The notes under the pieces were generated by a model that was not told the DNA's origin, made no database searches, and saw only the letters and a list, made by a program, of their open reading frames with translations. Of a DNA stretch of 64,000 nucleotides, positions 1 to 64,000 are shown piece by piece. Within the stretch, counting starts at the first letter, position 1. Each line of letters opens with the position of its first letter. This DNA is from Rhodobacter calidifons. Lineage in GTDB: Bacteria > Pseudomonadota > Alphaproteobacteria > Rhodobacterales > Rhodobacteraceae. Where the stretch lies: NCBI RefSeq assembly GCF_011174775.1, contig NZ_JAANHS010000007.1:124001-188000 (forward strand), in the 5' to 3' direction. The position numbers were made by a program, and so were the translations under genes.

Positions 1-1
1 C

Positions 2-1060
<1,059 letters not shown>

Positions 1061-1069
1061 GCCGGTCCG

Positions 1070-2215
1070 ATGACCCCCGGCGCACGCGCCTCGGCGGCCA
1101 TCTCGATCCTTGACCGGGTCCTGGGCGGAGAGCCGGCCGAGAGGGCGCTGACCAACTGGGGCCGGGCCAGCCGCTATGCCGGGTCGAGCGACCGGGCGGC
1201 GGTGCGCGATCTGGTGTTCGAGGCCCTGCGGCGCAGAAGCTCGGCCGCGGCCATCGGCGGCGGGCTGAGCGGGCGCGGCCTGGTCCTGGGCCTGATGCGC
1301 GCGGCCGGGCAGGAGGCGCTGTTCTCGGGTCAAGGCCATGCGCCGGCCCCGCCCGGGCCGGAGGAAACCGGCCGCAGCCCTGATCCGGTCGAGGCGCTGG
1401 ACCTGCCGGACTGGCTGATCCCCGACCTGCGCGACAGTCTTGGCCCCGACCTCGGGCCGGTCGCCGAAGCCCTGCGCCACCGCGCGCCGGTCTTTCTGCG
1501 GGTGAACCTGGTCAAGGCCGACCTGCCGGCCGCCCGGGTCGCTCTGGCGGCCGAAGGCATCGCGACCCGGACGCATCCCCTGTCGCCGACCGCGCTGGAG
1601 ATCACCGGGAACGCGCGCCGGCTGCAAGCCTCGGCGGCCTATCGCGGGGGGCTGGTCGAGTTGCAGGATGTCTCGAGCCAGGCCGTGGTCGATGCGCTGC
1701 CGCTGGCGGATGGCATGACGGTGCTGGACCATTGCGCGGGCGGCGGCGGCAAGACGCTGGCCATGGCGGCCCGGGCAAGGCTGCGGCTATACGCCCATGA
1801 CGCAAACCCGCGGCGCATGGCGGACCTGCCCGAACGGGCCAGGCGGGCGGGGGTGCAGGTCACATTGACCGACCGGCCCGAGGCCGGGGCGCCCTATGAC
1901 CTGATCCTGGTCGATGCGCCCTGTTCGGGATCGGGCAGCTGGCGGCGCGACCCGGAAGGCAAGTGGAATCTCACCCCGCAAGGGCTTGACCGCATTGTGG
2001 AAACCCAGGCTCATATCCTGGACCGCGTGGCGCCGATGCTGCGCCCGGGCGGGGTGCTTGCCTATGCCACATGCTCGCTTCTGCGCCGCGAGAATGGTGA
2101 TCAGGCCCGCGCCTTCCTGGACCGCCACCCCGCATTTCACTGCGAAAGCGCGCTGTCCCTGACCCCGTTGCAAGGCGGCGACGGTTTTCACCTTTCAATC
2201 TTTCAGAGAAGATGA
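1070..2215 (+). CDS. rsmB: RsmB/NOP-family RNA (cytosine-C5) methyltransferase
   Basis: A SAM-dependent methyltransferase that makes 5-methylcytosine in rRNA; RsmB itself acts on 16S rRNA. The 381 residues have an N-terminal helical NusB-like part followed by the Rossmann methyltransferase. Motif I is DHCAGGGGKTLAMA, motif IV is VDAPCSGSGSWRRDP, and motif VI is YATCSLLRREN, which together supply the two conserved cysteines of m5C enzymes. It follows guaB by 9 bp. The family is firm from these motifs, but the exact target base is inferred. Confidence 0.88.
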   Translation: MTPGARASAAISILDRVLGGEPAERALTNWGRASRYAGSSDRAAVRDLVFEALRRRSSAAAIGGGLSGRGLVLGLMRAAGQEALFSGQGHAPAPPGPEETGRSPDPVEALDLPDWLIPDLRDSLGPDLGPVAEALRHRAPVFLRVNLVKADLPAARVALAAEGIATRTHPLSPTALEITGNARRLQASAAYRGGLVELQDVSSQAVVDALPLADGMTVLDHCAGGGGKTLAMAARARLRLYAHDANPRRMADLPERARRAGVQVTLTDRPEAGAPYDLILVDAPCSGSGSWRRDPEGKWNLTPQGLDRIVETQAHILDRVAPMLRPGGVLAYATCSLLRRENGDQARAFLDRHPAFHCESALSLTPLQGGDGFHLSIFQRR

Positions 2216-2252
2216 TTTTCGCAACTCAACCTAGACCTGCGCAGCACATCGG

Positions 2253-2268
2253 TTAATCATGCCTTAAC
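2253..2268. promoter_or_regulatory. CtrA-type binding site upstream of cckA
   Basis: TTAA at 2253-2256, seven bases, then TTAAC at 2264-2268. This exactly matches the full CtrA consensus TTAA-N7-TTAAC known from alphaproteobacteria. It lies 63 bp before the cckA start in a 115-bp gap. CckA is the kinase at the head of the phosphorelay that activates CtrA, so a feedback loop is the natural reading. The match is direct and the function is inferred. Confidence 0.7.
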
Positions 2269-2330
2269 CCCTTCCGGCGATTTTCGTCGGCATCAGGAAG
2301 CGGGCAGCGCATTTCGGAGTATGCAGGCAA

Positions 2331-4382
2331 TTGACCGGGGTCGAGGTTCGGGAAGGGACGCAGACAGGTTTCCCGCTGGTGCTGGCGGGCATCGGATCGG
2401 GCCTTGTACTGGCCTGGATCGCGTTCTGGCGCGAGGGGTCGCCACTTCCGGGCTTTGTCGGGCTGGTGCTGTTCTGCCTTGCCCTCGGGCTGGTGCTGCG
2501 CGGATGGCAGACGCAATCCCGCAACGAGAGGCGGGGCCAGCTTGCCTTCCTGCTGATGGCCGACGATCCGGCGGCCTGTTTCCTGACCGATGCGGCGGGG
2601 CGGGTGATCCTGCGCAACGAGGCGGCCGAGACGCGCTTTGGCAAGGATGCCGTCTCGCTGCACGCGGCGCTGGGGGACCGGGTGCTTGCGCCGGGCGAGC
2701 TGCTTCTGCGCCTGCAGAAGCAGGCCGAGATCGCAGGCGCGGCGCAGCAGGATCTGCCGGGTCGGGCCTCGGTGCTGCGCCTTCTGGTGCATCGCGCGGG
2801 TCCGGGGCAGTTCTTCTGGCGGGCCGAGGATCTGCCCTTGCACTCCGATCTGCCCCCGCCAGCGGCGGCCGAACCGGCGCCGGTCGTCACGGTCGGCGCC
2901 GATCTGGAAGAGGTGCCGGTCCCGATCCTGACCTTCGGGCCGGACGGGGTGATGCGGTCGGCCAACCTGGCCGCGCGCGAGCTGATGTGGAACGGCGACA
3001 CCCGGTCGGCCATGTTCCACGACCTGTTCGAGGGCCTGGGCCGGCCGGTCTCGGAATGGCTGGCCGATGTCACGGCGGGGCGCCATCCCGGCGGGTCCGA
3101 AGTCCTGCGCCTGCGCGGCGAGGAGGAGCGCTTTCTCCAGATCACGCTGCGCCGCTATGTCGAGGGCGGCCGGTTGGGCGCGCTGGCGATCCTGAACGAT
3201 GCGACGCGGCTGAAAACGCTGGAGGCGCAGTTCGCGCAAAGCCAGAAAATGCAGGCAATCGGGCAGCTTGCGGGCGGTATCGCACATGACTTCAACAACC
3301 TTCTGACCGCGATCTCGGGCCATTGCGACCTGCTGCTGCTGCGACACGGCCGCGAGGACAACGACTTTGCCGATCTGGAACAGATCCGGCAGAACGCCAA
3401 CCGCGCCGCTTCGCTGGTCGGGCAGTTGCTGGCGTTCTCGCGCAAGCAGACGCTCAACCCCGAAGTGCTGGACCTCGAGGATGTGCTGGCCGACCTGATC
3501 CATCTTCTGAACCGGCTGATGGTCGAGAAGGTGGACCTGTCGCTGGTGCATCTGGCGCGCGAGGGGGGGCGGCCGCTGGGCCGGATCCGGGCGGACAAGC
3601 GGCAGATCGAGCAGGTGCTGATCAACCTCGTGGTGAATGCCCGCGATGCGATGCCCGAGGGCGGCGAAGTCCGGATCGAGACCGAGCCGGTGACCCTGAC
3701 CGAGCCCCTGATGCGCGACCGCGCCACGGTGCCGGCGGGCGACTACACGGTGATCCGGGTGGTGGACCGCGGCATCGGCATCCCCGAACACCAGCTGCGC
3801 CAGATCTTCGAGCCCTTCTTCACCACCAAGCGCATCGGCGAGGGCACCGGGCTTGGCCTGTCGATGGCCTATGGCATCATGAAACAGTCCGGCGGCTTCA
3901 TCTTCGTCGATTCCGAGGTGGCGAAGGGCACCACCTTCTCGCTGTATTTCCCGGTCTTTGACGGCGAGGCGGGGGACGCAAAGCCGGCCGAGCCGCGCCG
4001 GGTGGCCACGCGCAAGGGCGAGGGCGTGGTGCTGCTGGTCGAGGACGAGGCCTCGGTCCGCGCCTTTGCCGCGCGGGCGCTGACCATGCGCGGCTATACC
4101 GTGCTGGAGGCAGCCAGCGCCGAGGAGGCGCTGGCGCGGCTTGAGGACAAGACGTTGCATGTCGATCTTTTCGTGACCGATGTGGTGATGCCGGGCATGG
4201 ACGGCCCGGCCTGGGTGCGCCGGGCGCATCTGGACCGGCCGGGGGTGAAGGTGATCTTCATGTCGGGCTATGCCGACGACGGGCTGGCCGAGGATCAGGC
4301 CCGGGTGCCGAACTCGGTCTTCCTGCCGAAGCCCTTCTCGCTGGGCGACCTGACGAACACGGTGCAGAGCCTGCTTGGCTGA
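2331..4382 (+). CDS. cckA: CckA-type hybrid sensor histidine kinase/receiver
   Basis: This is the membrane hybrid kinase that feeds phosphate through ChpT to CtrA, controlling cell cycle, motility and, in Rhodobacter, gene-transfer-agent genes. The 683 residues start with two membrane helices (about 8-25 and 33-48), then PAS-like sequence to about 290. Next comes a dimerisation/phosphoacceptor helix with IAHDFNN (His319), an HATPase with NARDAMPEGG, DRGIGIP and GEGTGLGLS, and a C-terminal receiver whose acceptor is Asp617 in FVTDVVMPGMDG. The start is TTG at 2331; the ATG at 2321 is in another frame. The family is clear and its role in this organism is inferred. Confidence 0.9.
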   Translation: MTGVEVREGTQTGFPLVLAGIGSGLVLAWIAFWREGSPLPGFVGLVLFCLALGLVLRGWQTQSRNERRGQLAFLLMADDPAACFLTDAAGRVILRNEAAETRFGKDAVSLHAALGDRVLAPGELLLRLQKQAEIAGAAQQDLPGRASVLRLLVHRAGPGQFFWRAEDLPLHSDLPPPAAAEPAPVVTVGADLEEVPVPILTFGPDGVMRSANLAARELMWNGDTRSAMFHDLFEGLGRPVSEWLADVTAGRHPGGSEVLRLRGEEERFLQITLRRYVEGGRLGALAILNDATRLKTLEAQFAQSQKMQAIGQLAGGIAHDFNNLLTAISGHCDLLLLRHGREDNDFADLEQIRQNANRAASLVGQLLAFSRKQTLNPEVLDLEDVLADLIHLLNRLMVEKVDLSLVHLAREGGRPLGRIRADKRQIEQVLINLVVNARDAMPEGGEVRIETEPVTLTEPLMRDRATVPAGDYTVIRVVDRGIGIPEHQLRQIFEPFFTTKRIGEGTGLGLSMAYGIMKQSGGFIFVDSEVAKGTTFSLYFPVFDGEAGDAKPAEPRRVATRKGEGVVLLVEDEASVRAFAARALTMRGYTVLEAASAEEALARLEDKTLHVDLFVTDVVMPGMDGPAWVRRAHLDRPGVKVIFMSGYADDGLAEDQARVPNSVFLPKPFSLGDLTNTVQSLLG

Positions 4383-4489
4383 GAGCGCGGCAGACGCCGC
4401 AACGCCGCTCGTGAAGGGTGAATGTCAGCGCCCACCCCCTTGGGAATAAGGGATCGGCAAGGCAAGACCGGCCAGGTCGCGGCCGGGAA

Positions 4490-5062
4490 CTACTGTCGCA
4501 GGATCAGCTTGCCGCCGGCGAATTCCATGCGGAACTGGCCAAGGTAATCCATCCCGAGGAGCGACTGGTCAAGGTCGCCCTCGGTGACGAGGGCACGGAA
4601 ACTGTCATTCCGGAACGGACCCAGTTCGACGTCTTTCAGCGTGACCCGCGCCGTGCGGACGACGCCATTCGCTGTATTGGCCTGACCAAGATAGGTCAGG
4701 CTGCCCGGGTCGATCCCCAGCCGCCGCGCATCCCGCGCCGACAGCACCATCCCGGAGGCCCCGGTGTCCACCATGAAGGGCACCGCGGTCCCTTCGACCC
4801 GCAGGGTCAGATAATAGTGACCATCTTCGGCCCGTGGCACTTCGACCGCACCGTCCTGCACGGACTGGATCGGCAGGATGTCCTGCCGGATGTCGCGCCA
4901 CAGCCCGTAGCCCGCCATCATGCCGAGAAAGATCATCCCCCAGGCCAGCGCCATCCGCAGCGCCTGACCCATGCGCTGGCGGAACTCAACCATGACCCAG
5001 CCGCCGAGGGCGACCAGGATCAGGGCCAGATAGCCCACGCGCGCCAGTGTCTCGCTGTCCAT
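4490..5062 (-). CDS. retropepsin-like aspartic protease, TIGR02281 type
   Basis: A 190-residue clan AA aspartic protease with two N-terminal membrane helices (about 5-25 and 35-52) and a single retropepsin domain. The catalytic motif is VDTGASGMVLS and the family C-terminal motif is LLGMDYLGQFRME. One DTG per chain means it should work as a dimer, facing the periplasm. I chose ATG at 5062 because GGAGG lies 5 nt before it, whereas an upstream GTG would overlap that ribosome-binding site. Substrate unknown. It is convergent with cckA, leaving about 107 bp between them. Confidence 0.8.
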   Translation of the reverse strand: MDSETLARVGYLALILVALGGWVMVEFRQRMGQALRMALAWGMIFLGMMAGYGLWRDIRQDILPIQSVQDGAVEVPRAEDGHYYLTLRVEGTAVPFMVDTGASGMVLSARDARRLGIDPGSLTYLGQANTANGVVRTARVTLKDVELGPFRNDSFRALVTEGDLDQSLLGMDYLGQFRMEFAGGKLILRQ

Positions 5063-5114
5063 CCGCACCTCCGGTTGGGGATGAATATGGGGGCAGGGGG
5101 GCCGCCTGGAAAGG

Positions 5115-5735
5115 TCAGCCGATCAACCCGGTGCCCCGGACACCGTCGATCACGAACTGCACCGAGAGCGCGGCCAGAAGCATCCCCAGGAGCCGGGTGA
5201 TGACGATGGTCCCGGTTCGGCCCAGCAACCGCTCCAGCGGCGGCGAGGCGAGCAGGAAGGCGTAGGTCACCGCAATCATCAGGATCAGGAGGCCGAGGAC
5301 CCAGATCGTCGCGATCCAGTCCGGCCCGGCCTGGCCGACCAGCAGGATCATCGTGGCGATGGCGCCGGGCCCGGCAATCAGCGGTGTCGCCAGCGGAAAG
5401 ACCGAAGGGTCGTGGTCGGGCTCCGCCTGCTGCCCCTCGCGCCGCTGGGTGCGGCGTTCGAAGAGCATGTCGAGCGCGGTCAGGAACAGAAGGATCCCGC
5501 CCGCGATGCGGAAGGCGGGCATCGAGACGCCGATGAAGGTGAGGATCGCCTCGCCCGCGAGCCCGAACAGCAGAAGGAGGCAGGCCGCAATGATGCAGGC
5601 CCGCCGCGCCATCGCCCGGCGCCGTTCCGGCCCCATGCCGCGGGTGAGCGCGATGAACAGCGGCACCAGGCCCGGCGGGTCGATCACGACGAACAGCGTG
5701 GCAAAGGCGGTGATGAGGAAGGCGGTTTCGGGCAT
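5115..5735 (-). CDS. MarC/NAAT family inner-membrane protein
   Basis: A 206-residue polytopic membrane protein with about six hydrophobic helices. It carries the family signatures FVVIDPPGLVPLFIALTRGM near the N-terminus and PLIAGPGAIATMILL in the middle, which form the two half repeats. MarC homologues were once linked to multiple antibiotic resistance in E. coli, but the transported solute is not established. It sits upstream of the aspartic protease on the same strand with a 52-bp gap, possibly cotranscribed. Confidence 0.82.
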   Translation of the reverse strand: MPETAFLITAFATLFVVIDPPGLVPLFIALTRGMGPERRRAMARRACIIAACLLLLFGLAGEAILTFIGVSMPAFRIAGGILLFLTALDMLFERRTQRREGQQAEPDHDPSVFPLATPLIAGPGAIATMILLVGQAGPDWIATIWVLGLLILMIAVTYAFLLASPPLERLLGRTGTIVITRLLGMLLAALSVQFVIDGVRGTGLIG

Positions 5736-5818
5736 TGCGGGTCCTTTTCCGCAAGGCTAGCCCGGCTGTTCCGGGTTTGGGAAGCGGAACCTGCGCGATC
5801 GGAAAGCCGGTCCGAAAG

Positions 5819-7666
5819 TCAGGCCGCAGCCTCGAGTCTCTCTTGCGCGTCCAGCCACAGCGCCTCGGCCTTGTCCAGCGCCTGCATCACCTCGGCATAC
5901 TTGGCGTTCCAGGTGGCGAGTTCGCCCTTGCGGGCATCCTGGTAGAGCTCCGGGTCGGCCAGTTTGCTGGCCAGCTTGTCGCGCATGTCGTTCAGCTTGG
6001 CCAGCCGCTCCTCGCATCTGCGGACCTCGGCCTTCAGGGCGCTGATCTCGTCCCGGCTGGCTTTCTTCGGTTTCACAACGGGTTGCGCGGGGGCTTTCAC
6101 CTCGTCGTCCCCGGCCAGAAGCTGGCGGCGGTAGGCCTCCAGATCCTCGGCATAAGGCGTCACCGCGCCGTCCTTGACCAGCCAGAGCCGGTCGGCCACC
6201 AGGCCCAGAAGGTGCATGTCGTGGCTGACCAGGATCACCGCGCCGGGGTATTCGGTCAGGGCGTCGACCAGCGCCTCTCGGGATTCGATGTCCAGGTGGT
6301 TGGTCGGTTCGTCGAGGATCAGAAGATGCGGCGCGTCGATGGTGGCGAGGAGAAGCGAGAGCCGCGCCTTCTGGCCACCCGACAGGCGGGCGACGACCGT
6401 GTCGGCCTGATCGGCCATCAGCCCGAAGCCCGCGAGCCGCGCGCGCAGTTTCGGCTGCGCTTCTGCCGGACGCAGGCGCATGACGTGCTGGAGGGGCGTC
6501 TCGTCGAGGTGCAGCTCATCCACCTGGTGCTGGGCGAAATAGCCGATCCGCAGCTTGGAGGAGCGCGACAGCTTGCCCGCGCACGGTTGAAGTTTGCCAG
6601 CCAATAATTTGGAAAGTGTTGATTTTCCTTCGCCGTTCCTGCCCAGGAGCGCGATCCTGTCGTCCTGGTCGATGCGCAGGTTCAGCCGTTTCAACACCGG
6701 CGGGCCGCCATAGCCCACCGCCGCGCCGTCGAGGTTGATGATCGGGGGGGCGAGTTCCTCGGGCTTGGGGAAGGTGAAGACGACCTTCTTCGCCTCTTCC
6801 GGTGCGGTGATCGGGGTCAGCTTCTCCAGCATCTTCACGCGCGACTGCGCCTGCACGGCCTTGGACGCCTTGGCCTTGAAACGGTCGACGAAGCTTTGCA
6901 GATGCGCCCGCCGCGCCTCGACCTTCTTCGCCTCGGCTTGCAGGACCGCGCGGCGTTCGGCCATCTGGCGGGCGAACTGGTCGTAGCCGCCTTGCCAATA
7001 GGTGAGCTTGCGGTTGTCGAGATGCAGGATGCCCTGGACCGCGCGGTTCAGAAGGCCGCGGTCGTGGCTGATGATGAGGACGGTGTGGGGGTATTTCTGC
7101 AGGTAGCTTTCCAGCCAGAGCGCGCCCTCAAGGTCGAGGTAGTTGGTCGGCTCGTCCAGAAGGAGGTAGTCGGGCTGGGCAAAGAGGACACCCGCCAGCG
7201 CCACCCGCATCCGCCAGCCACCCGAAAAGGCCGAGCAGGGCATGAGTTGTTGTGCAGCGTCAAAGCCCAGGCCCTTGAGAATGCTGGCCGCGCGGCCTTC
7301 GGCCGACCAGGCGTCGATGTCGGCAAGGCGGGCCTGGATCTCGGCGATCCGGTGGGGATCCCGGGCGGTTTCCGCCTCGGCCATCAGGGCAGCGCGTTCG
7401 GTGTCGGCGGCAAGGACCGTGTCGAGAAGCGAAGTGTCCGAGGACGGCACCTCTTGCGCCACGCCACCGATCCGGGCGCGCTGGGGCAGGGTGATCGAGC
7501 CGCCCTCCAGCGCCAGCTCCCCGCGGATCAGCCGGAAGAGCGTGGTCTTCCCCGCGCCGTTGCGGCCCACGAGGCCCACCTTGTGCCCGGTGGGAATCGT
7601 CGCGGAGGCGCCCTCGAACAGGGGGCGGCCTTCGACCTTGTAGGTGATGTCCTCGATCCTCAGCAT
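5819..7666 (-). CDS. ABC-F family ATP-binding cassette protein (YheS/Uup-like)
   Basis: A soluble twin-ATPase ABC-F protein of 615 residues; this family acts on ribosomes rather than in transport. The first cassette has [20 protein letters not shown] and [11 protein letters not shown]. The interdomain linker is rich in Lys and Arg ([17 protein letters not shown]). The second cassette has [19 protein letters not shown] and [11 protein letters not shown], followed by a charged coiled-coil tail. I start at ATG 7666 (MLRIEDITY), because 12 further upstream residues do not resemble the family. A run of about 14 AT-rich codons covers the second Walker A (see findings). Confidence 0.88.
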
Positions 7667-7790
7667 GGCCGGGGAAGTGCCTGAACCTCTGGCCAAGGTC
7701 AATGCCGCCGCACCTTTTCAACGCGGCGCGGGCGTGGTAGCAGCCCGGCGTCCCATTCCGGCGCAAAGCCGCAAATTCCTGGAGAGCCCC

Positions 7791-8213
7791 ATGGCCGTTG
7801 AACGTACCCTGTCGATCATCAAACCCGATGCGACCAAGCGCAACCTGACCGGCAAGATCATCGCCAAGCTCGAAGAGGCGGGGCTGCGCGTCATTGCCTC
7901 GAAGCGCATCCATCTGACGCCCGCCCAGGCCGGCGCCTTCTATGCCGAACACAAGGAGCGCGGCTTCTACGGCGAGCTGGTGGCCTACATGGCCTCCGAA
8001 CCGGTCGTGGTGCAGGTGCTGGAAGGCGAAGGCGCGATCCTGAAGAACCGGGAAGTCATGGGCGCGACCGATCCGGCCCAGGCGGCCGAGGGCACGATCC
8101 GCAAGGAATTCGCGCTGTCCAAGGGAGAGAACTCGGTCCACGGCTCGGACAGCGAGGCTTCGGCCGCGCGCGAGATCGCGTTCTTCTTCTCGGGCCTCGA
8201 ACTCGTCGGCTGA
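7791..8213 (+). CDS. ndk: nucleoside diphosphate kinase
   Basis: Transfers the gamma phosphate of ATP to nucleoside diphosphates, balancing NTP and dNTP pools in the cytosol. The 140-residue length is standard. It starts [14 protein letters not shown] and carries the active-site histidine in NSVHGSDS near residue 117, with [12 protein letters not shown] in front of it. The ATG at 7791 has GGAGAG upstream; 49 upstream in-frame residues are not ndk-like. It is divergent from the ABC-F gene, and a clear terminator hairpin follows at 8233-8258. Confidence 0.97.
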
Positions 8214-8232
8214 GTTCGGCCGAACGTGCAGG

Positions 8233-8258
8233 ACGGCCCGGGCGGATGTCCGGGCCGT
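8233..8258 (+). terminator. rho-independent-like terminator after ndk
   Basis: ACGGCCCGG at 8233-8241 pairs perfectly with CCGGGCCGT at 8250-8258 around an 8-nt loop, followed by TTCCGTTT. It is 20 bp after the ndk stop. Confidence 0.75.
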
Positions 8259-8388
8259 TTCCGTTTCAGGGCGGGGCACGGTTGTCGGCATCCGTTATTC
8301 GTGTAATCAATATTATGTACTGTATTGACCGCTGGAAACCCCGCTGGTGCCGGGATATGAGGCGCTGACGCTGCAAGGAGCCTGCCCG

Positions 8389-9078
8389 ATGTTCGACCGC
8401 ACCCTGAAGATCGCCCCGTCCATACTGGCAGCGGATTTTGCGAATTTCGGGGCCGAATGTCGCGCGGTTGAAGCCGAAGGCGCGGATTGGGTGCATGTCG
8501 ATGTGATGGACGGCCATTTCGTGCCAAACCTGACCTTCGGCCCGGCGATGTGTGCGGCGCTGCGGCCGCATATCGCGGGCGTGATGGACGTGCATCTGAT
8601 GATTGCCCCGGTCGATCCTTATCTGGAGGCTTTCGCCAAGGCCGGCGCCGACAACATCACGGTGCATGTCGAAGCCGGGCCGCACATTCACAGAACGCTG
8701 CAAGCCATTGCTGCACTTGGTAAAACGCCGGGCGTCGCCATCAATCCCGGAACCCCGGTCGAGGCGGTGGCCGAGCTTCTGGACCTGGTGGGTCTGGTCT
8801 GCGTGATGACGGTGAACCCGGGCTTCGGCGGCCAGGGCTTCATCGAAAGCCAGCTGGCCAAGATCGCCCGGCTGCGGCAGATGATCGGTGATCGGCCTGT
8901 CCATGTCGAAGTCGATGGCGGGATCTCGGCCGCGACCGCACCGCGGGTTGCGCAGGCCGGGGCCGACGTGCTGGTGGCGGGAGCCGCGGTGTTCAGGGGC
9001 GGCTCGGCAGAGCATCCCTCAGCCTATGGGGCGAACATCCGGGCAATCCGGGCGGCGGCCGAGGCGGCCCTGTCCTGA
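8389..9078 (+). CDS. rpe: ribulose-phosphate 3-epimerase
   Basis: Interconverts ribulose-5-phosphate and xylulose-5-phosphate in the pentose phosphate and Calvin pathways. It is a 229-residue TIM barrel with the family motifs APSILAADFANFG, HVDVMDGHFVPNLTFGP (metal-binding His and catalytic Asp), VMTVNPGFGGQGF and EVDGGISAAT. The start is ATG 8389 with AAGGAG at 8375-8380. The preceding 60 bp (about 8290-8330) are unusually AT-rich for this genome and probably hold its promoter, but I cannot fix a clean -35/-10 pair. Confidence 0.96.
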   Translation: MFDRTLKIAPSILAADFANFGAECRAVEAEGADWVHVDVMDGHFVPNLTFGPAMCAALRPHIAGVMDVHLMIAPVDPYLEAFAKAGADNITVHVEAGPHIHRTLQAIAALGKTPGVAINPGTPVEAVAELLDLVGLVCVMTVNPGFGGQGFIESQLAKIARLRQMIGDRPVHVEVDGGISAATAPRVAQAGADVLVAGAAVFRGGSAEHPSAYGANIRAIRAAAEAALS

Positions 9079-9272
9079 AGCGGCACCCTGCCCCGAACCC
9101 GCGCCGGACGCCGCACGCTTTGGCGACTGGTCTCGCCCCTTGGGCGAATTGACGCTGCGCTGACGGGGCAACACCTCGACAAACCAAGGAAATCTGCCGT
9201 ATCTGGCGTTCATGTCATGACTGCCGCAGGGTCAAGCACCCCTGCGCGGCACGAGCGACAGGGGAGACAGCC

Positions 9273-10058
9273 ATGCCTGACACCACGATTCTGCCGCTTC
9301 TGAACCGGATCGCGGCCTCGGCGCGGATCGACGATGCCTGGGATCTTGCGACCGGCTATTTTTCCGGTCTGGGCTTCGGGCGGGTCAACTACGGCTTTAC
9401 CCGGTTCATGCACCAGAAGACCATCGGCGATCCGGACGACGCGCTGTTCCTGTCCACCTGCGACGCGGATTACGTCAGGCGCTATTTCCAGGGCGGCTTC
9501 TACGCCAAGACCCCGCTGTTCCGCTGGGCCGAGACCAATGCGGGGATCTGCACCTGGTCCTGGGTCGCCGAAGCCTATGCCGCGGGCCGGCTGTCGCCGC
9601 AAGAGGCCGAGGCGGTGCGGCAGAACATCGCGATGGGGATCGTAGCCGGGATCACGGTCAGCTTTCCCGAGGTGCTGTCGCGGTCGAAAGGGGCCATCGG
9701 GCTGATCGCGGATCCCGGCGTCAGCCTCGGGTATGTCGAGGCGATCTTTGCCGAGCGGCGCGAAGAGATCCTGGCGGTGGCGAACATGATGCACCTGACC
9801 ATCGTGCACCTGCCCCAGCTGTCGCGGCACCGGGCGCTGAGCCCGCGCCAGCGCGAGGCGCTGGAATGGGTGGCCGACGGCAAGACGACGCAGGATGTGG
9901 CGCTGCTGATGGGGGTCAGCCCGGCCATGGTCGAAAAGCACCTGCGGCTCGCCCGCGAGGCGCTGGCCGTCGAGACCACCGCGCAGGCCGTGGCCAAGGG
10001 CGCGCTGCTCAACATGATCTTCCAGCGGGCGCCGGAGACCGCCCGGGCCGCACGATGA
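9273..10058 (+). CDS. LuxR-family regulator, possibly a LuxR solo
   Basis: A 261-residue regulator with an N-terminal autoinducer-binding-like domain (about 15-170) and a C-terminal LuxR helix-turn-helix. The latter reads ALSPRQREALEWVADGKTTQ, then a recognition helix around VSPAMVEKHLRLAREAL. No luxI-type synthase lies anywhere in the window. GGGGAGACAG precedes the ATG. Whether it binds an acyl-homoserine lactone or another ligand cannot be judged here. No obvious lux box is visible in the 194 bp upstream. Confidence 0.75.
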   Translation: MPDTTILPLLNRIAASARIDDAWDLATGYFSGLGFGRVNYGFTRFMHQKTIGDPDDALFLSTCDADYVRRYFQGGFYAKTPLFRWAETNAGICTWSWVAEAYAAGRLSPQEAEAVRQNIAMGIVAGITVSFPEVLSRSKGAIGLIADPGVSLGYVEAIFAERREEILAVANMMHLTIVHLPQLSRHRALSPRQREALEWVADGKTTQDVALLMGVSPAMVEKHLRLAREALAVETTAQAVAKGALLNMIFQRAPETARAAR

Positions 10059-10375
10059 CGCAAAGGTAGGGTTTTCCTTACTCGCCTGACCCTGGGTCAT
10101 GTGAAAGCAGGGCACATGGCCGCGAGGTTGCGCCAATTGCGGACCCGGCGCGTTGCACCCGGTCCCGAAGGTTGGTTTCGGACGGCATGAAGACGTCTTG
10201 CTTGCCATTTCTTTCCCCGGTGGCGGCAAGTCTATGCGGCGCGGTTTTCCCCAGGACCGCGCCGCACGCATTTGCGGACGGTCGCGCAGGGCGAACCGGG
10301 AAAGGCGCCGGACCGGACCGAAAGCAAGGGGGCCGGCGCATGCGCAGCGGCCCCCTGCCCTGTCTGTCCGGGGTC
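10059..10375. other. 317-bp intergenic gap between luxR gene and tsf
   Basis: I see no convincing gene here. It holds a short palindrome TGACCC-T-GGGTCA (10086-10098), a perfect 11-bp inverted repeat TGCGGCGCGGT/ACCGCGCCGCA at 10235-10245 and 10256-10266 with a 10-nt loop, and the tsf terminator at 10328-10355. Open frames in the gap lack family features. Confidence 0.5.
10328..10355 (-). terminator. terminator hairpin after tsf
   Basis: GGGGGCC (10328-10334) pairs with GGCCCCC (10349-10355) around an inner GCGCATGCGC. Read on the minus strand, the stem is followed by TTGCTTTC. It lies 21 bp after the tsf stop. Confidence 0.65.
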
Positions 10376-11284
10376 TCAGCCCTGAAGCGCCTTGGCGACT
10401 TCGGCAGCGAAGTCTTCCTGCTTCTTCTCGATGCCTTCGCCGACCGCCACGCGGGCATAGCCGGTGATCTCGACACCCGCTTCCCTCGCCGCGGCTTCCA
10501 CGGTCAGGTCGGGGTTGATGACGAAGGCCTGGCCCAGCAGCGTGTTCTCTGCCAGGAACTTCTTCATCCGGCCGGGGATGATGTTGTTGTGGATCACGGC
10601 TTCGGGCTTCGGCTTGGCCGAGGCGGCGTTCTCTTCCAGCGCCTTGGCGGTCTGGACGGCCAGCTCACGCTCGACCACGGCGGGGTCCAGTGTGGCCTCG
10701 GACAAGGACAGCGGGTTGGTCGCGGCGATATGCATCGCGAACTGCTTGCCGATCTCTTCCGCCTTGGCCTTGTCGCCCTTCAGCGCCACCAGGACGCCGA
10801 TCTTGCCCATGCCGGGCGCCGCCGCGTTGTGGACATAGGACACCACGGTGTCGCCCTCCAGCACATGCAGGCGGCGGAAGGTCATGTTCTCGCCGATGCG
10901 GGCGATGGCTTCCTGGATCACCGTCTCGACCGTCTTGCCGTTCAGATGCGCGGCCTTCACCACCTCGACCGAATCGCCGGTGGTCAGCGCGACGTTCGCA
11001 ACGTCCCGCACCAGCGCCTGGAAATCCTCGTTCTTGGCAACGAAGTCGGTTTCCGAGTTGATCTCGATGGCAACACCCCGGCCGTCCGTCACGGCCACGC
11101 CGATCAGACCCTCGGCGGCGACGCGGTCGGCCTTCTTGGCGGCCTTGGCCAGACCCTTGGTGCGCAGCCAGTCGACGGCGGCTTCCATGTCGCCGTTCGT
11201 CTCGGTCAGCGCCTTCTTGGCGTCCATCATCCCTGCGCCGGTCGATTCGCGCAGTTCCTTCACCATCTGAGCGGTGATCGTCAT
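10376..11284 (-). CDS. tsf: translation elongation factor Ts
   Basis: EF-Ts is the guanine nucleotide exchange factor for EF-Tu in the cytosol. The 302 residues start with the UBA-like module [20 protein letters not shown] and continue with the conserved [12 protein letters not shown] exchange motif (TDFVAKN contacts EF-Tu). The repeated core extends to the C-terminal AEVAKAL. It follows rpsB on the same strand with a 75-bp gap that contains a strong hairpin, the classic rpsB-tsf arrangement. Confidence 0.98.
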
Positions 11285-11308
11285 CGGTTCACTCCTTGAA
11301 AGAGATGT

Positions 11309-11332
11309 CCCGGCGGAGTTAGGTCCGCCGGG
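11309..11332 (-). terminator. hairpin between rpsB and tsf
   Basis: CCCGGCGGA (11309-11317) and TCCGCCGGG (11324-11332) form a perfect 9-bp stem with a 6-nt loop in the 75-bp rpsB-tsf gap. No U-run follows, so it is more likely a partial terminator or processing/stability element that sets the S2 to EF-Ts ratio. Confidence 0.5.
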
Positions 11333-11359
11333 TGACAGTCTTGTGACGCAGACAGTCGA

Positions 11360-12136
11360 TCAGGCCTCGGCGGTGACTTCGGCCGCGGCGACCGCTTCCT
11401 CCACCGGGGCCGCTTCCAGCGCGCCAAGATCGACCCCCGCCGCGCCCATCTGGGCCGACATGCCGTCCAGCGCGGCACGGGCGATCAGGTCACAGTACAG
11501 CGCGATGGCGCGGGCCGCGTCGTCGTTGCCCGGGATGACATGGGTCACGCCCTTGGGCGAGCAGTTGGTATCGACCACGGCCACCACCGGGATGCCCAGC
11601 TTCTGGGCCTCCTGCACGGCCAGGTTTTCCTTGCCCACGTCGATGATGAACAGAAGATCCGGCACCCCGCCCATCTCGCGGATGCCGCCAAGGCTGGCTT
11701 GCAGCTTGGCCTGGTCACGCTCCATGCCCAGGCGTTCCTTCTTGGTCAGGCCTTCGCCGCCCGCGCCAAGGATTTCGTCCAGCTGCTTCAGGCGCTGGAT
11801 CGACTGCGAGACGGTCTTCCAGTTGGTCAGCGTGCCGCCGAGCCAGCGGTGGTTCATGTAATACTGCGCGCATTTCTCGGCGGCTTCGGCGATCGGCTTC
11901 TGGGCCTGACGCTTGGTGCCGACAAAGAGGATGCGGCCGCCCTTGGCGACGGTGTCGCGCACGACCTTCAGCGCCTGGTCCAGCAGCGGAACGGTCTGCG
12001 TCAGGTCGATGATGTGGATACCGTTGCGCTCACCGTAGATGTATTCCGCCATGCGGGGATTCCAGCGGGCGGTCTGGTGGCCGTAGTGAACGCCAGCTTC
12101 CAAGAGCTGACGCATGGTGAACTCGGGAAGAGCCAT
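11360..12136 (-). CDS. rpsB: 30S ribosomal protein S2
   Basis: Small-subunit ribosomal protein S2, needed for S1 docking and 30S assembly. The 258 residues begin [20 protein letters not shown] and contain [32 protein letters not shown] and [11 protein letters not shown]. The tail after about residue 235 is Ala/Glu-rich, as in other alphaproteobacteria. I start at ATG 12136; a 43-residue upstream extension is unlike S2. It leads an operon with tsf from the promoter at 12263-12291. Confidence 0.98.
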
Positions 12137-12262
12137 GCCTTGTCCTTTTCCGGTTTGAACCTCGGCGCCGCCGTCTTCACCCCGGACCTGATCCGGGGCA
12201 ACCGGTGGACCGCACGGGATTTCTCCCCGCATCGGCCCCGACGACACCTGTGAAGTGGCGCG

Positions 12263-12291
12263 CATATAGACGGGATGCGGCCCTGGCGCAA
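12263..12291 (-). promoter_or_regulatory. promoter of rpsB-tsf
   Basis: On the minus strand, a -35 TTGCGC (12291-12286) and a -10 TATATG (12268-12263) are separated by exactly 17 bp. This places a start near 12256, about 120 nt before the rpsB ATG. Confidence 0.6.
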
Positions 12292-12325
12292 GGGGCGGCG
12301 TGACACGCGGACGGCCGGGCCGACG

Positions 12326-12682
12326 TCAGCCGAAATCGTGGTAGCCCTCGGCAATGGCCATGTCGAATTCCGCCACACCGTCGAACAGTCCCTCGCCGAT
12401 CTTCAGGGCGGCCTCGTCGACGGCCTCGCGGGCACGGTCGAGGCTGGGAAACTCAACCACCAGAAGACGCGGCGGAAGCGAGCCGCTGAGAACCGTCACC
12501 GCCGGGCTGCGGATCACGATCCGGCCACCGAGATAGTCGATCGTCTCCTCGGCGATCTCAAGCAGGTTGAAATAGCGCACCGGATCGACGATTCGCACAC
12601 CGATCACCCAGTAGCCGCGTTTCGGGCGGTCACGGACCACCCCGGACGGCTTCGCATACCAGCCTGGAAAGACATCGGACAT
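12326..12682 (-). CDS. DUF1330-type small protein
   Basis: A 118-residue protein of the ferredoxin-like DUF1330 kind (dimeric alpha-beta barrel). Visible traits are RGYWVIGVRIVDPVRYFNL and a YLGGRIVIR strand, with PPRLLVVEFPSLDRAREAVD near the end. No enzymatic role is established for this family. I chose ATG 12682 because GGAGG sits 8 nt upstream; a TTG two codons earlier is weaker. It is divergently placed from psuK. Confidence 0.7.
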   Translation of the reverse strand: MSDVFPGWYAKPSGVVRDRPKRGYWVIGVRIVDPVRYFNLLEIAEETIDYLGGRIVIRSPAVTVLSGSLPPRLLVVEFPSLDRAREAVDEAALKIGEGLFDGVAEFDMAIAEGYHDFG

Positions 12683-12869
12683 CAGCAAGGCCTCCGTGGA
12701 AATGCCGTCGTTTCAACACTCGGACCGGACATCGGCTGCATCCTATAGGCGAGTGAAGCTGTCAGCAATTCGCTTTCCGCCTGGGCGGCGCCATGGCTGG
12801 TCCTTCGGGCGCCGACGCGGGCTGCAAGAGCGGTTGACCCTGCCTGTCGGAACAAGGCAGAAGGCGCGC

Positions 12870-13760
12870 ATGGCGCCTGACATTCTCTGCATCGGCTCGG
12901 TCCTGTGGGACATCATCGGCCGCTCGCCCACCTCGATGCGGCTAGGCTCCGACGTGCCGGGGCGGATCACCCGCCTGCCGGGGGGCGTGGCGATGAACAT
13001 CGCGATGACGCTGCGGCGGTTCGGAATGACCCCTGCCCTGCTTACCGCCGTCGGTCGGGACGCCGAGGGCGACGAGCTGATTGCCGCCTGCGACCGGCTG
13101 GGGCTGGGGACGGATACGGTCTACCGGTCCGACGACCTGCCCACCGACCGCTACATGGCCATCGAGGGCGCGAACGGGTTGGTCGCGGCCATCGCGGATG
13201 CCCATTCGCTGGAGGCCGCGGGCGACAAGATCCTGCGCCCGCTGGCCGATGGCCGTCTGGGAACCGAGGTCGCGCCCTGGTCCGGGCCCATCGCGCTGGA
13301 CGGCAACCTGACCGAGGGCCTGCTGGCCGAGATCGCCGTCTCGCCGCTGTTCCTGCGGGCCGACCTGCGCGTGGCCCCGGCGTCCCCGGGCAAGGCGGGC
13401 CGGCTGCTGCCGTTGCTGAACCACCCCTCGGCAACGCTTTATGTCAACCTCGAAGAGGCCAACATCCTGGCCCGCAGCGAAGCCGCCACGGCAGCCGAGG
13501 CCGCACAGGCGCTGCTGGCGCGGGGGGCGGGACGGGTGCTGGTGACCAACGGCGGCGCGCCTGCCGCCGAGGGACGCCGAGGTCAGGGCGTCATCACGGG
13601 CCAGCCGCCGCAGGTCCTTGTCACGCGGGTCACCGGGGCGGGCGATACCTTCATGGCCGCGCATCTGGTGGCCGAACGCCGCGGCGCCGACCGCCAGTCC
13701 GCATTGGACGAGGCGCTGCGCGCCGCCGCAACCTATGTCTCGGGAGATATCGGTTCATGA
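12870..13760 (+). CDS. psuK: PfkB-family kinase, likely pseudouridine kinase
   Basis: A 296-residue ribokinase-fold sugar/nucleoside kinase. It opens with a substrate-binding strand DILCIGSVLWDIIGRSP, has GGVAMNIAMTLRRFG in place of the usual GG-N-A motif, and ends with the PfkB signature VTGAGDTFMAAHL, which contains the catalytic Asp and the anion hole. Its stop overlaps the start of the pseudouridine-5'-phosphate glycosidase gene (ATGA), so the substrate is most likely pseudouridine. The substrate call rests on this coupling; the kinase family call is firm. Confidence 0.85.
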   Translation: MAPDILCIGSVLWDIIGRSPTSMRLGSDVPGRITRLPGGVAMNIAMTLRRFGMTPALLTAVGRDAEGDELIAACDRLGLGTDTVYRSDDLPTDRYMAIEGANGLVAAIADAHSLEAAGDKILRPLADGRLGTEVAPWSGPIALDGNLTEGLLAEIAVSPLFLRADLRVAPASPGKAGRLLPLLNHPSATLYVNLEEANILARSEAATAAEAAQALLARGAGRVLVTNGGAPAAEGRRGQGVITGQPPQVLVTRVTGAGDTFMAAHLVAERRGADRQSALDEALRAAATYVSGDIGS

Positions 13761-14671
13761 CCCTGCCCCTCACCTTCTCGCCCGAAGTGGCCGAAGCCCG
13801 TGCCGCTGGCGCGGCGATCGTGGCCCTTGAAAGCACGATCATCACCCATGGCATGCCATTCCCGCAGAACGTGGAAACAGCGCGCCGGGTAGAGGCCGAG
13901 GTGCGCGCCGCAGGTGCCATTCCCGCGACCATCGCGATCATGGACCGCCGGATCCATATCGGGCTGACCGACCGTCAGCTTGACGCGCTGGGTCAGGCGA
14001 AGGGCGTGGCCAAGCTGTCGCGCGCGGACCTTGCGGCCTGCCTGGCCAGCGGCGGAACCGGGGCGACCACCGTCGCCGCCACGATGATCTGTGCGCATCT
14101 GGCGGGCATCGGGGTCTTTGCCACCGGCGGGATCGGCGGGGTGCATCGGGGTGCAGAGACCAGCTTCGACATCTCGGCCGACCTGCGCGAACTGGCCGAA
14201 ACTGCGGTCAGCGTGGTTGCTGCCGGCGCGAAGGCGATTCTCGACCTGCCGAAGACGCTGGAGGTGCTGGAAACCCTGGGCGTGCCGGTGATCGCCTTCG
14301 GCCAGGACGATTTTCCCGCCTTCTGGTCGCGCAGTTCGGGCCTGCGCGCGCCCCTGCGGATGGACCACCCCGCCGATATCGCCGCCGCCCATCGTCTGCG
14401 CGGCCGCCTTGGCCTGCCAGGCGGCCAGCTGATCGCGAACCCGATCCCGATCGAGGCCGAAATCCCTCGCGCCGAGATCATGCCGCAGATCGAGGCCGCG
14501 CTGGCCGAGGCCGAAGCCCGGGGCATCGCCGCCAAGGCGGTCACGCCCTTCCTCTTGCAGCGCATCTTCGACCTGACCGAGGGCCGCTCGCTGACGGCCA
14601 ACATCGCGCTGGTTCTGAACAATGCCCGCCTTGCCGCCGCGATTGCCCGGGAACTGGCCGCACCGGGCTGA
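13757..14671 (+). CDS. psuG: pseudouridine-5'-phosphate glycosidase
   Basis: Cleaves the C-C glycosidic bond of pseudouridine-5'-phosphate to uracil and ribose-5-phosphate, allowing salvage of pseudouridine from RNA turnover. The 304 residues carry the family hallmarks VALESTIITHGMPFPQN (catalytic Glu), LARLS-like KLSRADLAACL, GGTGATTVAATMICAH and the manganese/active-site loop GIGGVHRGAETSFDIS. The ATG overlaps the psuK stop, so translation is coupled. A dedicated pseudouridine transporter is not visible nearby. Confidence 0.94.
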   Translation: MTLPLTFSPEVAEARAAGAAIVALESTIITHGMPFPQNVETARRVEAEVRAAGAIPATIAIMDRRIHIGLTDRQLDALGQAKGVAKLSRADLAACLASGGTGATTVAATMICAHLAGIGVFATGGIGGVHRGAETSFDISADLRELAETAVSVVAAGAKAILDLPKTLEVLETLGVPVIAFGQDDFPAFWSRSSGLRAPLRMDHPADIAAAHRLRGRLGLPGGQLIANPIPIEAEIPRAEIMPQIEAALAEAEARGIAAKAVTPFLLQRIFDLTEGRSLTANIALVLNNARLAAAIARELAAPG

Positions 14672-14749
14672 ATTTCCCGCGATCTTCCACAGGCATGCTT
14701 GCGAAGCCTGCGGCAGAACCCCTAGATAGGCCGCGAAGGGGACCCATCC

Positions 14750-15433
14750 GTGACCGAACCCACCACGACAAACCGCCGCGGCTTTCTTGCCGGACTGCGC
14801 GCGAGCTTTCTGACCGGCCTGGTCGTCGTGCTGCCGATCGGGCTGACGATCTATTTCGTCTGGGCGGTGATCGGCTGGATCGACGGCTGGATCCTGCCCC
14901 TGATTCCCGCCTACTGGCAGCCGAACGCGGTCATCCTGCGCTGGTTCGGCCCGGACTACGAATTTCCGGTCCGCGGGGTCGGTGTGCTGGTCTTTCTGGT
15001 CGTCACCATCATCATCGGCTGGCTGGCCAAGGGTCTGATCGGGCGGTCGATCATCCGTTCGGGCGAGGAACTGGTGGACCGGATGCCCGTGGTCCGGTCG
15101 GTCTACGGGGCCATCAAGCAGGTGGCCGAAACCTTCTTCAACAAGAAGGAGAAAAGCTTCGACAAGGTCGTCCTGGTGGAGTTTCCCCGTCCCGGCTCAT
15201 GGGCGCTGGGATTCCTGTCCACCCGGCCGAAGGGAGAACTGGCCGACCGGCTGGCAAGGCTTGGCCCCGACATGTCGGCCGTCTTTGTCGGCCTTACGCC
15301 CTTCACCAGCGGGATGCTGCTGTTCGTCCGGACCCAGGACCTGATCGTGATGGACATGGGCGTTGACGACGCGGCCAAACTGATCGTCTCGGGTGGGCTG
15401 GTCTACCCCTTGCCGAAGGACAGCGCGGCCTAG
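14750..15433 (+). CDS. DUF502 family membrane protein
   Basis: A 227-residue membrane protein with two N-terminal hydrophobic helices (about 20-45 and 80-105), a cytoplasmic segment, and the DUF502 traits MPVVRSVYGAIKQVAETFF and FLSTRPKGE. Function unknown; homologues are common in Proteobacteria and plants. It starts at GTG 14750 with GAAGGGGA upstream. A possible promoter TTGCGA-N18-TAGATA lies at 14699-14728. Its stop overlaps the convergent patatin gene by 4 bp, so no terminator fits between them. Confidence 0.82.
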   Translation: MTEPTTTNRRGFLAGLRASFLTGLVVVLPIGLTIYFVWAVIGWIDGWILPLIPAYWQPNAVILRWFGPDYEFPVRGVGVLVFLVVTIIIGWLAKGLIGRSIIRSGEELVDRMPVVRSVYGAIKQVAETFFNKKEKSFDKVVLVEFPRPGSWALGFLSTRPKGELADRLARLGPDMSAVFVGLTPFTSGMLLFVRTQDLIVMDMGVDDAAKLIVSGGLVYPLPKDSAA

Positions 15434-16440
15434 CCGAGCAGCCCCTTCAGGTCCGTGCCTTCCAGGCCAGGCTTCGCGCCGCCCCCGGTCAGGAACCGTT
15501 CGGCCGCCGCCCGTCCGGCTGCCTTCAGCCGCGACAGCAGCAGCGGGGTCGGCGCCAGCTTGGAATCGGCGGTCAGGCTGTTCATCAGCCCCTCATCCGA
15601 GATCAGCTGGACGTTGACAGCCTTCATCCTGCCGCGCTCCATCCGGCCCTCGGCGATCAGGCGCCGGACGAAGTTGATCGCGCGCAGCTCGCCCAGAAGG
15701 CTGGCGTTGAAGCTGATCTCGTTGATCCGGTTCTGGATTTCAAGCGGCGTGTCGGGAACCTGGTCCCGCCGCATCGGGTTGATCGACACGACCAGGATGT
15801 CATCGGGCAGGTCCGGTTCATACAGCGGAAACAGCGCCGGGTTGCCGGTGTAGCCGCCATCCCAGTAGGCCTCGCCGCCGATCTCGACCGCCTGGAACAC
15901 CGTGGGCAGGCAGGCCGAGGCCAGCAGGGCCTCGGGGCCGATGTCCTGGCCCTGGAACACCTTGATCTTGCCGGTCCGCACATTGGTCGCGCTGACGAAA
16001 AGCCGAGGTCCCTCGGCGGCACAGACTTGGGTGAAGTCCAGGTCGCGCACCACCGGCTCCAGCGGGTTCGTCCAGCGGGAGCCCATGACATAGGGCGAAT
16101 AAAGCTGCGCCGCGATGGCCTGGGGCGAAAAGGGCAAGAGGGCGGCGGTCGTGGTCTGCCAGAAGCGGATCGCGGGCAGGAAGGGGGCGATCCAGGGCAG
16201 CATGCGGAAATCGCCGATCTCGCCGACCTGGGTCCAGAGCCGGTCCAGCCGCTTGCGCGCCGCCCCCCTGCCCCCGGAGATCAGGCCGGATTTCAGCGCC
16301 GCCCCGTTCAGCGCCCCGGCCGAGGTGCCGGAGATGCCCGCGATCTCCAGGTCGTCCTCTTCAAGCAGCCGGTCGAGCACCCCCCAGGTGAAGGCGCCAT
16401 GCGCCCCGCCGCCCTGCAGGGCCAGGTTGACCCGCCTCAT
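15430..16440 (-). CDS. patatin-like lipolytic acyl hydrolase
   Basis: A 336-residue patatin-fold serine hydrolase. It begins with the oxyanion loop LALQGGGAHGAFTWG, has the nucleophile elbow GISGTSAGALNG, and completes the Ser-Asp dyad with WDGGYTGNPALF. There is no signal peptide, so it should be cytosolic. It lies downstream of 3-hydroxybutyrate dehydrogenase on the same strand (61 bp, containing two hairpins), which suggests a link to PHB or lipid turnover. A PHB-related substrate is an inference from context only. The start ATG 16440 was chosen because homology begins there. Confidence 0.85.
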   Translation of the reverse strand: MRRVNLALQGGGAHGAFTWGVLDRLLEEDDLEIAGISGTSAGALNGAALKSGLISGGRGAARKRLDRLWTQVGEIGDFRMLPWIAPFLPAIRFWQTTTAALLPFSPQAIAAQLYSPYVMGSRWTNPLEPVVRDLDFTQVCAAEGPRLFVSATNVRTGKIKVFQGQDIGPEALLASACLPTVFQAVEIGGEAYWDGGYTGNPALFPLYEPDLPDDILVVSINPMRRDQVPDTPLEIQNRINEISFNASLLGELRAINFVRRLIAEGRMERGRMKAVNVQLISDEGLMNSLTADSKLAPTPLLLSRLKAAGRAAAERFLTGGGAKPGLEGTDLKGLLG

Positions 16441-16451
16441 GTCCGGGCCCT

Positions 16452-16492
16452 GCAAATCTTTTCGAAAAGATCTGCGAAATCCTTCGAAGGAT
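16452..16492. repeat. tandem palindromic hairpins between bdhA and patatin gene
   Basis: Two back-to-back perfect palindromes: ATCTTTTCGAAAAGAT (16456-16471), extended by GCA/TGC on its outside, and ATCCTTCGAAGGAT (16479-16492). They fill the 61-bp gap. The same two-hairpin layout recurs at 42622-42663 and 47611-47653. Confidence 0.7.
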
Positions 16493-16501
16493 CTTGTCGC
16501 C

Positions 16502-17275
16502 TCACAGCGCCGTCCAGCCGCCATCGACAGAGATCGTGGTGCCCGTCACCTGATCCGCCGCCGGGCTGCACAGATAGACCGCGGTGCCGCCGATCTGTTC
16601 CACCGTGGCGAACTGGCGCGAGGGCTGACGCTGAAGCATCACCTCGCGGATCACCGTCTCGCGGTCCATGTTGTGGACCTTCATCTGCTCGGGGATCTGC
16701 GCCTCGACCAGCGGCGTCAACACATAGCCCGGGCAGATCGCGTTGCAGGTGATGCCCTGCCCTGCCACCTCCAGCGCCACGGTCTTGGTCAGCCCGACCA
16801 CGCCGTGCTTGGCCGCGACATAGGCCGACTTGAACGGGCTGGCCGTCAGTCCGTGCGCCGAGGCCACGTTGACGATCCGCCCCCAGCCCTTCGCCCGCAT
16901 CCCCGGCAAGGCCGCCGCCGTGGTGTGGAAGGCCGAGCTCAGGTTGATCGCGAGGATCGCGTCCCATTTCTCGACCGGGAACTCCTCGACCGCGCAGACG
17001 AACTGGATGCCGGCGTTGTTGACCAGGATGTCGCAGCCCCCGGCCTTTTCGACCAGCGCGCGGCATTCGGCCCCCTTGGACATGTCGGCCGGGATATAGC
17101 GCACCGGGACGCCATGGCGCGCGCCCAGTTCGGCGGCAAGCGCGTGGTCCTCGGGCCGGTCGGTGAAGCTGTTGAGAATCACCTCGGCCCCGGCCGCCGC
17201 CAGCGCCTCGGCAACGCCCAGCCCGATTCCGGAGTTCGATCCCGTGACCACCGCCCGCTTGCCCGAAAGTGTCAT
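16502..17275 (-). CDS. bdhA: 3-hydroxybutyrate dehydrogenase
   Basis: An NAD-dependent short-chain dehydrogenase that oxidises D-3-hydroxybutyrate, released from PHB, to acetoacetate. The 257 residues show the classical SDR pattern: TGSNSGIGLGVAEALA cofactor loop, NNAG in ILVNNAGIQ, and the catalytic Ser-Tyr-Lys in VNVASAHGLTASPFKSAYVAAKHG. The 3-hydroxybutyrate dehydrogenase traits PGYVLTPLVEAQIP and QPSRQFATVEQIGG are also present. The open frame continues far upstream, but ATG 17275 is where homology begins. It heads an apparent two-gene unit with the patatin gene. Confidence 0.93.
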   Translation of the reverse strand: MTLSGKRAVVTGSNSGIGLGVAEALAAAGAEVILNSFTDRPEDHALAAELGARHGVPVRYIPADMSKGAECRALVEKAGGCDILVNNAGIQFVCAVEEFPVEKWDAILAINLSSAFHTTAAALPGMRAKGWGRIVNVASAHGLTASPFKSAYVAAKHGVVGLTKTVALEVAGQGITCNAICPGYVLTPLVEAQIPEQMKVHNMDRETVIREVMLQRQPSRQFATVEQIGGTAVYLCSPAADQVTGTTISVDGGWTAL

Positions 17276-17290
17276 CCAAGCCTCCAGATG

Positions 17291-17322
17291 CTGCACATGC
17301 AAAAGCATGGCATGCCTTGCAG
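17291..17322. promoter_or_regulatory. TGC/GCA-rich dyad before bdhA
   Basis: A 32-bp segment beginning CTGCA (17291-17295) and ending TGCAG (17318-17322), with ATGCAAAAGCAT and GGCATGCC inside, ends 16 bp before the bdhA ATG. PhaR, the PHB-sensing repressor of Rhodobacter and Paracoccus, is known to bind TGC-rich dyads of the CTGC-N3/4-GCAG kind. The match here is partial, so the assignment is tentative. Confidence 0.35.
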
Positions 17323-17347
17323 GGGAACGGAAGTCACGGGTGAGAGA

Positions 17348-17423
17348 TAAAAAAACGCCGGCGCAAGGCCGGCGTTCAGTCTTTGAGGCAGGTTTCATAC
17401 AGGCAAGAAACCTATCGAGCAGT
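17348..17423 (-). ncRNA. candidate trans-acting small RNA, about 75 nt
   Basis: A self-contained transcription unit in the 258-bp gap between bdhA and the solute-binding protein. Promoter elements at 17458-17430 predict a start near 17423. The RNA would form a first hairpin, AGGTTTC/GAAACCT (17413-17407 with 17396-17390), exposing the loop TTGCCTGTAT. A single-stranded stretch follows, then a terminator stem of 9 bp (17376-17368 with 17362-17354) ending in seven U. No protein frame explains the terminator, and both neighbouring genes read away from it or start after it. Expression is unproven. Confidence 0.55.
17349..17376 (-). terminator. rho-independent terminator of the small RNA
   Basis: AACGCCGGC (17354-17362) and GCCGGCGTT (17368-17376) form a perfect 9-bp stem with a 5-nt loop. 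The minus-strand transcript ends with a run of seven T (17355-17349). It points into the bdhA upstream region and cannot serve the plus-strand gene. Confidence 0.8.
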
Positions 17424-17429
17424 AAGGTG

Positions 17430-17458
17430 TTTATAGTCCCCTCTCTGCCGATGGCCAA
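17430..17458 (-). promoter_or_regulatory. promoter of the candidate small RNA
   Basis: Minus strand -35 TTGGCC (17458-17453) and -10 TATAAA (17435-17430), 17 bp apart. The next minus-strand terminator is about 75 nt downstream. Confidence 0.5.
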
Positions 17459-17467
17459 GCTAAAAGT

Positions 17468-17496
17468 TTGAATTGATTCAATCTCCGTCCTAGTCT
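17468..17496 (+). promoter_or_regulatory. promoter and overlapping palindrome of the solute-binding protein gene
   Basis: -35 TTGAAT (17468-17473), a 17-bp spacer, and -10 TAGTCT (17491-17496). A 14-bp palindrome TTGAAT-TG-ATTCAA (17468-17481) covers the -35, which would suit a repressor. The promoter diverges from that of the small RNA. Confidence 0.5.
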
Positions 17497-17533
17497 TGCC
17501 ACATACAACCGCAGGAGAGGGGAGCGAGGGGGA

Positions 17534-19354
17534 ATGACACGGGTGAACAGGGCCGGTTTGCTTGGTTTCAGACTGTCGGCGGTGCTGGCCGTTCTTGCCG
17601 CAACCGCATCGGCAGAGCCGATGCATGGCATAGCTATGTATGGTGACCCCGCGCTCCCCCCGGATTTTGTGTCCCTGCCCCAGGTCAACCCCGATGCGCC
17701 CAAGGTGGGCAGCTACCGCTGGGGCGAATCGGGCAGCTTCGACAGTTTCAATCCCTTCGTGACCAAGGGCCGCCCGGCTCTGGGGATCTCGACCCTGACG
17801 GTCGAGACGCTGATGGGTCGGAACTATGACGAGCCCTTCTCGCTTTACGGTCTGCTGGCCGAATCGATTGATACCGACGCGGGCCGCACCTACGTCGAAT
17901 TCACCCTGCGCCCCGAGGCCCGATTCTCGGACGGCACGCCCGTGACGGTCGCGGACGTGATGTGGTCGATGGAGACGCTGGGGACCGAGGGCAACCCGCG
18001 CTATGCCGCGGCGTGGAAGAAGATCGCCTCTATGGAGCAGACCGGCGAGCGGTCTGTCCGCTTTACCTTCAACACCGAGGACCGCGAGTTGCCGCTGATC
18101 CTGGGCCTGCGCCCGGTGCTGAAGAAGGCGCAATGGGAAGGCAAGGATTTCGCCGAGGCCACGATGGAAGTGCCGATCGGCTCGGGGCCCTATACATTGG
18201 CCAGTTCGGAACTGGGCGTGCAGGTCACCTACCGCCGCAATCCCGACTGGTGGGGCAAGGACCTGCCCTTCAACCGCGGTCTGTGGAACTTCGACGAGAT
18301 CCGCTACGACTATTTCGCCAACCCGCAGGCGACCTTCGAGGCCTTCAAGGCAGGGCAGCTCTCGGCCTACCGCGAGGCGAATGTCGCGAAATGGCTGTCC
18401 TCCTACGACTTCCCCGCCATCCAGTCCGGCGAGATCGTCAAGGCCGAGATCCCGCATGGCCGGCCTTCGGGGATCGAGGGTTTCGCGATGAACACCCGCC
18501 GGCCGCTGTTTGCGGACTGGCGGGTGCGCGAGGCGCTGATCCTGGCCTTCAACTTCGAATTCATCAACCAGACCCTGAACGGCGGACTGCTGCCGCGGAT
18601 CCCGTCCTATTTCGGCAATTCCTTCCTGGGGATGGAACCGGGCACGCCGGCGACGGGCCGCGAGCTGGAACTGCTGGAGCCGTTCCGGGCCGATCTGCCG
18701 CCCGGGGCGATCGAGGGCTATGCGCTGCCCGTGTCCGATGGCACCCAGGCCAACCGCAGGAACATCCGCGCCGCGACCGCCCTGCTGGAAGAGGCCGGCT
18801 GGACCGTGGGCAGCGACGGGGCGCTGAAGAACGCCGCGGGCGAGCCCTTCAGCTTCGAGATCCTTCTTGTCACCGGCCAGGACGAGATGGCCTCGGTCGC
18901 CGAGGTCTATATCGAAGCGCTGAAGGCGCTGGGCATCAGCGCGCGGCTGAACAAGGTCGATGATGCGCAGTACAAGGAGCGCACCAGCGCCTATGACTTC
19001 GACGTGACCCATTACATCCGGTCGCTGTCGCTGTCGCCGGGCAACGAGCAGCTGCTCTACTGGGGATCGGCCAGCGCGACCGAGCCGGGCACGCGGAACT
19101 GGATGGGCGTGAACTCTGCGGCCGTCGATGCGATGATCGCCGCGATGCTGGAATCGCCCGATGCCGAAGGCTTCATCGCCGCGACCAGGGCGCTGGACCG
19201 GGTGCTGACCTCGGGCCGCTACGTGATTCCGATCTGGTATTCGGACCGCTCGCGGCTGGCCTATTCGGCCAAGCTCAGGTATCCGGAAAGAATTCCGCTT
19301 TATGGTGACTGGACGGGCTTTCTGCCCGACACCTGGTGGCAGGCGGAACAGTAG
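17534..19354 (+). CDS. ABC transporter substrate-binding protein, peptide/nickel (family 5) type
   Basis: A 606-residue periplasmic solute-binding protein. A Sec signal peptide spans about residues 1-27 (hydrophobic core LLGFRLSAVLAVLAATA, then ASAEP). The mature part has family SBP_bac_5 traits: GSFDSFNPFVTKG, EFTLRPEARFSDGTPVTVADV, GSGPYTLAS, and the late LLEEAGW. The length and the YejA-like sequence suggest oligopeptides or microcin-like peptides. No permease or ATPase genes lie in the window, so it is an orphan receptor. GGAGAGGGG precedes the ATG. Confidence 0.88.
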   Translation: MTRVNRAGLLGFRLSAVLAVLAATASAEPMHGIAMYGDPALPPDFVSLPQVNPDAPKVGSYRWGESGSFDSFNPFVTKGRPALGISTLTVETLMGRNYDEPFSLYGLLAESIDTDAGRTYVEFTLRPEARFSDGTPVTVADVMWSMETLGTEGNPRYAAAWKKIASMEQTGERSVRFTFNTEDRELPLILGLRPVLKKAQWEGKDFAEATMEVPIGSGPYTLASSELGVQVTYRRNPDWWGKDLPFNRGLWNFDEIRYDYFANPQATFEAFKAGQLSAYREANVAKWLSSYDFPAIQSGEIVKAEIPHGRPSGIEGFAMNTRRPLFADWRVREALILAFNFEFINQTLNGGLLPRIPSYFGNSFLGMEPGTPATGRELELLEPFRADLPPGAIEGYALPVSDGTQANRRNIRAATALLEEAGWTVGSDGALKNAAGEPFSFEILLVTGQDEMASVAEVYIEALKALGISARLNKVDDAQYKERTSAYDFDVTHYIRSLSLSPGNEQLLYWGSASATEPGTRNWMGVNSAAVDAMIAAMLESPDAEGFIAATRALDRVLTSGRYVIPIWYSDRSRLAYSAKLRYPERIPLYGDWTGFLPDTWWQAEQ

Positions 19355-19378
19355 GAAACGCAAGGGTAGGACAAGGGC

Positions 19379-19492
19379 ATGAAAAAGCTGCTGATTCTGG
19401 CTGCACTGGCGGTGCTTGCGGGCTGCAACACCGTGGCGGGCATGGGCGAGGATGTCTCGGCCGGGGCGCGCAAGGTGCAAGAGATCTTCTGA
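19379..19492 (+). CDS. entericidin A/B-like small lipoprotein
   Basis: A 37-residue protein with a lipoprotein signal: MKKLLILAALAVLAGC gives a lipobox LAGC with the lipidated cysteine at residue 16. The mature peptide has only 22 residues (CNTVAGMGEDVSAGARKVQE and two more), the typical entericidin sequence. Entericidins are small membrane lipoproteins linked to envelope stress and bacteriolysis, but the role here is unknown. AGGGTAGGACAAGG lies before the ATG. The gene sits 24 bp after the solute-binding protein gene. Confidence 0.82.
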   Translation: MKKLLILAALAVLAGCNTVAGMGEDVSAGARKVQEIF

Positions 19493-19522
19493 GGGCGCCC
19501 GCGCTGCCGGTCGGCGGCTGCG

Positions 19523-20158
19523 TCACACCAGCGAGGTCACCCAGAGGATCGTCGCGTCGTCTTCCGACAGGCTGATGACATTGTGCCCCATCGCCGCGTC
19601 GTAATAGGCGCTGTCGCCCCGGCGCAGGTCGACGGGTTCGTAGAATTCTGTGTAAAGCCGGATCACCCCGGTAAGGACATACAGGAACTCCTCGCCGTCG
19701 TGCCGGACCCAGCCGTCGAACTCCTCCAGGTCCCGCGCCCGGATCGTGGCGCGGTAGGGCAGCATCTGCTTCTTCGTCAGGCTGGCGGCCAGAAGCTCGT
19801 GCTCGTAGGTCGCGGTGGCCTGGGCCTGGCCCTCTCCGCCCTTCGTCACCGCCATCCGCCCCATGACCTGCGGCCTGGACGGCGGCGTGAACAGCTGCGG
19901 CACCGAAATCGCCAGCCCCCCGGCCAGCTTCTTCAGCGCATCATAGGTCGGGCTCATCTGCCCGTTCTCGATCTTCGACAGCGTGGAGCGCGCCAAGCCC
20001 GCCCGCACCGCGGCTTCCTCCAGCGTCCAGCCGCGCGAACGGCGCAGGTCGCGGACCCTTTCGCCAAGGTTCAGCGGTTCGACGTGGGCCTCGCCCTCGG
20101 CGCCGGTCCCGGCCTCGCGCGCCACGCGGATCATGCTTTTCGGATCGGTCAGGGCCAT
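19523..20158 (-). CDS. XRE-family regulator with C-terminal cupin domain
   Basis: A 211-residue transcription factor with an N-terminal Xre-type helix-turn-helix (NLGERVRDLRRSRGWTLEEA, then LARSTLSKIENGQMSPTYDAL). The C-terminal cupin has RHDGEEFLYVLTGVIRLYTE and ends LRRGDSAYYDAAMGHNVIS, the layout of PuuR/SutR-like sensors. It is divergent from the acyl-CoA synthetase gene (about 64 bp apart), so it may control that three-gene run and itself. ATG 20158 is preferred; a start 45 bp upstream is possible. The ligand is not known. Confidence 0.82.
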   Translation of the reverse strand: MALTDPKSMIRVAREAGTGAEGEAHVEPLNLGERVRDLRRSRGWTLEEAAVRAGLARSTLSKIENGQMSPTYDALKKLAGGLAISVPQLFTPPSRPQVMGRMAVTKGGEGQAQATATYEHELLAASLTKKQMLPYRATIRARDLEEFDGWVRHDGEEFLYVLTGVIRLYTEFYEPVDLRRGDSAYYDAAMGHNVISLSEDDATILWVTSLV

Positions 20159-20222
20159 GGCTTCGGGATAGATCAGCGCCGTCGCGCTTGCAACTGCCGG
20201 CAAGCCCCCCTACCCCTTGCCG

Positions 20223-21716
20223 ATGCTGTCCGAAATCGACACCCGGCCGTTCCCGGTTGCGCCCCCGGCCTTCAACCTTGCCGGCCATGTCCTGGCCCGC
20301 GCCTCGGTGCTGGACAAGCCGGCCCTGACGCTGCTGCACCCCGAAGGTGACGAAACCCTCAGCTACGCCGAACTCTTGCGCCTGACGCGGGGCTGCGCCG
20401 GCGCGCTGGTCGCCATGGGCCTGGCCCCCGGCGACCGGATTCTTCTTCGCCTGGGCAACAGTCTGGCCTTCCCGATCCTTTACCTCGGTGCGATCTGGGC
20501 CGGTCTTGTCCCGGTCCCCACCTCTGCCGCCCTGACGCAAGGCGAGATCACCTGGCTTGCCGCCCTGGTCCGGCCACGGCTCATCGTGGCCGAACCCGGC
20601 ATTGCCCTGCCCGACCACCCTGCCCCGCTTGTGCCCCCCGATCTGGCCGGGTGGTCGCGGCTTCCGCCTGCGGATCTTCACCTCGGCGACCCCGACCGCG
20701 AGGCCTACATCGTCTTCACCTCGGGCACGTCCGGCGCGCCAATGGCCGTCAGTCACGCGCACCGCGCGATCCTGGCCCGCCAGACCATGCACCGGCACTG
20801 GGAAGGGCTGGAGGAGGCCGACCGTCTGCTTCATGCGGGTGCGCTGAACTGGACCTATACGCTCGGCACCGGGCTTCTCGATCCCTGGACGGTCGGGGCG
20901 ACCGCGCTGATCCCCGCCGCCGGGACCCCGGCCCCGCAGCTTCCCGCGCTTCTTGCCCGGGCCGGGGCCAGCATCCTTGCCGCCGCCCCGGGCGTCTACC
21001 GTCAGCTGCTGCGCGCCGACCTGCCGCCGCTGCCCCGCCTGCGCCACGGCCTTTCCGCCGGAGAGAGCCTGCCCCCGGCGCTGCGCCGCCAGTGGCGCGA
21101 CCGCACCGGCACCGACCTGCACGAGGCGCTTGGCATGTCCGAGGTCTCGACCTACCTTTCGGGTTCGCCCGCGCGCCCGGCGCCCGAAGGGACCAGCGGC
21201 TATCCCCAGCCCGGCCGCCATCTCGCGATCCTGGACGATGCGGGCCATCCGGTCCCGCGCGGCACGGCCGGAGAGCTTGCCGTATCCACGGCCGACCCCG
21301 GCCTGATGCGGCACTACCTCGGCCATCCGCCGCCGCAGGGCCCCTGGTTCCGGACCGGCGATGCGGCGGTCATGGCGGACGACGGCGCCATCACCCATCT
21401 CGGGCGCCGGGACGACCTTCTGAACGCCGGCGGCTTCCGCGTCTCGCCCGCCGAGATCGAGGCGGCCTTCCACGACCTTCCCCTGACCGCCTGCGCCGCG
21501 ACGCAGGTCGAGCCCACCCCGGGCACCACGATCCTGGCGCTGTTCTACGAGGCGCCCTGCGAAATTGCCCTCGCCACCCTGCGCGAATGCGCGGAAAAGG
21601 CCCTTGCCCGCTGGAAGCAGCCAAGGCACTACCAGCGCCTCGACGCCCTGCCCCGCACCGGCACCGGCAAGGTGATCCGCAAGGGCCTGGGCGCCCGTTA
21701 CAGGAGACCCGAATGA
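20223..21716 (+). CDS. AMP-dependent acyl-CoA synthetase/ligase
   Basis: An ANL-superfamily enzyme of 497 residues that should activate a carboxylic acid as acyl-AMP and then acyl-CoA. The signature motif is IVFTSGTSGAPMAVSHAHR, followed by the WFRTGDAAVMADDG hinge and LGRRDDLLNAGGFRVSP. The catalytic lysine sits near the C-terminus in PRTGTGKVIRKG. It resembles benzoate or short-chain acid ligases, but the substrate cannot be told. I use ATG 20223; a TTG two codons earlier is the alternative. Its TGA overlaps the ATG of the next gene. Confidence 0.85.
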   Translation: MLSEIDTRPFPVAPPAFNLAGHVLARASVLDKPALTLLHPEGDETLSYAELLRLTRGCAGALVAMGLAPGDRILLRLGNSLAFPILYLGAIWAGLVPVPTSAALTQGEITWLAALVRPRLIVAEPGIALPDHPAPLVPPDLAGWSRLPPADLHLGDPDREAYIVFTSGTSGAPMAVSHAHRAILARQTMHRHWEGLEEADRLLHAGALNWTYTLGTGLLDPWTVGATALIPAAGTPAPQLPALLARAGASILAAAPGVYRQLLRADLPPLPRLRHGLSAGESLPPALRRQWRDRTGTDLHEALGMSEVSTYLSGSPARPAPEGTSGYPQPGRHLAILDDAGHPVPRGTAGELAVSTADPGLMRHYLGHPPPQGPWFRTGDAAVMADDGAITHLGRRDDLLNAGGFRVSPAEIEAAFHDLPLTACAATQVEPTPGTTILALFYEAPCEIALATLRECAEKALARWKQPRHYQRLDALPRTGTGKVIRKGLGARYRRPE

Positions 21717-22366
21717 CCCGCCCCGCTGTCCGGCTGGACATCTTCTCGGACCCGGTCTGCCCCTGGTGCTATGTCGGCAAGGCCAACATCGACCGGGCGC
21801 TGGCGCAGCACCCTGACCACCCGTTCCGGATCCAGTGGCATCCCTTCCAGCTGAACCCCGACATGCCGCCCGAGGGCGTGGCAAAGCGCAGCTATCTTGA
21901 GGCGAAATTCGGCGGCAAGGCCCGGGTCGATGCCATCCACGAACGCCTGCGCGAGGTGGCCCGCGCCGCCGGGGTGGACCTCGACCCCGATCTCCCGCAG
22001 CGGATGCCCAACACGCTGAATGCCCACCGCCTGATCCATTGGGCCGGGATCGAGGCTGTCCAGCAACAGGTGGTCGACGCCCTGATGCGCGCCTATTGGG
22101 CGCAAGGCCGCGATATCGGGGACCTTGCGACCCTGGCCGAGATCGCAGCCGAGAACGGGATGGACCGCGCGGCGACCCTGCGGCTCTTGCGGTCCGACGC
22201 CGATGCCGAGGACATCGCCGCGCGCGACCAGGACGCGCGCCGCAAGGGCGTGACCGCCGTCCCGACCTTCCTTGTCGCACAGCACCATGTGGTCTCGGGC
22301 GCGCAGCCGCCCGAGATCTGGGGCAAGGTGATCGAAGAACTGGCCAGCCGCGAGCCGTCCAGGTGA
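21713..22366 (+). CDS. DsbA-family oxidoreductase, FrnE type
   Basis: A 217-residue thioredoxin-fold protein with DIFSDPVCPWCYVGK, giving the active-site CPWC, and the cis-proline region GVTAVPTFLVA near the C-terminus. There is no signal peptide, so it is cytosolic, as for FrnE and the 2-hydroxychromene isomerase relatives. It overlaps the ligase stop by 4 bp (ATGA), and its own TGA overlaps the GTG of the exporter gene, so all three are translationally coupled. Its redox partner is unknown. Confidence 0.88.
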   Translation: MTRPAVRLDIFSDPVCPWCYVGKANIDRALAQHPDHPFRIQWHPFQLNPDMPPEGVAKRSYLEAKFGGKARVDAIHERLREVARAAGVDLDPDLPQRMPNTLNAHRLIHWAGIEAVQQQVVDALMRAYWAQGRDIGDLATLAEIAAENGMDRAATLRLLRSDADAEDIAARDQDARRKGVTAVPTFLVAQHHVVSGAQPPEIWGKVIEELASREPSR

Positions 22367-23568
22367 CCGACAAGCCGCTGAGCCAGACCGAATTCGTGGC
22401 GCTGATGGCGATGCTTTTCGCCACCATCGCCATTTCCATCGACGCGATGCTGCCCGCGCTGCCCGACATCGCCGCGACCCTGACACCCGAGGCACCGAAC
22501 GCGGCGCAGCTGGTCGTGACCAGTTTCGTCCTGGGCATGGGGCTTGGCACCCTGTTTGCCGGCCCCCTTTCCGACCGTTTCGGGCGCAAGCGCGTCATCA
22601 TGGCGGGGTCGGGCCTTTACGCGCTGGCGGCCCTGGCCTGCTATGTCGCCCCCTCGCTGGAGGTGCTGCTGGCCGCGCGGCTGATCCAGGGCATCGGTTC
22701 GGCCGCCCCCCGCACCGTGTCGGTCGCGATGATCCGCGATCTCTTCTCGGGGCGCGAGATGGCGAGGATCATGTCCTTCGTGATGATGATCTTCACCGTC
22801 GTCCCCGCCATCGCGCCGTTGATGGGCCAGGGGATCATCGCCCTGGCCGACTGGCATGCCATCTTCCTGGCCTATGTCGCCTTTTCCGGGCTGACCATGC
22901 TCTGGCTCGGCCTGCGCCAACCCGAAACGCTGACGCCCGAGGCACGGCGCAGCCTGCATCTGGGCGACCTCGCCCGGGCCACGCGCGAGTTGGGCCGCCA
23001 TCCGGTCATCCTGGTCTCGACGCTGTTGCAGACCCTCACGCTGGGCGCGCTGTTCGCCACGCTGTCCTCCATCCAGCCGATCTTCGAGACGGTCCACCGC
23101 CGCGCCGACAGCTTTCCGCTGTGGTTCGCCCTCATCGCGGTGGCTTCGATGTCGGGCAGCCTGCTGAACAGCCGGATCGTGATGACGCTGGGCATGCGCC
23201 GCGTGGTGCGCGGCACCTATGCGGCCCAGATTGGCCTGACGCTGGCCGCGCTGGCGCTGCTGGGCAGCGGGCGGGTCGCGGGCGACATGGCCTTTGCCGT
23301 GCATCTGGTCTGGTGCATCGGGCTTTTTGCGATGATGGGCCTGACCATCGGCAACCTCAATGCGCTTGCCATGGAACCCGTCGGGCATATCGCGGGTCTT
23401 GCCGCCTCGGTCATCTCGTCGCTGGCCACGGTGGGGTCGGTCCTGCTGGCGATCCCGGTGGGCCTTGCCTTCAACGGCACTGTCCTGCCCCTGCTTGTCG
23501 GCGTTGCCGGGCTGATCGGACTGGCGCTGGTCCTGTCCCTGACGGCGCTGGGCGAGCCGCGCGACTGA
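22363..23568 (+). CDS. Bcr/CflA-type multidrug MFS exporter
   Basis: A 401-residue major facilitator with 12 predicted helices. Family marks are SIDAMLPALPDIAATL in helix 1, the loop 2-3 motif GPLSDRFGRKRVIM, and RLIQGIGSAAPRTVSVAMIRDLF of the drug:H+ antiporter (DHA1) group. It should export small hydrophobic compounds using the proton gradient. It starts at GTG 22363 overlapping the previous TGA, the third member of the coupled run with the acyl-CoA ligase and FrnE-like gene. It converges on mfd with a 32-bp gap. Confidence 0.88.
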   Translation: MTDKPLSQTEFVALMAMLFATIAISIDAMLPALPDIAATLTPEAPNAAQLVVTSFVLGMGLGTLFAGPLSDRFGRKRVIMAGSGLYALAALACYVAPSLEVLLAARLIQGIGSAAPRTVSVAMIRDLFSGREMARIMSFVMMIFTVVPAIAPLMGQGIIALADWHAIFLAYVAFSGLTMLWLGLRQPETLTPEARRSLHLGDLARATRELGRHPVILVSTLLQTLTLGALFATLSSIQPIFETVHRRADSFPLWFALIAVASMSGSLLNSRIVMTLGMRRVVRGTYAAQIGLTLAALALLGSGRVAGDMAFAVHLVWCIGLFAMMGLTIGNLNALAMEPVGHIAGLAASVISSLATVGSVLLAIPVGLAFNGTVLPLLVGVAGLIGLALVLSLTALGEPRD

Positions 23569-23600
23569 GGCGGCCGCACCAGCGGGTCGAGGCGACGAAC

Positions 23601-26600
23601 CTAGACCTTCTGCCCCGCCCGCACCACCTCGGCCAGGTCGCGGGCGATGTTGAAGGCGCCCTTGATCCGGTCGGCTTCCGTTTTCATCTCGCCGGCAAGC
23701 ACGATCCGGTTGCCGTTCACCCGCGCCGCCGGGCCTTGCGCCTTCAGGAAATCCACCAGCCCCGCGGGATTGGCGAACTTGTCGTTGTGGAACTGGACCG
23801 TCGCCCCCTTCGGTCCGGCATCCAGCCGCGCGATCCCTGCCCGCTTGCACATCGCCTTGATGCGGACGATCAGCATCAGCGTGTTCACCTCCTTCGGCAG
23901 CGGCCCGAAGCGGTCGATCAGCTCGGCCGCGAACCCTTCAAGCTCTACCTTCGTCGTGAGCGAGGACAGGCGTCGATACAACCCCAGCCGGATGTCGAGG
24001 TCCGGGATGTAAGTCTCGGGGATCATCACCGGCACGCCCAGGTTCAGCTGCGGCGACCAGTCGTCGTCGATACTTGTCAGCCCCTGCAACTCGCCAGATT
24101 TAATCTTGGCGATCGTTTCCTCCAGCATGTGCTGGTATAGCTCGTAGCCGACCTCGCGGATATGGCCCGACTGCTCCTCTCCCAGCAGATTGCCGGCGCC
24201 GCGCAGGTCGAGGTCATGGCTGGCAAGGTTGAACCCCGCGCCCAGGCTGTCGAGACTGCCCAGAAGCCGCAGCCGTTTCGTCGCCTGCGGCGTCAGCGGC
24301 GCGCGGGGCTTGGTCGTCAGATAGCAATAGGCGCGAGTCTTCGACCGCCCCACCCTGCCCCGGATCTGATACAGCTGGCTTAGCCCGAACATATCCGCAC
24401 GGTGGACAATCATCGTGTTCGCCGCAGGAATATCCAGGCCACTTTCAACAATCGACGTCGCCAGCAGCACGTCATACTTGCCGTCGTAGAACTGGTTCAT
24501 CCGGTCATCCAGCTCACCCGCCGCCAGTTGCCCATGCGCGATGACATATGTCGCCTCGGGGACGTGGGTCTTCAGGAAATCCTCGATCTCGGGCAGATCG
24601 GCGATACGGGGCACGACGAAGAACGTCTGCCCGCCGCGATAGCGTTCGCGCAGAATCGCTTCGCGGATCGTGACCGTGTCGAATTCGGAAACGTAGGTGC
24701 GGATCGCCAGCCGGTCCACCGGGGGCGTCGCGATGATCGACAGGTCGCGCACGCCGGTCAGGGACAGCTGCAAGGTCCGGGGGATCGGCGTCGCGGTCAG
24801 GGTGAGGACATGGACCTCCGACCGCATTTCCTTCAGGCGTTCCTTGTGGGCAACCCCGAAGTGCTGCTCCTCGTCGATGATCAGCAGCCCGAGCTTCTTG
24901 AAACTCACCCCCTTCGCCAGCAGCGCATGGGTGCCGACCACGATATCCACCGACCCGTCCGCCATCGCCGCCCGGGTGGCATTGGCCTCCTTCGCTGGAA
25001 CAAAGCGGGACAAGGGTTTGACTGAAATGGGAAATCCTCGGAACCGCTCGGCAAAGCTGCGATAGTGCTGTCGGGCCAGCAGCGTTGTCGGGCAGATCAC
25101 CGCCACCTGCATCCCCGATAGCGCCGCCACGAAGGCCGCACGCATCGCGACCTCGGTCTTGCCGAAACCGACATCGCCCACGATGAGGCGGTCCATGGGC
25201 GACCCCTTCTGAAGGTCCGCCACCACATCGGCAATCGCCGCAAGCTGGTCGTCGGTCTCCTGATAGGGGAAGCGGGCGGCGAAGGCCTCCCAGATCGAAT
25301 GCGGCGCCTCCAGGATCGGGGCATGGCGCAAGGCCCGTTCGGCCGCGACCCGCATCAGCCGGTCGGCGATTTCCCTGATTCGTTCCTTGAGCCGGGCCTT
25401 CTTCGCCTGCCAGGCCCCGCCGCCGAGGCGGTCCAGAAGCCCCTCTTCATGTCCATAGCGGCTGAGCAGTTCGATGTTCTCGACCGGCAGATAAAGCTTT
25501 GCGTTCTCGGCATATTCCAGCGCCACGCAGGCATGGGGCGCGCCAAGGGCGGTGATCGTCTCGATCCCCAGATAGCGGCCCACGCCGTGTTCCACATGCA
25601 CCACAAGATCGCCCGGGGACAGCGTGTCCACCTCGCGCAGGAAGTTGTCGGCCTTGCGCGTCCGGCGCGGCTTTGCGGTCAGCCGTTCGCCCAGCACGTC
25701 CTGTTCCGAGATCACCGCCAGGCCTGGCGCCACGAACCCCGCTTCCAGCGGCCAGACCACCAGATACAGCCCACCCTTCCCCTCGGGCACCTCGCGGAAA
25801 TCCGCGATCTCCCTGGCGCCGGTCACGCCGTTGTCGGCCAGAAGTCCCTTCAACCGCTCGCGCGCGCCCTCGGACCACGAGGCGATGACCACCTGCGCCG
25901 TCTGCGCCAGGGCCTGAACATGTTCGGCCAAGGCATCGAAAAGATTGATCTTCTCCTGCTGACGCTCGGGCGCGAAGTTTCGGCCCGCCCGCGCGCCTGC
26001 ATCCAGGACACCGGGCCCCGGCGACTGCGGCAAGGGCGACAGCTGCACCACCCGGTGCCCCGCGATCGCCTGTTCCCAGGCTGCGTCGTCAAGATAAAGT
26101 TCCTCGGCCGGCACCGGCTTGTAGACGGTATCGATCCGCCCCTTGGCCCCCATGGCCTCGTGCCGCGCATCGTAGCTGTCCGCGATCCCCTCCCACCGCG
26201 CCAGCCGTGCGGCCGTCACCTGGTCGTCCAGCACCACCGAAGCGCCCGGCAAGTAGTCGAAGATCGTCTCCAGCCGCTCATGGAAGAAGGGCAGCCAATG
26301 CTCCATCCCCTGGTGCTTGCGGCCTGCGCTGACGGCCTCGTAAAGCGGATCGTCCGTCCCCGCTGCACCGAAGGCGATGCGGTAGTTCTGCCGGAACCGT
26401 GCGATCGCGGCCTCGTCGAGGATCACCTCGGAAACGGCGGAAAACGCGACGGTTTTCAGCTTTTCCGTGGTCCGCTGCGTTTCCGGATCGAACCGCCGCG
26501 CGCCGTCCAGCACATCGCCGAAGAAATCCAGCCGGATCGGCCCGCCACGCCCGGGAGGAAAGATGTCCACGATCCCGCCGCGCAGCGCGTAATCGCCCGG

Positions 26601-27047
26601 TTCGGCCACCGTCGAGACCGGCGTGAAGCCCATTCGGGACAGGAAACCCCGGAGCCGCGCCTCGTCCACCCTGTCGCCCACCGTGGCACGGAATGAGGCC
26701 GCCCGCACCACCTCGCGCGTCGGAACCTTCTGCGTCGCGGCGTTCAGCGTGGTCAGCAGCACGAAGGGCCCCGCCAGCCCGTCCGCCAGCGCAGCGAGCG
26801 TCGCCATGCGCCGCGCCGAGATCTCGGGGTTGGGGCTGACCCGGTCGTAGGGCAGGCAGTCCCAGGCCGGGAAGTCCAGCACCGCGATCCCGGGCGCCAT
26901 CACGGCAAGGGCAGCCCGCATCGCCTCGGCCCGCTTGTCGTCGCGCGCGACATGCACCACGGGTCGCCCCCGGCCCAGCTCGCGCTGAAGGATCCGGGCG
27001 TCAAAACCCTCGGGCGCCCCGCCCATCAGGATGCGTTCGGCTGTCAT
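23601..27047 (-). CDS. mfd: transcription-repair coupling factor
   Basis: Mfd removes RNA polymerase stalled at DNA lesions and recruits UvrA. The 1148 residues contain the N-terminal UvrB-like modules (LLTTLNAATQKVPTRE), the CarD-like RNA polymerase-binding domain LSPGDLVVHVEHGVGRYLGI, and the translocase with Walker A GDVGFGKTEVAMRA, DEEQHFGV and TATPIPRTLQLSL. GRVGRSKTRAYCYL follows, and a C-terminal TRCF domain ends the protein. Full length. A 19-bp gap separates it from the membrane protein gene upstream on the same strand. Confidence 0.97.
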   Translation of the reverse strand: MTAERILMGGAPEGFDARILQRELGRGRPVVHVARDDKRAEAMRAALAVMAPGIAVLDFPAWDCLPYDRVSPNPEISARRMATLAALADGLAGPFVLLTTLNAATQKVPTREVVRAASFRATVGDRVDEARLRGFLSRMGFTPVSTVAEPGDYALRGGIVDIFPPGRGGPIRLDFFGDVLDGARRFDPETQRTTEKLKTVAFSAVSEVILDEAAIARFRQNYRIAFGAAGTDDPLYEAVSAGRKHQGMEHWLPFFHERLETIFDYLPGASVVLDDQVTAARLARWEGIADSYDARHEAMGAKGRIDTVYKPVPAEELYLDDAAWEQAIAGHRVVQLSPLPQSPGPGVLDAGARAGRNFAPERQQEKINLFDALAEHVQALAQTAQVVIASWSEGARERLKGLLADNGVTGAREIADFREVPEGKGGLYLVVWPLEAGFVAPGLAVISEQDVLGERLTAKPRRTRKADNFLREVDTLSPGDLVVHVEHGVGRYLGIETITALGAPHACVALEYAENAKLYLPVENIELLSRYGHEEGLLDRLGGGAWQAKKARLKERIREIADRLMRVAAERALRHAPILEAPHSIWEAFAARFPYQETDDQLAAIADVVADLQKGSPMDRLIVGDVGFGKTEVAMRAAFVAALSGMQVAVICPTTLLARQHYRSFAERFRGFPISVKPLSRFVPAKEANATRAAMADGSVDIVVGTHALLAKGVSFKKLGLLIIDEEQHFGVAHKERLKEMRSEVHVLTLTATPIPRTLQLSLTGVRDLSIIATPPVDRLAIRTYVSEFDTVTIREAILRERYRGGQTFFVVPRIADLPEIEDFLKTHVPEATYVIAHGQLAAGELDDRMNQFYDGKYDVLLATSIVESGLDIPAANTMIVHRADMFGLSQLYQIRGRVGRSKTRAYCYLTTKPRAPLTPQATKRLRLLGSLDSLGAGFNLASHDLDLRGAGNLLGEEQSGHIREVGYELYQHMLEETIAKIKSGELQGLTSIDDDWSPQLNLGVPVMIPETYIPDLDIRLGLYRRLSSLTTKVELEGFAAELIDRFGPLPKEVNTLMLIVRIKAMCKRAGIARLDAGPKGATVQFHNDKFANPAGLVDFLKAQGPAARVNGNRIVLAGEMKTEADRIKGAFNIARDLAEVVRAGQKV

Positions 27048-27066
27048 CTGCGCGGCCCGCGAGGTT

Positions 27067-27591
27067 TCAGTACAGGATCGAGACCCGGATGTTCTGCCAG
27101 GTCCCGTAGAAGGCGGTGACGGCGATCGAGACCATGCCGATGACCTGAAGCACCCGGCGATGCACGGTCAGCCGCCGCAAGAGCGCCTCGCCGCGGTTGG
27201 CACCGGCCGCGATCCGGCGGGATTCGCGCACGCTGGCCCAGAGGACCAGCGACAGGGGCCCCAGAAGCAGCACCAGCGCCTGGGCGAACTCGATGCCGTA
27301 ATAGAACCCCAGAAGCAGAAGCGTTGACAGCCAGAAGGCCACAAGGCCGACGACAAGAAGCGCGCCGGTGTCCATGATGTGCAGGATCCGGTTGACGTTG
27401 ATCCGCACTAGATCCTCGACATCGCCAAGCGCCTGCCCGCCTTCGCGGCGCGCGCGCTGCACCATGTCATGCGGCACACCCAGCGACCAGTGGCTGACCG
27501 AGGACCAGAGAACAGCAAGCATGATCCAGTACCAGAGATTCGAGAACGACCGGAGGTCGATCACTTCAAGCGCCGTTTCGAAGACGTCCAC
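27067..27591 (-). CDS. conserved membrane protein of Rhodobacterales
   Basis: A 174-residue integral membrane protein with about four hydrophobic segments (near residues 18-36, 76-97, 102-120 and 145-165). The opening VIDLRSFSNLWYWIMLAVLW and the motif VRINVNRILHI look like a family widespread in Rhodobacteraceae, where homologues are, as I recall, sometimes labelled a component of the SufBCD complex without experimental support. I would treat it as unknown. It precedes mfd on the same strand by 19 bp. Confidence 0.7.
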   Translation of the reverse strand: MDVFETALEVIDLRSFSNLWYWIMLAVLWSSVSHWSLGVPHDMVQRARREGGQALGDVEDLVRINVNRILHIMDTGALLVVGLVAFWLSTLLLLGFYYGIEFAQALVLLLGPLSLVLWASVRESRRIAAGANRGEALLRRLTVHRRVLQVIGMVSIAVTAFYGTWQNIRVSILY

Positions 27592-27641
27592 TCTGTCCGC
27601 TCTCCCTCGCCGAACCGCCAGCGGCCCAAGTGCCGACTTGA

Positions 27642-28718
<1,077 letters not shown>

Positions 28719-29195
28719 TCAGGTCGCGCCCGGCGCGGGTTTCTCTGCCTTCTTTTCCCACCGACCGGACTCTTCTGACCAGTACTGCGCCGCATGGCCG
28801 GCGCCGGTGATCGCCTTCCACTGGGTGCGCGCGGCGCTCAGACGATCCGGGTCATTGCCGTCGAACAGCACCCAGACCCGCTCCATCGCGGCAATCTCTG
28901 CATCAGTCGCCTCGGCCCCGTCGATCAGCGCCAGCACCCTGGCGCCATTCGTCGGCCCCCCGAGGCCCAGAAGCACCGGCTGGTCCGCGTCATGCGGCCC
29001 CCCCTCGATCCCGTGCGGCAGGAACCCTTCCGCGGCCCCCTTCAGCCAAAGCGCCTGATCCAGCCGGTCCAGCGCCGCGGGGTCAGTGCCGCGCACCATC
29101 ACGCGCCAGCCCTGAGCCAGAGCGCGCGGCGCGTTGACCGCCAGCGTGTCGGCCGGGGCCGACTGCATCAGGTGGAAGAACATCACCGTCCCCAT
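28719..29195 (-). CDS. holC: DNA polymerase III chi subunit
   Basis: Chi is a clamp-loader accessory subunit that contacts SSB. The 158 residues show MFFHLMQSAPADTL, a Walker-like WRVMVRGTDPAALDRLDQALW and FLPHG, typical of HolC. It is downstream of pepA on the same strand, the common pepA-holC order, with an 85-bp gap that contains a 9-bp hairpin. Its stop abuts the hemB stop. Confidence 0.88.
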   Translation of the reverse strand: MGTVMFFHLMQSAPADTLAVNAPRALAQGWRVMVRGTDPAALDRLDQALWLKGAAEGFLPHGIEGGPHDADQPVLLGLGGPTNGARVLALIDGAEATDAEIAAMERVWVLFDGNDPDRLSAARTQWKAITGAGHAAQYWSEESGRWEKKAEKPAPGAT

Positions 29196-29225
29196 CGTGG
29201 TCCGCCCGTCGTGCGTGTGAGACGT

Positions 29226-29255
29226 CTCCTCGCCAAGGCGCCGCCCGGCGAGGAG
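29226..29255. terminator. hairpin between pepA and holC
   Basis: CTCCTCGCC (29226-29234) and GGCGAGGAG (29247-29255) form a perfect 9-bp stem with a 12-nt GC-rich loop. No T-run follows, so it may partly terminate or stabilise rather than fully stop pepA transcripts. Confidence 0.45.
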
Positions 29256-29280
29256 CGACGCGGGACGCGCGCGCGGAGCC

Positions 29281-30753
29281 TCACCTCTCGAACCGGTCGC
29301 GGATCAGCCGGTCCAGCGCCATCACCCCCCAGCCCGTCGCTCCCTTTGGGGCCAGCGTGGAGTCGGATTTCAGCAGCGCCGTCCCGGCGATGTCCAGATG
29401 GCACCAGGGCGTCTCGGGCTTGACGAAACGTTGCAGGAACTGCGCCGCCGTGATCGCCCCGCCGTCCCGGCCGCCCACGTTCATCATGTCGGCGATGCGC
29501 GACTTCAGCTTGGCGTCATAGGCCTCGCCCAGCGGCATGCGCCAAGCGCCCTCGCCTTCCGCCTTCGCCGCCGCCAGGAAGGCGTTGCACAGATCGTCGT
29601 TGTTCGAGAAGACCCCGGTGTTCTCGTGCCCGAGCGCGATGATGATCGCCCCGGTCAGGGTGGCAAGGTCGATCATCCCCCTGGGCTTGAACCGTTCCTG
29701 CGCGTACCACATCACGTCGGCCAGAACCAGCCGGCCCTCGGCGTCGGTGTTGATGACCTCGATCGTGTCGCCCTTCATCGAGCGCACCACATCGCCGGGC
29801 CGCTGCGCGCGCCCGTCGGGCATATTCTCGACCAGGCCCACCAGCCCCACCACATTCGCCCGGGCCTTGCGCAGGGCAAGCGTCCGCATCACGCCCGCGA
29901 CCACCGCGGCCCCGCCCATGTCCATCGTCATCTCTTCCATGCCCGCCGCCGGCTTGATCGAGATGCCGCCGGTGTCGAACACCACCCCCTTGCCGACCAG
30001 CGCGAAGGGGGCCTCGCCCTTCGGCCCGCCGTGCCACTGCATCACCACCACCTTCGCGGGGCTTTCCGAGCCCTGCCCCACCCCCAGCAGCGCCCGCATG
30101 CCCAGCCGGGTCAGATCCTCTTCCTCCAGGATCTCGACATCGAGACCCAGCTCCTGCATCGCCGCAAGGCGCGCGGCGAAATCGTGGGTGGTCAGGACAT
30201 TGGCGGGTTCGTTCACCAGGTCGCGGGTGAAGAACACGCCTTCGGCCACCGCCGCCATCGGGGCGGCGGCCCGGGCCACGGCCTCGGGCCGGGCCGCCAT
30301 CAGCGTGACCGGACCGGGCACCGTCTTCTCGCCGGTCTTGTGGCTATCGAACTCATAGGCCCGCAGCGCCAGCCCGAAGGCGATGTCTGCCGCCCGCGGA
30401 TGTGCCTCGGCCAGGACCAGAGAGCCCGCCGCGCCATGCGTCTTGCCGACCGCTGCGCCGGCCTTTCGGGCCTGGGCCTGATCGGCCTTCTTCGGCAGGC
30501 GGATCAGCTGCACCGCCTCGGCCGCGATCCCCGGGGGGAAGGCCAGGTCCAGCGCCTCGCCCGGCTTGAGCTTGCCAAAGGCCTCTGACGCCGCCGCCCG
30601 GCCAAGCGCGCCCTTCGTCAGGCGGTCCAGCCGCCGGAAGGCCGGGCTGGCCGGCTGGCCGGGCTCGCTCAGCACGGCGATGCGGCCCTTCTGGCCGGCA
30701 AGGGCCGCAAGATCGGTGGCCTGGAACTGGATCGGCAGGGGTTTCGGCATCAT
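29281..30753 (-). CDS. pepA: leucyl aminopeptidase (M17)
   Basis: A hexameric dimetal aminopeptidase that releases N-terminal leucine and other residues; PepA can also bind DNA. The 490 residues have an N-terminal regulatory domain and the catalytic motifs VGKGVVFDTGGISIKPAAGM, KARANVVGLVGLVENMPDG and the signature VINTDAEGRLVLADVMWY. A second ATG follows immediately and could also be the start. Divergent from lptF with 147 bp between. Confidence 0.96.
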   Translation of the reverse strand: MMPKPLPIQFQATDLAALAGQKGRIAVLSEPGQPASPAFRRLDRLTKGALGRAAASEAFGKLKPGEALDLAFPPGIAAEAVQLIRLPKKADQAQARKAGAAVGKTHGAAGSLVLAEAHPRAADIAFGLALRAYEFDSHKTGEKTVPGPVTLMAARPEAVARAAAPMAAVAEGVFFTRDLVNEPANVLTTHDFAARLAAMQELGLDVEILEEEDLTRLGMRALLGVGQGSESPAKVVVMQWHGGPKGEAPFALVGKGVVFDTGGISIKPAAGMEEMTMDMGGAAVVAGVMRTLALRKARANVVGLVGLVENMPDGRAQRPGDVVRSMKGDTIEVINTDAEGRLVLADVMWYAQERFKPRGMIDLATLTGAIIIALGHENTGVFSNNDDLCNAFLAAAKAEGEGAWRMPLGEAYDAKLKSRIADMMNVGGRDGGAITAAQFLQRFVKPETPWCHLDIAGTALLKSDSTLAPKGATGWGVMALDRLIRDRFER

Positions 30754-30900
30754 GCGCTCTTTCGTCAGGGTGAAGATCCGGCCTCGGCGGCCGCTTGCCG
30801 GGAGGCTACAGCCCGTCGCCCGCCTTGGCCAGATAGCAGTTTTCGCCGCCGGGGAATTCCGTTAGGGTCCGCCCAAGATGTAGTAGGGGCCGGGTCGGGC

Positions 30901-32013
30901 GTGTCCAGATTCGACAGATATCTCTTGTCGCAACTCCTCGCGCTGTTTGGCTTTTTTGCCCTGGTGCTGGTCGCGGTCTATTGGGTGAACCGGGCGGTCG
31001 GGCTGTTCGACCAGCTGATCGGCGACGGGCAGTCGGCGCTGGTGTTCCTGGAATTCTCGATCCTGACCCTGCCCAATGCGATCCGTCTGGTCCTGCCGGT
31101 GGCCGCCTTCGCCGCGACAGTCTATGTGACCAACCGGCTGATGCAGGAAAGCGAGCTCGTGGTGATGCAGGCCACCGGCTTTTCCGCCTTCCGCCTGGCG
31201 CGGCCGGTTCTCTACTTCGGGCTGACCGTGATGGTCATGCAACTTGTGCTGACCAATGTGCTGGTCCCGGCAAGCCAGCGCATCCTGAGCGAGCGGTCCG
31301 CCGAGATTTCGCGCAATGTCACCGCGCGCTTCCTGAACGCGGGGCAGTTCATGCATCCCGCCGCTGGCGTCACGCTCTACATCCGCGAGATCAGCCCGAA
31401 CGGCGAGCTTCTGGACCTGTTCCTCGCGGACGAACGTGCGCCGGGCGAGCGCGCGATCCATTCGGCGCGCAAGGCCTTTCTCGTGCGCGGAGAGACGGCG
31501 CCGAAACTGGTGATGGTCAACGGTTCGACCCAGACGCTCAGCCGCGAGGGTGACCGGTTGTCGGTGACGCGCTTTGCCGATTTCACCCTGGATCTCGCCG
31601 GGCTCGTCCCGGCGGGCGGGGCGGGTCGGATCGCGCTGAATGCGGTGCCGACGCGGCTGCTGCTGGAGGCGGGGCCCGAGACGCAGGCCGCGACGGGGGC
31701 AAGCCTGGCGCAGTTGCTGGAAGAGGGCCATTCCCGGCTGGCTGCGCCGCTTCTGGCTGTCGCCGCCCCGCTGATCGGCTTTGCCGCGCTGATGCTGGGC
31801 AGTTTCTCGCGCTTCGGTCTGTGGCGGCAGATGGCGCTGGCGGTCGGGCTTCTGATTGCGCTGCAACTGGTCTGGACCTGGGCCGGCAGCGCAGCCATCG
31901 CGCAGGCTTCGGCCTGGCCCGCGCTCTACCTGGCGCCGGTTGCCGGACTGGCAACCGCGGCGGGCCTCTTGTGGCAGGCGCAGCGACCGCGGCGACAGAG
32001 GGCCACGGCATGA
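30901..32013 (+). CDS. lptF: LPS export ABC transporter permease LptF
   Basis: Inner-membrane subunit of the LptB2FG pump that extracts lipopolysaccharide and hands it to LptC/LptA. The 370 residues show the YjgP/YjgQ plan: three N-terminal helices with LLSQLLALFGFFALVLVAVY, a periplasmic beta-jellyroll (about 130-250) and three C-terminal helices. It starts at GTG 30901, and its TGA overlaps the ATG of lptG. It is the first gene of an outer-membrane biogenesis operon running to pdxA. Confidence 0.93.
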   Translation: MSRFDRYLLSQLLALFGFFALVLVAVYWVNRAVGLFDQLIGDGQSALVFLEFSILTLPNAIRLVLPVAAFAATVYVTNRLMQESELVVMQATGFSAFRLARPVLYFGLTVMVMQLVLTNVLVPASQRILSERSAEISRNVTARFLNAGQFMHPAAGVTLYIREISPNGELLDLFLADERAPGERAIHSARKAFLVRGETAPKLVMVNGSTQTLSREGDRLSVTRFADFTLDLAGLVPAGGAGRIALNAVPTRLLLEAGPETQAATGASLAQLLEEGHSRLAAPLLAVAAPLIGFAALMLGSFSRFGLWRQMALAVGLLIALQLVWTWAGSAAIAQASAWPALYLAPVAGLATAAGLLWQAQRPRRQRATA

Positions 32014-33107
32014 CGCTGAACCTCTACATCGCGCGGCGGTTTCTGGGGACGGTCGGCCGGGTCTTCCTGATCTTCTTCGCCATCCTGTTCCTGATTGACA
32101 TGATCGAACAGTTGCGCCGCTTTTCCGATGCCGGGATCGGGCTGTCGGGGGCGGCCGAGATGTCGCTGCTCAGCGTGCCCGAAACGCTGTATCGCATCCT
32201 GCCGCTGATCATGGTGATGGGGGCCATCGCCAATTTCCTGGGGCTTGCGCGGTCGTCCGAACTGGTGGTGGTGCGGGCGGCGGGGCGGTCGGGGCTGCAT
32301 TTCCTGATGACGCCGCTTCTGGTGTCGGTGGTTCTTGGACTGCTCGCGGTCGCGCTGTTCAACCCGCTGGTCGCGGCCACGTCCAAGGCCTATGACGACC
32401 GCCGCTCCGAACTCAGCCAGGGCGGGCGTTCGGTGCTGTCGATCGCCGATACCGGCCTGTGGCTGCGCCAGGGGTCCGAGGACGGCCAGACCGTGATCCA
32501 GGCGGCGCGGTCTAACCTGGACGGGACCGAGCTTTTCGGCGTGACCTTTGTCGGCTTCCGCTTCGACGGCACCCCCGGCAAGCGGGTCGAAGCCCGGACC
32601 GCCCGGCTGCTGGAAGGCGCCTGGGAGCTGACCGGCACCAAGAGCTGGGACCTGACCAGCCCGAACCCGGAACTGACGGCGGTGGTCGATCCCGGTCCGG
32701 TCGCCCTGCCCTCGGACCTGACGCCCGAGCGGATCCGCGACAGTTTCGGCACGCCCTCGGCCATCGGCTTCTGGGACCTGCCGCGCTACATCGGTGATCT
32801 TGAACGCGCCGGCTTCTCGGCCAGGGCCTACAAGCTTTGGTACCAGATGGAACTTGCCCTGCCGCTGCTGATGGCGGCGATGGTGCTGGTGGCCGCGGGC
32901 TTCACCATGCGCCATGTGCGCTTTGGCGGCACCGGGCGCATGGTGCTTTATGCCCTTCTGGCGGGCTTCGGCTTCTACTTCCTGCGCAACTTCGCCCAGG
33001 CCCTTGGCGACAGCGGGCAGATCCCGGTATCGCTGGCCGCCTGGAGCCCGCCGGTCGCAGCCGTCATGCTGTCGCTGGGCCTGCTTCTGCATCTCGAGGA
33101 CGGCTGA
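32010..33107 (+). CDS. lptG: LPS export ABC transporter permease LptG
   Basis: Partner of LptF in the LPS extraction pump. The 365 residues have the same six-helix plus periplasmic jellyroll layout: IARRFLGTVGRVFLIFFAIL at the N-terminus and the coupling helix region around LGLARSSELVVVRAAGRSG. ATG 32010 overlaps the lptF stop. One base separates its stop from the lptD ATG. Confidence 0.94.
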   Translation: MTLNLYIARRFLGTVGRVFLIFFAILFLIDMIEQLRRFSDAGIGLSGAAEMSLLSVPETLYRILPLIMVMGAIANFLGLARSSELVVVRAAGRSGLHFLMTPLLVSVVLGLLAVALFNPLVAATSKAYDDRRSELSQGGRSVLSIADTGLWLRQGSEDGQTVIQAARSNLDGTELFGVTFVGFRFDGTPGKRVEARTARLLEGAWELTGTKSWDLTSPNPELTAVVDPGPVALPSDLTPERIRDSFGTPSAIGFWDLPRYIGDLERAGFSARAYKLWYQMELALPLLMAAMVLVAAGFTMRHVRFGGTGRMVLYALLAGFGFYFLRNFAQALGDSGQIPVSLAAWSPPVAAVMLSLGLLLHLEDG

Positions 33108-33108
33108 G

Positions 33109-35250
33109 ATGCGCCGGCTTCTGATCCTTTTCGCCGCACTTGCCGCCTTCGCCCTGCCCGCGCTGGCGCAGGACCGCGCGACGCTGGTCTCGGACAGCCT
33201 GCGGATCACCGGCGACACGCGGCTGATCGCCGAGGGCAATGTCGAGGTCTTCTTCAAGGGCCGCCGTCTGAAGGCCAGCCGGATCGTGTTCGACCAGCAG
33301 ACCGACCGGCTGGAGATCTCCGGCCCCATCGTGCTGACCGAGGAAACCGGCCAGACCCTGATCCTGGCCAGCCAGGCGGAGCTGGCGGCCGATCTGTCCG
33401 AAGGCATCCTGTCCAGCGCGCGGCTGGTGCTGAACCAGCAGCTGCAACTGGCCGCCAACCGCATGGTGCGGGTCGCGGGGCGCTACACGGCGCTGCAAAG
33501 CGTCGCCGCCTCGTCCTGCAAGGTCTGCGAAGGCGATCCGACGCCGCTGTGGGAAATCCGTGCCCGCCGGGTCGTGCATGACGAGGAGGCGCGGCAGATC
33601 TACTTCGACCGCGCCCAGTTCCGGCTGGCCGGGGTGCCGGTCTTCTACATCCCGCGCCTCAGGATGCCCGATCCGACCCTGAAACGCGCCACCGGCTTCC
33701 TGATGCCCGGCATCCGCACGACCTCGGACCTCGGGACCGGGATCAGGCTGCCCTATTTCATCGTGATCGGGAAATCCGCCGACCTGACGCTGACGCCCTA
33801 TCTGACGGCCCGGCAGTCGCAGACCCTGGGCCTGCGCTATCGCCAGGCCTTCGCCACGGGGCTGATCGAGGCGACCGGCTCGGTCACGCGCGACCGGCTG
33901 TTCCCGGGCGAGACGCGCGGCTATCTGCGCCTTCAGGGGTCTTTCGCCCTGCCCCGGCGGTTCATGCTGACCTTCGACGGCCAGACCGTGAGCGATCCGG
34001 CCTACATGCTGGATTACGGTCTCGGCAACGCCGACCGCCTGGACAGCCGGATCGAGATCAGGCGCACCCGGCGCAACGAACATATCGCGGCGCGCATCAT
34101 CAGCTTTCAGACCCTGCGCGAGGATGAAAGCGACAGTTCGATCCCCTCGCTGGTCGCGGACCTGACCTTTCACCGCCGCTTCTCGCTAGGCCCGCTGGGC
34201 GGGGAAGGCGGCCTCAGGCTGCAAACGCACAACCAGTATCGCAGCTCGAACGACCCCTTCGACGGGCCGGACAGCGACGACATTCCCGATGGCCGCGACA
34301 TCGGCCGGATCTCGGCCCGGATCGACTGGCGGCGCAGTTTCGTCCTGCCTGCGGGGATCGAGGCCACCGTCCTCGGCGAAGCGACGGCGGACGCCTACAC
34401 GATCACCGATGACGCGACCTATGCCGGCAGCACCACGCGCACCCATGCCGCGGCGGGTGCGGAGCTGCGCTGGCCCTGGGTCAAGGCAGGTAGCGGCGGC
34501 GCGACCCATGTGATCGAGCCGGTGGTGCAGCTGATCTACGCCACGAAGCCCGCCGAGACGATCCCCAACGAGGATTCCGCCCTGGTCGAGTTCGACGAGG
34601 CCAGCCTCTTCGCGCTGGACCGCTTCCCCGGATCGGATGCCGTGGAACGCGGCACCCGGGCCAATATCGGGATCGGCTGGACCCGGCACGATCCCGCGGG
34701 CTGGTCGTTGGGTGTCACCCTCGGGCGGGTGATCCGCAAGGCCGATCTTGGCCAGTTCGGCCCGGGCTCGGGATTTGCGGGGGCGCGGTCCGACTGGCTG
34801 GCGGCGGCCAACCTGACCCTGGCAGACGGGCTGGCTCTGACCGGACGGCTGGTGCTGGACGACGATCTGAGCCTGACCAAGGCCGAGGCGCGCCTGGCGC
34901 TGAACGGTCCGAAAACCGCGCTGGCCACCTCGCTGATCTGGGCGGTGCGCGACCTTCTGGAGAACCGGCCCGACCCGACCCGCGAAATCACCTTCGACGC
35001 GCGCCGGCGCGTGACCCCGAACTGGACCGCCAATTTCTCGGGCCGCTACGATTTCGTGGCCGACCGCGGCACCGTCGCGGGCCTGGGTCTGGGGTTCCAG
35101 AACGAATGCGTTCGGCTTGATGTTTCCCTCTCGCGTCGCTTCACGTCCTCGACTAGTGTGAACCCGACGACCGATTTCGAACTGTCGCTGGACCTGATCG
35201 GGTTCGGCGGCGGTGCAACAGCGGGTCCGGCGCGCAGTTGCCGGCAATAG
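33109..35250 (+). CDS. lptD: LPS-assembly outer membrane protein LptD
   Basis: The outer-membrane translocon that inserts LPS into the outer leaflet together with LptE. The 713 residues begin with a signal peptide (LLILFAALAAFALPALA, cleavage near residue 21) and an OstA/LptA-like jellyroll (SLRITGDTRLIAEGNVEVFF). The conserved GGKKLK-type position reads FRLAGVPVFYIPRLRMPDP, followed by a long beta-barrel. Cysteines occur in SSCKVCEGDP, and one near the end lies in NECVRLDVSLSRRF, consistent with the disulfides needed for LptD maturation. Confidence 0.93.
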   Translation: MRRLLILFAALAAFALPALAQDRATLVSDSLRITGDTRLIAEGNVEVFFKGRRLKASRIVFDQQTDRLEISGPIVLTEETGQTLILASQAELAADLSEGILSSARLVLNQQLQLAANRMVRVAGRYTALQSVAASSCKVCEGDPTPLWEIRARRVVHDEEARQIYFDRAQFRLAGVPVFYIPRLRMPDPTLKRATGFLMPGIRTTSDLGTGIRLPYFIVIGKSADLTLTPYLTARQSQTLGLRYRQAFATGLIEATGSVTRDRLFPGETRGYLRLQGSFALPRRFMLTFDGQTVSDPAYMLDYGLGNADRLDSRIEIRRTRRNEHIAARIISFQTLREDESDSSIPSLVADLTFHRRFSLGPLGGEGGLRLQTHNQYRSSNDPFDGPDSDDIPDGRDIGRISARIDWRRSFVLPAGIEATVLGEATADAYTITDDATYAGSTTRTHAAAGAELRWPWVKAGSGGATHVIEPVVQLIYATKPAETIPNEDSALVEFDEASLFALDRFPGSDAVERGTRANIGIGWTRHDPAGWSLGVTLGRVIRKADLGQFGPGSGFAGARSDWLAAANLTLADGLALTGRLVLDDDLSLTKAEARLALNGPKTALATSLIWAVRDLLENRPDPTREITFDARRRVTPNWTANFSGRYDFVADRGTVAGLGLGFQNECVRLDVSLSRRFTSSTSVNPTTDFELSLDLIGFGGGATAGPARSCRQ

Positions 35251-35321
35251 GCGCGATGGAAACGGGACGGCGGTACGGGCGGGCCCCAGACCCGCAGGAT
35301 TGAGGAAGAGCGGCGGAAGCG

Positions 35322-36524
35322 ATGCTGATTTCGGTTCTGAAACGACAGGCGGCCGCGGTCGCCCTTGGCCTGGCCCTGACCTTTCCGGTCCTGGCGCAGG
35401 ATCTGTTCACGCCCCGGCTGTATGTCAACGACCGGGTCATCACCAACTACGAGGTCGCGCAGCGCGCCCTCTTCCTGCGCGTCCTGCGCGCCCCCGGCAA
35501 CCCCGAGGAAGAGGCGCTGAAGGCGCTGATCGAGGACCGCCTGCGCCAGACCGAGGCCAAGCGCCTGGGGCTGAAGCTGTCGGACGACGAGGTGATGCGC
35601 GGCATGACCGAATTCGCCTCTCGCGCGAACCTGTCGGCCGAGGAATTCGTGGCCGAACTGGGCAAGGCCGGGATCGCCGCCGAGACCTTCCGCGATTTCG
35701 TCTCGGCCGGCCTCCTGTGGCGCCAGGCGGTGCGGGCGCGTTTCCTGGGCCAGGTTCCGATCAGCGAGCTTGACGTGGATCGCGCGCTGGAAGCCGCGAC
35801 CCGCCCCCGCGCGTTGCGGGTGCTGGCCAGCGAGCTGGTCATCCCCGCCCCCGAGGGGCAGGAGGACGCCGCCATGGCCCGGGCGCAGGAATTGTCCGAC
35901 ACGCTCAGGGGCGAGGCTGCCTTTGCCGCAGCTGCACGGCGTTTCTCGGCCGCGCCCTCGGCCGGGGCGGGCGGGCGGCTGGACTGGCTGCCGCTGGCGA
36001 ACCTGCCTGCGGCGATTGCCGGGAAGCTTCTGGCGCTGGATGCCGGCGAGGTCTCGGACCCGATCGCGGTCCCGGGTGCGGTGGTGCTGTTCCTCTTGCG
36101 CGATGTGGCCATGGACACCAAGGCCGAGCCGATCGCGGTCAGCGTCGAATGGGCCGAGTTTCTGGTGCCCGACGATGCCGCCCAGATCGCGAAGATCCGC
36201 GCAGCCGCCGACAGCTGCACCGATCTCTACGCCCAGGCGAGGGGCCTGCCCGAGGACCGGCTGACCGTCACCAAGTCGGGTCTCGACCAGGTGCCGGGCG
36301 ACGTGGCGCTGGAACTGGCGCGGCTGGATCCCGGCGAGGTCTCGACCGCGCTCACCCGTGGCGGCTTCCGGCGGTTCCTGATGCTTTGCGGCCGCGAGGC
36401 GGTGGTCGAGCCGCCCCCGACCCGCGACCAGATCCGCGAGCGGGTGATCAACCAGAAGCTTGAAGGCATGGCCGAGGGCTACATGGAGGAACTCCGCTCC
36501 GCCGCGATCATCCGCGAACCGTGA
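35322..36524 (+). CDS. surA: SurA-like periplasmic peptidylprolyl isomerase
   Basis: Periplasmic chaperone for outer-membrane proteins such as LptD. The 400 residues have a signal peptide (AAAVALGLALTFPVLAQ), a SurA N-terminal domain with VNDRVITNYEVAQRALFL, and one parvulin-like rotamase domain at about 165-265 ([29 protein letters not shown]). The C-terminal half is diverged, so only one active rotamase is apparent. It lies 71 bp after lptD, and its TGA overlaps the pdxA GTG. Confidence 0.87.
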   Translation: MLISVLKRQAAAVALGLALTFPVLAQDLFTPRLYVNDRVITNYEVAQRALFLRVLRAPGNPEEEALKALIEDRLRQTEAKRLGLKLSDDEVMRGMTEFASRANLSAEEFVAELGKAGIAAETFRDFVSAGLLWRQAVRARFLGQVPISELDVDRALEAATRPRALRVLASELVIPAPEGQEDAAMARAQELSDTLRGEAAFAAAARRFSAAPSAGAGGRLDWLPLANLPAAIAGKLLALDAGEVSDPIAVPGAVVLFLLRDVAMDTKAEPIAVSVEWAEFLVPDDAAQIAKIRAAADSCTDLYAQARGLPEDRLTVTKSGLDQVPGDVALELARLDPGEVSTALTRGGFRRFLMLCGREAVVEPPPTRDQIRERVINQKLEGMAEGYMEELRSAAIIREP

Positions 36525-37474
36525 GCGATACGATCCTTCTGACCTGCGGCGATCCCTCCGGCATCGGCCCCGAGATCGCCGCGAAGGCCTGGGCTTCGGG
36601 TGCGCGTTTCGTCTGGATCGGCGATCCCCGCCATCTGCCGCCAGGAACCTCATGGCGCACCGTGGCCGAGGGCGAGGCGCCGGGTGAGGGGCCATTGGCC
36701 GTGCTGGTGCAGGACTTCGCCGCCCCCGCATCGCCCGGCCGCCCCGACCCGGCCAATGCGCCCGGGGTGGTGGCTGCCATAGACCGCGCGGTGCGGCTGG
36801 TCAGGGCCGGCAAGGCAGCGGCGATCTGTACCGGGCCGATCAACAAGAAGGCCCTGAAGGACGGCGCCGGTTTCGCCTTTCCGGGCCATACCGAGTATCT
36901 GGCGCATCTGGCCGGGGTGGATCGCGTGGTGATGATGCTGGCCTGCCCTGGCCTGCGCGTGGTGCCCGCCACGATCCACATTCCACTGTCCGAAGTCCCC
37001 GCCGCCCTGACCGAAGAGCTTCTGGAAGCGACGATCCGGATCACGCATGCCGGGCTGGTCCGCGATTTCGGGCTGGCCGCCCCCCGGATCGCCGTGGCCG
37101 GGCTCAACCCTCATGCCGGCGAGGGCGGGGCGATGGGCTGGGAGGAGGAGCGGATGATCCGCCCGCTGATCCGGCGCCTGGCGAACGAAGGCATGGCCAT
37201 CTCCGGCCCCTGGCCCGCCGACACGCTGTTTCATGCCGCCGCCCGCGCCCGCCATGATGTGGCGGTCTGCGCTTATCACGACCAGGCGCTGATCCCGATC
37301 AAGACCATCGACTTTGCCGGCGGGGTGAATGTCACGCTCGGCCTGCCCTTCGTGCGCACCTCGCCCGATCACGGCACCGCCTACGACATCGCCGGCCAGG
37401 GCCGCGCCGACCCCTCCAGCCTGATCGCCGCGCTGCGGATGGCGCGGGACATGGCCGCCGCCCGTCGCGCCTAG
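36521..37474 (+). CDS. pdxA: 4-hydroxythreonine-4-phosphate dehydrogenase
   Basis: Pyridoxal-phosphate synthesis enzyme that oxidises 4-phosphohydroxy-L-threonine. The 317 residues carry LTCGDPSGIGPEIAAK at the N-terminus, CTGPINKKALKDGAGFAFPGHTEYLA (two pieces of the substrate loop), and the metal-binding histidines in GLNPHAGEGG and AYHDQALIPIKTI. GTG 36521 overlaps the surA stop. In many proteobacteria rsmA (ksgA) comes next; here a convergent PIN gene follows instead, with a 4-bp overlap of the stops. Confidence 0.95.
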   Translation: MSDTILLTCGDPSGIGPEIAAKAWASGARFVWIGDPRHLPPGTSWRTVAEGEAPGEGPLAVLVQDFAAPASPGRPDPANAPGVVAAIDRAVRLVRAGKAAAICTGPINKKALKDGAGFAFPGHTEYLAHLAGVDRVVMMLACPGLRVVPATIHIPLSEVPAALTEELLEATIRITHAGLVRDFGLAAPRIAVAGLNPHAGEGGAMGWEEERMIRPLIRRLANEGMAISGPWPADTLFHAAARARHDVAVCAYHDQALIPIKTIDFAGGVNVTLGLPFVRTSPDHGTAYDIAGQGRADPSSLIAALRMARDMAAARRA

Positions 37475-38013
37475 GCACCCATCGCCTTCGCCAGCCGAAA
37501 CAGCCGGGCGCGCTTCAACAGCGCCTTCAAGGCGACCGGCTGGCCCGAGATCGCCTCGGCCTTCGCCCGCACCGCCTCGACGATCCCGGCCATTGCTTCG
37601 GGATGGCGCGACTGCAACTCCCACAGGAACCCGTCCGGGTCGCGCCGGGTGATGCCTTCGGCCGCCAGCACATGGCCGGGAAAATCCTGCGCATTGAAGG
37701 TCACGATGGCATCTGCGCCGCTGGCGATGGCGCTGGCCAGGACATGCCGGTCGTTGGGGTCCGGCAGGACCAGCCGCGCCTCGATCTCGGGGTGATCGCG
37801 CACCAGGCCGCGCGGAAAAGCCGCCCTGAAGGCCGCCGCCTCGCCCGCCGCGATGGTCGGCGCCTCGGCGCCCAGCTTCGCCGTCGCCAGCACCCATTCG
37901 CGCAGGATGCGCTCGGAGACGACGGGCTGGAACAGGCCCGCAGCCCCTGCGCCCTGGAGGATTTCCCGCAGGACCGTGGGATACAGCACGCAGGCGTCCA
38001 GCACCGCCTTCAT
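37471..38013 (-). CDS. PIN-domain ribonuclease-like protein
   Basis: A 180-residue PIN-fold protein. The first acidic residue is in KAVLDACVLYPTVLREIL, a second acidic cluster is DPNDRHVLASAIASGADAIVTFN, and QDFP follows, the usual order of the metal-binding site. Such proteins are often VapC-type toxins, but no antitoxin gene is adjacent. It is downstream of the RlmI-like gene; a TTG at 38022 would overlap that gene's TGA, while ATG 38013 follows it by 5 bp. Nuclease activity is inferred. Confidence 0.75.
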   Translation of the reverse strand: MKAVLDACVLYPTVLREILQGAGAAGLFQPVVSERILREWVLATAKLGAEAPTIAAGEAAAFRAAFPRGLVRDHPEIEARLVLPDPNDRHVLASAIASGADAIVTFNAQDFPGHVLAAEGITRRDPDGFLWELQSRHPEAMAGIVEAVRAKAEAISGQPVALKALLKRARLFRLAKAMGA

Positions 38014-38018
38014 CGGGC

Positions 38019-39236
38019 TCAACCGTCCAGCCGGAAGACCAGCGCCTTGAGGTATGAGCTTTCCGCCAGTTGCGGCAGGACCGGATGATCGGGCCCGGCA
38101 AAGCCGGTGTGGATGATCTGCCCCCGGCGGCCGCCGCGCCCGATCCCGCGCGCGCAGGCATTGCGGAAGGCCTGAAGGTCGGCGGCATGCGAACAGGAAC
38201 AGAGCACCAGAAAGCCGCCGGGCGCCACCAGGGGCGCTGCCAGCCGCGCGATCCGCTCATAGGCGCGCAATCCCGCCTCCAGGGCCGGTTTCGCGGGCGC
38301 GAAGGCCGGCGGGTCGCAGATCACCAGATCGAACCGCGCGCCTTCCGCGCCCAGGGCCTCCAGCACTTCGAAGGCATCGCCCTGCCGGGTGGTCAGACGG
38401 CCGCCGAACCCCGAGGCCTGCGCCCCCTGCCCCGCCAGCGCCAGCGCCGCGGCCGAGGCATCGACGGCCAGCGCATGCGCGGCGCCTCCGGCCAGGGCCG
38501 CAAGGGCAAAACCGCCGACATGCGAGAACACATCCAGCACCCGCCCGCCCCGCGCCAGCCGCGCGGCGAAGGCGTGGTTCGGGCGCTGGTCGAAGAAAAG
38601 CCCGGTCTTCTGCCCGCCCAACAGATCGGCCAGGTAGATGGCGCCGTTCATCGGCACCTCGACCGGCCCCAAGGGCGCCGGCCCATGCACCACCGCCATC
38701 TCCTCGGCCAGCCCCTCCAGCCCGCGCGCCCGGCCCTCGCCGTTCTTGACGACCGTGCGCACCCCGGTCACGGCAACCAGCGCAGCGATCAGGACCGGCA
38801 GCGCCGCCTCGGCCCATGCCGCATTGGGCTGGACCACCGCGACCGCGCCGAAGCGGTCGATCACGATGCCGGGCAAGCCGTCCGCCTCGGCATGGACCAG
38901 CCGGTAGAAGGGCGCATCGAAGAGCCGCTCGCGCAAGGCCGCCGCGCGCGCGAGGCGCGCCTCGAACCAGGCCTGGTCGAGGCTGGCGCCCGGGTTCCGG
39001 TCCAGCATCCGCGCGATGATCTTCGACCGGGTGTTGACCGTGACCAGCCCCAGGGGCCGCCGCTCGCCATCCTCCAGCACGGCAAGCGCGCCGGGCATCA
39101 GCGCCATGGTGCGCCGGTCCGTAACCAGTTCATCAGCATAGACCCAGGGGAATCCGTGCCGGATCGCGCGCGCCTCGGCCCGCGGCCGAAGCCGCACGAC
39201 CGGAAGACCGCGCGGCATCCCGTCCTGTTCTGTCAT
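38019..39236 (-). CDS. class I SAM-dependent rRNA methyltransferase, RlmI/RlmK-like
   Basis: A 405-residue methyltransferase with an N-terminal PUA-like domain (VRLRPRAEARAIRHGFPWVY), an EEHEP-like central region, and a Rossmann methyltransferase domain with motif I VLDVFSHVGGFALAALAGGA. The active-site motif IV is DLVICDPPAFAPAK, and LVLCSCSHAADL follows. RlmI makes m5C1962 in 23S rRNA in E. coli, and the same site is plausible here. The gene is probably cotranscribed with the PIN gene. Confidence 0.85.
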   Translation of the reverse strand: MTEQDGMPRGLPVVRLRPRAEARAIRHGFPWVYADELVTDRRTMALMPGALAVLEDGERRPLGLVTVNTRSKIIARMLDRNPGASLDQAWFEARLARAAALRERLFDAPFYRLVHAEADGLPGIVIDRFGAVAVVQPNAAWAEAALPVLIAALVAVTGVRTVVKNGEGRARGLEGLAEEMAVVHGPAPLGPVEVPMNGAIYLADLLGGQKTGLFFDQRPNHAFAARLARGGRVLDVFSHVGGFALAALAGGAAHALAVDASAAALALAGQGAQASGFGGRLTTRQGDAFEVLEALGAEGARFDLVICDPPAFAPAKPALEAGLRAYERIARLAAPLVAPGGFLVLCSCSHAADLQAFRNACARGIGRGGRRGQIIHTGFAGPDHPVLPQLAESSYLKALVFRLDG

Positions 39237-39311
39237 CCGAAGCCCTTCCCGTCCGGCTGCTTGCGCTGATGCGCCCGCTTAGCCGGTTTGCCCGGTCTTC
39301 GGAAGGGCGTT

Positions 39312-39361
39312 CCATGGTCCGGGCCGGCCCCGTGACGGGGGACGCCCCGGACAGACCATGG
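39312..39361 (-). terminator. long hairpin downstream of the small secreted protein gene
   Basis: CCATGGT (39312-39318) and ACCATGG (39355-39361) form outer arms, with CCGGG/CCCGG and CCCC/GGGG pairs inside, giving a 50-nt foldback. It begins 7 bp after the stop of the small secreted gene and lies before the methyltransferase gene. A terminator role is inferred. Confidence 0.5.
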
Positions 39362-39367
39362 CCAGCC

Positions 39368-39655
39368 TCAGCGAGCCGCCGTGTCGCAGCCGCTGTGCGC
39401 GCCGGTCTCGACCGCGGCGAGGACCAGCACCTCGTCGTGCAGACGCTTGGCGGCAAGGGCGTCCTGCCAGGTCTTCACGGTCTCGGCCACACGGTAGGCG
39501 CCGGCCCCGCAGTCCGATGCCGCAAAGACCTCGGCCCGGTTGGGCGCACCGGCCGGTTTGCCGGTCAGACTGGTTTCGGACGTCGAGGCGAACACGACGG
39601 CCGACAGGATGATCGGAGAAGCGGCGACAGCGGCGATCACTTTCAGCGTTTGCAT
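39368..39655 (-). CDS. small secreted protein of unknown function
   Basis: A 95-residue protein I do not recognise. It has a probable signal peptide (LKVIAAVAASPIILSAVVFA, cut near residue 24). The mature part contains two cysteines, one in AASDCGAGAY and one in HSGCDTAAR at the C-terminus, which could form a disulfide. GGAGACC lies before the ATG at 39655. It is divergent from edd, and it is flanked downstream by a long hairpin. Confidence 0.55.
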   Translation of the reverse strand: MQTLKVIAAVAASPIILSAVVFASTSETSLTGKPAGAPNRAEVFAASDCGAGAYRVAETVKTWQDALAAKRLHDEVLVLAAVETGAHSGCDTAAR

Positions 39656-39836
39656 GGCAGGGGTCTCCAGGTTGCGGGGGGTGTTGCCTCTGCATGTCAT
39701 GCGGGTCTGTTCGCAATCGGGCCTCTGCGCGCAAAGATTTTGCTGATTTTCTGGCAATCCTGTGCAGATTGAGCGTGCCTGACCCATAAACCCGCGTAAC
39801 GTGTGCGGAATGATGCGAAATACTGTCCAATAGCGG

Positions 39837-39865
39837 TTGTTAGCGCTAACATATTCTGCTATGGT
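39837..39865 (+). promoter_or_regulatory. edd promoter with LacI-type operator
   Basis: A perfect 14-bp palindrome TGTTAGCGCTAACA (39838-39851) matches the general LacI/GalR-family operator form with a central CG. It overlaps a -35 TTGTTA (39837-39842), 17 bp from a -10 TATGGT (39860-39865). Repression of the Entner-Doudoroff genes by a sugar-responsive LacI regulator encoded elsewhere is the simplest reading. Confidence 0.6.
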
Positions 39866-39901
39866 CAGACCAGACCGAACCGTCTCAGACCGGAGCTTTC
39901 C

Positions 39902-41707
39902 ATGTCGCTTCACCCCACCATCGCCAAGGTGACCGACCGCATCCGCGCCCGTTCGGCGGACAGTCGCGGGCGTTATCTAGAACGGCTGCGGCAAGCCGTT
40001 TCGGATGGCCCCGTGCGCGCGCATCTCTCCTGCGGCAACCAGGCCCATGCCTATGCCGCGATGGGCCCGGACAAGGCGACCCTTGCCGCGGGTCGGGTGG
40101 CCAATCTCGGGATCGTGACCGCCTACAACGACATGCTGTCCGCCCATCAGCCCTTCGAGCGCTATCCCGACCTGATCCGCGCCGCAGCTGCGAGGGCCGG
40201 GGTGACGGTCCAGGTCGCGGGCGGCGTGCCGGCCATGTGCGACGGGGTCACGCAGGGCCAGCCGGGGATGGAGCTGTCGCTCTTCTCGCGCGATGTGATC
40301 GCGCTGGCCGCCGGGGTGGCGCTCAGCCACAACTGCTTCGACGCGGCCCTGTATCTTGGCGTCTGCGACAAGATCGTGCCGGGCCTGGTCATGGCGGCGG
40401 CGACCTTCGGGCATATTCCCGCCGTCTTCGTGCCGGCCGGACCGATGACCAGCGGCATTCCTAACGACGAGAAGTCCCGGGTCCGCAACGCCTTTGCCGA
40501 GGGCAAGGCCAGCCGCGAGGAGCTGATGGCCGCCGAGATGGCAAGCTACCACGGTCCCGGGACCTGCACCTTCTACGGCACGGCCAACACCAACCAGATG
40601 CTGATGGAGGTCATGGGCCTGCACCTGCCCGGCGCCAGTTTCGTGAACCCCGGCACGCCCTTGCGCGACGCGCTGACCGCCGAGGCGGTCAAGCGTGCGG
40701 CCGAAATCACCGCGGTTGGCAACGATTTCCGCCCGGTGGGCGAGATCCTGGACGAACGCGCCTATGTGAACGGCATCGTCGGGCTGATGGCCACCGGCGG
40801 GTCCACGAACCTCGTCCTGCACCTGCCTGCCATGGCGCGGGCCTCGGGCGTCCTGCTCGACCTCCAGGACTTCGCCGATCTCAGCGAGGCGGTGCCGCTG
40901 ATGGCCAAGGTCTATCCCAACGGGCTGGCGGATGTGAACCATTTCCACGCCGCCGGAGGCCTGCAATTCCTGATCGGGCAGCTTCTGGATGCGGGGCTGC
41001 TGCATCCCGACGCCCGGACCGTGGCGGGCGACGGTCTTGCGGCCTATCGGCAAGAGCCGGTTCTCGACGCAGGCCGCCTCACCTGGCGCGACGGACCACG
41101 GCAGAGCCTGAACGACAGGATCGTCCGCCCCGCCCTTGACCCCTTCGCACCGCAGGGCGGCCTGAAGCAGCTGACCGGCAATCTCGGGCGCGGGGTGATA
41201 AAGGTCTCGGCGGTGGCGCCCGACCGGCAGGTGATCGAGGCCCCCGCGCGGGTGTTCCACAGTCAGGAGGCGGTGAAGGCCGCCTTCAAGGCGGGCGAGT
41301 TCACCTCGGACACGGTGGTCGTGGTCCGCTTCCAGGGCCCGAAGGCGAACGGCATGCCCGAACTCCACGCGCTGACGCCCACGCTGACGGTACTTCAGGA
41401 CCGCGGCCTCAAGGTGGCGCTGGTGACCGATGGCCGGATGTCGGGCGCCAGCGGCAAGGTCCCCGCGGCAATCCACGTCACGCCCGAGGCCGCCTCCGGA
41501 GGCCCGCTCGCCCGCCTGCGCGACGGTGACATCATCCGCCTCGACGCGGTGACGGGCACCTTGACCGCCCTCGTCCCCGACTTCGAGCGCCGCGCCCCCG
41601 TGGTCGCCGACCTGTCATCCAACGAACATGGCATCGGGCGCGAGCTTTTCGCCGCCTTCCGCCGCCACGCCGGCCCGGCAGATACCGGCGGCGCCCTCGT
41701 TCTCTGA
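39902..41707 (+). CDS. edd: 6-phosphogluconate dehydratase
   Basis: First committed step of the Entner-Doudoroff pathway, dehydrating 6-phosphogluconate to KDPG. The 601-residue IlvD/Edd-family protein has [18 protein letters not shown], the iron-sulfur cysteines in [19 protein letters not shown] and [13 protein letters not shown], and the C-terminal [19 protein letters not shown] start at ATG 39902, after the operator; an upstream in-frame extension of 33 residues is not conserved. A small GACCGG/CCGGTC hairpin (41706-41722) overlaps the stop. Confidence 0.96.
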
Positions 41708-41752
41708 CCGGCGCGCCCGGTCGCACACTCACTGCCTGGGGCGGGGAAATTC

Positions 41753-41909
41753 TGGCAAGGATGAAGGGATTGAAAGGACAGGATGCCGCTTCGGTCCGGG
41801 CGGAGACGCCGATGACCGCCAGGGGTGAAAGGCCCCCCGTCTCCGTCGGGTCGCCGGCCCGGGACGGGGGTGCCAGCCACCCTGCCCTTTCCCTTTCATC
41901 TTTGCGCCA
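41753..41909. repeat. 157-bp imperfect palindromic element between edd and eda
   Basis: The outer arms match when one is inverted: TGGCAAGGATGAAGGG from 41753 against TGGCGCAAAGATGAAAGGG read backwards from 41909. Inside lie GTCCGGG (41794-41800) with CCCGGGAC (41858-41865), CGGAGACG (41801-41808) with CGTCTCCG (41838-41845), and an inner GGGG/CCCC. It fills most of the 265-bp gap and contains no convincing gene. Confidence 0.6.
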
Positions 41910-41972
41910 ATATCCCCGCCGGAGGCTTTGCACCCTCCACCCTGCCCCAGGTCGGGACTTGAAGGAGCCGAC

Positions 41973-42620
41973 ATGACCCCCGCCCAGCAATCCGCCAAGA
42001 CCGCCGAAATCTGCCGCCTTGCGCCGGTCGTTCCCGTTCTGGTGATCGACGACCTTTCCCATGCCAAACCCCTGGCCCAGGCCCTTGTGGCAGGCGGCCT
42101 GCCTGCCCTAGAGGTCACCTTGCGGACGCCAGTCGCACTTGATGCGATCCGCGCCATGGCCGAGGTGCCGGGCGGGGTTGTGGGTGCCGGGACGCTGCTG
42201 ACCCCCGCCGATGTCAGGGCGGCCAAGGCGGCGGGCGCGACCTTCGGGGTCTCGCCCGGCGCGACCGAAAGGATCATCGCGGCCTGCGAGGAGGAGGGCT
42301 TGCCGCTCCTGCCGGGCGCGGCGACGGCGAGCGAGATCATGGCCCTTCTGGAACGGGGTTATACGGTGCAGAAGTTCTTTCCCGCCGAACAGGCCGGAGG
42401 CGCGGCCTATCTGAAATCGATCGGCTCGCCCATTCCGCAGGTCCGATTCTGCCCGACGGGTGGGATCAGCCTGAAGATCGCGCCGGACTATCTGGCATTG
42501 AAGAACATCCTCTGTGTCGGCGGCAGCTGGGTCGCGCCGAAAGAGAGGATGGCCGCCGGCGACTGGGCGGGGATCACCACACTGGCCCGCGAAGCCGCCG
42601 CCCTGCCCCGTAGCGCCTGA
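41973..42620 (+). CDS. eda: KDPG aldolase
   Basis: 2-keto-3-deoxy-6-phosphogluconate aldolase, which splits KDPG to pyruvate and glyceraldehyde-3-phosphate, completing the Entner-Doudoroff branch. The 215-residue TIM barrel has the catalytic Glu in ALEVTLRTPVALDAI, GAGTLLTPADVRAAK, and the Schiff-base lysine in TVQKFFPAEQAGG. FCPTGGISLK binds the phosphate. ATG 41973 has GAAGGAG 7 nt upstream. It follows edd across the structured 265-bp spacer and is followed by tandem hairpins. Confidence 0.96.
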   Translation: MTPAQQSAKTAEICRLAPVVPVLVIDDLSHAKPLAQALVAGGLPALEVTLRTPVALDAIRAMAEVPGGVVGAGTLLTPADVRAAKAAGATFGVSPGATERIIAACEEEGLPLLPGAATASEIMALLERGYTVQKFFPAEQAGGAAYLKSIGSPIPQVRFCPTGGISLKIAPDYLALKNILCVGGSWVAPKERMAAGDWAGITTLAREAAALPRSA

Positions 42621-42621
42621 G

Positions 42622-42663
42622 CGATTTTCTGCGAAAATCGTCCCGGAATTCGCAGAATTCCGG
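42622..42663. terminator. tandem hairpins between convergent eda and the glnE-linked gene
   Basis: CGATTTTC-TGC-GAAAATCG (42622-42640) is followed after two bases by CCGGAATTC-GCA-GAATTCCGG (42643-42663). Both stems are perfect, and the loops TGC and GCA are complementary. They occupy the whole 43-bp gap between convergent genes, so a bidirectional terminator is likely. Confidence 0.75.
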
Positions 42664-42942
42664 TCAGGGGCCGAGGCCCTGGCGTCCCGTCCGCCCGCCC
42701 CGCCGGCGCGGCGGGCTGTCGGGCGCGGCCAGGGCCTCGTGCAGCACCATTGTCATCGGGTGGCCCGGATTCGCTTCCCCGTAGGCCGCGATCAGCCGTC
42801 GCGCCGCCTCCGGAACCGCAGCCCCCAGCGGCAGCGACAGCGCCCAGTCCATGAAGATCGACCGGCACTCGCCGGGGGTGATCCCCTCGATCCGGTAGCT
42901 TTCGCGCACAAGTCCCTTCGGGTCTGCTTCAGCCAGATCCAT
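42664..42942 (-). CDS. small hypothetical protein coupled to glnE
   Basis: A 92-residue protein of unknown function. A conserved-looking core reads IEGITPGECRSIFMDWALSL, PLGAAVPEAARRLIAAYGEA and HPMTMVLHEAL, predicted mostly helical. The Arg-rich tail (PPRRRGGRTGRQG) is probably not conserved. Its start lies 14 bp inside the 3' end of glnE in another frame, so translation should be coupled. I know no function. Confidence 0.65.
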   Translation of the reverse strand: MDLAEADPKGLVRESYRIEGITPGECRSIFMDWALSLPLGAAVPEAARRLIAAYGEANPGHPMTMVLHEALAAPDSPPRRRGGRTGRQGLGP

Positions 42943-45736
42943 CGCCCGCCCCTTCTTGCGCCGGCCCCATCAGACGGGACACGGCGGCCTCCGCCGCGCC
43001 GACGGCCGCCGCCAGCTGTGCCGCAAGCTCCGCCCTGTCGGCCGCCCCGGTCTCGCGCAGCAGGAATGCCCGCCCGCCCTCGCCAAGCGCTTCCCAGTCG
43101 ATCGCGCCTGCGCTCAGCAATCGCGCGGCGGCATGCAATCGCCACAGCAGCCTGTAGCCCGTTGCCAGGGCCTGCATGTCGGAATCCGGCATGATCCGGG
43201 CATTGCCCGTCACCCCCCCGGCCGCCGCGGCGATCTGGCGTTCGACGCTGCGCGCAGGGCTTCCCGACAGAAGCGCCAGGGTCTGGGCGGCCAGTTCGAT
43301 GTCCATGATCCTGCCGGGGCCGTTCTTGGCGTCCCATTCCCCCTGGGCCGGTTTCGCCGCTGCCAGGCGCGCGCGCATCTCGGCCACGTCGGACCTCACC
43401 CGCTCTCCCTGCCCCTTGCGCACAAGCAGGGCGCGGCGGAAGGCCTCGACCTCGCACGCCAGCGTCGGCTCTCCGGCCAGAACCCGGGCGCGGGTCAGCG
43501 CCAGATGCTCCCAGGTCCAGGCCTCGGTCTCCTGGTAGGTGGTGAAGCTGTGCAGGCTGGTCGCCACCGGCCCGGCCCGGCCGGAAGGGCGCAGGCGCAT
43601 GTCCACCTCGTACAGCCGTCCCTCCGGCATCTGCGCGGTCAGCGCGGTGACCAGCGCCTGGGTCAGCCGCGCATAATAGGGGCGCGTCGCCAACGGCCGG
43701 GGGCCATCGGACCCCTCGATCCCCTGGGCGTCATAGATCACGATGAGATCGAGGTCGGACCCCGCGTTCAGCCGCGCAGCACCCATGCTGCCCATGCCGA
43801 TCACCACCGCGCCGCGACCGGGCATCGCCCCATGCCTGCGGGCAAAATCGGCGGTGACCTCGGCCCAGATCCCCTGCACCACGGCCTCGGCCAGGTCGGC
43901 ATACTGCTTGCCGGCCTCGAACCCGTCGATCAGCCCGCGCAGATGATGCACGCCGATCCGGAAGTGCCATTCCTTCATCCAGCGCCGCGCCATATCGAGC
44001 CGGGCCTCATAGTCCGGCGCCGGAGCGATCCGGGACGCAAGTTCCGCCCGCAGCGCCGCGACGCCCGGCCAGTCGCCCCAGAAGCTGCCGCCGATCACCC
44101 CGTCCAGCACGGTCGCATTGCGCGCCAGATACTGCGCCAGGGCCGGGGCCGACCCGGCGATGTCGATGATCAGGTCGATCAGCGTCGGGTTGGCCTCGAA
44201 CAGCGCGAACAGCTGCACGCCGGCCGGCAGCCGCGCCAGAAACCCGTCCAGTGCCACCAGCGCCTCGTCGGGGTTCGCGGCCCGGGAAAGGCCCTTCAGG
44301 AACCGGGGCCGCAAGCGGCGGAAGATGGCCTGGGCGCGCTCTGACCGCAGCGCGGGATAGCTTTCCCAGGCCCTCGTGATCTCTCGCGCCTTGTCCGAAA
44401 GCTCCGGTCCCTCCTCGACCGCCCCGGGAGAGAAGAAGCCCTCGGTCAGCCGGTCGGTGCGGCTCAGCCGATCCAGAAGCCCCGCGCGGAATGCGGCCTC
44501 GTCCTGGCCGCAGAAGGCCGCGATGCGGGCGATGCCCTCTGCGGTCGTCGGCATGGAATGGGTCTGGGCATCGTTCACCATCTGCAACCGGTGCTCGACC
44601 TCGCGGTGGGCGCGGTACAGCACGGTCAGTTCCTCGGCCACCTCCGGCGGGATCCAGCCCTTGCCGGCCAGCGCCGCCAGAGCGCCCACCGTGGTCCGGT
44701 CCCGCAACGACGGATCGCGGCCCCCGGCGATCAGCTGCCGGGTCTGGGTGAAGAACTCGATCTCGCGGATGCCCCCCGCCCCAAGCTTCATGTCGTGCCC
44801 CGCGACCGTGATCGGCCCGTGCAGGCCCCGGTGGTCACGGATCCGCAGGCGCATGTCATGGGCATCCTGGATCGCCACGAAATCCAGGTGCTTGCGCCAG
44901 ACGAAGGGGGTCAGCGCCTTCAGGAACCGCTCGCCGGCCGCGAGGTCCCCGCCGCAGGGCCGCGCCTTGATATAGGCCGCGCGCTCCCAGGTCCGGCCCT
45001 CGGCCTCGTAATAGGCCTCGGCCGCGGCCATCGACAGGCAGACCGGCGTGACGCTGGCATCGGGGCGCAGCCGCAGGTCGGTGCGGAAGACATAGCCGTC
45101 GGTGACCTCGGACAGGATCGAGGTCATCCGCCGGGTGACCTTGATGAACGCGGCCCGCGCCTCCTGTTCCTCGCCCGGATAGCGGGTCTCGTCGAACAGG
45201 CAGATCAGGTCGATGTCGGAGGAATAGTTCAACTCCCCCGCCCCCATCTTGCCCATGGCCAGCGCCACCATCCCGCCTGCGGTCGCCGCATCCTCCGGGC
45301 GGGCGCCCGGCAACCTGCCGCGCCGGATCTCCTCGGCAACCAGGGTGGTCAGCGACAGATGCACCGCACGGTCCGCCAGCCGGGTCAGCGCGCCGGTGAC
45401 TGCTTCCAGCGGCCAGACACCGCCCAGGTCGCACAGCGCCGCCAGCAGGGCCACGCGGCGCTTGGCCTGACGCAGGGCCAGCGGCAGCGCCTCGGCGGCA
45501 AGACCGTCGGCCGCCGAAAGACTGGCCTCCAGCGCTGCTTCGGGCGCCTCGACCGCCGCGCGCAGCCAGTCGCCCTCGCGCAGCATCAGGTCGCGCAGGT
45601 AGGGGCTGCATCCGGCGGTGGCGGCCATCAGCTCCATCACTTCCGGGGCAAAACCGGACAGTGCGGCGCGCAGGTCGGCCGCGGCGGCCGGGTCAAAGGG
45701 AATGGGCTGGCGGGTGATCCGGGACGCAAGGCTCAT
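42929..45736 (-). CDS. glnE: bifunctional glutamine synthetase adenylyltransferase/deadenylase
   Basis: GlnE adds and removes AMP on glutamine synthetase under PII control, matching nitrogen assimilation to supply. The 935 residues hold two nucleotidyltransferase domains. The N-terminal deadenylase has GKMGAGELNYSSDIDLICLF, and the C-terminal adenylylase has GMGSMGAARLNAGSDLDLIV. Both keep the G-S-x-D-x-D metal site in the forms SSDIDL and GSDLDL. ATG 45736 (MSLASRITRQPIPFD) is preferred over an upstream extension that lacks homology. Confidence 0.95.
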   Translation of the reverse strand: MSLASRITRQPIPFDPAAAADLRAALSGFAPEVMELMAATAGCSPYLRDLMLREGDWLRAAVEAPEAALEASLSAADGLAAEALPLALRQAKRRVALLAALCDLGGVWPLEAVTGALTRLADRAVHLSLTTLVAEEIRRGRLPGARPEDAATAGGMVALAMGKMGAGELNYSSDIDLICLFDETRYPGEEQEARAAFIKVTRRMTSILSEVTDGYVFRTDLRLRPDASVTPVCLSMAAAEAYYEAEGRTWERAAYIKARPCGGDLAAGERFLKALTPFVWRKHLDFVAIQDAHDMRLRIRDHRGLHGPITVAGHDMKLGAGGIREIEFFTQTRQLIAGGRDPSLRDRTTVGALAALAGKGWIPPEVAEELTVLYRAHREVEHRLQMVNDAQTHSMPTTAEGIARIAAFCGQDEAAFRAGLLDRLSRTDRLTEGFFSPGAVEEGPELSDKAREITRAWESYPALRSERAQAIFRRLRPRFLKGLSRAANPDEALVALDGFLARLPAGVQLFALFEANPTLIDLIIDIAGSAPALAQYLARNATVLDGVIGGSFWGDWPGVAALRAELASRIAPAPDYEARLDMARRWMKEWHFRIGVHHLRGLIDGFEAGKQYADLAEAVVQGIWAEVTADFARRHGAMPGRGAVVIGMGSMGAARLNAGSDLDLIVIYDAQGIEGSDGPRPLATRPYYARLTQALVTALTAQMPEGRLYEVDMRLRPSGRAGPVATSLHSFTTYQETEAWTWEHLALTRARVLAGEPTLACEVEAFRRALLVRKGQGERVRSDVAEMRARLAAAKPAQGEWDAKNGPGRIMDIELAAQTLALLSGSPARSVERQIAAAAGGVTGNARIMPDSDMQALATGYRLLWRLHAAARLLSAGAIDWEALGEGGRAFLLRETGAADRAELAAQLAAAVGAAEAAVSRLMGPAQEGAGDGSG

Positions 45737-45889
45737 GCCGCGACCTTGCGGCGGCCTCGCCACGGGGTCAATGCCCGGAGAGAGTGACCGCAGCGCCTCG
45801 GCCGATCCGGGACACGCAAAGCGGCAGAGCCGCATCTGTTCGGCTCGCGGCGGTCACCGCAACGGCGGAAGATCGCCCGGGGAATGACC

Positions 45890-45908
45890 ATGTGAAAATA
45901 ATTCACAT
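45890..45908. promoter_or_regulatory. operator 1 upstream of the DUF2852 gene
   Basis: ATGTGAA-AATAA-TTCACAT, a perfect 7-bp inverted repeat with a 5-bp centre. It lies just upstream of a possible -35 TTGCGC (45915-45920). It shares exact arms and spacing with operator 2. Confidence 0.65.
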
Positions 45909-45948
45909 CACCTCTTGCGCCGCGGTGGTATCCACTCCATCTTCCGTC

Positions 45949-45967
45949 ATGTGAAAGACGTTCACAT
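45949..45967. promoter_or_regulatory. operator 2 upstream of the DUF2852 gene
   Basis: ATGTGAA-AGACG-TTCACAT, centred 59 bp from operator 1 and 16 bp before the ATG. The weak -10 CATCTT (45938-45943) lies between the two sites, so both flank the presumed promoter. The TGTGA-N7-TCACA spacing is one base too long for a classical CRP site. Confidence 0.65.
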
Positions 45968-45983
45968 GCAACTGGAGACCGCC

Positions 45984-46457
45984 ATGCACAGCTATTCCGA
46001 CACCGCCCCGCAAGGCGGGTTCCGCAACACGCTCCGCCGCGGAGAAGCCTGGCTCGATGCCAAGGGGAAATGGGCCTGGATCGCCTTCATGGTCCTGGGT
46101 TTTCTGGTCAACCCCTTCATCGGCCTTGCCATCCTGGCCTATCTGATCTGGGGAAAACAGATGTTCGCACGTTCCTGCGGCCAGCGCCGCCACCACGACC
46201 AAAGCTGGGGTCGCCACGGCCAGCGGGTGTCCCAGCCCACCGGCAACTCCGCCTTCGACGACTACAAGGCCCAGGCGCTGCGCCGACTGGAAGAAGAACA
46301 GGAAGCCTTCGAGGACTTCCTCCAGCGCCTGCGCAGCTCGAAGGACAAGACCGAGTTCGACAGCTTCATGGAAGACCGCGCCCGCGCCACGGCCGCACAG
46401 GATGCCACCGAGGCCGCGACGAAGCCCGAAACCGGCGTCCGGCCCGGCGAATACTGA
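45984..46457 (+). CDS. DUF2852 family membrane-anchored protein
   Basis: A 157-residue protein with one clear hydrophobic segment (WAWIAFMVLGFLVNPFIGLA, then ILAYLIWG, about 30-57). A His/Gln-rich linker follows, then a charged helical region YKAQALRRLEEEQEAFEDFL that could form a coiled coil. It fits DUF2852, common in Rhodobacterales, function unknown. The ATG at 45984 has CTGGAGACC upstream. Two matched operators (45890-45908, 45949-45967) suggest tight control. Confidence 0.78.
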   Translation: MHSYSDTAPQGGFRNTLRRGEAWLDAKGKWAWIAFMVLGFLVNPFIGLAILAYLIWGKQMFARSCGQRRHHDQSWGRHGQRVSQPTGNSAFDDYKAQALRRLEEEQEAFEDFLQRLRSSKDKTEFDSFMEDRARATAAQDATEAATKPETGVRPGEY

Positions 46458-46616
46458 CCGGCACCAGGGCCGGCTCGCCGAACCGCCTCGGCCCGTCCGT
46501 GCCCCGCGCACGGGCGGGTGATCCTTTTTCCGCAAGGCGGCGCTTGGCGGAAGCACATTCGCTTGCTAGGCTCTGCGCCAGTCCACTCCCGCCCGAAGTC
46601 CCCCGACCCAAGACCG

Positions 46617-47444
46617 ATGCGCCATTCCCTGCCCCTGACGCCGCAGTTCTATGTGACCGCGCCCCAGCCCTGCCCCTATCTGCCGGGCCGGATGGAACGC
46701 AAGCTCTTCACCGCGCTACAGGGGGAACATGCGCAGAAGCTGAACGACACCCTGTCGAAACAGGGCTTCCGGCGCAGCCAGAACGTGCTTTACCGCCCCT
46801 CCTGCGCGGAATGTTCGGCCTGCCTCTCGGCCCGCATCCGGGTGGCGGATTTCCGGCCCTCGCGCACGCAGCGGCGGATCCTGAAGCGCACGGCCGAGTT
46901 GCGGCGCAACGCCACATCGCCCTGGGCGACCGAGGACCAGTTCGCGCTGTTCCGCCGCTATCTCGACCATCGCCACGCCGACGGCGGCATGGCCGACATG
47001 GACATCTTCGAATTCGCCGCGATGATCGAGGAAACCCCGATCAAGAGCCGCGTGATCGAATACACCCGCCCCCCGCGCGCCGGAGACAGCGGGCGACAAC
47101 TGGCCGCGGTCTGCCTGACCGATGTCTTCGATGACGGGCTGTCGATGGTCTACAGCTTCTACGATCCCGACCTCTCGGGGCTCAGCCTCGGCACCCATGT
47201 GATTCTCGACCACATCGCGATCGCGCGCGAGGCGGGGTTGCCCTATGTCTATCTCGGCTACTGGGTGCCCGGCAGCCGCAAGATGGGCTACAAGGCGGGT
47301 TTCTCGGCGCTGGAAATCTACAAGGGCGGTGAATGGGTGCCCCTGGGCGACCCGTCCTCGCATGCCGCCGACCTGCATCCCCTGTCCGTCGATCCGATCG
47401 CGGAACAGGTCGCCCGGATCAGCCTGCCCGATACCCGGCTGTAA
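46617..47444 (+). CDS. bpt: aminoacyl-tRNA-protein transferase (Bpt/Ate family)
   Basis: Transfers leucine (Bpt) or arginine (Ate) from tRNA to proteins with N-terminal acidic residues, marking them for ClpAP degradation by the N-end rule. The 275 residues show [35 protein letters not shown] with the conserved cysteines, and [20 protein letters not shown]. Leucyl specificity is usual for proteobacterial members. ATG 46617 is preferred. Its TAA is followed in the same frame by a VOC-protein remnant. Confidence 0.9.
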
Positions 47445-47678
47445 GCCCGCGACCATGCCGCCCTGCTGGCCGCCGGTGTCGCCTTCGAGGAAGCGCCCCG
47501 CCACGAACCCTATGGCACGGTCGCCGTCTGGCGCGACCCTTTCGGCAACCGCCGGGGCCTGATCGGGCCGCACCCGGACGGGTGGCGCCGCCCCGGCATC
47601 TGGCGCAGCACGGAGCCTGCAAGGCTCCGGACCGATTTCCGCAAGGAAATCGGCGGCCCACGCGGTAACTTGCGGTAA
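47445..47678 (+). pseudogene. C-terminal remnant of a VOC/glyoxalase-superfamily gene
   Basis: Directly after the bpt TAA and in the same frame, an open stretch without a start codon encodes AALLAAGVAFEEAPR, HEPYGTVAVWRDPFGNR and GLIGP (to 47570), which is the typical C-terminal half of a VOC-fold protein. The first half is missing. The frame continues to 47678 across a tandem hairpin. I read it as a decayed gene. Confidence 0.65.
47611..47653. repeat. tandem hairpins after the bpt/VOC remnant
   Basis: CGGAGCC-TGCAA-GGCTCCG (47611-47629), then after two bases CCGATTTCC-GCAA-GGAAATCGG (47632-47653). Both stems are perfect. This is the third two-hairpin element of the window and probably terminates bpt transcripts. 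Confidence 0.7.
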
Positions 47679-47725
47679 CGCTTTGCGATGGCTATCTCAG
47701 GATCAGCCGCGCCAGGAAACCCGCA

Positions 47726-48076
47726 ATGACCCGGATCTGCCGCAAGAGCCGCATGCCGCACCCGACCTGTCCGCTTTCGGACTGCATGGCCGTCATCGGC
47801 GGCGCCTGGACGCCCAACATCATCTGGAACCTGTCCTCCGGTCCGCGCCGCTTCTCGGAACTGCGCGCCGTCATCCCGCTGGTCTCGGCCAAGATGCTGA
47901 CCCAGCGCTTGCGCGAACTGGAAGACCGGGGCATCCTGATCCGGACCGTGCTGCAAGGCTCTCCTCCCACGGTCGAATACGCGCTGACCGAGCTTGGACA
48001 GGAATTCATGCCCGTCATCCGCGCCATCTCCGAGGTCGGCCAGCGATTGAAGGATCGCGCTGCCGCTCTCGGCTGA
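47726..48076 (+). CDS. HxlR-family transcriptional regulator
   Basis: A 116-residue winged-helix MarR-like regulator with the HxlR traits CPLSDCMAVIGGAWTPNIIW, RRFSELRAVIPLVSAKMLTQ, RLRELEDRGILIR and the wing PPTVEYALTELG. Some HxlR proteins sense aldehydes or quinones through the conserved cysteine near residue 15-20, and cysteines are present here. It lies just before the TRAP genes on the same strand but has its own end, 116 bp before dctQ. A role with the adjacent VOC remnant or the TRAP system is possible. Confidence 0.85.
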   Translation: MTRICRKSRMPHPTCPLSDCMAVIGGAWTPNIIWNLSSGPRRFSELRAVIPLVSAKMLTQRLRELEDRGILIRTVLQGSPPTVEYALTELGQEFMPVIRAISEVGQRLKDRAAALG

Positions 48077-48095
48077 CGGGACCGGGCCGAAAGAC

Positions 48096-48142
48096 TTGAC
48101 CTGCGGGTCGGAACTGCAATAATCGGTAAGATAATCTTACCA
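48096..48142 (+). promoter_or_regulatory. dctQM promoter with GGTAAG/CTTACC operator
   Basis: -35 TTGACC (48096-48101), 16-bp spacer, -10 AATAAT (48118-48123). The palindrome GGTAAG-ATAAT-CTTACC (48125-48141) follows at once and would cover the transcription start, so a repressor is likely. The same operator type lies upstream of dctP at 51946-51970. Confidence 0.65.
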
Positions 48143-48192
48143 AAACACCGCACCGCCGGAGCAACCGGGGTGATCCAGGGGAGGAACCATCC

Positions 48193-48801
48193 ATGCAGGC
48201 CCTTCTGGCCCTGTCGCGGGGCATCGACCGGCTGACGGAACTGATCGGCAGGGTGGTCATGTGGCTCATCCTGCTGGCCGTTCTGGTCAGCGCCGGCAAT
48301 GCGGTCAGCCGCAAGCTGTTCAACCTGTCCTCCAACGCCTGGCTGGAGCTGCAATGGTATCTCTTCGGGGCGGCCTTCATGGGGGCGGCCGCCTATACGC
48401 TGCAACAGAACGAACACATCCGCATCGACGTGTTCTACGGCAGCCGCTCGCGCCGCACGCAGCACTGGATCGACCTCTTCGGCCACATCTTCTTCCTTCT
48501 GCCCTTCGCGGCGCTGATGGTCTGGTATCTCTGGCCCTACACGATGCAGGCCTGGCGGTCCGGACAGGTCTCGACGAACGCCGGCGGCCTGATCATCTGG
48601 CCGGCGCGCGCGATCCTGCTGGCGGGTTTCGTCCTTCTGGTGGCGCAGGCCCTGTCGGAAATCGTCAAGAAGATCGCCGTCATGCGCGGGCTGATCGAGG
48701 ATCCGCATCCCTTCGTCTCGGCACAGGAACATGCCTTGCAGGAAGTGGAAGAGCTGAAGGCCGAAGTGCAGGCGCATGACACGGGCGAGGTGCGCAGATG
48801 A
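48193..48801 (+). CDS. dctQ: TRAP transporter small permease (DctQ)
   Basis: The 202-residue four-helix small subunit of a TRAP transporter. Helices are near residues 20-40, 50-70, 95-115 and 137-160. Family marks are NAVSRKLFNLSSNAWLELQW and YTLQQNEHIRIDVFY. GGGGAGG precedes the ATG. Its TGA overlaps the dctM ATG, so the two are coupled. Confidence 0.92.
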   Translation: MQALLALSRGIDRLTELIGRVVMWLILLAVLVSAGNAVSRKLFNLSSNAWLELQWYLFGAAFMGAAAYTLQQNEHIRIDVFYGSRSRRTQHWIDLFGHIFFLLPFAALMVWYLWPYTMQAWRSGQVSTNAGGLIIWPARAILLAGFVLLVAQALSEIVKKIAVMRGLIEDPHPFVSAQEHALQEVEELKAEVQAHDTGEVRR

Positions 48802-50663
48802 TCGAGATCCTCGCACACAACATGGCGCCGATCATCTTCGCCAGCCTGGTCGTCTTTCTGCTGCTGGGCTATCCGGTGGCCTTCTCGCTGGCCGCGAACG
48901 GGCTGATCTTCTTTGTCATCGGCGTCTGGCTGGCCCCCTATTCCAACGGCGAGATCACCCTGGGCTGGCCGCTTCTGGGCACCATGCCGCAGCGATTGTG
49001 GGGAATCATCTCGAACGAGACCCTGCTGGCCATTCCCTTCTTCACCTTCATGGGGATCATCCTGGAACGCAGCGGCATGGCCGAGGATCTGCTGGACACC
49101 ATCGGCCAGCTCTTCGGCCCGATCCGCGGCGGCCTGGCCTTCGCCGTCGTGCTGGTAGGCGCGCTTCTGGCGGCCACCACCGGGGTCGTCGCGGCCTCGG
49201 TCATCGCCATGGGCCTGATCTCGCTGCCGATCATGCTGCGCTACGGCTATGACCGGCGCACGGCAACCGGGGTGATCGCCGCAAGCGGCACGCTGGCGCA
49301 GATCATTCCGCCCAGCCTTGTCCTCATCATCCTGGCCGACCAGCTGGGCCGGTCGGTCGGCGACATGTATCGCGGCGCGATGGTGCCGGGGCTGGTGCTG
49401 ACCGGCATGTATCTGGGCTATGTCGCGATGACGGCGATCTTCCAGCCGCACAAGGTGCCGGCCCTTCCGCCCGAGGCACGGACGCTGGGCGGGGGCGTGA
49501 CCTCGCTGCTGGTCGCGCTGGTCGCGGGCCTGGCCATCAGCTACGGCGCGCATCTGACGTGGTATGACGCCTGGGGCTCCAACGCCGACGTGCTGGGCGC
49601 GACCATCGGGACGATCACCCTCTATCTCTATGCGCTGGCCGACCGCTACCTGGGCCTCAACCTCCTGTCGCGGCTGGCGCAGCAGGTGATCATGGTGCTC
49701 ATCCCGCCGCTGGCGCTGATCTTCCTGGTGCTGGGGACGATCTTCATCGGCCTGGCCACCCCCACCGAGGGCGGCGCGATGGGCGCGGTCGGCGCGATGA
49801 TGCTGGCCTTCGCCAAGGGACGTTTCAGCTTTCCGATGCTGCACTCGGCGCTGGCCGCCACCACGCGGCTCTCGGCCTTCGTCCTGTTCGTGCTGATCGG
49901 CGCGCGGATGTTCAGCCTTACCTTCTACGGCGTGAACGGCCATGTCTGGGTGGAAGAGCTGCTGACCGCCGTGCCGGGAGGCCAGTATGGCTTTCTCGTC
50001 GTGGTCAACCTGATCATCTTCGTCCTCGGCTTCTTCCTGGACTTCTTCGAGATCGCCTTCATTCTGATCCCGCTGCTGATCGCGCCCGCCCAGACGCTGG
50101 GGATCGACCTGATCTGGCTGGGCGTCATCATCGGGGTCAACCTTCAGACCTCGTTCCTGACCCCGCCTTTCGGCTTTGCGCTGTTCTACCTGCGGTCCGT
50201 CGCGGCGCGGGTGCCCTACCTGGACAAGGTCACCGGCAGGAAGATGGAGGGGATCCGGACCGGAGAGATCTACCAGGGCGCAATCCCCTTCATCGTCATC
50301 CAGGTGCTGATGATCTTCGCGGTGGTCTTCTTCCCGCAGATGGTCATGCATTATAAGGGTCCGGTCGTGGACCCCTCGACGATCGAGATCAGGGTGCCGG
50401 GCTTTACCCCAATGGCGCCGGGCGGCACGGGGACGGCGCCCGCCGCGCCGGGCGGCGGACTGCCAGGTCTGCCTGGCGCGCCGACCCTGGGAGCCCCGAC
50501 CCTGGGAGCCCCGACCCTGGTAGCCCCGACCCTGGGAGCCCCGACGCTGGGAGCACCCAATCTGGGCGGAACCCCGCCGGCCGACGGCGCCCCCCCGGCG
50601 CCCGGAGGCCTTCCCACCCTGCCGGGCATGCCGCAGCTGGGCGCGCCGGTCGTCAACCCCTGA
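48798..50663 (+). CDS. dctM: TRAP transporter large permease (DctM) with repeat tail
   Basis: The 621-residue transport subunit. It starts in the membrane with ASLVVFLLLGYPVAFSLA, has the DctM motifs ETLLAIPFFTFMGIILERSG and ASGTLAQIIPPSLVLIIL, and the second-half LATPTEGGAMGAVGAM and NLQTSFLTPPFGFALFYL. An extra region at about 215-280 marks the long-chain subtype found with 2-oxo acid or halogenated acid systems. After the last helix (ends about 515) comes a 90-residue Pro/Gly/Ala/Leu-rich tail with six GAPTL-type repeats, which is unusual. Confidence 0.93.
   Translation: MIEILAHNMAPIIFASLVVFLLLGYPVAFSLAANGLIFFVIGVWLAPYSNGEITLGWPLLGTMPQRLWGIISNETLLAIPFFTFMGIILERSGMAEDLLDTIGQLFGPIRGGLAFAVVLVGALLAATTGVVAASVIAMGLISLPIMLRYGYDRRTATGVIAASGTLAQIIPPSLVLIILADQLGRSVGDMYRGAMVPGLVLTGMYLGYVAMTAIFQPHKVPALPPEARTLGGGVTSLLVALVAGLAISYGAHLTWYDAWGSNADVLGATIGTITLYLYALADRYLGLNLLSRLAQQVIMVLIPPLALIFLVLGTIFIGLATPTEGGAMGAVGAMMLAFAKGRFSFPMLHSALAATTRLSAFVLFVLIGARMFSLTFYGVNGHVWVEELLTAVPGGQYGFLVVVNLIIFVLGFFLDFFEIAFILIPLLIAPAQTLGIDLIWLGVIIGVNLQTSFLTPPFGFALFYLRSVAARVPYLDKVTGRKMEGIRTGEIYQGAIPFIVIQVLMIFAVVFFPQMVMHYKGPVVDPSTIEIRVPGFTPMAPGGTGTAPAAPGGGLPGLPGAPTLGAPTLGAPTLVAPTLGAPTLGAPNLGGTPPADGAPPAPGGLPTLPGMPQLGAPVVNP
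50478..50567 (+). repeat. six 15-bp tandem repeats in the dctM 3' end
   Basis: Six consecutive units of 15 bp in frame, each near GCCCCGACCCTGGGA and encoding A-P-T-L-G/V. Unit three has GTA in place of GGA (Val), and the last unit is diverged (APNLG). The near identity of the DNA points to recent slippage growth. Confidence 0.9.
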
Positions 50664-50672
50664 CCAACGGAA

Positions 50673-50698
50673 AAGGCCCCGGATTACTCCGGGGCCTT
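50673..50698. terminator. bidirectional terminator between dctM and dctP
   Basis: AAGGCCCCGGA (50673-50683) and TCCGGGGCCTT (50688-50698) form a perfect 11-bp stem with a TTAC loop. A residues on one side and T residues on the other suit termination of both convergent transcripts. Confidence 0.8.
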
Positions 50699-50720
50699 CC
50701 AGTTTCCTGTGCCAGAAAGC

Positions 50721-52004
<1,284 letters not shown>

Positions 52005-52108
52005 CTATCATGGCGGAGGGATGCCCGCCTGTCGCGACCATATGCCCGGATTGTCGGCGCAAGTGCTTGTCCGGGAGGAGAATCATCGGCCCCCGAACGG
52101 CCCGCTCC

Positions 52109-52291
52109 ATGGTCAGCCATGTCGCGCCTGGCGCCCGCGATCTTCCGCGCGCAATCGCCGTCTTCGACGCGGCCCTCGCCCATGGCGGCAGCGACGAAGG
52201 CCCCCGGACAAGCACCCTGAATATGGTCCGACCTTCCACGCCGGATGCGTCAGTGACCCCAAGGGCAACAGGCTGAACGTCGTCCGATACC
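52109..52291 (+). pseudogene. frameshifted, internally deleted VOC-family gene
   Basis: From ATG 52109, the frame reads MVSHVAPGARDLPRAIAVF, then DAALAHGG, a typical VOC N-terminus. A second frame from about 52210 reads PEYGPTFHAGCVSDPKGNR then LNVV, a typical VOC C-terminus. About half of a normal 120-residue protein is missing between them. It lies in the 587-bp gap from 51828 to 52414, where I see no intact gene; a short imperfect direct repeat occurs near 52316-52360. Confidence 0.6.
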
Positions 52292-52414
52292 GCGCCGCCA
52301 CGGAAGCCGGCTGCCCCCGGCAAAATCCGCACCGCACCCGGCGAAATCGGCACCCGCCCCCTTGCATTCCCGCGCCGCCACCCAACGTTCCCCGAAACCA
52401 ACCGGGGGCTCCTT

Positions 52415-53329
52415 GTGACCTATCTGCTGTTCGTCGTCGGTCTCGTCATCCTTGTGGCGGGGGGAGAGTTCCTTGTGCGCGGCGCCTCGGCCATCGCCCG
52501 CGCCTTCCACCTTTCGCCGCTCCTCATCGGGCTGACCATCGTCGGCTTCGGCACCTCGGCGCCCGAGCTGATCGTCTCGGTCCAGGCCGCGCTGTCGAAC
52601 CGCCCCGGCATCGCCATCGGCAACGTGATCGGCTCCAACATCGCGAACGTGCTCCTGATTCTGGGCGTTTCGGCGCTGATCGCGCCGCTCGTCCTGCCCG
52701 GACGCGAGCTCTGGCGCGACCTCGGCATGATGCTGGCCGCGACGGCGGCGGTCTGGGTCATGCTGATGGACGGCAGCATCTCGCGGCTGGACGGGCTGCT
52801 GCTGGTCGCGGGCCTGCTGACCTTCATCGCCATGGCCTTCGTCGCGGGCAGCGGCCACCCGCCCGACCCCGGAACCGAAAGCTTCGGCCCCGCCTGGAAA
52901 GCCTGGGCGATGACCGGCGCGGGACTTGTGGGCCTTGTGGTCGGCGCGCGCCTTCTGGTGGACAGCGCCACCATCATCGCCGAGACCTTCGGCGTCCCCG
53001 AAGCGGTGATCGGCCTGACCATCGTCGCGGTCGGCACCTCGCTGCCGGAACTGGCCACCAGCGTGATCGCGGCCTACCGCAAGCACACCGAGATCGCCGT
53101 GGGCAATGTCGTCGGCTCGAACATCTTCAACCTGCTCTCCATCCTCGGGATCACCGCTCTGATCGCCCCGATCCCGGCCGAACCGCGCTTTGCCGACACC
53201 GACATGTGGTGGGTCGCCGGCACCTCGGTCGGTCTTGCGGTGGCGGTCATGACCACAGGCCACCTGCCCCGCATCGTCGGTCTGGCCCTGCTGGCCTGTT
53301 ACGGCGGATACCTCTGGATGATGGCCTGA
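52415..53329 (+). CDS. calcium/sodium antiporter, CaCA family (YrbG type)
   Basis: A 304-residue inner-membrane exchanger with about ten helices. It has the two inverted alpha repeats of the family: GLTIVGFGTSAPELIVSVQA with GNVIGSNIANVLLILG in the first half, and GLTIVAVGTSLPELATSVIA with GNVVGSNIFNLLSILG in the second. The acidic residues in both PEL motifs bind the cation. It starts at GTG 52415 with only a weak ribosome-binding site. No operon partner. Confidence 0.93.
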   Translation: MTYLLFVVGLVILVAGGEFLVRGASAIARAFHLSPLLIGLTIVGFGTSAPELIVSVQAALSNRPGIAIGNVIGSNIANVLLILGVSALIAPLVLPGRELWRDLGMMLAATAAVWVMLMDGSISRLDGLLLVAGLLTFIAMAFVAGSGHPPDPGTESFGPAWKAWAMTGAGLVGLVVGARLLVDSATIIAETFGVPEAVIGLTIVAVGTSLPELATSVIAAYRKHTEIAVGNVVGSNIFNLLSILGITALIAPIPAEPRFADTDMWWVAGTSVGLAVAVMTTGHLPRIVGLALLACYGGYLWMMA

Positions 53330-53438
53330 ACGGGCGGCCTGCTGCCGGATGTTCCAAATCTTGCGCAGCAGGCCGTTCCTTCGCAAGAATAGTTCAAAAT
53401 CCGCGGCACAGCGCGACATTTTCGTATTGCAAATCCCG

Positions 53439-53467
53439 TTGACGCCCGGCATATCCCCGCCTACCTT
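53439..53467 (+). promoter_or_regulatory. promoter of the ilv leader and ilvI
   Basis: -35 TTGACG (53439-53444), spacer of 17 bp, -10 TACCTT (53462-53467). It predicts a start near 53474, about 22 nt before the leader peptide ATG. Confidence 0.65.
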
Positions 53468-53495
53468 ACCGACCGAAACGTCAAGGGTGGTCCGA

Positions 53496-53543
53496 ATGGC
53501 CAGACTTCTTGTCATCGTAGGAAGGAAGCGCATGGGCCGGTGA
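53496..53543 (+). CDS. ilv leader peptide MARLLVIVGRKRMGR
   Basis: A 15-codon frame between the promoter and the terminator hairpin. Codons 4-8 (53505-53519) are Leu-Leu-Val-Ile-Val, five consecutive branched-chain residues, exactly the end products of the pathway encoded next. AAGGGTGG lies upstream as ribosome-binding site. Its 3' codons form one arm of the first leader hairpin. This is the classic layout of attenuation by translation of control codons. Confidence 0.82.
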   Translation: MARLLVIVGRKRMGR

Positions 53544-53597
53544 CGGTTGACCATACAGGTTCCCATGCGCCCCCGAAGGAAACCTCGGGGGCTTTTT
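53528..53597 (+). promoter_or_regulatory. transcription attenuator upstream of ilvI
   Basis: Arm 1 GCGCATGGG (53528-53536) pairs perfectly with CCCATGCGC (53562-53570). The terminator stem GCCCCCGA (53569-53576)/TCGGGGGC (53585-53592) is followed by five T (53593-53597). AGGTTCC (53557-53563) could instead pair with GGAAACCT (53578-53585) with one bulge, breaking the terminator. The arms are visible; the exact switching path is inferred. Confidence 0.78.
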
Positions 53598-53620
53598 GTT
53601 GCGGCTGAATGGAGACGGAA

Positions 53621-55375
53621 ATGTCGAAGCAGATGACCGGTGCGAAGATGGTGGTCCAGGCGCTGAAGGACCAGGGCGTCGAGGTCGTCTTCGGCTATCC
53701 GGGCGGTGCCGTGCTTCCGATCTATGACGAGCTGTTCCTCCAGAACGACATCCGCCACATCCTGGTCCGCCACGAACAGGGCGCGGTGCACATGGCCGAA
53801 GGCTATGCCCGCAGCACCGGCAAGCCCGGCGTGGCGCTGGTCACCTCCGGCCCCGGGGCCACCAACGCCGTGACCGGCCTGACCGACGCGCTGATGGATT
53901 CGATCCCGATCGTGGTCCTGACCGGCCAGGTCCCGACCTTCATGATCGGCACCGACGGCTTCCAGGAGGCCGATACCGTCGGCATCACCCGGCCCTGCAC
54001 CAAGATGAACTGGCTGGTAAAGGACACCGCGAAACTCAGCGACATCATCCACCAGGCCTTCCACGTCGCCACCCACGGCCGCCCCGGCCCGGTGCTGATC
54101 GACATTCCCAAGGACGTGCAATTCGCCACCGCCGACTACACGCCGGTCGAAAAGGCCCGCGTCAGCCACTACCAGCCCCGCACCGAGGGCGACCCGGCCC
54201 AGATCGCCCGCCTGGTCGAGCTGATGGAAACCGCCGAACGCCCGATCCTCTACACCGGCGGCGGCGTCATCAACTCTGGCCCCCGCGCCAGCCAGCTGCT
54301 GCGCGAACTGGCAGCCGAGACCGGCTTTCCGGTCACCTCCACCCTGATGGGCCTTGGCGCCTATCCGGCCTCGGGCAGGAACTGGATCGGCATGCTGGGG
54401 ATGCACGGGCTTTACGAGGCCAACCTCGCCATGCACGGCTGCGACCTGATGATCAACATCGGCGCCCGCTTCGACGACCGCATCACCGGCCGCGTCAAGG
54501 ACTTCTCGCCGCGGTCCAGGAAGGCCCACATCGACATCGACCCCTCGTCGATCAACAAGGTCATCCATGTGGATGTGCCGATCGTCGGCGACGTGACGAA
54601 GGTGCTGGAGGAACTCCTGCGCCAATGGCGCGCGCGCGGCAGCCGCACCGACAAGGGGGGGCTCGCCAAATGGTGGAAGCAGATCGACGAATGGCGCGCG
54701 GTGAAGTGCCTCGCCTACAAGCCCTCGACCACCACGATCAAGCCGCAATACGCGCTGGAACGGCTCGAGGCGCTGACCAAGGGCATGGACCGCTACATCT
54801 GCACCGAGGTCGGCCAGCACCAGATGTGGGCCGCGCAGTTCCTGGGCTTCGAGGACCCGAACCGCTGGATGACCTCCGGTGGCCTCGGCACCATGGGCTA
54901 TGGCCTGCCCGCCTCGATCGGCGTGCAGATCGCCCACCCCAAGGCGCTGGTCATCAACGTCGCCGGAGAGGCCTCCTGGCTGATGAACATGCAGGAAATG
55001 GGCACCGCGATGCAGTTCCGCGCGCCGGTCAAGCAGTTCATCCTGAACAACGAACGCCTCGGCATGGTCCGCCAGTGGCAAGAGCTTCTCCATGGCGAAC
55101 GCTATTCCTCCAGCTGGTCGGAAGCGCTCCCCGATTTCGTGAAGCTGGCCGAGGCTTTCGGCTGCAAGGGCATCCAGTGCAAGGATCCGAACGACCTCGA
55201 CGACGCGATCATGGAGATGATCCGCTACGACGGCCCGGTGATCTTCGACTGCCTGGTGGAAAAGCACGAGAACTGCTTCCCGATGATCCCCTCGGGCAAG
55301 CCGCACAACGAGATGCTGCTGGGCGAGGCCGAAACCCAGGGCGTCATCGGCGCGAAGGGGGCGGTGCTGGTCTGA
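53621..55375 (+). CDS. ilvI: acetolactate synthase large subunit
   Basis: Thiamine-diphosphate enzyme making acetolactate or acetohydroxybutyrate, the first common step to valine, leucine and isoleucine. The 584 residues have the catalytic Glu region VRHEQGAVHMAEGYAR, the FAD/substrate region GFQEADTVGITRPCTK, and the ThDP motif GEASWLMNMQEM to LNNERLGMVRQW. The usual Asp of the G-D motif is Glu450 here. ATG 53621 is preferred over 53609, as GGAG precedes it by 6 nt. Controlled by the leader attenuator. Confidence 0.96.
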   Translation: MSKQMTGAKMVVQALKDQGVEVVFGYPGGAVLPIYDELFLQNDIRHILVRHEQGAVHMAEGYARSTGKPGVALVTSGPGATNAVTGLTDALMDSIPIVVLTGQVPTFMIGTDGFQEADTVGITRPCTKMNWLVKDTAKLSDIIHQAFHVATHGRPGPVLIDIPKDVQFATADYTPVEKARVSHYQPRTEGDPAQIARLVELMETAERPILYTGGGVINSGPRASQLLRELAAETGFPVTSTLMGLGAYPASGRNWIGMLGMHGLYEANLAMHGCDLMINIGARFDDRITGRVKDFSPRSRKAHIDIDPSSINKVIHVDVPIVGDVTKVLEELLRQWRARGSRTDKGGLAKWWKQIDEWRAVKCLAYKPSTTTIKPQYALERLEALTKGMDRYICTEVGQHQMWAAQFLGFEDPNRWMTSGGLGTMGYGLPASIGVQIAHPKALVINVAGEASWLMNMQEMGTAMQFRAPVKQFILNNERLGMVRQWQELLHGERYSSSWSEALPDFVKLAEAFGCKGIQCKDPNDLDDAIMEMIRYDGPVIFDCLVEKHENCFPMIPSGKPHNEMLLGEAETQGVIGAKGAVLV

Positions 55376-55397
55376 CGATGACCGACCCCGCCAGACA

Positions 55398-56414
55398 GTG
55401 CCCGACATGTCGATGACCGCCGAGGCCCCTGCCCGTCCTGGTTCCCGCGACCTGTCGCTGGACGTCGCCAAGGGCATCGGCATCATCCTCCTGGTGATCG
55501 GCCACGCCTGGCGCGGGCTGGACTCGGCGGGCATGATCGGCAACCCGGACCTTTTCCGGCTGATCGACCGGCTGATCTACAACTTCCACATGCCGCTGTT
55601 CTTCCTCTTGTCCGGCATGACTTTCCAGGCCTGGGCGCTCCGCCGTCCGCTGGGCGAGGCCGCGGCCAGCCGGTTCACCCGCCTGATCTGGCCGCTGATC
55701 CTGTGGACCTATCTCTTCGCCGCCGCCCGTCTGGCCGCCGGAGATGCCGCCAACACCCAGGTCGGCGGCTGGCAGAGCCTCGCCTTCCTCCCCCTGCCGC
55801 CGCGCGACCATTTCTGGTTTCTCTGGGCGCTCTTCCTGCAACATCTGGCCGTCCTCGGCCTGATCCGGCTGGTGACCGGCCCGCTTTCGGCCCCGGCCTG
55901 GGCCCTGCTGGCGGCCGTGGCCGTCCTGGCCTCCAGCCTGACACCCGTCGGCCTGAACGCCTGGACCCACGGCGCCCTGACCTATGCCGGGGCCTTCCTT
56001 GCCGGCCTCGCCCTTGGCCAGAGGCCCTGGCGCCCGACGGGTGCCGCCGCGCCGGGCCTTGCCGTGCTGGCCTTCGTGGGCCTGCAAGTGCTCAGCTTCC
56101 AGCTGCCGCCGACGCTCATGACAGCGCAGCTTCTGGGCATCGCGCTGTCGCTTGCGGCGCTGGTGATGGTTCAGGCACTGACCGCAGCCCCGGTCACAGC
56201 GGCCCCGCGGCTTCTGGCCTGGCTCGGCGTCTCCTCGATGGGGATCTACCTTGCGCACACGATCTTCTCTGCCGGAACCCGCGCCGTCCTCGGCCGGCTG
56301 ACCCAGGACCTCGCGCTGCACATGGTCGCCGGAACCCTGGCCGGGATCATCGGCCCGCTCATCCTCTACGCCCTCATCCGCCGGGTGGGCCGCCCCGCCT
56401 GGATCGGCTTCTAG
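55398..56414 (+). CDS. acyltransferase-3-like membrane protein between ilvI and ilvH
   Basis: A membrane acyltransferase (OafA/fucose 4-O-acetylase group) of up to 338 residues with about ten helices. It opens with RDLSLDVAKGIGIILLVIGH, where the D-x-x-K-G and the His match the catalytic start of the family, and has NFHMPLFFLLSGMTFQAW. It ends MGIYLAHTIFSAG. Starts at GTG 55398, ATG 55407 or ATG 55413 are all possible; none has a strong ribosome-binding site. It lies 22 bp after ilvI and 33 bp before ilvH, so it must be cotranscribed with them. Target unknown. Confidence 0.8.
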   Translation: MPDMSMTAEAPARPGSRDLSLDVAKGIGIILLVIGHAWRGLDSAGMIGNPDLFRLIDRLIYNFHMPLFFLLSGMTFQAWALRRPLGEAAASRFTRLIWPLILWTYLFAAARLAAGDAANTQVGGWQSLAFLPLPPRDHFWFLWALFLQHLAVLGLIRLVTGPLSAPAWALLAAVAVLASSLTPVGLNAWTHGALTYAGAFLAGLALGQRPWRPTGAAAPGLAVLAFVGLQVLSFQLPPTLMTAQLLGIALSLAALVMVQALTAAPVTAAPRLLAWLGVSSMGIYLAHTIFSAGTRAVLGRLTQDLALHMVAGTLAGIIGPLILYALIRRVGRPAWIGF

Positions 56415-56447
56415 ACCCATGCAAACATCCAACCGAAGGTAGGACCC

Positions 56448-57008
56448 ATGTCCGCACTGAACATCAAGAAGGGCTCTTCCAGCCATTCCGCCTATGACCT
56501 GCGCGCCACCAATTCCGAGGTCGAGGAGAGCCACACCCTGGCGGTGATCGTGGAAAACGAACCCGGCGTGCTGGCCCGCGTGATCGGCCTGTTCTCGGGC
56601 CGCGGCTACAACATCGACAGCCTGACCGTGGCCGAGGTGGACCACACCGGCCACCGCTCGCGCATCACCATCGTCACCCGCGGCACACCGGCGGTGATCG
56701 ACCAGATCGAGGCGCAACTGTCGCGCATGGTCCCGGTCCACGCCGTCCACGACCTGACCGCCGAAGGCCCCTCGGTCCAGCGCGAACTGGCGCTGGTCAA
56801 GGTGAAGGGCAAGGGCGAACACCGGATCGAGGCCCTGCGCCTGGCCGAGATCTTCCGCGCCAATGTCGTCGATTCCACGCTGGAAAGCTTTGTCTTCGAA
56901 ATGACCGGCACGCCGGAAAAGATCGACGCCTTCGCCGATCTGATGCGTCCCCTGGGCCTGATCGAGATCGCCCGCACCGGCGTCGCCGGCCTCAAGCGCG
57001 GGGTCTGA
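56448..57008 (+). CDS. ilvH: acetolactate synthase regulatory small subunit
   Basis: The 186-residue small subunit activates IlvI and gives feedback inhibition by valine. An N-terminal ACT domain reads HTLAVIVENEPGVLARVIGL then FSGRGYNIDSLTVAEVD, with the conserved effector-site Gly and Asn. The C-terminal domain contains RELALVKVKG and TGTPEKIDAFADLMRPLG. GGTAGGA precedes the ATG. It is the last gene of the ilv unit, followed by a long imperfect hairpin. Confidence 0.96.
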   Translation: MSALNIKKGSSSHSAYDLRATNSEVEESHTLAVIVENEPGVLARVIGLFSGRGYNIDSLTVAEVDHTGHRSRITIVTRGTPAVIDQIEAQLSRMVPVHAVHDLTAEGPSVQRELALVKVKGKGEHRIEALRLAEIFRANVVDSTLESFVFEMTGTPEKIDAFADLMRPLGLIEIARTGVAGLKRGV

Positions 57009-57015
57009 CGCAGGG

Positions 57016-57091
57016 CCGCTCATCGCGTCCGTTCCGTCGCTCTTCGCTGGGACCAGACCAAGCGAAGAGCCCCGAAGGGGACGATGAGCGG
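57016..57091. repeat. long imperfect hairpin after ilvH
   Basis: CCGCTCATCG (57016-57025) pairs with CGATGAGCGG (57082-57091), and GCTCTTCGCT pairs with AGCGAAGAGC further in. It lies between the convergent ilvH and hydratase genes. The CGCTCATC/GATGAGC ends recur at 61478-61537. Confidence 0.65.
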
Positions 57092-57095
57092 TCCG

Positions 57096-57866
57096 TCACG
57101 CCCCGGTGAACCGCGGGGCACGCTTTTCCTGAAACGCCGCCACGCCCTCGCGGAAGTCGTCCGAGGCGCCGCAGACCGCCTGCAACCGCGCCTCCACGGC
57201 CAGTTGCGCCTCCAGGCTCTGATCGAAGGCCCCGCGCATCGCCTGTTTCAGCGCCGCATAGGCCCCGGTCGGCCCCGCCGCCAGCCGCGCCGCCCGCGCC
57301 GCCACCACCTCGGCGAACCGATCGTCCGGCACCGCCTCCCAGATCATTCCCCAGGCTTCGGCCTGCCGCGCGGAGACCGGCTCGGCCAGAAGCGCCGCCC
57401 CCATCGCGCGCTGCAACCCCACCCGGCGCGGCAGGAAGGATGTCCCGCCCGCATCCGGGATCAGCCCGATCCGGGTGAAGGCCTGGATGAAGACCGCGCT
57501 TTCGCAGGCAACCACCAGATCGCAGGCCAGCGCCAGGTTCGCCCCCGCCCCCGCCGCCACGCCATTGACCGCCGCGATGACCGGGACCGGAGCCTCCACG
57601 ATAGCCCGGATCATCGGCACATATTCGTCGTTCAGGGTTGCCTCGAACCCCGCCGCGTCCAGACCTGAAGCATCGCTCAGATCCTGCCCCGAACAGAAGC
57701 CCCGCCCGGCCCCCGTCAGCACGATCACCCGCGCCCCATGTCCCGCCAGCAGGGCCTCTGTCAACGCGCGCCGCAAGGCGCCGTCCAGCGCGTTCATCAC
57801 CTCGGGCCGGTTCAGCGTGATCCGGTGCACGCCCCCATCAGACTCGACCCGCACCCGTTCCGCCAT
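57096..57866 (-). CDS. enoyl-CoA hydratase/isomerase, PaaG-like
   Basis: A 256-residue crotonase-fold enzyme. The oxyanion hole is made by TGAGRGFCSGQDLSD and AVNGVAAGAGANLALACDLV. The segment FIQAFTRIGLIPDAGGTSFL has Asp, as in PaaG (epoxyphenylacetyl-CoA isomerase), rather than the Glu pair of hydratases. No other phenylacetate genes are in the window, so the exact reaction is open. It reads from ATG 57866. Confidence 0.82.
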   Translation of the reverse strand: MAERVRVESDGGVHRITLNRPEVMNALDGALRRALTEALLAGHGARVIVLTGAGRGFCSGQDLSDASGLDAAGFEATLNDEYVPMIRAIVEAPVPVIAAVNGVAAGAGANLALACDLVVACESAVFIQAFTRIGLIPDAGGTSFLPRRVGLQRAMGAALLAEPVSARQAEAWGMIWEAVPDDRFAEVVAARAARLAAGPTGAYAALKQAMRGAFDQSLEAQLAVEARLQAVCGASDDFREGVAAFQEKRAPRFTGA

Positions 57867-57933
57867 CGCCCGCCCTCCCAGCCTTTGCGCCAGTCTAGCG
57901 GTGGCCAGCCCCGGCCCAAAGCCGGACGCGGCG

Positions 57934-58407
57934 TCACTCCTTCAGGATTTCGCGCAGCCTGGCCTCTTCCTCGGCCGAAAGGCTCGCTTCGGGCCGGGCC
58001 CGCCGCCGCGCCGCCGTCAGGGCGACGGCCAGTCCGGCAACAAGCAGCGCCGGACCGGCCAGCCACAGGATCAGGTTCACGCCCCGCGCCGGCGGGTTGA
58101 ACAGCACCCCCTCGCCGAAACGCTCGACGATGTAGGCGACAACCTCGGCATCGCTGTCCCCCGCCACCAGCCGCTCGCGGATGATCAGCCGAAGGTCGCG
58201 GCTGATCGGCGCATTGCTGTCGTCGATGGTCTCGCCCTGGCAGACCGGGCAGCGGATGTCCCGGCTGATCGCGCGGGCGCGGGCCTCCAGCACCGGGTCC
58301 GTCAGCATCTCGTCGGGCTGCACCGCCAGCACCGGCGTTGCCGCCAGAAACAGGGCCAGCGCACAGGCCGGCCCGCCGGCCCGCCAAAGGGTTCCGGCAG
58401 GCCTCAT
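57934..58407 (-). CDS. ccmH: cytochrome c maturation protein CcmH
   Basis: Periplasm-facing thiol protein that reduces or holds apocytochrome c for heme attachment. The 157 residues have a signal/anchor (ACALALFLAATPVLA), the active pair RCPVCQGETIDDSNA, LRLIIRERL, a helix near 105-125 and a short tail. The ATG overlaps the ccmF stop by 4 bp, so the two are coupled. No ccmI domain is fused. Confidence 0.93.
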   Translation of the reverse strand: MRPAGTLWRAGGPACALALFLAATPVLAVQPDEMLTDPVLEARARAISRDIRCPVCQGETIDDSNAPISRDLRLIIRERLVAGDSDAEVVAYIVERFGEGVLFNPPARGVNLILWLAGPALLVAGLAVALTAARRRARPEASLSAEEEARLREILKE

Positions 58408-60374
58408 TCCGCCGGCACTCCGGCCGGCACCTTCCGCACCCCTGCCGCCACGCGGTAGCGGCGGTCCGACAGGCTGAGGCAGCCGCCAAGCGCCATCAGG
58501 ATGCAGCCTGCCCACAGCCAGTTGGCGAAGGGCTCGATATAGCTTCTAACCGCCCAGCCGCCGCTGTTCTGCCGGTCGCCCAGCACCAGATAGATGTCGC
58601 GCAGGAAGCCATAGTCGATGGCCGCCTCGGTCGTCGGCATCTGGGCGACGGGATAGAACCGTTTCTCGGGCCTGAGGATCGCCACGAAGGCCCCGCCCCG
58701 CGTCACCGTCATCGTGCCCATGGTCGAGACATAGTTCGGCCCCTGCACCTCCTCCACCCGGTCCAGCCGCACCTCATAGCGGCCCAGAGGGAAGGTCTCG
58801 CCCTCCTGCACGACACGGATGTCCTCGATCTTCCAGGACAGCATCGCCGAGACGGCAAAGATCGTGACCCCCAGCCCGAAATGCGCCGTGGCCTTGCCCC
58901 AGTCCGCGCGCGGCAACCGGCCCAGCCGCGCGGCACGCGCCGCGATCCCCTCGCGCCCGGTCCGGGCCCAGAGGTCGGCCAGCGCGCCGAAGCCGACCCA
59001 GGCGCCCAGCATCAGGCCGATCGGCCCCAGCGCGGTCCGCCCGGTCTGCAACGCAAAGGCCAGCGCCCCAAGGGCCAGCGACAGCACCAGGACCGGGATC
59101 AGCGACCGCAGGCTCCGCCCCAGCGAGCCCCGCTTCCAGGCCAGCATCGCCCCGGGCGGCAGGATCAGCGCCAGGGCCACCATGAAGGGCGAAAAGGCCG
59201 CGTTGAAGAAGGGCTCGCCCACCGAAAGGTCACGACCCAGCAACATTGACCCCACGAGCGGCCAGATTGTCCCGATGAACACCACGAACGCCGACACCGC
59301 CAGCAGGATGTTGTTGGCCACCAGCGCGCTTTCGCGGCTGACCAGGCTGAACACCCCCCGCGCCTCCATCGCTCCGGCGCGGGCGGCGAACAGCATCAGC
59401 GCGCCGCCGGTGAAGAAGCCCAAGATCATCAGGATGAACACCCCGCGTTCCGGGTCGTTGGCGAAGGCATGGACCGAGGTGATGACCCCGGACCGCACGA
59501 TGAAGGTGCCGATCAGGCTGAAGCCGAAGGCCATGATCGCCAGAAGGATCGTCCAGGCCTTCAGGCTTTCGCGCTTTTCCACCACGATCGAGGAATGCAG
59601 CAAGGCCGCCGCCAGAAGCCAGGGCATGAAGCTGGCATTCTCCACCGGGTCCCAGAACCAGAACCCGCCCCAGCCCAGCTCGTAATAGGCCCACCAGGAC
59701 CCCAGCGCGATGCCGATGGTCAGGAAGATCCAGGCCGCCAGGGTCCAGGGCCTGACCCAGCGCCCCCAGGCGGCATCCACCCGCCCCTCGATCAGCGCGG
59801 CCACGGCAAAGCTGAAGGCCATGCTCAGCCCGACATAGCCCAGATACAGGAACGGCGGATGGAAGGCGAGGCCGGGGTCCTGCAACAGCGGGTTCAGGTC
59901 CTGCCCGTCCAGGGGCGGCACCGCCAGCCGCCAGAACGGGTTCGAGGTGAACAGCAGAAAGGCCATGAAGGCCACCCCGATCAGCCCCTGCACCGCCAGC
60001 ACCCGCGCCTTCAGCCGCACGGGCAGATTGCCGCCGAATGCCGCCACCGCCGCGCCATAGATCGCCAGGATCAGCACCCACAGCAGCAGCGACCCTTCGT
60101 GGTTCCCCCAGACGCCCGAAACCTTGTAGAGCATCGGCTTCAGCGTATGCGAATTCGACACCACGACCGCCAGCGAGAAATCCGACACGACAAAGGCCCA
60201 GGTCAGCGCGGCAAAGGCAGCCGCAACCAGCACCAGCTGCACCCCCGCCGCCGGTCCCGCCAGCGCCATCAGCCGCGCATCCCCGCGATGCGCACCCCAG
60301 AGCGGCAGGCTGGACTGCACCAGCGCCACCATCAGGGCCAGGATCAGCGCGAAATGCCCGAGTTCGACGATCAT
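58404..60374 (-). CDS. ccmF: cytochrome c heme lyase subunit CcmF
   Basis: A 656-residue membrane protein of about 15 helices that takes heme from holo-CcmE and joins it to apocytochrome c with CcmH. The tryptophan-rich heme motif is WGGFWFWDPVENASFMPWLL. Conserved histidines occur in VWGNHEGSLLLWVL and FHPPFLYLGYVGLS, and the later RSGVITSVHAFA matches the family. ATG 60374 starts with MIVELGHFALILALMVAL. Other ccm genes must lie elsewhere. Confidence 0.95.
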   Translation of the reverse strand: MIVELGHFALILALMVALVQSSLPLWGAHRGDARLMALAGPAAGVQLVLVAAAFAALTWAFVVSDFSLAVVVSNSHTLKPMLYKVSGVWGNHEGSLLLWVLILAIYGAAVAAFGGNLPVRLKARVLAVQGLIGVAFMAFLLFTSNPFWRLAVPPLDGQDLNPLLQDPGLAFHPPFLYLGYVGLSMAFSFAVAALIEGRVDAAWGRWVRPWTLAAWIFLTIGIALGSWWAYYELGWGGFWFWDPVENASFMPWLLAAALLHSSIVVEKRESLKAWTILLAIMAFGFSLIGTFIVRSGVITSVHAFANDPERGVFILMILGFFTGGALMLFAARAGAMEARGVFSLVSRESALVANNILLAVSAFVVFIGTIWPLVGSMLLGRDLSVGEPFFNAAFSPFMVALALILPPGAMLAWKRGSLGRSLRSLIPVLVLSLALGALAFALQTGRTALGPIGLMLGAWVGFGALADLWARTGREGIAARAARLGRLPRADWGKATAHFGLGVTIFAVSAMLSWKIEDIRVVQEGETFPLGRYEVRLDRVEEVQGPNYVSTMGTMTVTRGGAFVAILRPEKRFYPVAQMPTTEAAIDYGFLRDIYLVLGDRQNSGGWAVRSYIEPFANWLWAGCILMALGGCLSLSDRRYRVAAGVRKVPAGVPAE

Positions 60375-60552
60375 GCGGAAGCTCCTGTCGCTCAGTCAAT
60401 CATAGGCCGACCCGCCGCTGGGTGAAAGCCCTGCGCCGTTCCGCCGCGCCTTCGCGGCAGTCTGCCCGCCCAAACCCGCCGATCCCGCCGCATTGCCGGT
60501 TGCCAGCCGCCCGGCCCGCCCGCTACACCCGAGGCCGGAAGCGGAGGTTCCC

Positions 60553-61476
60553 ATGCCCAAGACCATCCTGATCGGCGCCCCCATCGACTCCGGGCAAAGG
60601 CGCCCCGGCTGCCTGATGGGCCCCGCCGCCTATCGCGTTGCCGGGATCGCCCGCGAGATCTCGGCCGAAGGCCACGGGGTCGAGGACTGGGGAGACCTGA
60701 CCCTTCCGCCGCTGAAACCCGTCACCTGCCCCAATCCGGCCGTCCATTCCCTGGCCGAAACCGTGGGCTGGGCCGAGATCCTGATGGACCGCGTCGATGA
60801 CGCGCTGTCCGCAGGCGGCTTTCCCATCGTCATGGGCGGCGACCATTCGCTGGCGCTCGGCTCGGCCGCCGGGGCCGCCGCCTTTGCCGCGCGGCAGGAC
60901 CGGCCGCTGTTCCTCCTCTGGCTCGACGCCCATTCCGATTTCCACACGCCGCTGACCACAACTTCCGGCAACCTGCACGGCACGCCCCTGGCCTATATCG
61001 CCGGGCGCGACGGGTTCGACGCCTTCCCGCCCTTCCCCGCCCCGGTGCCCGCCCACCGGATCTGCATGTTCGGCATCCGCTCGGTCGATCCGGCCGAACA
61101 GGCCGCGATGCTGGAACGCGACATCTTCATCAACGACATGCGCGTGATCGACGAACGCGGCCTCGTCGCCCCCTTGCGCGAATTCCTCGACCTCGTCCGG
61201 CGCGAGGGCGGCATGCTGCACGTCAGCCTCGACGTCGATTTCCTCGACCCCTCGATCGCCCCCGCCGTCGGCACCACCGTCCCCGGCGGCGCCTCCTTCC
61301 GCGAGGCGCATCTGGTCATGGAACTGCTGCACGAATCCGGCCTCGTCACCAGCCTCGACCTCGTGGAGCTGAACCCCTTCCTCGACGACCGCGGCATGAC
61401 CGCGCGGCTGATGGTCGATCTGGTGGGCAGCCTGATGGGGAAAAAGGTCTTCGACCGCCCGACGCGGGCCAAGTGA
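60553..61476 (+). CDS. rocF: arginase
   Basis: Hydrolyses arginine to ornithine and urea, using a binuclear manganese site. The 307 residues have the metal motifs IVMGGDHSLALGSAAG, WLDAHSDFHTPLTTTSGNLH and SLDVDFLDPSIAPAVGT, plus the arginase VPGGASFREAHLVMELL. The GNLHG sequence and lack of the agmatinase signature favour arginase. GGAGG precedes ATG 60553. No arginine transporter or ornithine cyclodeaminase gene is adjacent. Confidence 0.92.
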   Translation: MPKTILIGAPIDSGQRRPGCLMGPAAYRVAGIAREISAEGHGVEDWGDLTLPPLKPVTCPNPAVHSLAETVGWAEILMDRVDDALSAGGFPIVMGGDHSLALGSAAGAAAFAARQDRPLFLLWLDAHSDFHTPLTTTSGNLHGTPLAYIAGRDGFDAFPPFPAPVPAHRICMFGIRSVDPAEQAAMLERDIFINDMRVIDERGLVAPLREFLDLVRREGGMLHVSLDVDFLDPSIAPAVGTTVPGGASFREAHLVMELLHESGLVTSLDLVELNPFLDDRGMTARLMVDLVGSLMGKKVFDRPTRAK

Positions 61477-61477
61477 C

Positions 61478-61537
61478 GCTCATCCAGCCGGTTCCGGCTG
61501 TCTTCGCGGCGACAAGCGCCCGCAGGAAGCGATGAGC
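61478..61537. repeat. long imperfect hairpin after the arginase gene
   Basis: GCTCATC (61478-61484) pairs with GATGAGC (61531-61537). Inside lies a perfect small stem CAGCCGG-TT-CCGGCTG (61485-61500). It fills the gap between convergent arginase and lysine aminomutase-like genes. The end sequences match those at 57016-57091. Confidence 0.6.
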
Positions 61538-61544
61538 CGCCCGG

Positions 61545-62579
61545 TCAGAGGTCGCGGTAGAGGTGCTCGCGCCCCTGCGGATCCGTCACCACCCAGTGGT
61601 CGCCCTCGCGCCGCAGATAGGCCGGCCCCACCGGCACCTTGCCGTGACCGCCCGGAATGTCCAGCACATAGAGGGGCTGCGCGATCCCGCTCAGCCGCCC
61701 GCGCAGGGCCGCCATGACCCTTTGCCCCTCTGCCAGCGTCACCCGGAAATGCCCCGTCCCCTTCGCCAGATCGGGATGGTGCAGATAATAGGGCTTCACC
61801 CGGTGCCGGATCAGTTTGCGGAACAGCGCCTCCAGTGTATCGGCATCGGCATTCACCCCGCGCAAGAGCACCGTCTGCGACAGCAGCGGCACCCCCGCCC
61901 GGTTCAGCCGCCGCAGCGCCTCGGCGGCGGCGGGCGTGATCTCGTCGGGGTGATTGACATGGATCACCATCCAGACCGGCAGCGCCCGGTCCAGCGCCGC
62001 AACCAGCCCCGCGCTCACCCGGTCGGGCGCCACCACCGGCACCCGCGTGTGGAACCGCACCACCTCCAGCGTCCCCAGCGCCTCCAGCCGGTCGAGCATC
62101 GCCCCCAGCCGCCGTGCCGACAGCACCAGGGGATCGCCCCCGGTGAAGATCACCTCGCGCACCGCCGGGGTCGCCGCCAGATAGTCCAGCACCGCCGCGA
62201 ATTCCGCCTCGGCCAGCTGGCCGGCCTCGCCCACCGTTTCGCGGCGAAAACAGAAGCGGCAATAGACCTCGCAGGCCTTGGTGACATGCAGGATCGCCCG
62301 GTCGGCGTAGCGGTGTGTCAGTCCCGGTACCGGCGCGTGGGATGCATCGCCGATCGGGTCGGCCAGCTCTTCCGGCAGGATCGTCAGCTCGCGGATGTCC
62401 GGCGCGAACTGCGCCCGCACCCCCTGTGCAGCCAGCCCGGCCATCTCTGGCGTCACCCTTACCCGAAAGCTCGCCGTGACGCGATCCAGCGCCGCGCGCT
62501 GGGCGGGATGGGTCAGCCCCGCGCGCTCCAGCGCGTCCAGGGTGGTCAGGGCAGATTCTGCGGCATCAAGGCTGTTCAT
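61545..62579 (-). CDS. radical SAM lysine 2,3-aminomutase-like protein
   Basis: A 344-residue radical SAM enzyme with the iron-sulfur motif CEVYCRFCFRRE (C-x3-C-x2-C) and FTGGDPLVLSARRLG. RFHTRVPVVAPDRV, QTVLLRGVNAD and YYLHHPDLAKGTGHFRV are the PLP- and lysine-binding parts, including DIPGGHGKVPVGPAYL. It is shorter than clostridial KamA and could be EpmB, which modifies EF-P with beta-lysine, or a lysine aminomutase. No efp or epmA is in the window to decide. ATG 62579. Confidence 0.85.
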   Translation of the reverse strand: MNSLDAAESALTTLDALERAGLTHPAQRAALDRVTASFRVRVTPEMAGLAAQGVRAQFAPDIRELTILPEELADPIGDASHAPVPGLTHRYADRAILHVTKACEVYCRFCFRRETVGEAGQLAEAEFAAVLDYLAATPAVREVIFTGGDPLVLSARRLGAMLDRLEALGTLEVVRFHTRVPVVAPDRVSAGLVAALDRALPVWMVIHVNHPDEITPAAAEALRRLNRAGVPLLSQTVLLRGVNADADTLEALFRKLIRHRVKPYYLHHPDLAKGTGHFRVTLAEGQRVMAALRGRLSGIAQPLYVLDIPGGHGKVPVGPAYLRREGDHWVVTDPQGREHLYRDL

Positions 62580-62653
62580 GACCCGCGGCCCTACGGAAAC
62601 CCGCGGGTCTGCGCAAGCCGCCTTCGCAATCCGGGGATCACCCGGACGTCGGG

Positions 62654-62923
62654 CTAGTGAACGCGGAACTCGCCCACCACGTTGCGCCATTCGCCCGGCG
62701 CGATCAGCTTGCGATGCGTGAAACGCACCGAATGCAGCGGCCCTTCGATCTTCTCCTGCCAGAACTCGATGAACCTGAAAAGCTCCGGGTAATCCGGCGC
62801 CAGATCATACTCCTGCCAGATGAAGCTGTTGAGAACATTGCGATAATCCGGCATCCGGTAATACAGCTCGGCCGTGGTCAGCCCATAGCCCTTCAGCATC
62901 AGCTCCGTCTCGCGTCCGACCAT
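62654..62923 (-). CDS. usg: Usg family protein
   Basis: An 89-residue protein with MLKGYGLTTAELYYRMPDYR, NVLNSFIWQEYDLAPDYPEL and FRFIEFWQEKIEGPLHSVRF, the hallmark sequence of alphaproteobacterial Usg, named from a tryptophan operon but of unknown function. GAAAGGAGG lies before the ATG. It is divergent from gyrA with about 190 bp between, including an AT-rich stretch at 62970-63000 that may hold its promoter. Confidence 0.88.
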   Translation of the reverse strand: MVGRETELMLKGYGLTTAELYYRMPDYRNVLNSFIWQEYDLAPDYPELFRFIEFWQEKIEGPLHSVRFTHRKLIAPGEWRNVVGEFRVH

Positions 62924-63041
62924 TCCGATCCTCCTTTCTCGCGGTCCATGACGGAATCATGACAGGGCGCGATTAAAAATCAATGAAAACAAAATGTTGT
63001 CACTCATACTTGATGGCTGCCAGCACGACTGCAACCCGCCA

Positions 63042-63069
63042 TTGCACCCCATAGCTGGGATGGTGTATC
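63042..63069 (+). promoter_or_regulatory. possible gyrA promoter
   Basis: TTGCAC (63042-63047), 16-bp spacer, TGTATC (63064-63069), 47 bp before the gyrA ATG. The spacer contains CCCA-TAGC-TGGG. The -10 is a weak match, so this is tentative. Confidence 0.4.
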
Positions 63070-63115
63070 GTCGCGCCTGCTACATCTTGATCCCGCAAGG
63101 AAGGCGCGCGCCCTC

Positions 63116-64000
<885 letters not shown>

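Follow-up and report, generated by a model that had tools for sequence, protein, structure and literature searches.

Does the short region directly upstream of ilvI in the window (the whole 64-kb stretch of DNA analysed here) encode a switch for branched-chain amino acid (BCAA) synthesis, and does the same switch occur before other genes? A 15-codon mini-gene and two overlapping hairpins lie there, apparently a switch for making leucine, isoleucine and valine when these run short. Vitreschak (FEMS, 2004) reportedly predicted BCAA-dependent attenuators before alphaproteobacterial ilvIH, and the leaders of Escherichia coli follow a classical alternating-hairpin series. BCAA leader attenuation is itself already known and classical: leader peptides with BCAA codons control a terminator at E. 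coli ilvGMEDA, ilvBN and leu (PMC6123439; sources here and below are cited from extracts). An ilvB leader peptide in Alphaproteobacteria is mentioned as previously described (PMC1273637), and the Caulobacter crescentus ilv leader combines tandem Ile and Val codons with a rho-independent terminator (PMC4117421, citing Tarleton 1994). The Caulobacter leader also belongs to an alphaproteobacterial acetolactate synthase operon and is likened to the present one by its description (PMC4117421). For ilvI itself, the outcome of our analysis is expected biology.

The original prediction, a BCAA leader-peptide attenuator before ilvI, was largely borne out at the locus (Table 1). Its 15-codon peptide with Leu-Leu-Val-Ile-Val was read in the ORF, its perfect 9-bp hairpin (S1) has arms that are exact reverse complements, the last peptide codons do form one hairpin arm, and a terminator scanner matched the terminator with five T residues. 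The claim of a good promoter stood in part: a strict sigma-70 scan of the locus found no promoter, but a motif of the form TTGAC-N15..19-TAnnn[TC] lies upstream of 86 of 92 distinct leaders from relatives (defined below), with a 17-nt spacer in 84 of these 86. In the window, 28 nt separate the end of the −10 element from the start of the leader ORF, and 83 of the 92 leaders have a Shine–Dalgarno-like 4-mer upstream. As for the claimed pairing that competes with the terminator, on our reading the competitor would be S1 itself, through the shared G53569-C53570.

Table 1 Features of the ilvI leader locus, and sets of ilvI upstream loci in genomes outside the model matches
Feature	Position or loci	Strand	Description
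Promoter	53439..53467	+	−35 TTGACG 53439-53444; 17-nt spacer; −10 TACCTT 53462-53467
Leader peptide ORF MARLLVIVGRKRMGR	53496..53543	+	ATG 53496, TGA 53541-53543; 15 codons
Control codons CTT CTT GTC ATC GTA (Leu-Leu-Val-Ile-Val)	53505..53519	+	Codons 4-8
S1 5′ arm GCGCATGGG	53528..53536	+	Formed by the final codons of the peptide; begins 8 nt downstream of the control codons
Hairpin P2, CCG-GUGA-CGG	53537..53546	+	Stop codon (TGA) within loop
S1 3′ arm CCCATGCGC	53562..53570	+	Exact reverse complement of the 5′ arm (9 bp); last two bases also terminator base
Intrinsic terminator GCCCCCGA..TCGGGGGC	53569..53597	+	Stem 53569-53592, TTTTT 53593-53597; terminator scanner match
ilvI	53621..55375	+	Acetolactate synthase large subunit; gene controlled in the proposed model
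Acyltransferase-3 family gene	55398..56414	+	Between ilvI and ilvH
ilvH	56448..57008	+	Acetolactate synthase small subunit; Pfam ALS_ss_C and ACT
Divergent BCAA ORF and terminator	L218, L219, L220, L223, L227, L228, L234		By eye
Genus g36, no clear leader upstream of ilvI	L221, L222, L225, L226, L229-L233, L235-L237		

A chance origin of the leader was rejected on Markov-1 simulations, in which one 64-kb strand held a mean of 0.26 short ORFs with at least five consecutive I/L/V residues and none of 100 simulations placed a terminator after such an ORF. The two strands of the window together hold two such ORFs, and a terminator follows the ilvI leader ORF only. The folding energy of the single leader is ordinary (z −1.27; 24 of 200 shuffles fold equally well), so the case for the leader rests on conservation. 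The window's own genome contains one strong match and no further copy; its next two matches (20.6 bits) and four weaker ones lacked a BCAA leader on reading. Downstream, ilvH is possibly on the same transcript as ilvI, and the acyltransferase-3 family gene may be read from that attenuated transcript as well.

We assembled 111 ilvI loci, comprising the best 80 named loci listed and a further 31 taken from relatives and from the Tabrizicola-like Rhodobacteraceae genome that holds the window, with some from the same species; the nearest named IlvI among the best 80 loci listed is that of Tabrizicola thermarum (97%). Upstream of ilvI, 102 of the 111 have a leader ORF of 8-30 codons that ends in a [MVIL]Gx tail and holds at least three I/L/V within 7 residues, and setting aside L093 (no T4 run) and nine duplicates left the 92 distinct leaders. 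The peptide is 15 residues long in 83 of them and ends in RMGR in 85, and is thus shorter than the E. coli leaders (28-32 residues; PMC6123439), as originally noted. Promoter, control codons, compensated stem and terminator recur across relatives in the same order, which supports the attenuator claim. Nine ilvI loci lack an ORF of this description: L047, L056 and L059 match the covariance model; L072 and L111 have, by eye, a BCAA ORF and terminator but a different stem; and L005, L006, L062 and L078 yielded no leader upstream of ilvI by ORF scan and by eye, readings by eye covering part of the rows. Two other ilvI upstream regions, L168 and L180, contain BCAA-containing short ORFs (MTTQLVLIRQPLSGRD and MTSAIVVVTTAPGPGRL) followed by different sequence.

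The stems are maintained as pairings. In set A2, 90 distinct stem-terminator sequences left after two of the 92 were dropped as identical in this part, no member breaks any of the eight S1 pairs in columns 4-11, and all nine departures are G-U. Four members lose S1 pair 12-42, and the outer S1 pair 3-53 is present in just 39 of the 90; P2 pairing is lost in 9 of its 270 cells. RNAalifold, unaided, recovered S1 together with a shortened terminator. Set A4 is wider, with 60 members including leaders from before a transporter gene (below) and excluding four antisense rows of set A3. Changes on both sides occurred in 11 of its 13 S1/P2 pairs, among them each of the three P2 pairs, compared with 3.5 ± 1.2 after shuffling (0 of 500) and three to five pairs in slid controls. 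Proposed as a check on relatives, conservation of Leu/Val/Ile codons (an I/L/V-rich ORF in 102 of 111 loci) and compensatory stem change were both found, and the refuting outcome, codons and stems that are not conserved, did not occur. A4 was fitted to the covariance model, so pairing was also checked by a separate swap: for the 21 of 60 members whose 5′ arm is uncommon, a member's own 3′ region paired better than swapped ones (18.6 versus 16.2 ± 0.65; 0 of 1,000). By eye, P2 is rebuilt with different sequence in L152, L164, L165, L135 and L159, the stop codon falling inside or next to the loop. Searches with Rfam 15 covariance models found no match at E values up to 1 in window positions 52900-53900, and none reaching the gathering score in the 10 leader loci searched; the RNA element has good comparative support and no Rfam match.

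Codon choice in the leaders departs strongly from that in genes. Comparing the 92 leaders with eight window genes, GTA makes up 59% versus 1.1% of Val codons, CTT 62% versus 9.6% and CTA 13% versus 0.2% of Leu codons, and ATT 50% versus 3% of Ile codons. Of the five control codons in the window, the two CTT and the GTA are rare; GTC and ATC are not. Rare codons would generally make a leader more sensitive to tRNA charging. At the other end of the peptide, the last four codons (S1 arm and P2) show 20 changes in paired columns of A2 (8 in S1, 12 in P2), of which 13 are silent and 7 are not, and the pair is kept in 20 of 20; three more changes fall in an unpaired column. The three residues preceding the conserved tail take 58 forms in 92 leaders. 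The tail therefore looks constrained as RNA; conservation as peptide was rejected, as the changes track pairing and not codon meaning.

Between the last control codon and S1 lie 8 nt in 69 of the 92 leaders; the remaining leaders have 11-20 nt. Across 126 distinct leaders (A2, A4 and L182-L186, with S1 ends sought no more than a few bases away from where the terminator starts), S1 and the terminator base overlap by at least 2 nt in 124: 2 nt in 60, 3 nt in 48 and 4-6 nt in 16. The overlap is only 1 nt in L155 and 0 nt in L156. Two divergent leaders, L111 upstream of ilvI and L211 upstream of the transporter, were judged by eye to have S1-like stems lying clear of the terminator, and these count against a universal overlap mechanism.

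From these parts, with their order, spacing, compensatory pairing, overlap and codon bias, we infer stalling, antitermination by S1, termination in excess and untranslated read-through. Transcription would start about 20 nt upstream of the 15-codon ORF. When charged tRNA is short, a ribosome would stall at the control codons, upstream of the S1 5′ arm, leaving that arm free or nearly so to pair with CCCATGCGC and prevent termination. When charged tRNA is ample, a ribosome at the stop codon would cover the 5′ arm and the terminator would form; an untranslated leader would read through by default. S1 should be the antiterminator because starvation should raise a biosynthetic gene.

Constrained equilibrium folding of the 92 leaders was scored by how probable the two outer terminator pairs are; the shift has the expected direction but gives a switch no more than partial support. 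The mean probability was 0.94 with a ribosome at the stop codon. With the ribosome at the last or first control codon it was 0.84 or 0.64, respectively, and without a ribosome 0.69; it was higher at the stop than at the first control codon in 72 of 92 leaders and lower in one. For a stall at the last control codon, the modelled switch is nearly absent. The window's own leader gave 1.00 at the stop, 0.97 at the last control codon, 0.67 at the first and 0.90 without a ribosome, figures that lower the odds of the attenuator reading. Taking these together with the comparative evidence, we consider it likely that the element is a ribosome-controlled transcription attenuator for ilvI in which S1 serves as antiterminator.

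The closest known mechanism is the ‘fast’ attenuator of Corynebacterium glutamicum ilvBNC, where a boundary GCC common to antiterminator and terminator is proposed to decide the state, with mutational support (PMC11857589). That leader likewise encodes a 15-residue peptide with conserved CUU and GUA control codons, and its antiterminator and terminator share a boundary of the GC or GCC kind also found here (PMC11857589). It differs in belonging to another phylum, in its 292-bp region, in a start codon one nucleotide from +1 and in a separate anti-antiterminator, H1, covering the start region (PMC11857589), whereas in the present element the tail of the peptide supplies the proposed antiterminator arm, and a nested hairpin encloses the stop codon.

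Other accounts of the ilvI leader make different use of the same parts. In a classical four-part attenuator, the S1 5′ arm would first pair with CCAU (53551-53554) as a pause hairpin, termination would be favoured in an untranslated leader, and S1 would form only after a ribosome opened that hairpin. Many leaders have CCAU or a comparable motif after P2, individual leaders seem to show compensation (CUGG/CCAG in L131, CGGG/CCCG in L134 and L184, GAGG/CCUC in L154), and start-codon loss in the C. glutamicum leader is described as lowering expression by 80% (PMC11857589). A swap test on 27 unusual arms was nevertheless not significant (own 8.76 versus 8.48 ± 0.34, with 203 of 1,000 as high, on a set with repeated leaders); we rejected the CCAU pairing as a proven helix and hold the four-part scheme to be unlikely. 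The leader could instead work chiefly in trans, through a small RNA or a peptide, like rnTrpL/peTrpL in Sinorhizobium, an alphaproteobacterial precedent (PMC7298713, PMC10117765), and its RNA sequence is unusually conserved. Against this, tail changes keep pairing whether silent or not, the three residues before the tail take the many forms counted above, and the real matches that we read sit in cis, before ilvI or one transporter type, so a mainly trans role seems very improbable. The ordinary single-sequence fold would suit a constitutive terminator behind a chance ORF, with no regulation at all; conservation, covariation and codon bias speak so strongly against this that we give it almost no weight.

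The element is widespread in Rhodobacterales. Model R1 matched 264 of 292 genomes at E 0.01 or better, covering 107 of 112 genera; the 264 include at least one chance hit (L163 in G328), and position before ilvI was checked in the fetched loci. All 10 strong matches fetched (L120-L129) lie before ilvI, whereas the 27 second or weak matches fetched comprise 13 before ilvI, 10 before a transporter gene (L146 placed there by tblastn) and four due to chance. Among the 19 genomes with two matches, the second was read in 12 (all except G133, G136, G151, G163, G179, G268 and G313); it precedes the transporter gene in nine and is a chance match in three (L160, L161 and L166). Eight weak matches in all were judged chance (L160, L161, L166, L163 and L136-L139). 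Examination of 20 of the 28 non-matching Rhodobacterales genomes found, by eye, a divergent BCAA ORF and terminator in seven and no convincing leader before ilvI in 13, so the switch is dispensable. Genus g36 contributed 12 genomes to these 20, and all 12 lack a clear leader upstream of ilvI, as if the attenuator had been lost in that genus.

Beyond this order, model R2 was applied to 385 class-level genomes and reached at least 41 bits in 16, the next value being 27 bits; its E-values were too generous, so only matches of at least 41 bits were used. Six weak class matches (L187, L188, L189, L191, L194 and L195) were unrelated on reading, and the chance match L160 reaches 32.5 bits with R2. 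A 249-genome phylum sample gave no match above 27.5 bits outside Alphaproteobacteria. By reading and ORF scan, no copy of the element was found in 14 ilvI upstream regions, 13 of them from other alphaproteobacterial families and one that of a second ilvI of G012.

The 16 genomes with strong R2 matches are five Rhodobacterales and eleven from 10 other families, and in 11 of these 11 the element lies before a gene of the major facilitator superfamily (MFS). With ten leaders from Rhodobacteraceae, these make up the 21 non-ilvI leaders kept. One protein type is encoded downstream in 21 of 21 (tblastn, 50-97% identity to the L142 protein, itself apart), and the TIGR00710 Bcr/CflA score was just above cut-off in both transporter proteins tested. 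Searching from the gene side gave 14 transporter homologues in 13 of 190 genomes, eight of them at 46% identity or higher; among these eight, a strong element precedes four (L204, L205, L207 and L210, whose genomes are all among the eleven outside Rhodobacterales), a divergent one precedes L211 and none precedes three. No leader was found upstream of the six less similar homologues, including the nearest in the window's genome (L213). The link between element and transporter, a second target that the original prediction did not include, is frequent, not universal.

Val is the commonest residue in the transporter leaders, at 65 of 248 between start and tail, and GTA accounts for 20 of these 65 Val codons versus 3.8% in the genes. 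Taken together, I/L/V are modestly enriched, chiefly through Val (37% in the leaders versus 28% in the transporter proteins), and L134 and L147 each carry just two I/L/V ahead of the tail. Elsewhere in Alphaproteobacteria this element, encoding Val-rich peptides, probably controls the Bcr/CflA-type transporter, and the simplest reading of the codons is that valyl-tRNA would be sensed. In a reading limited to the transporter copies, an efflux pump might be induced when an antibiotic or a tRNA-synthetase inhibitor, in place of BCAA shortage, stalls the ribosome. The Bcr/CflA family is an efflux family, leader-controlled efflux genes such as mef/mel are known (PMC4335068), and the small I/L/V excess fits such a signal; the abundance of Val and of GTA points instead to Val-tRNA sensing, and we find induction by inhibitors rather doubtful.

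The elements before both genes would follow one fixed plan: Val/Ile/Leu codons, a short gap, a peptide-tail arm, a stop-codon hairpin and an arm sharing the terminator base. We tentatively raise the possibility, which we rate below an even chance, that this single element defines a small alphaproteobacterial regulon, controlling ilvI in Rhodobacterales and the Bcr/CflA-type transporter in at least 11 families, with read-through as the untranslated default (the reverse of trp-type attenuators) and with the transporter taking part in BCAA, chiefly valine, physiology. A literature search on alphaproteobacterial or Rhodobacter ilvI leaders and on leader attenuation of Bcr/CflA genes returned nothing on a Rhodobacterales or transporter element among the matches listed; subscription journals were mostly outside its scope, so this is no proof of novelty.

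What the element offers is a very small overlap switch with a testable opposite default, and an efflux-type transporter tied to valine or BCAA supply is a functional clue beyond homology alone. It is the link to the transporter and the default predicted for an untranslated leader that deserve testing. Elsewhere in the window, an ORF at 48798-50663 (+), which we take to resemble a TRAP transporter large subunit, carries at its end a proline-rich tail of APTLG-like repeats.
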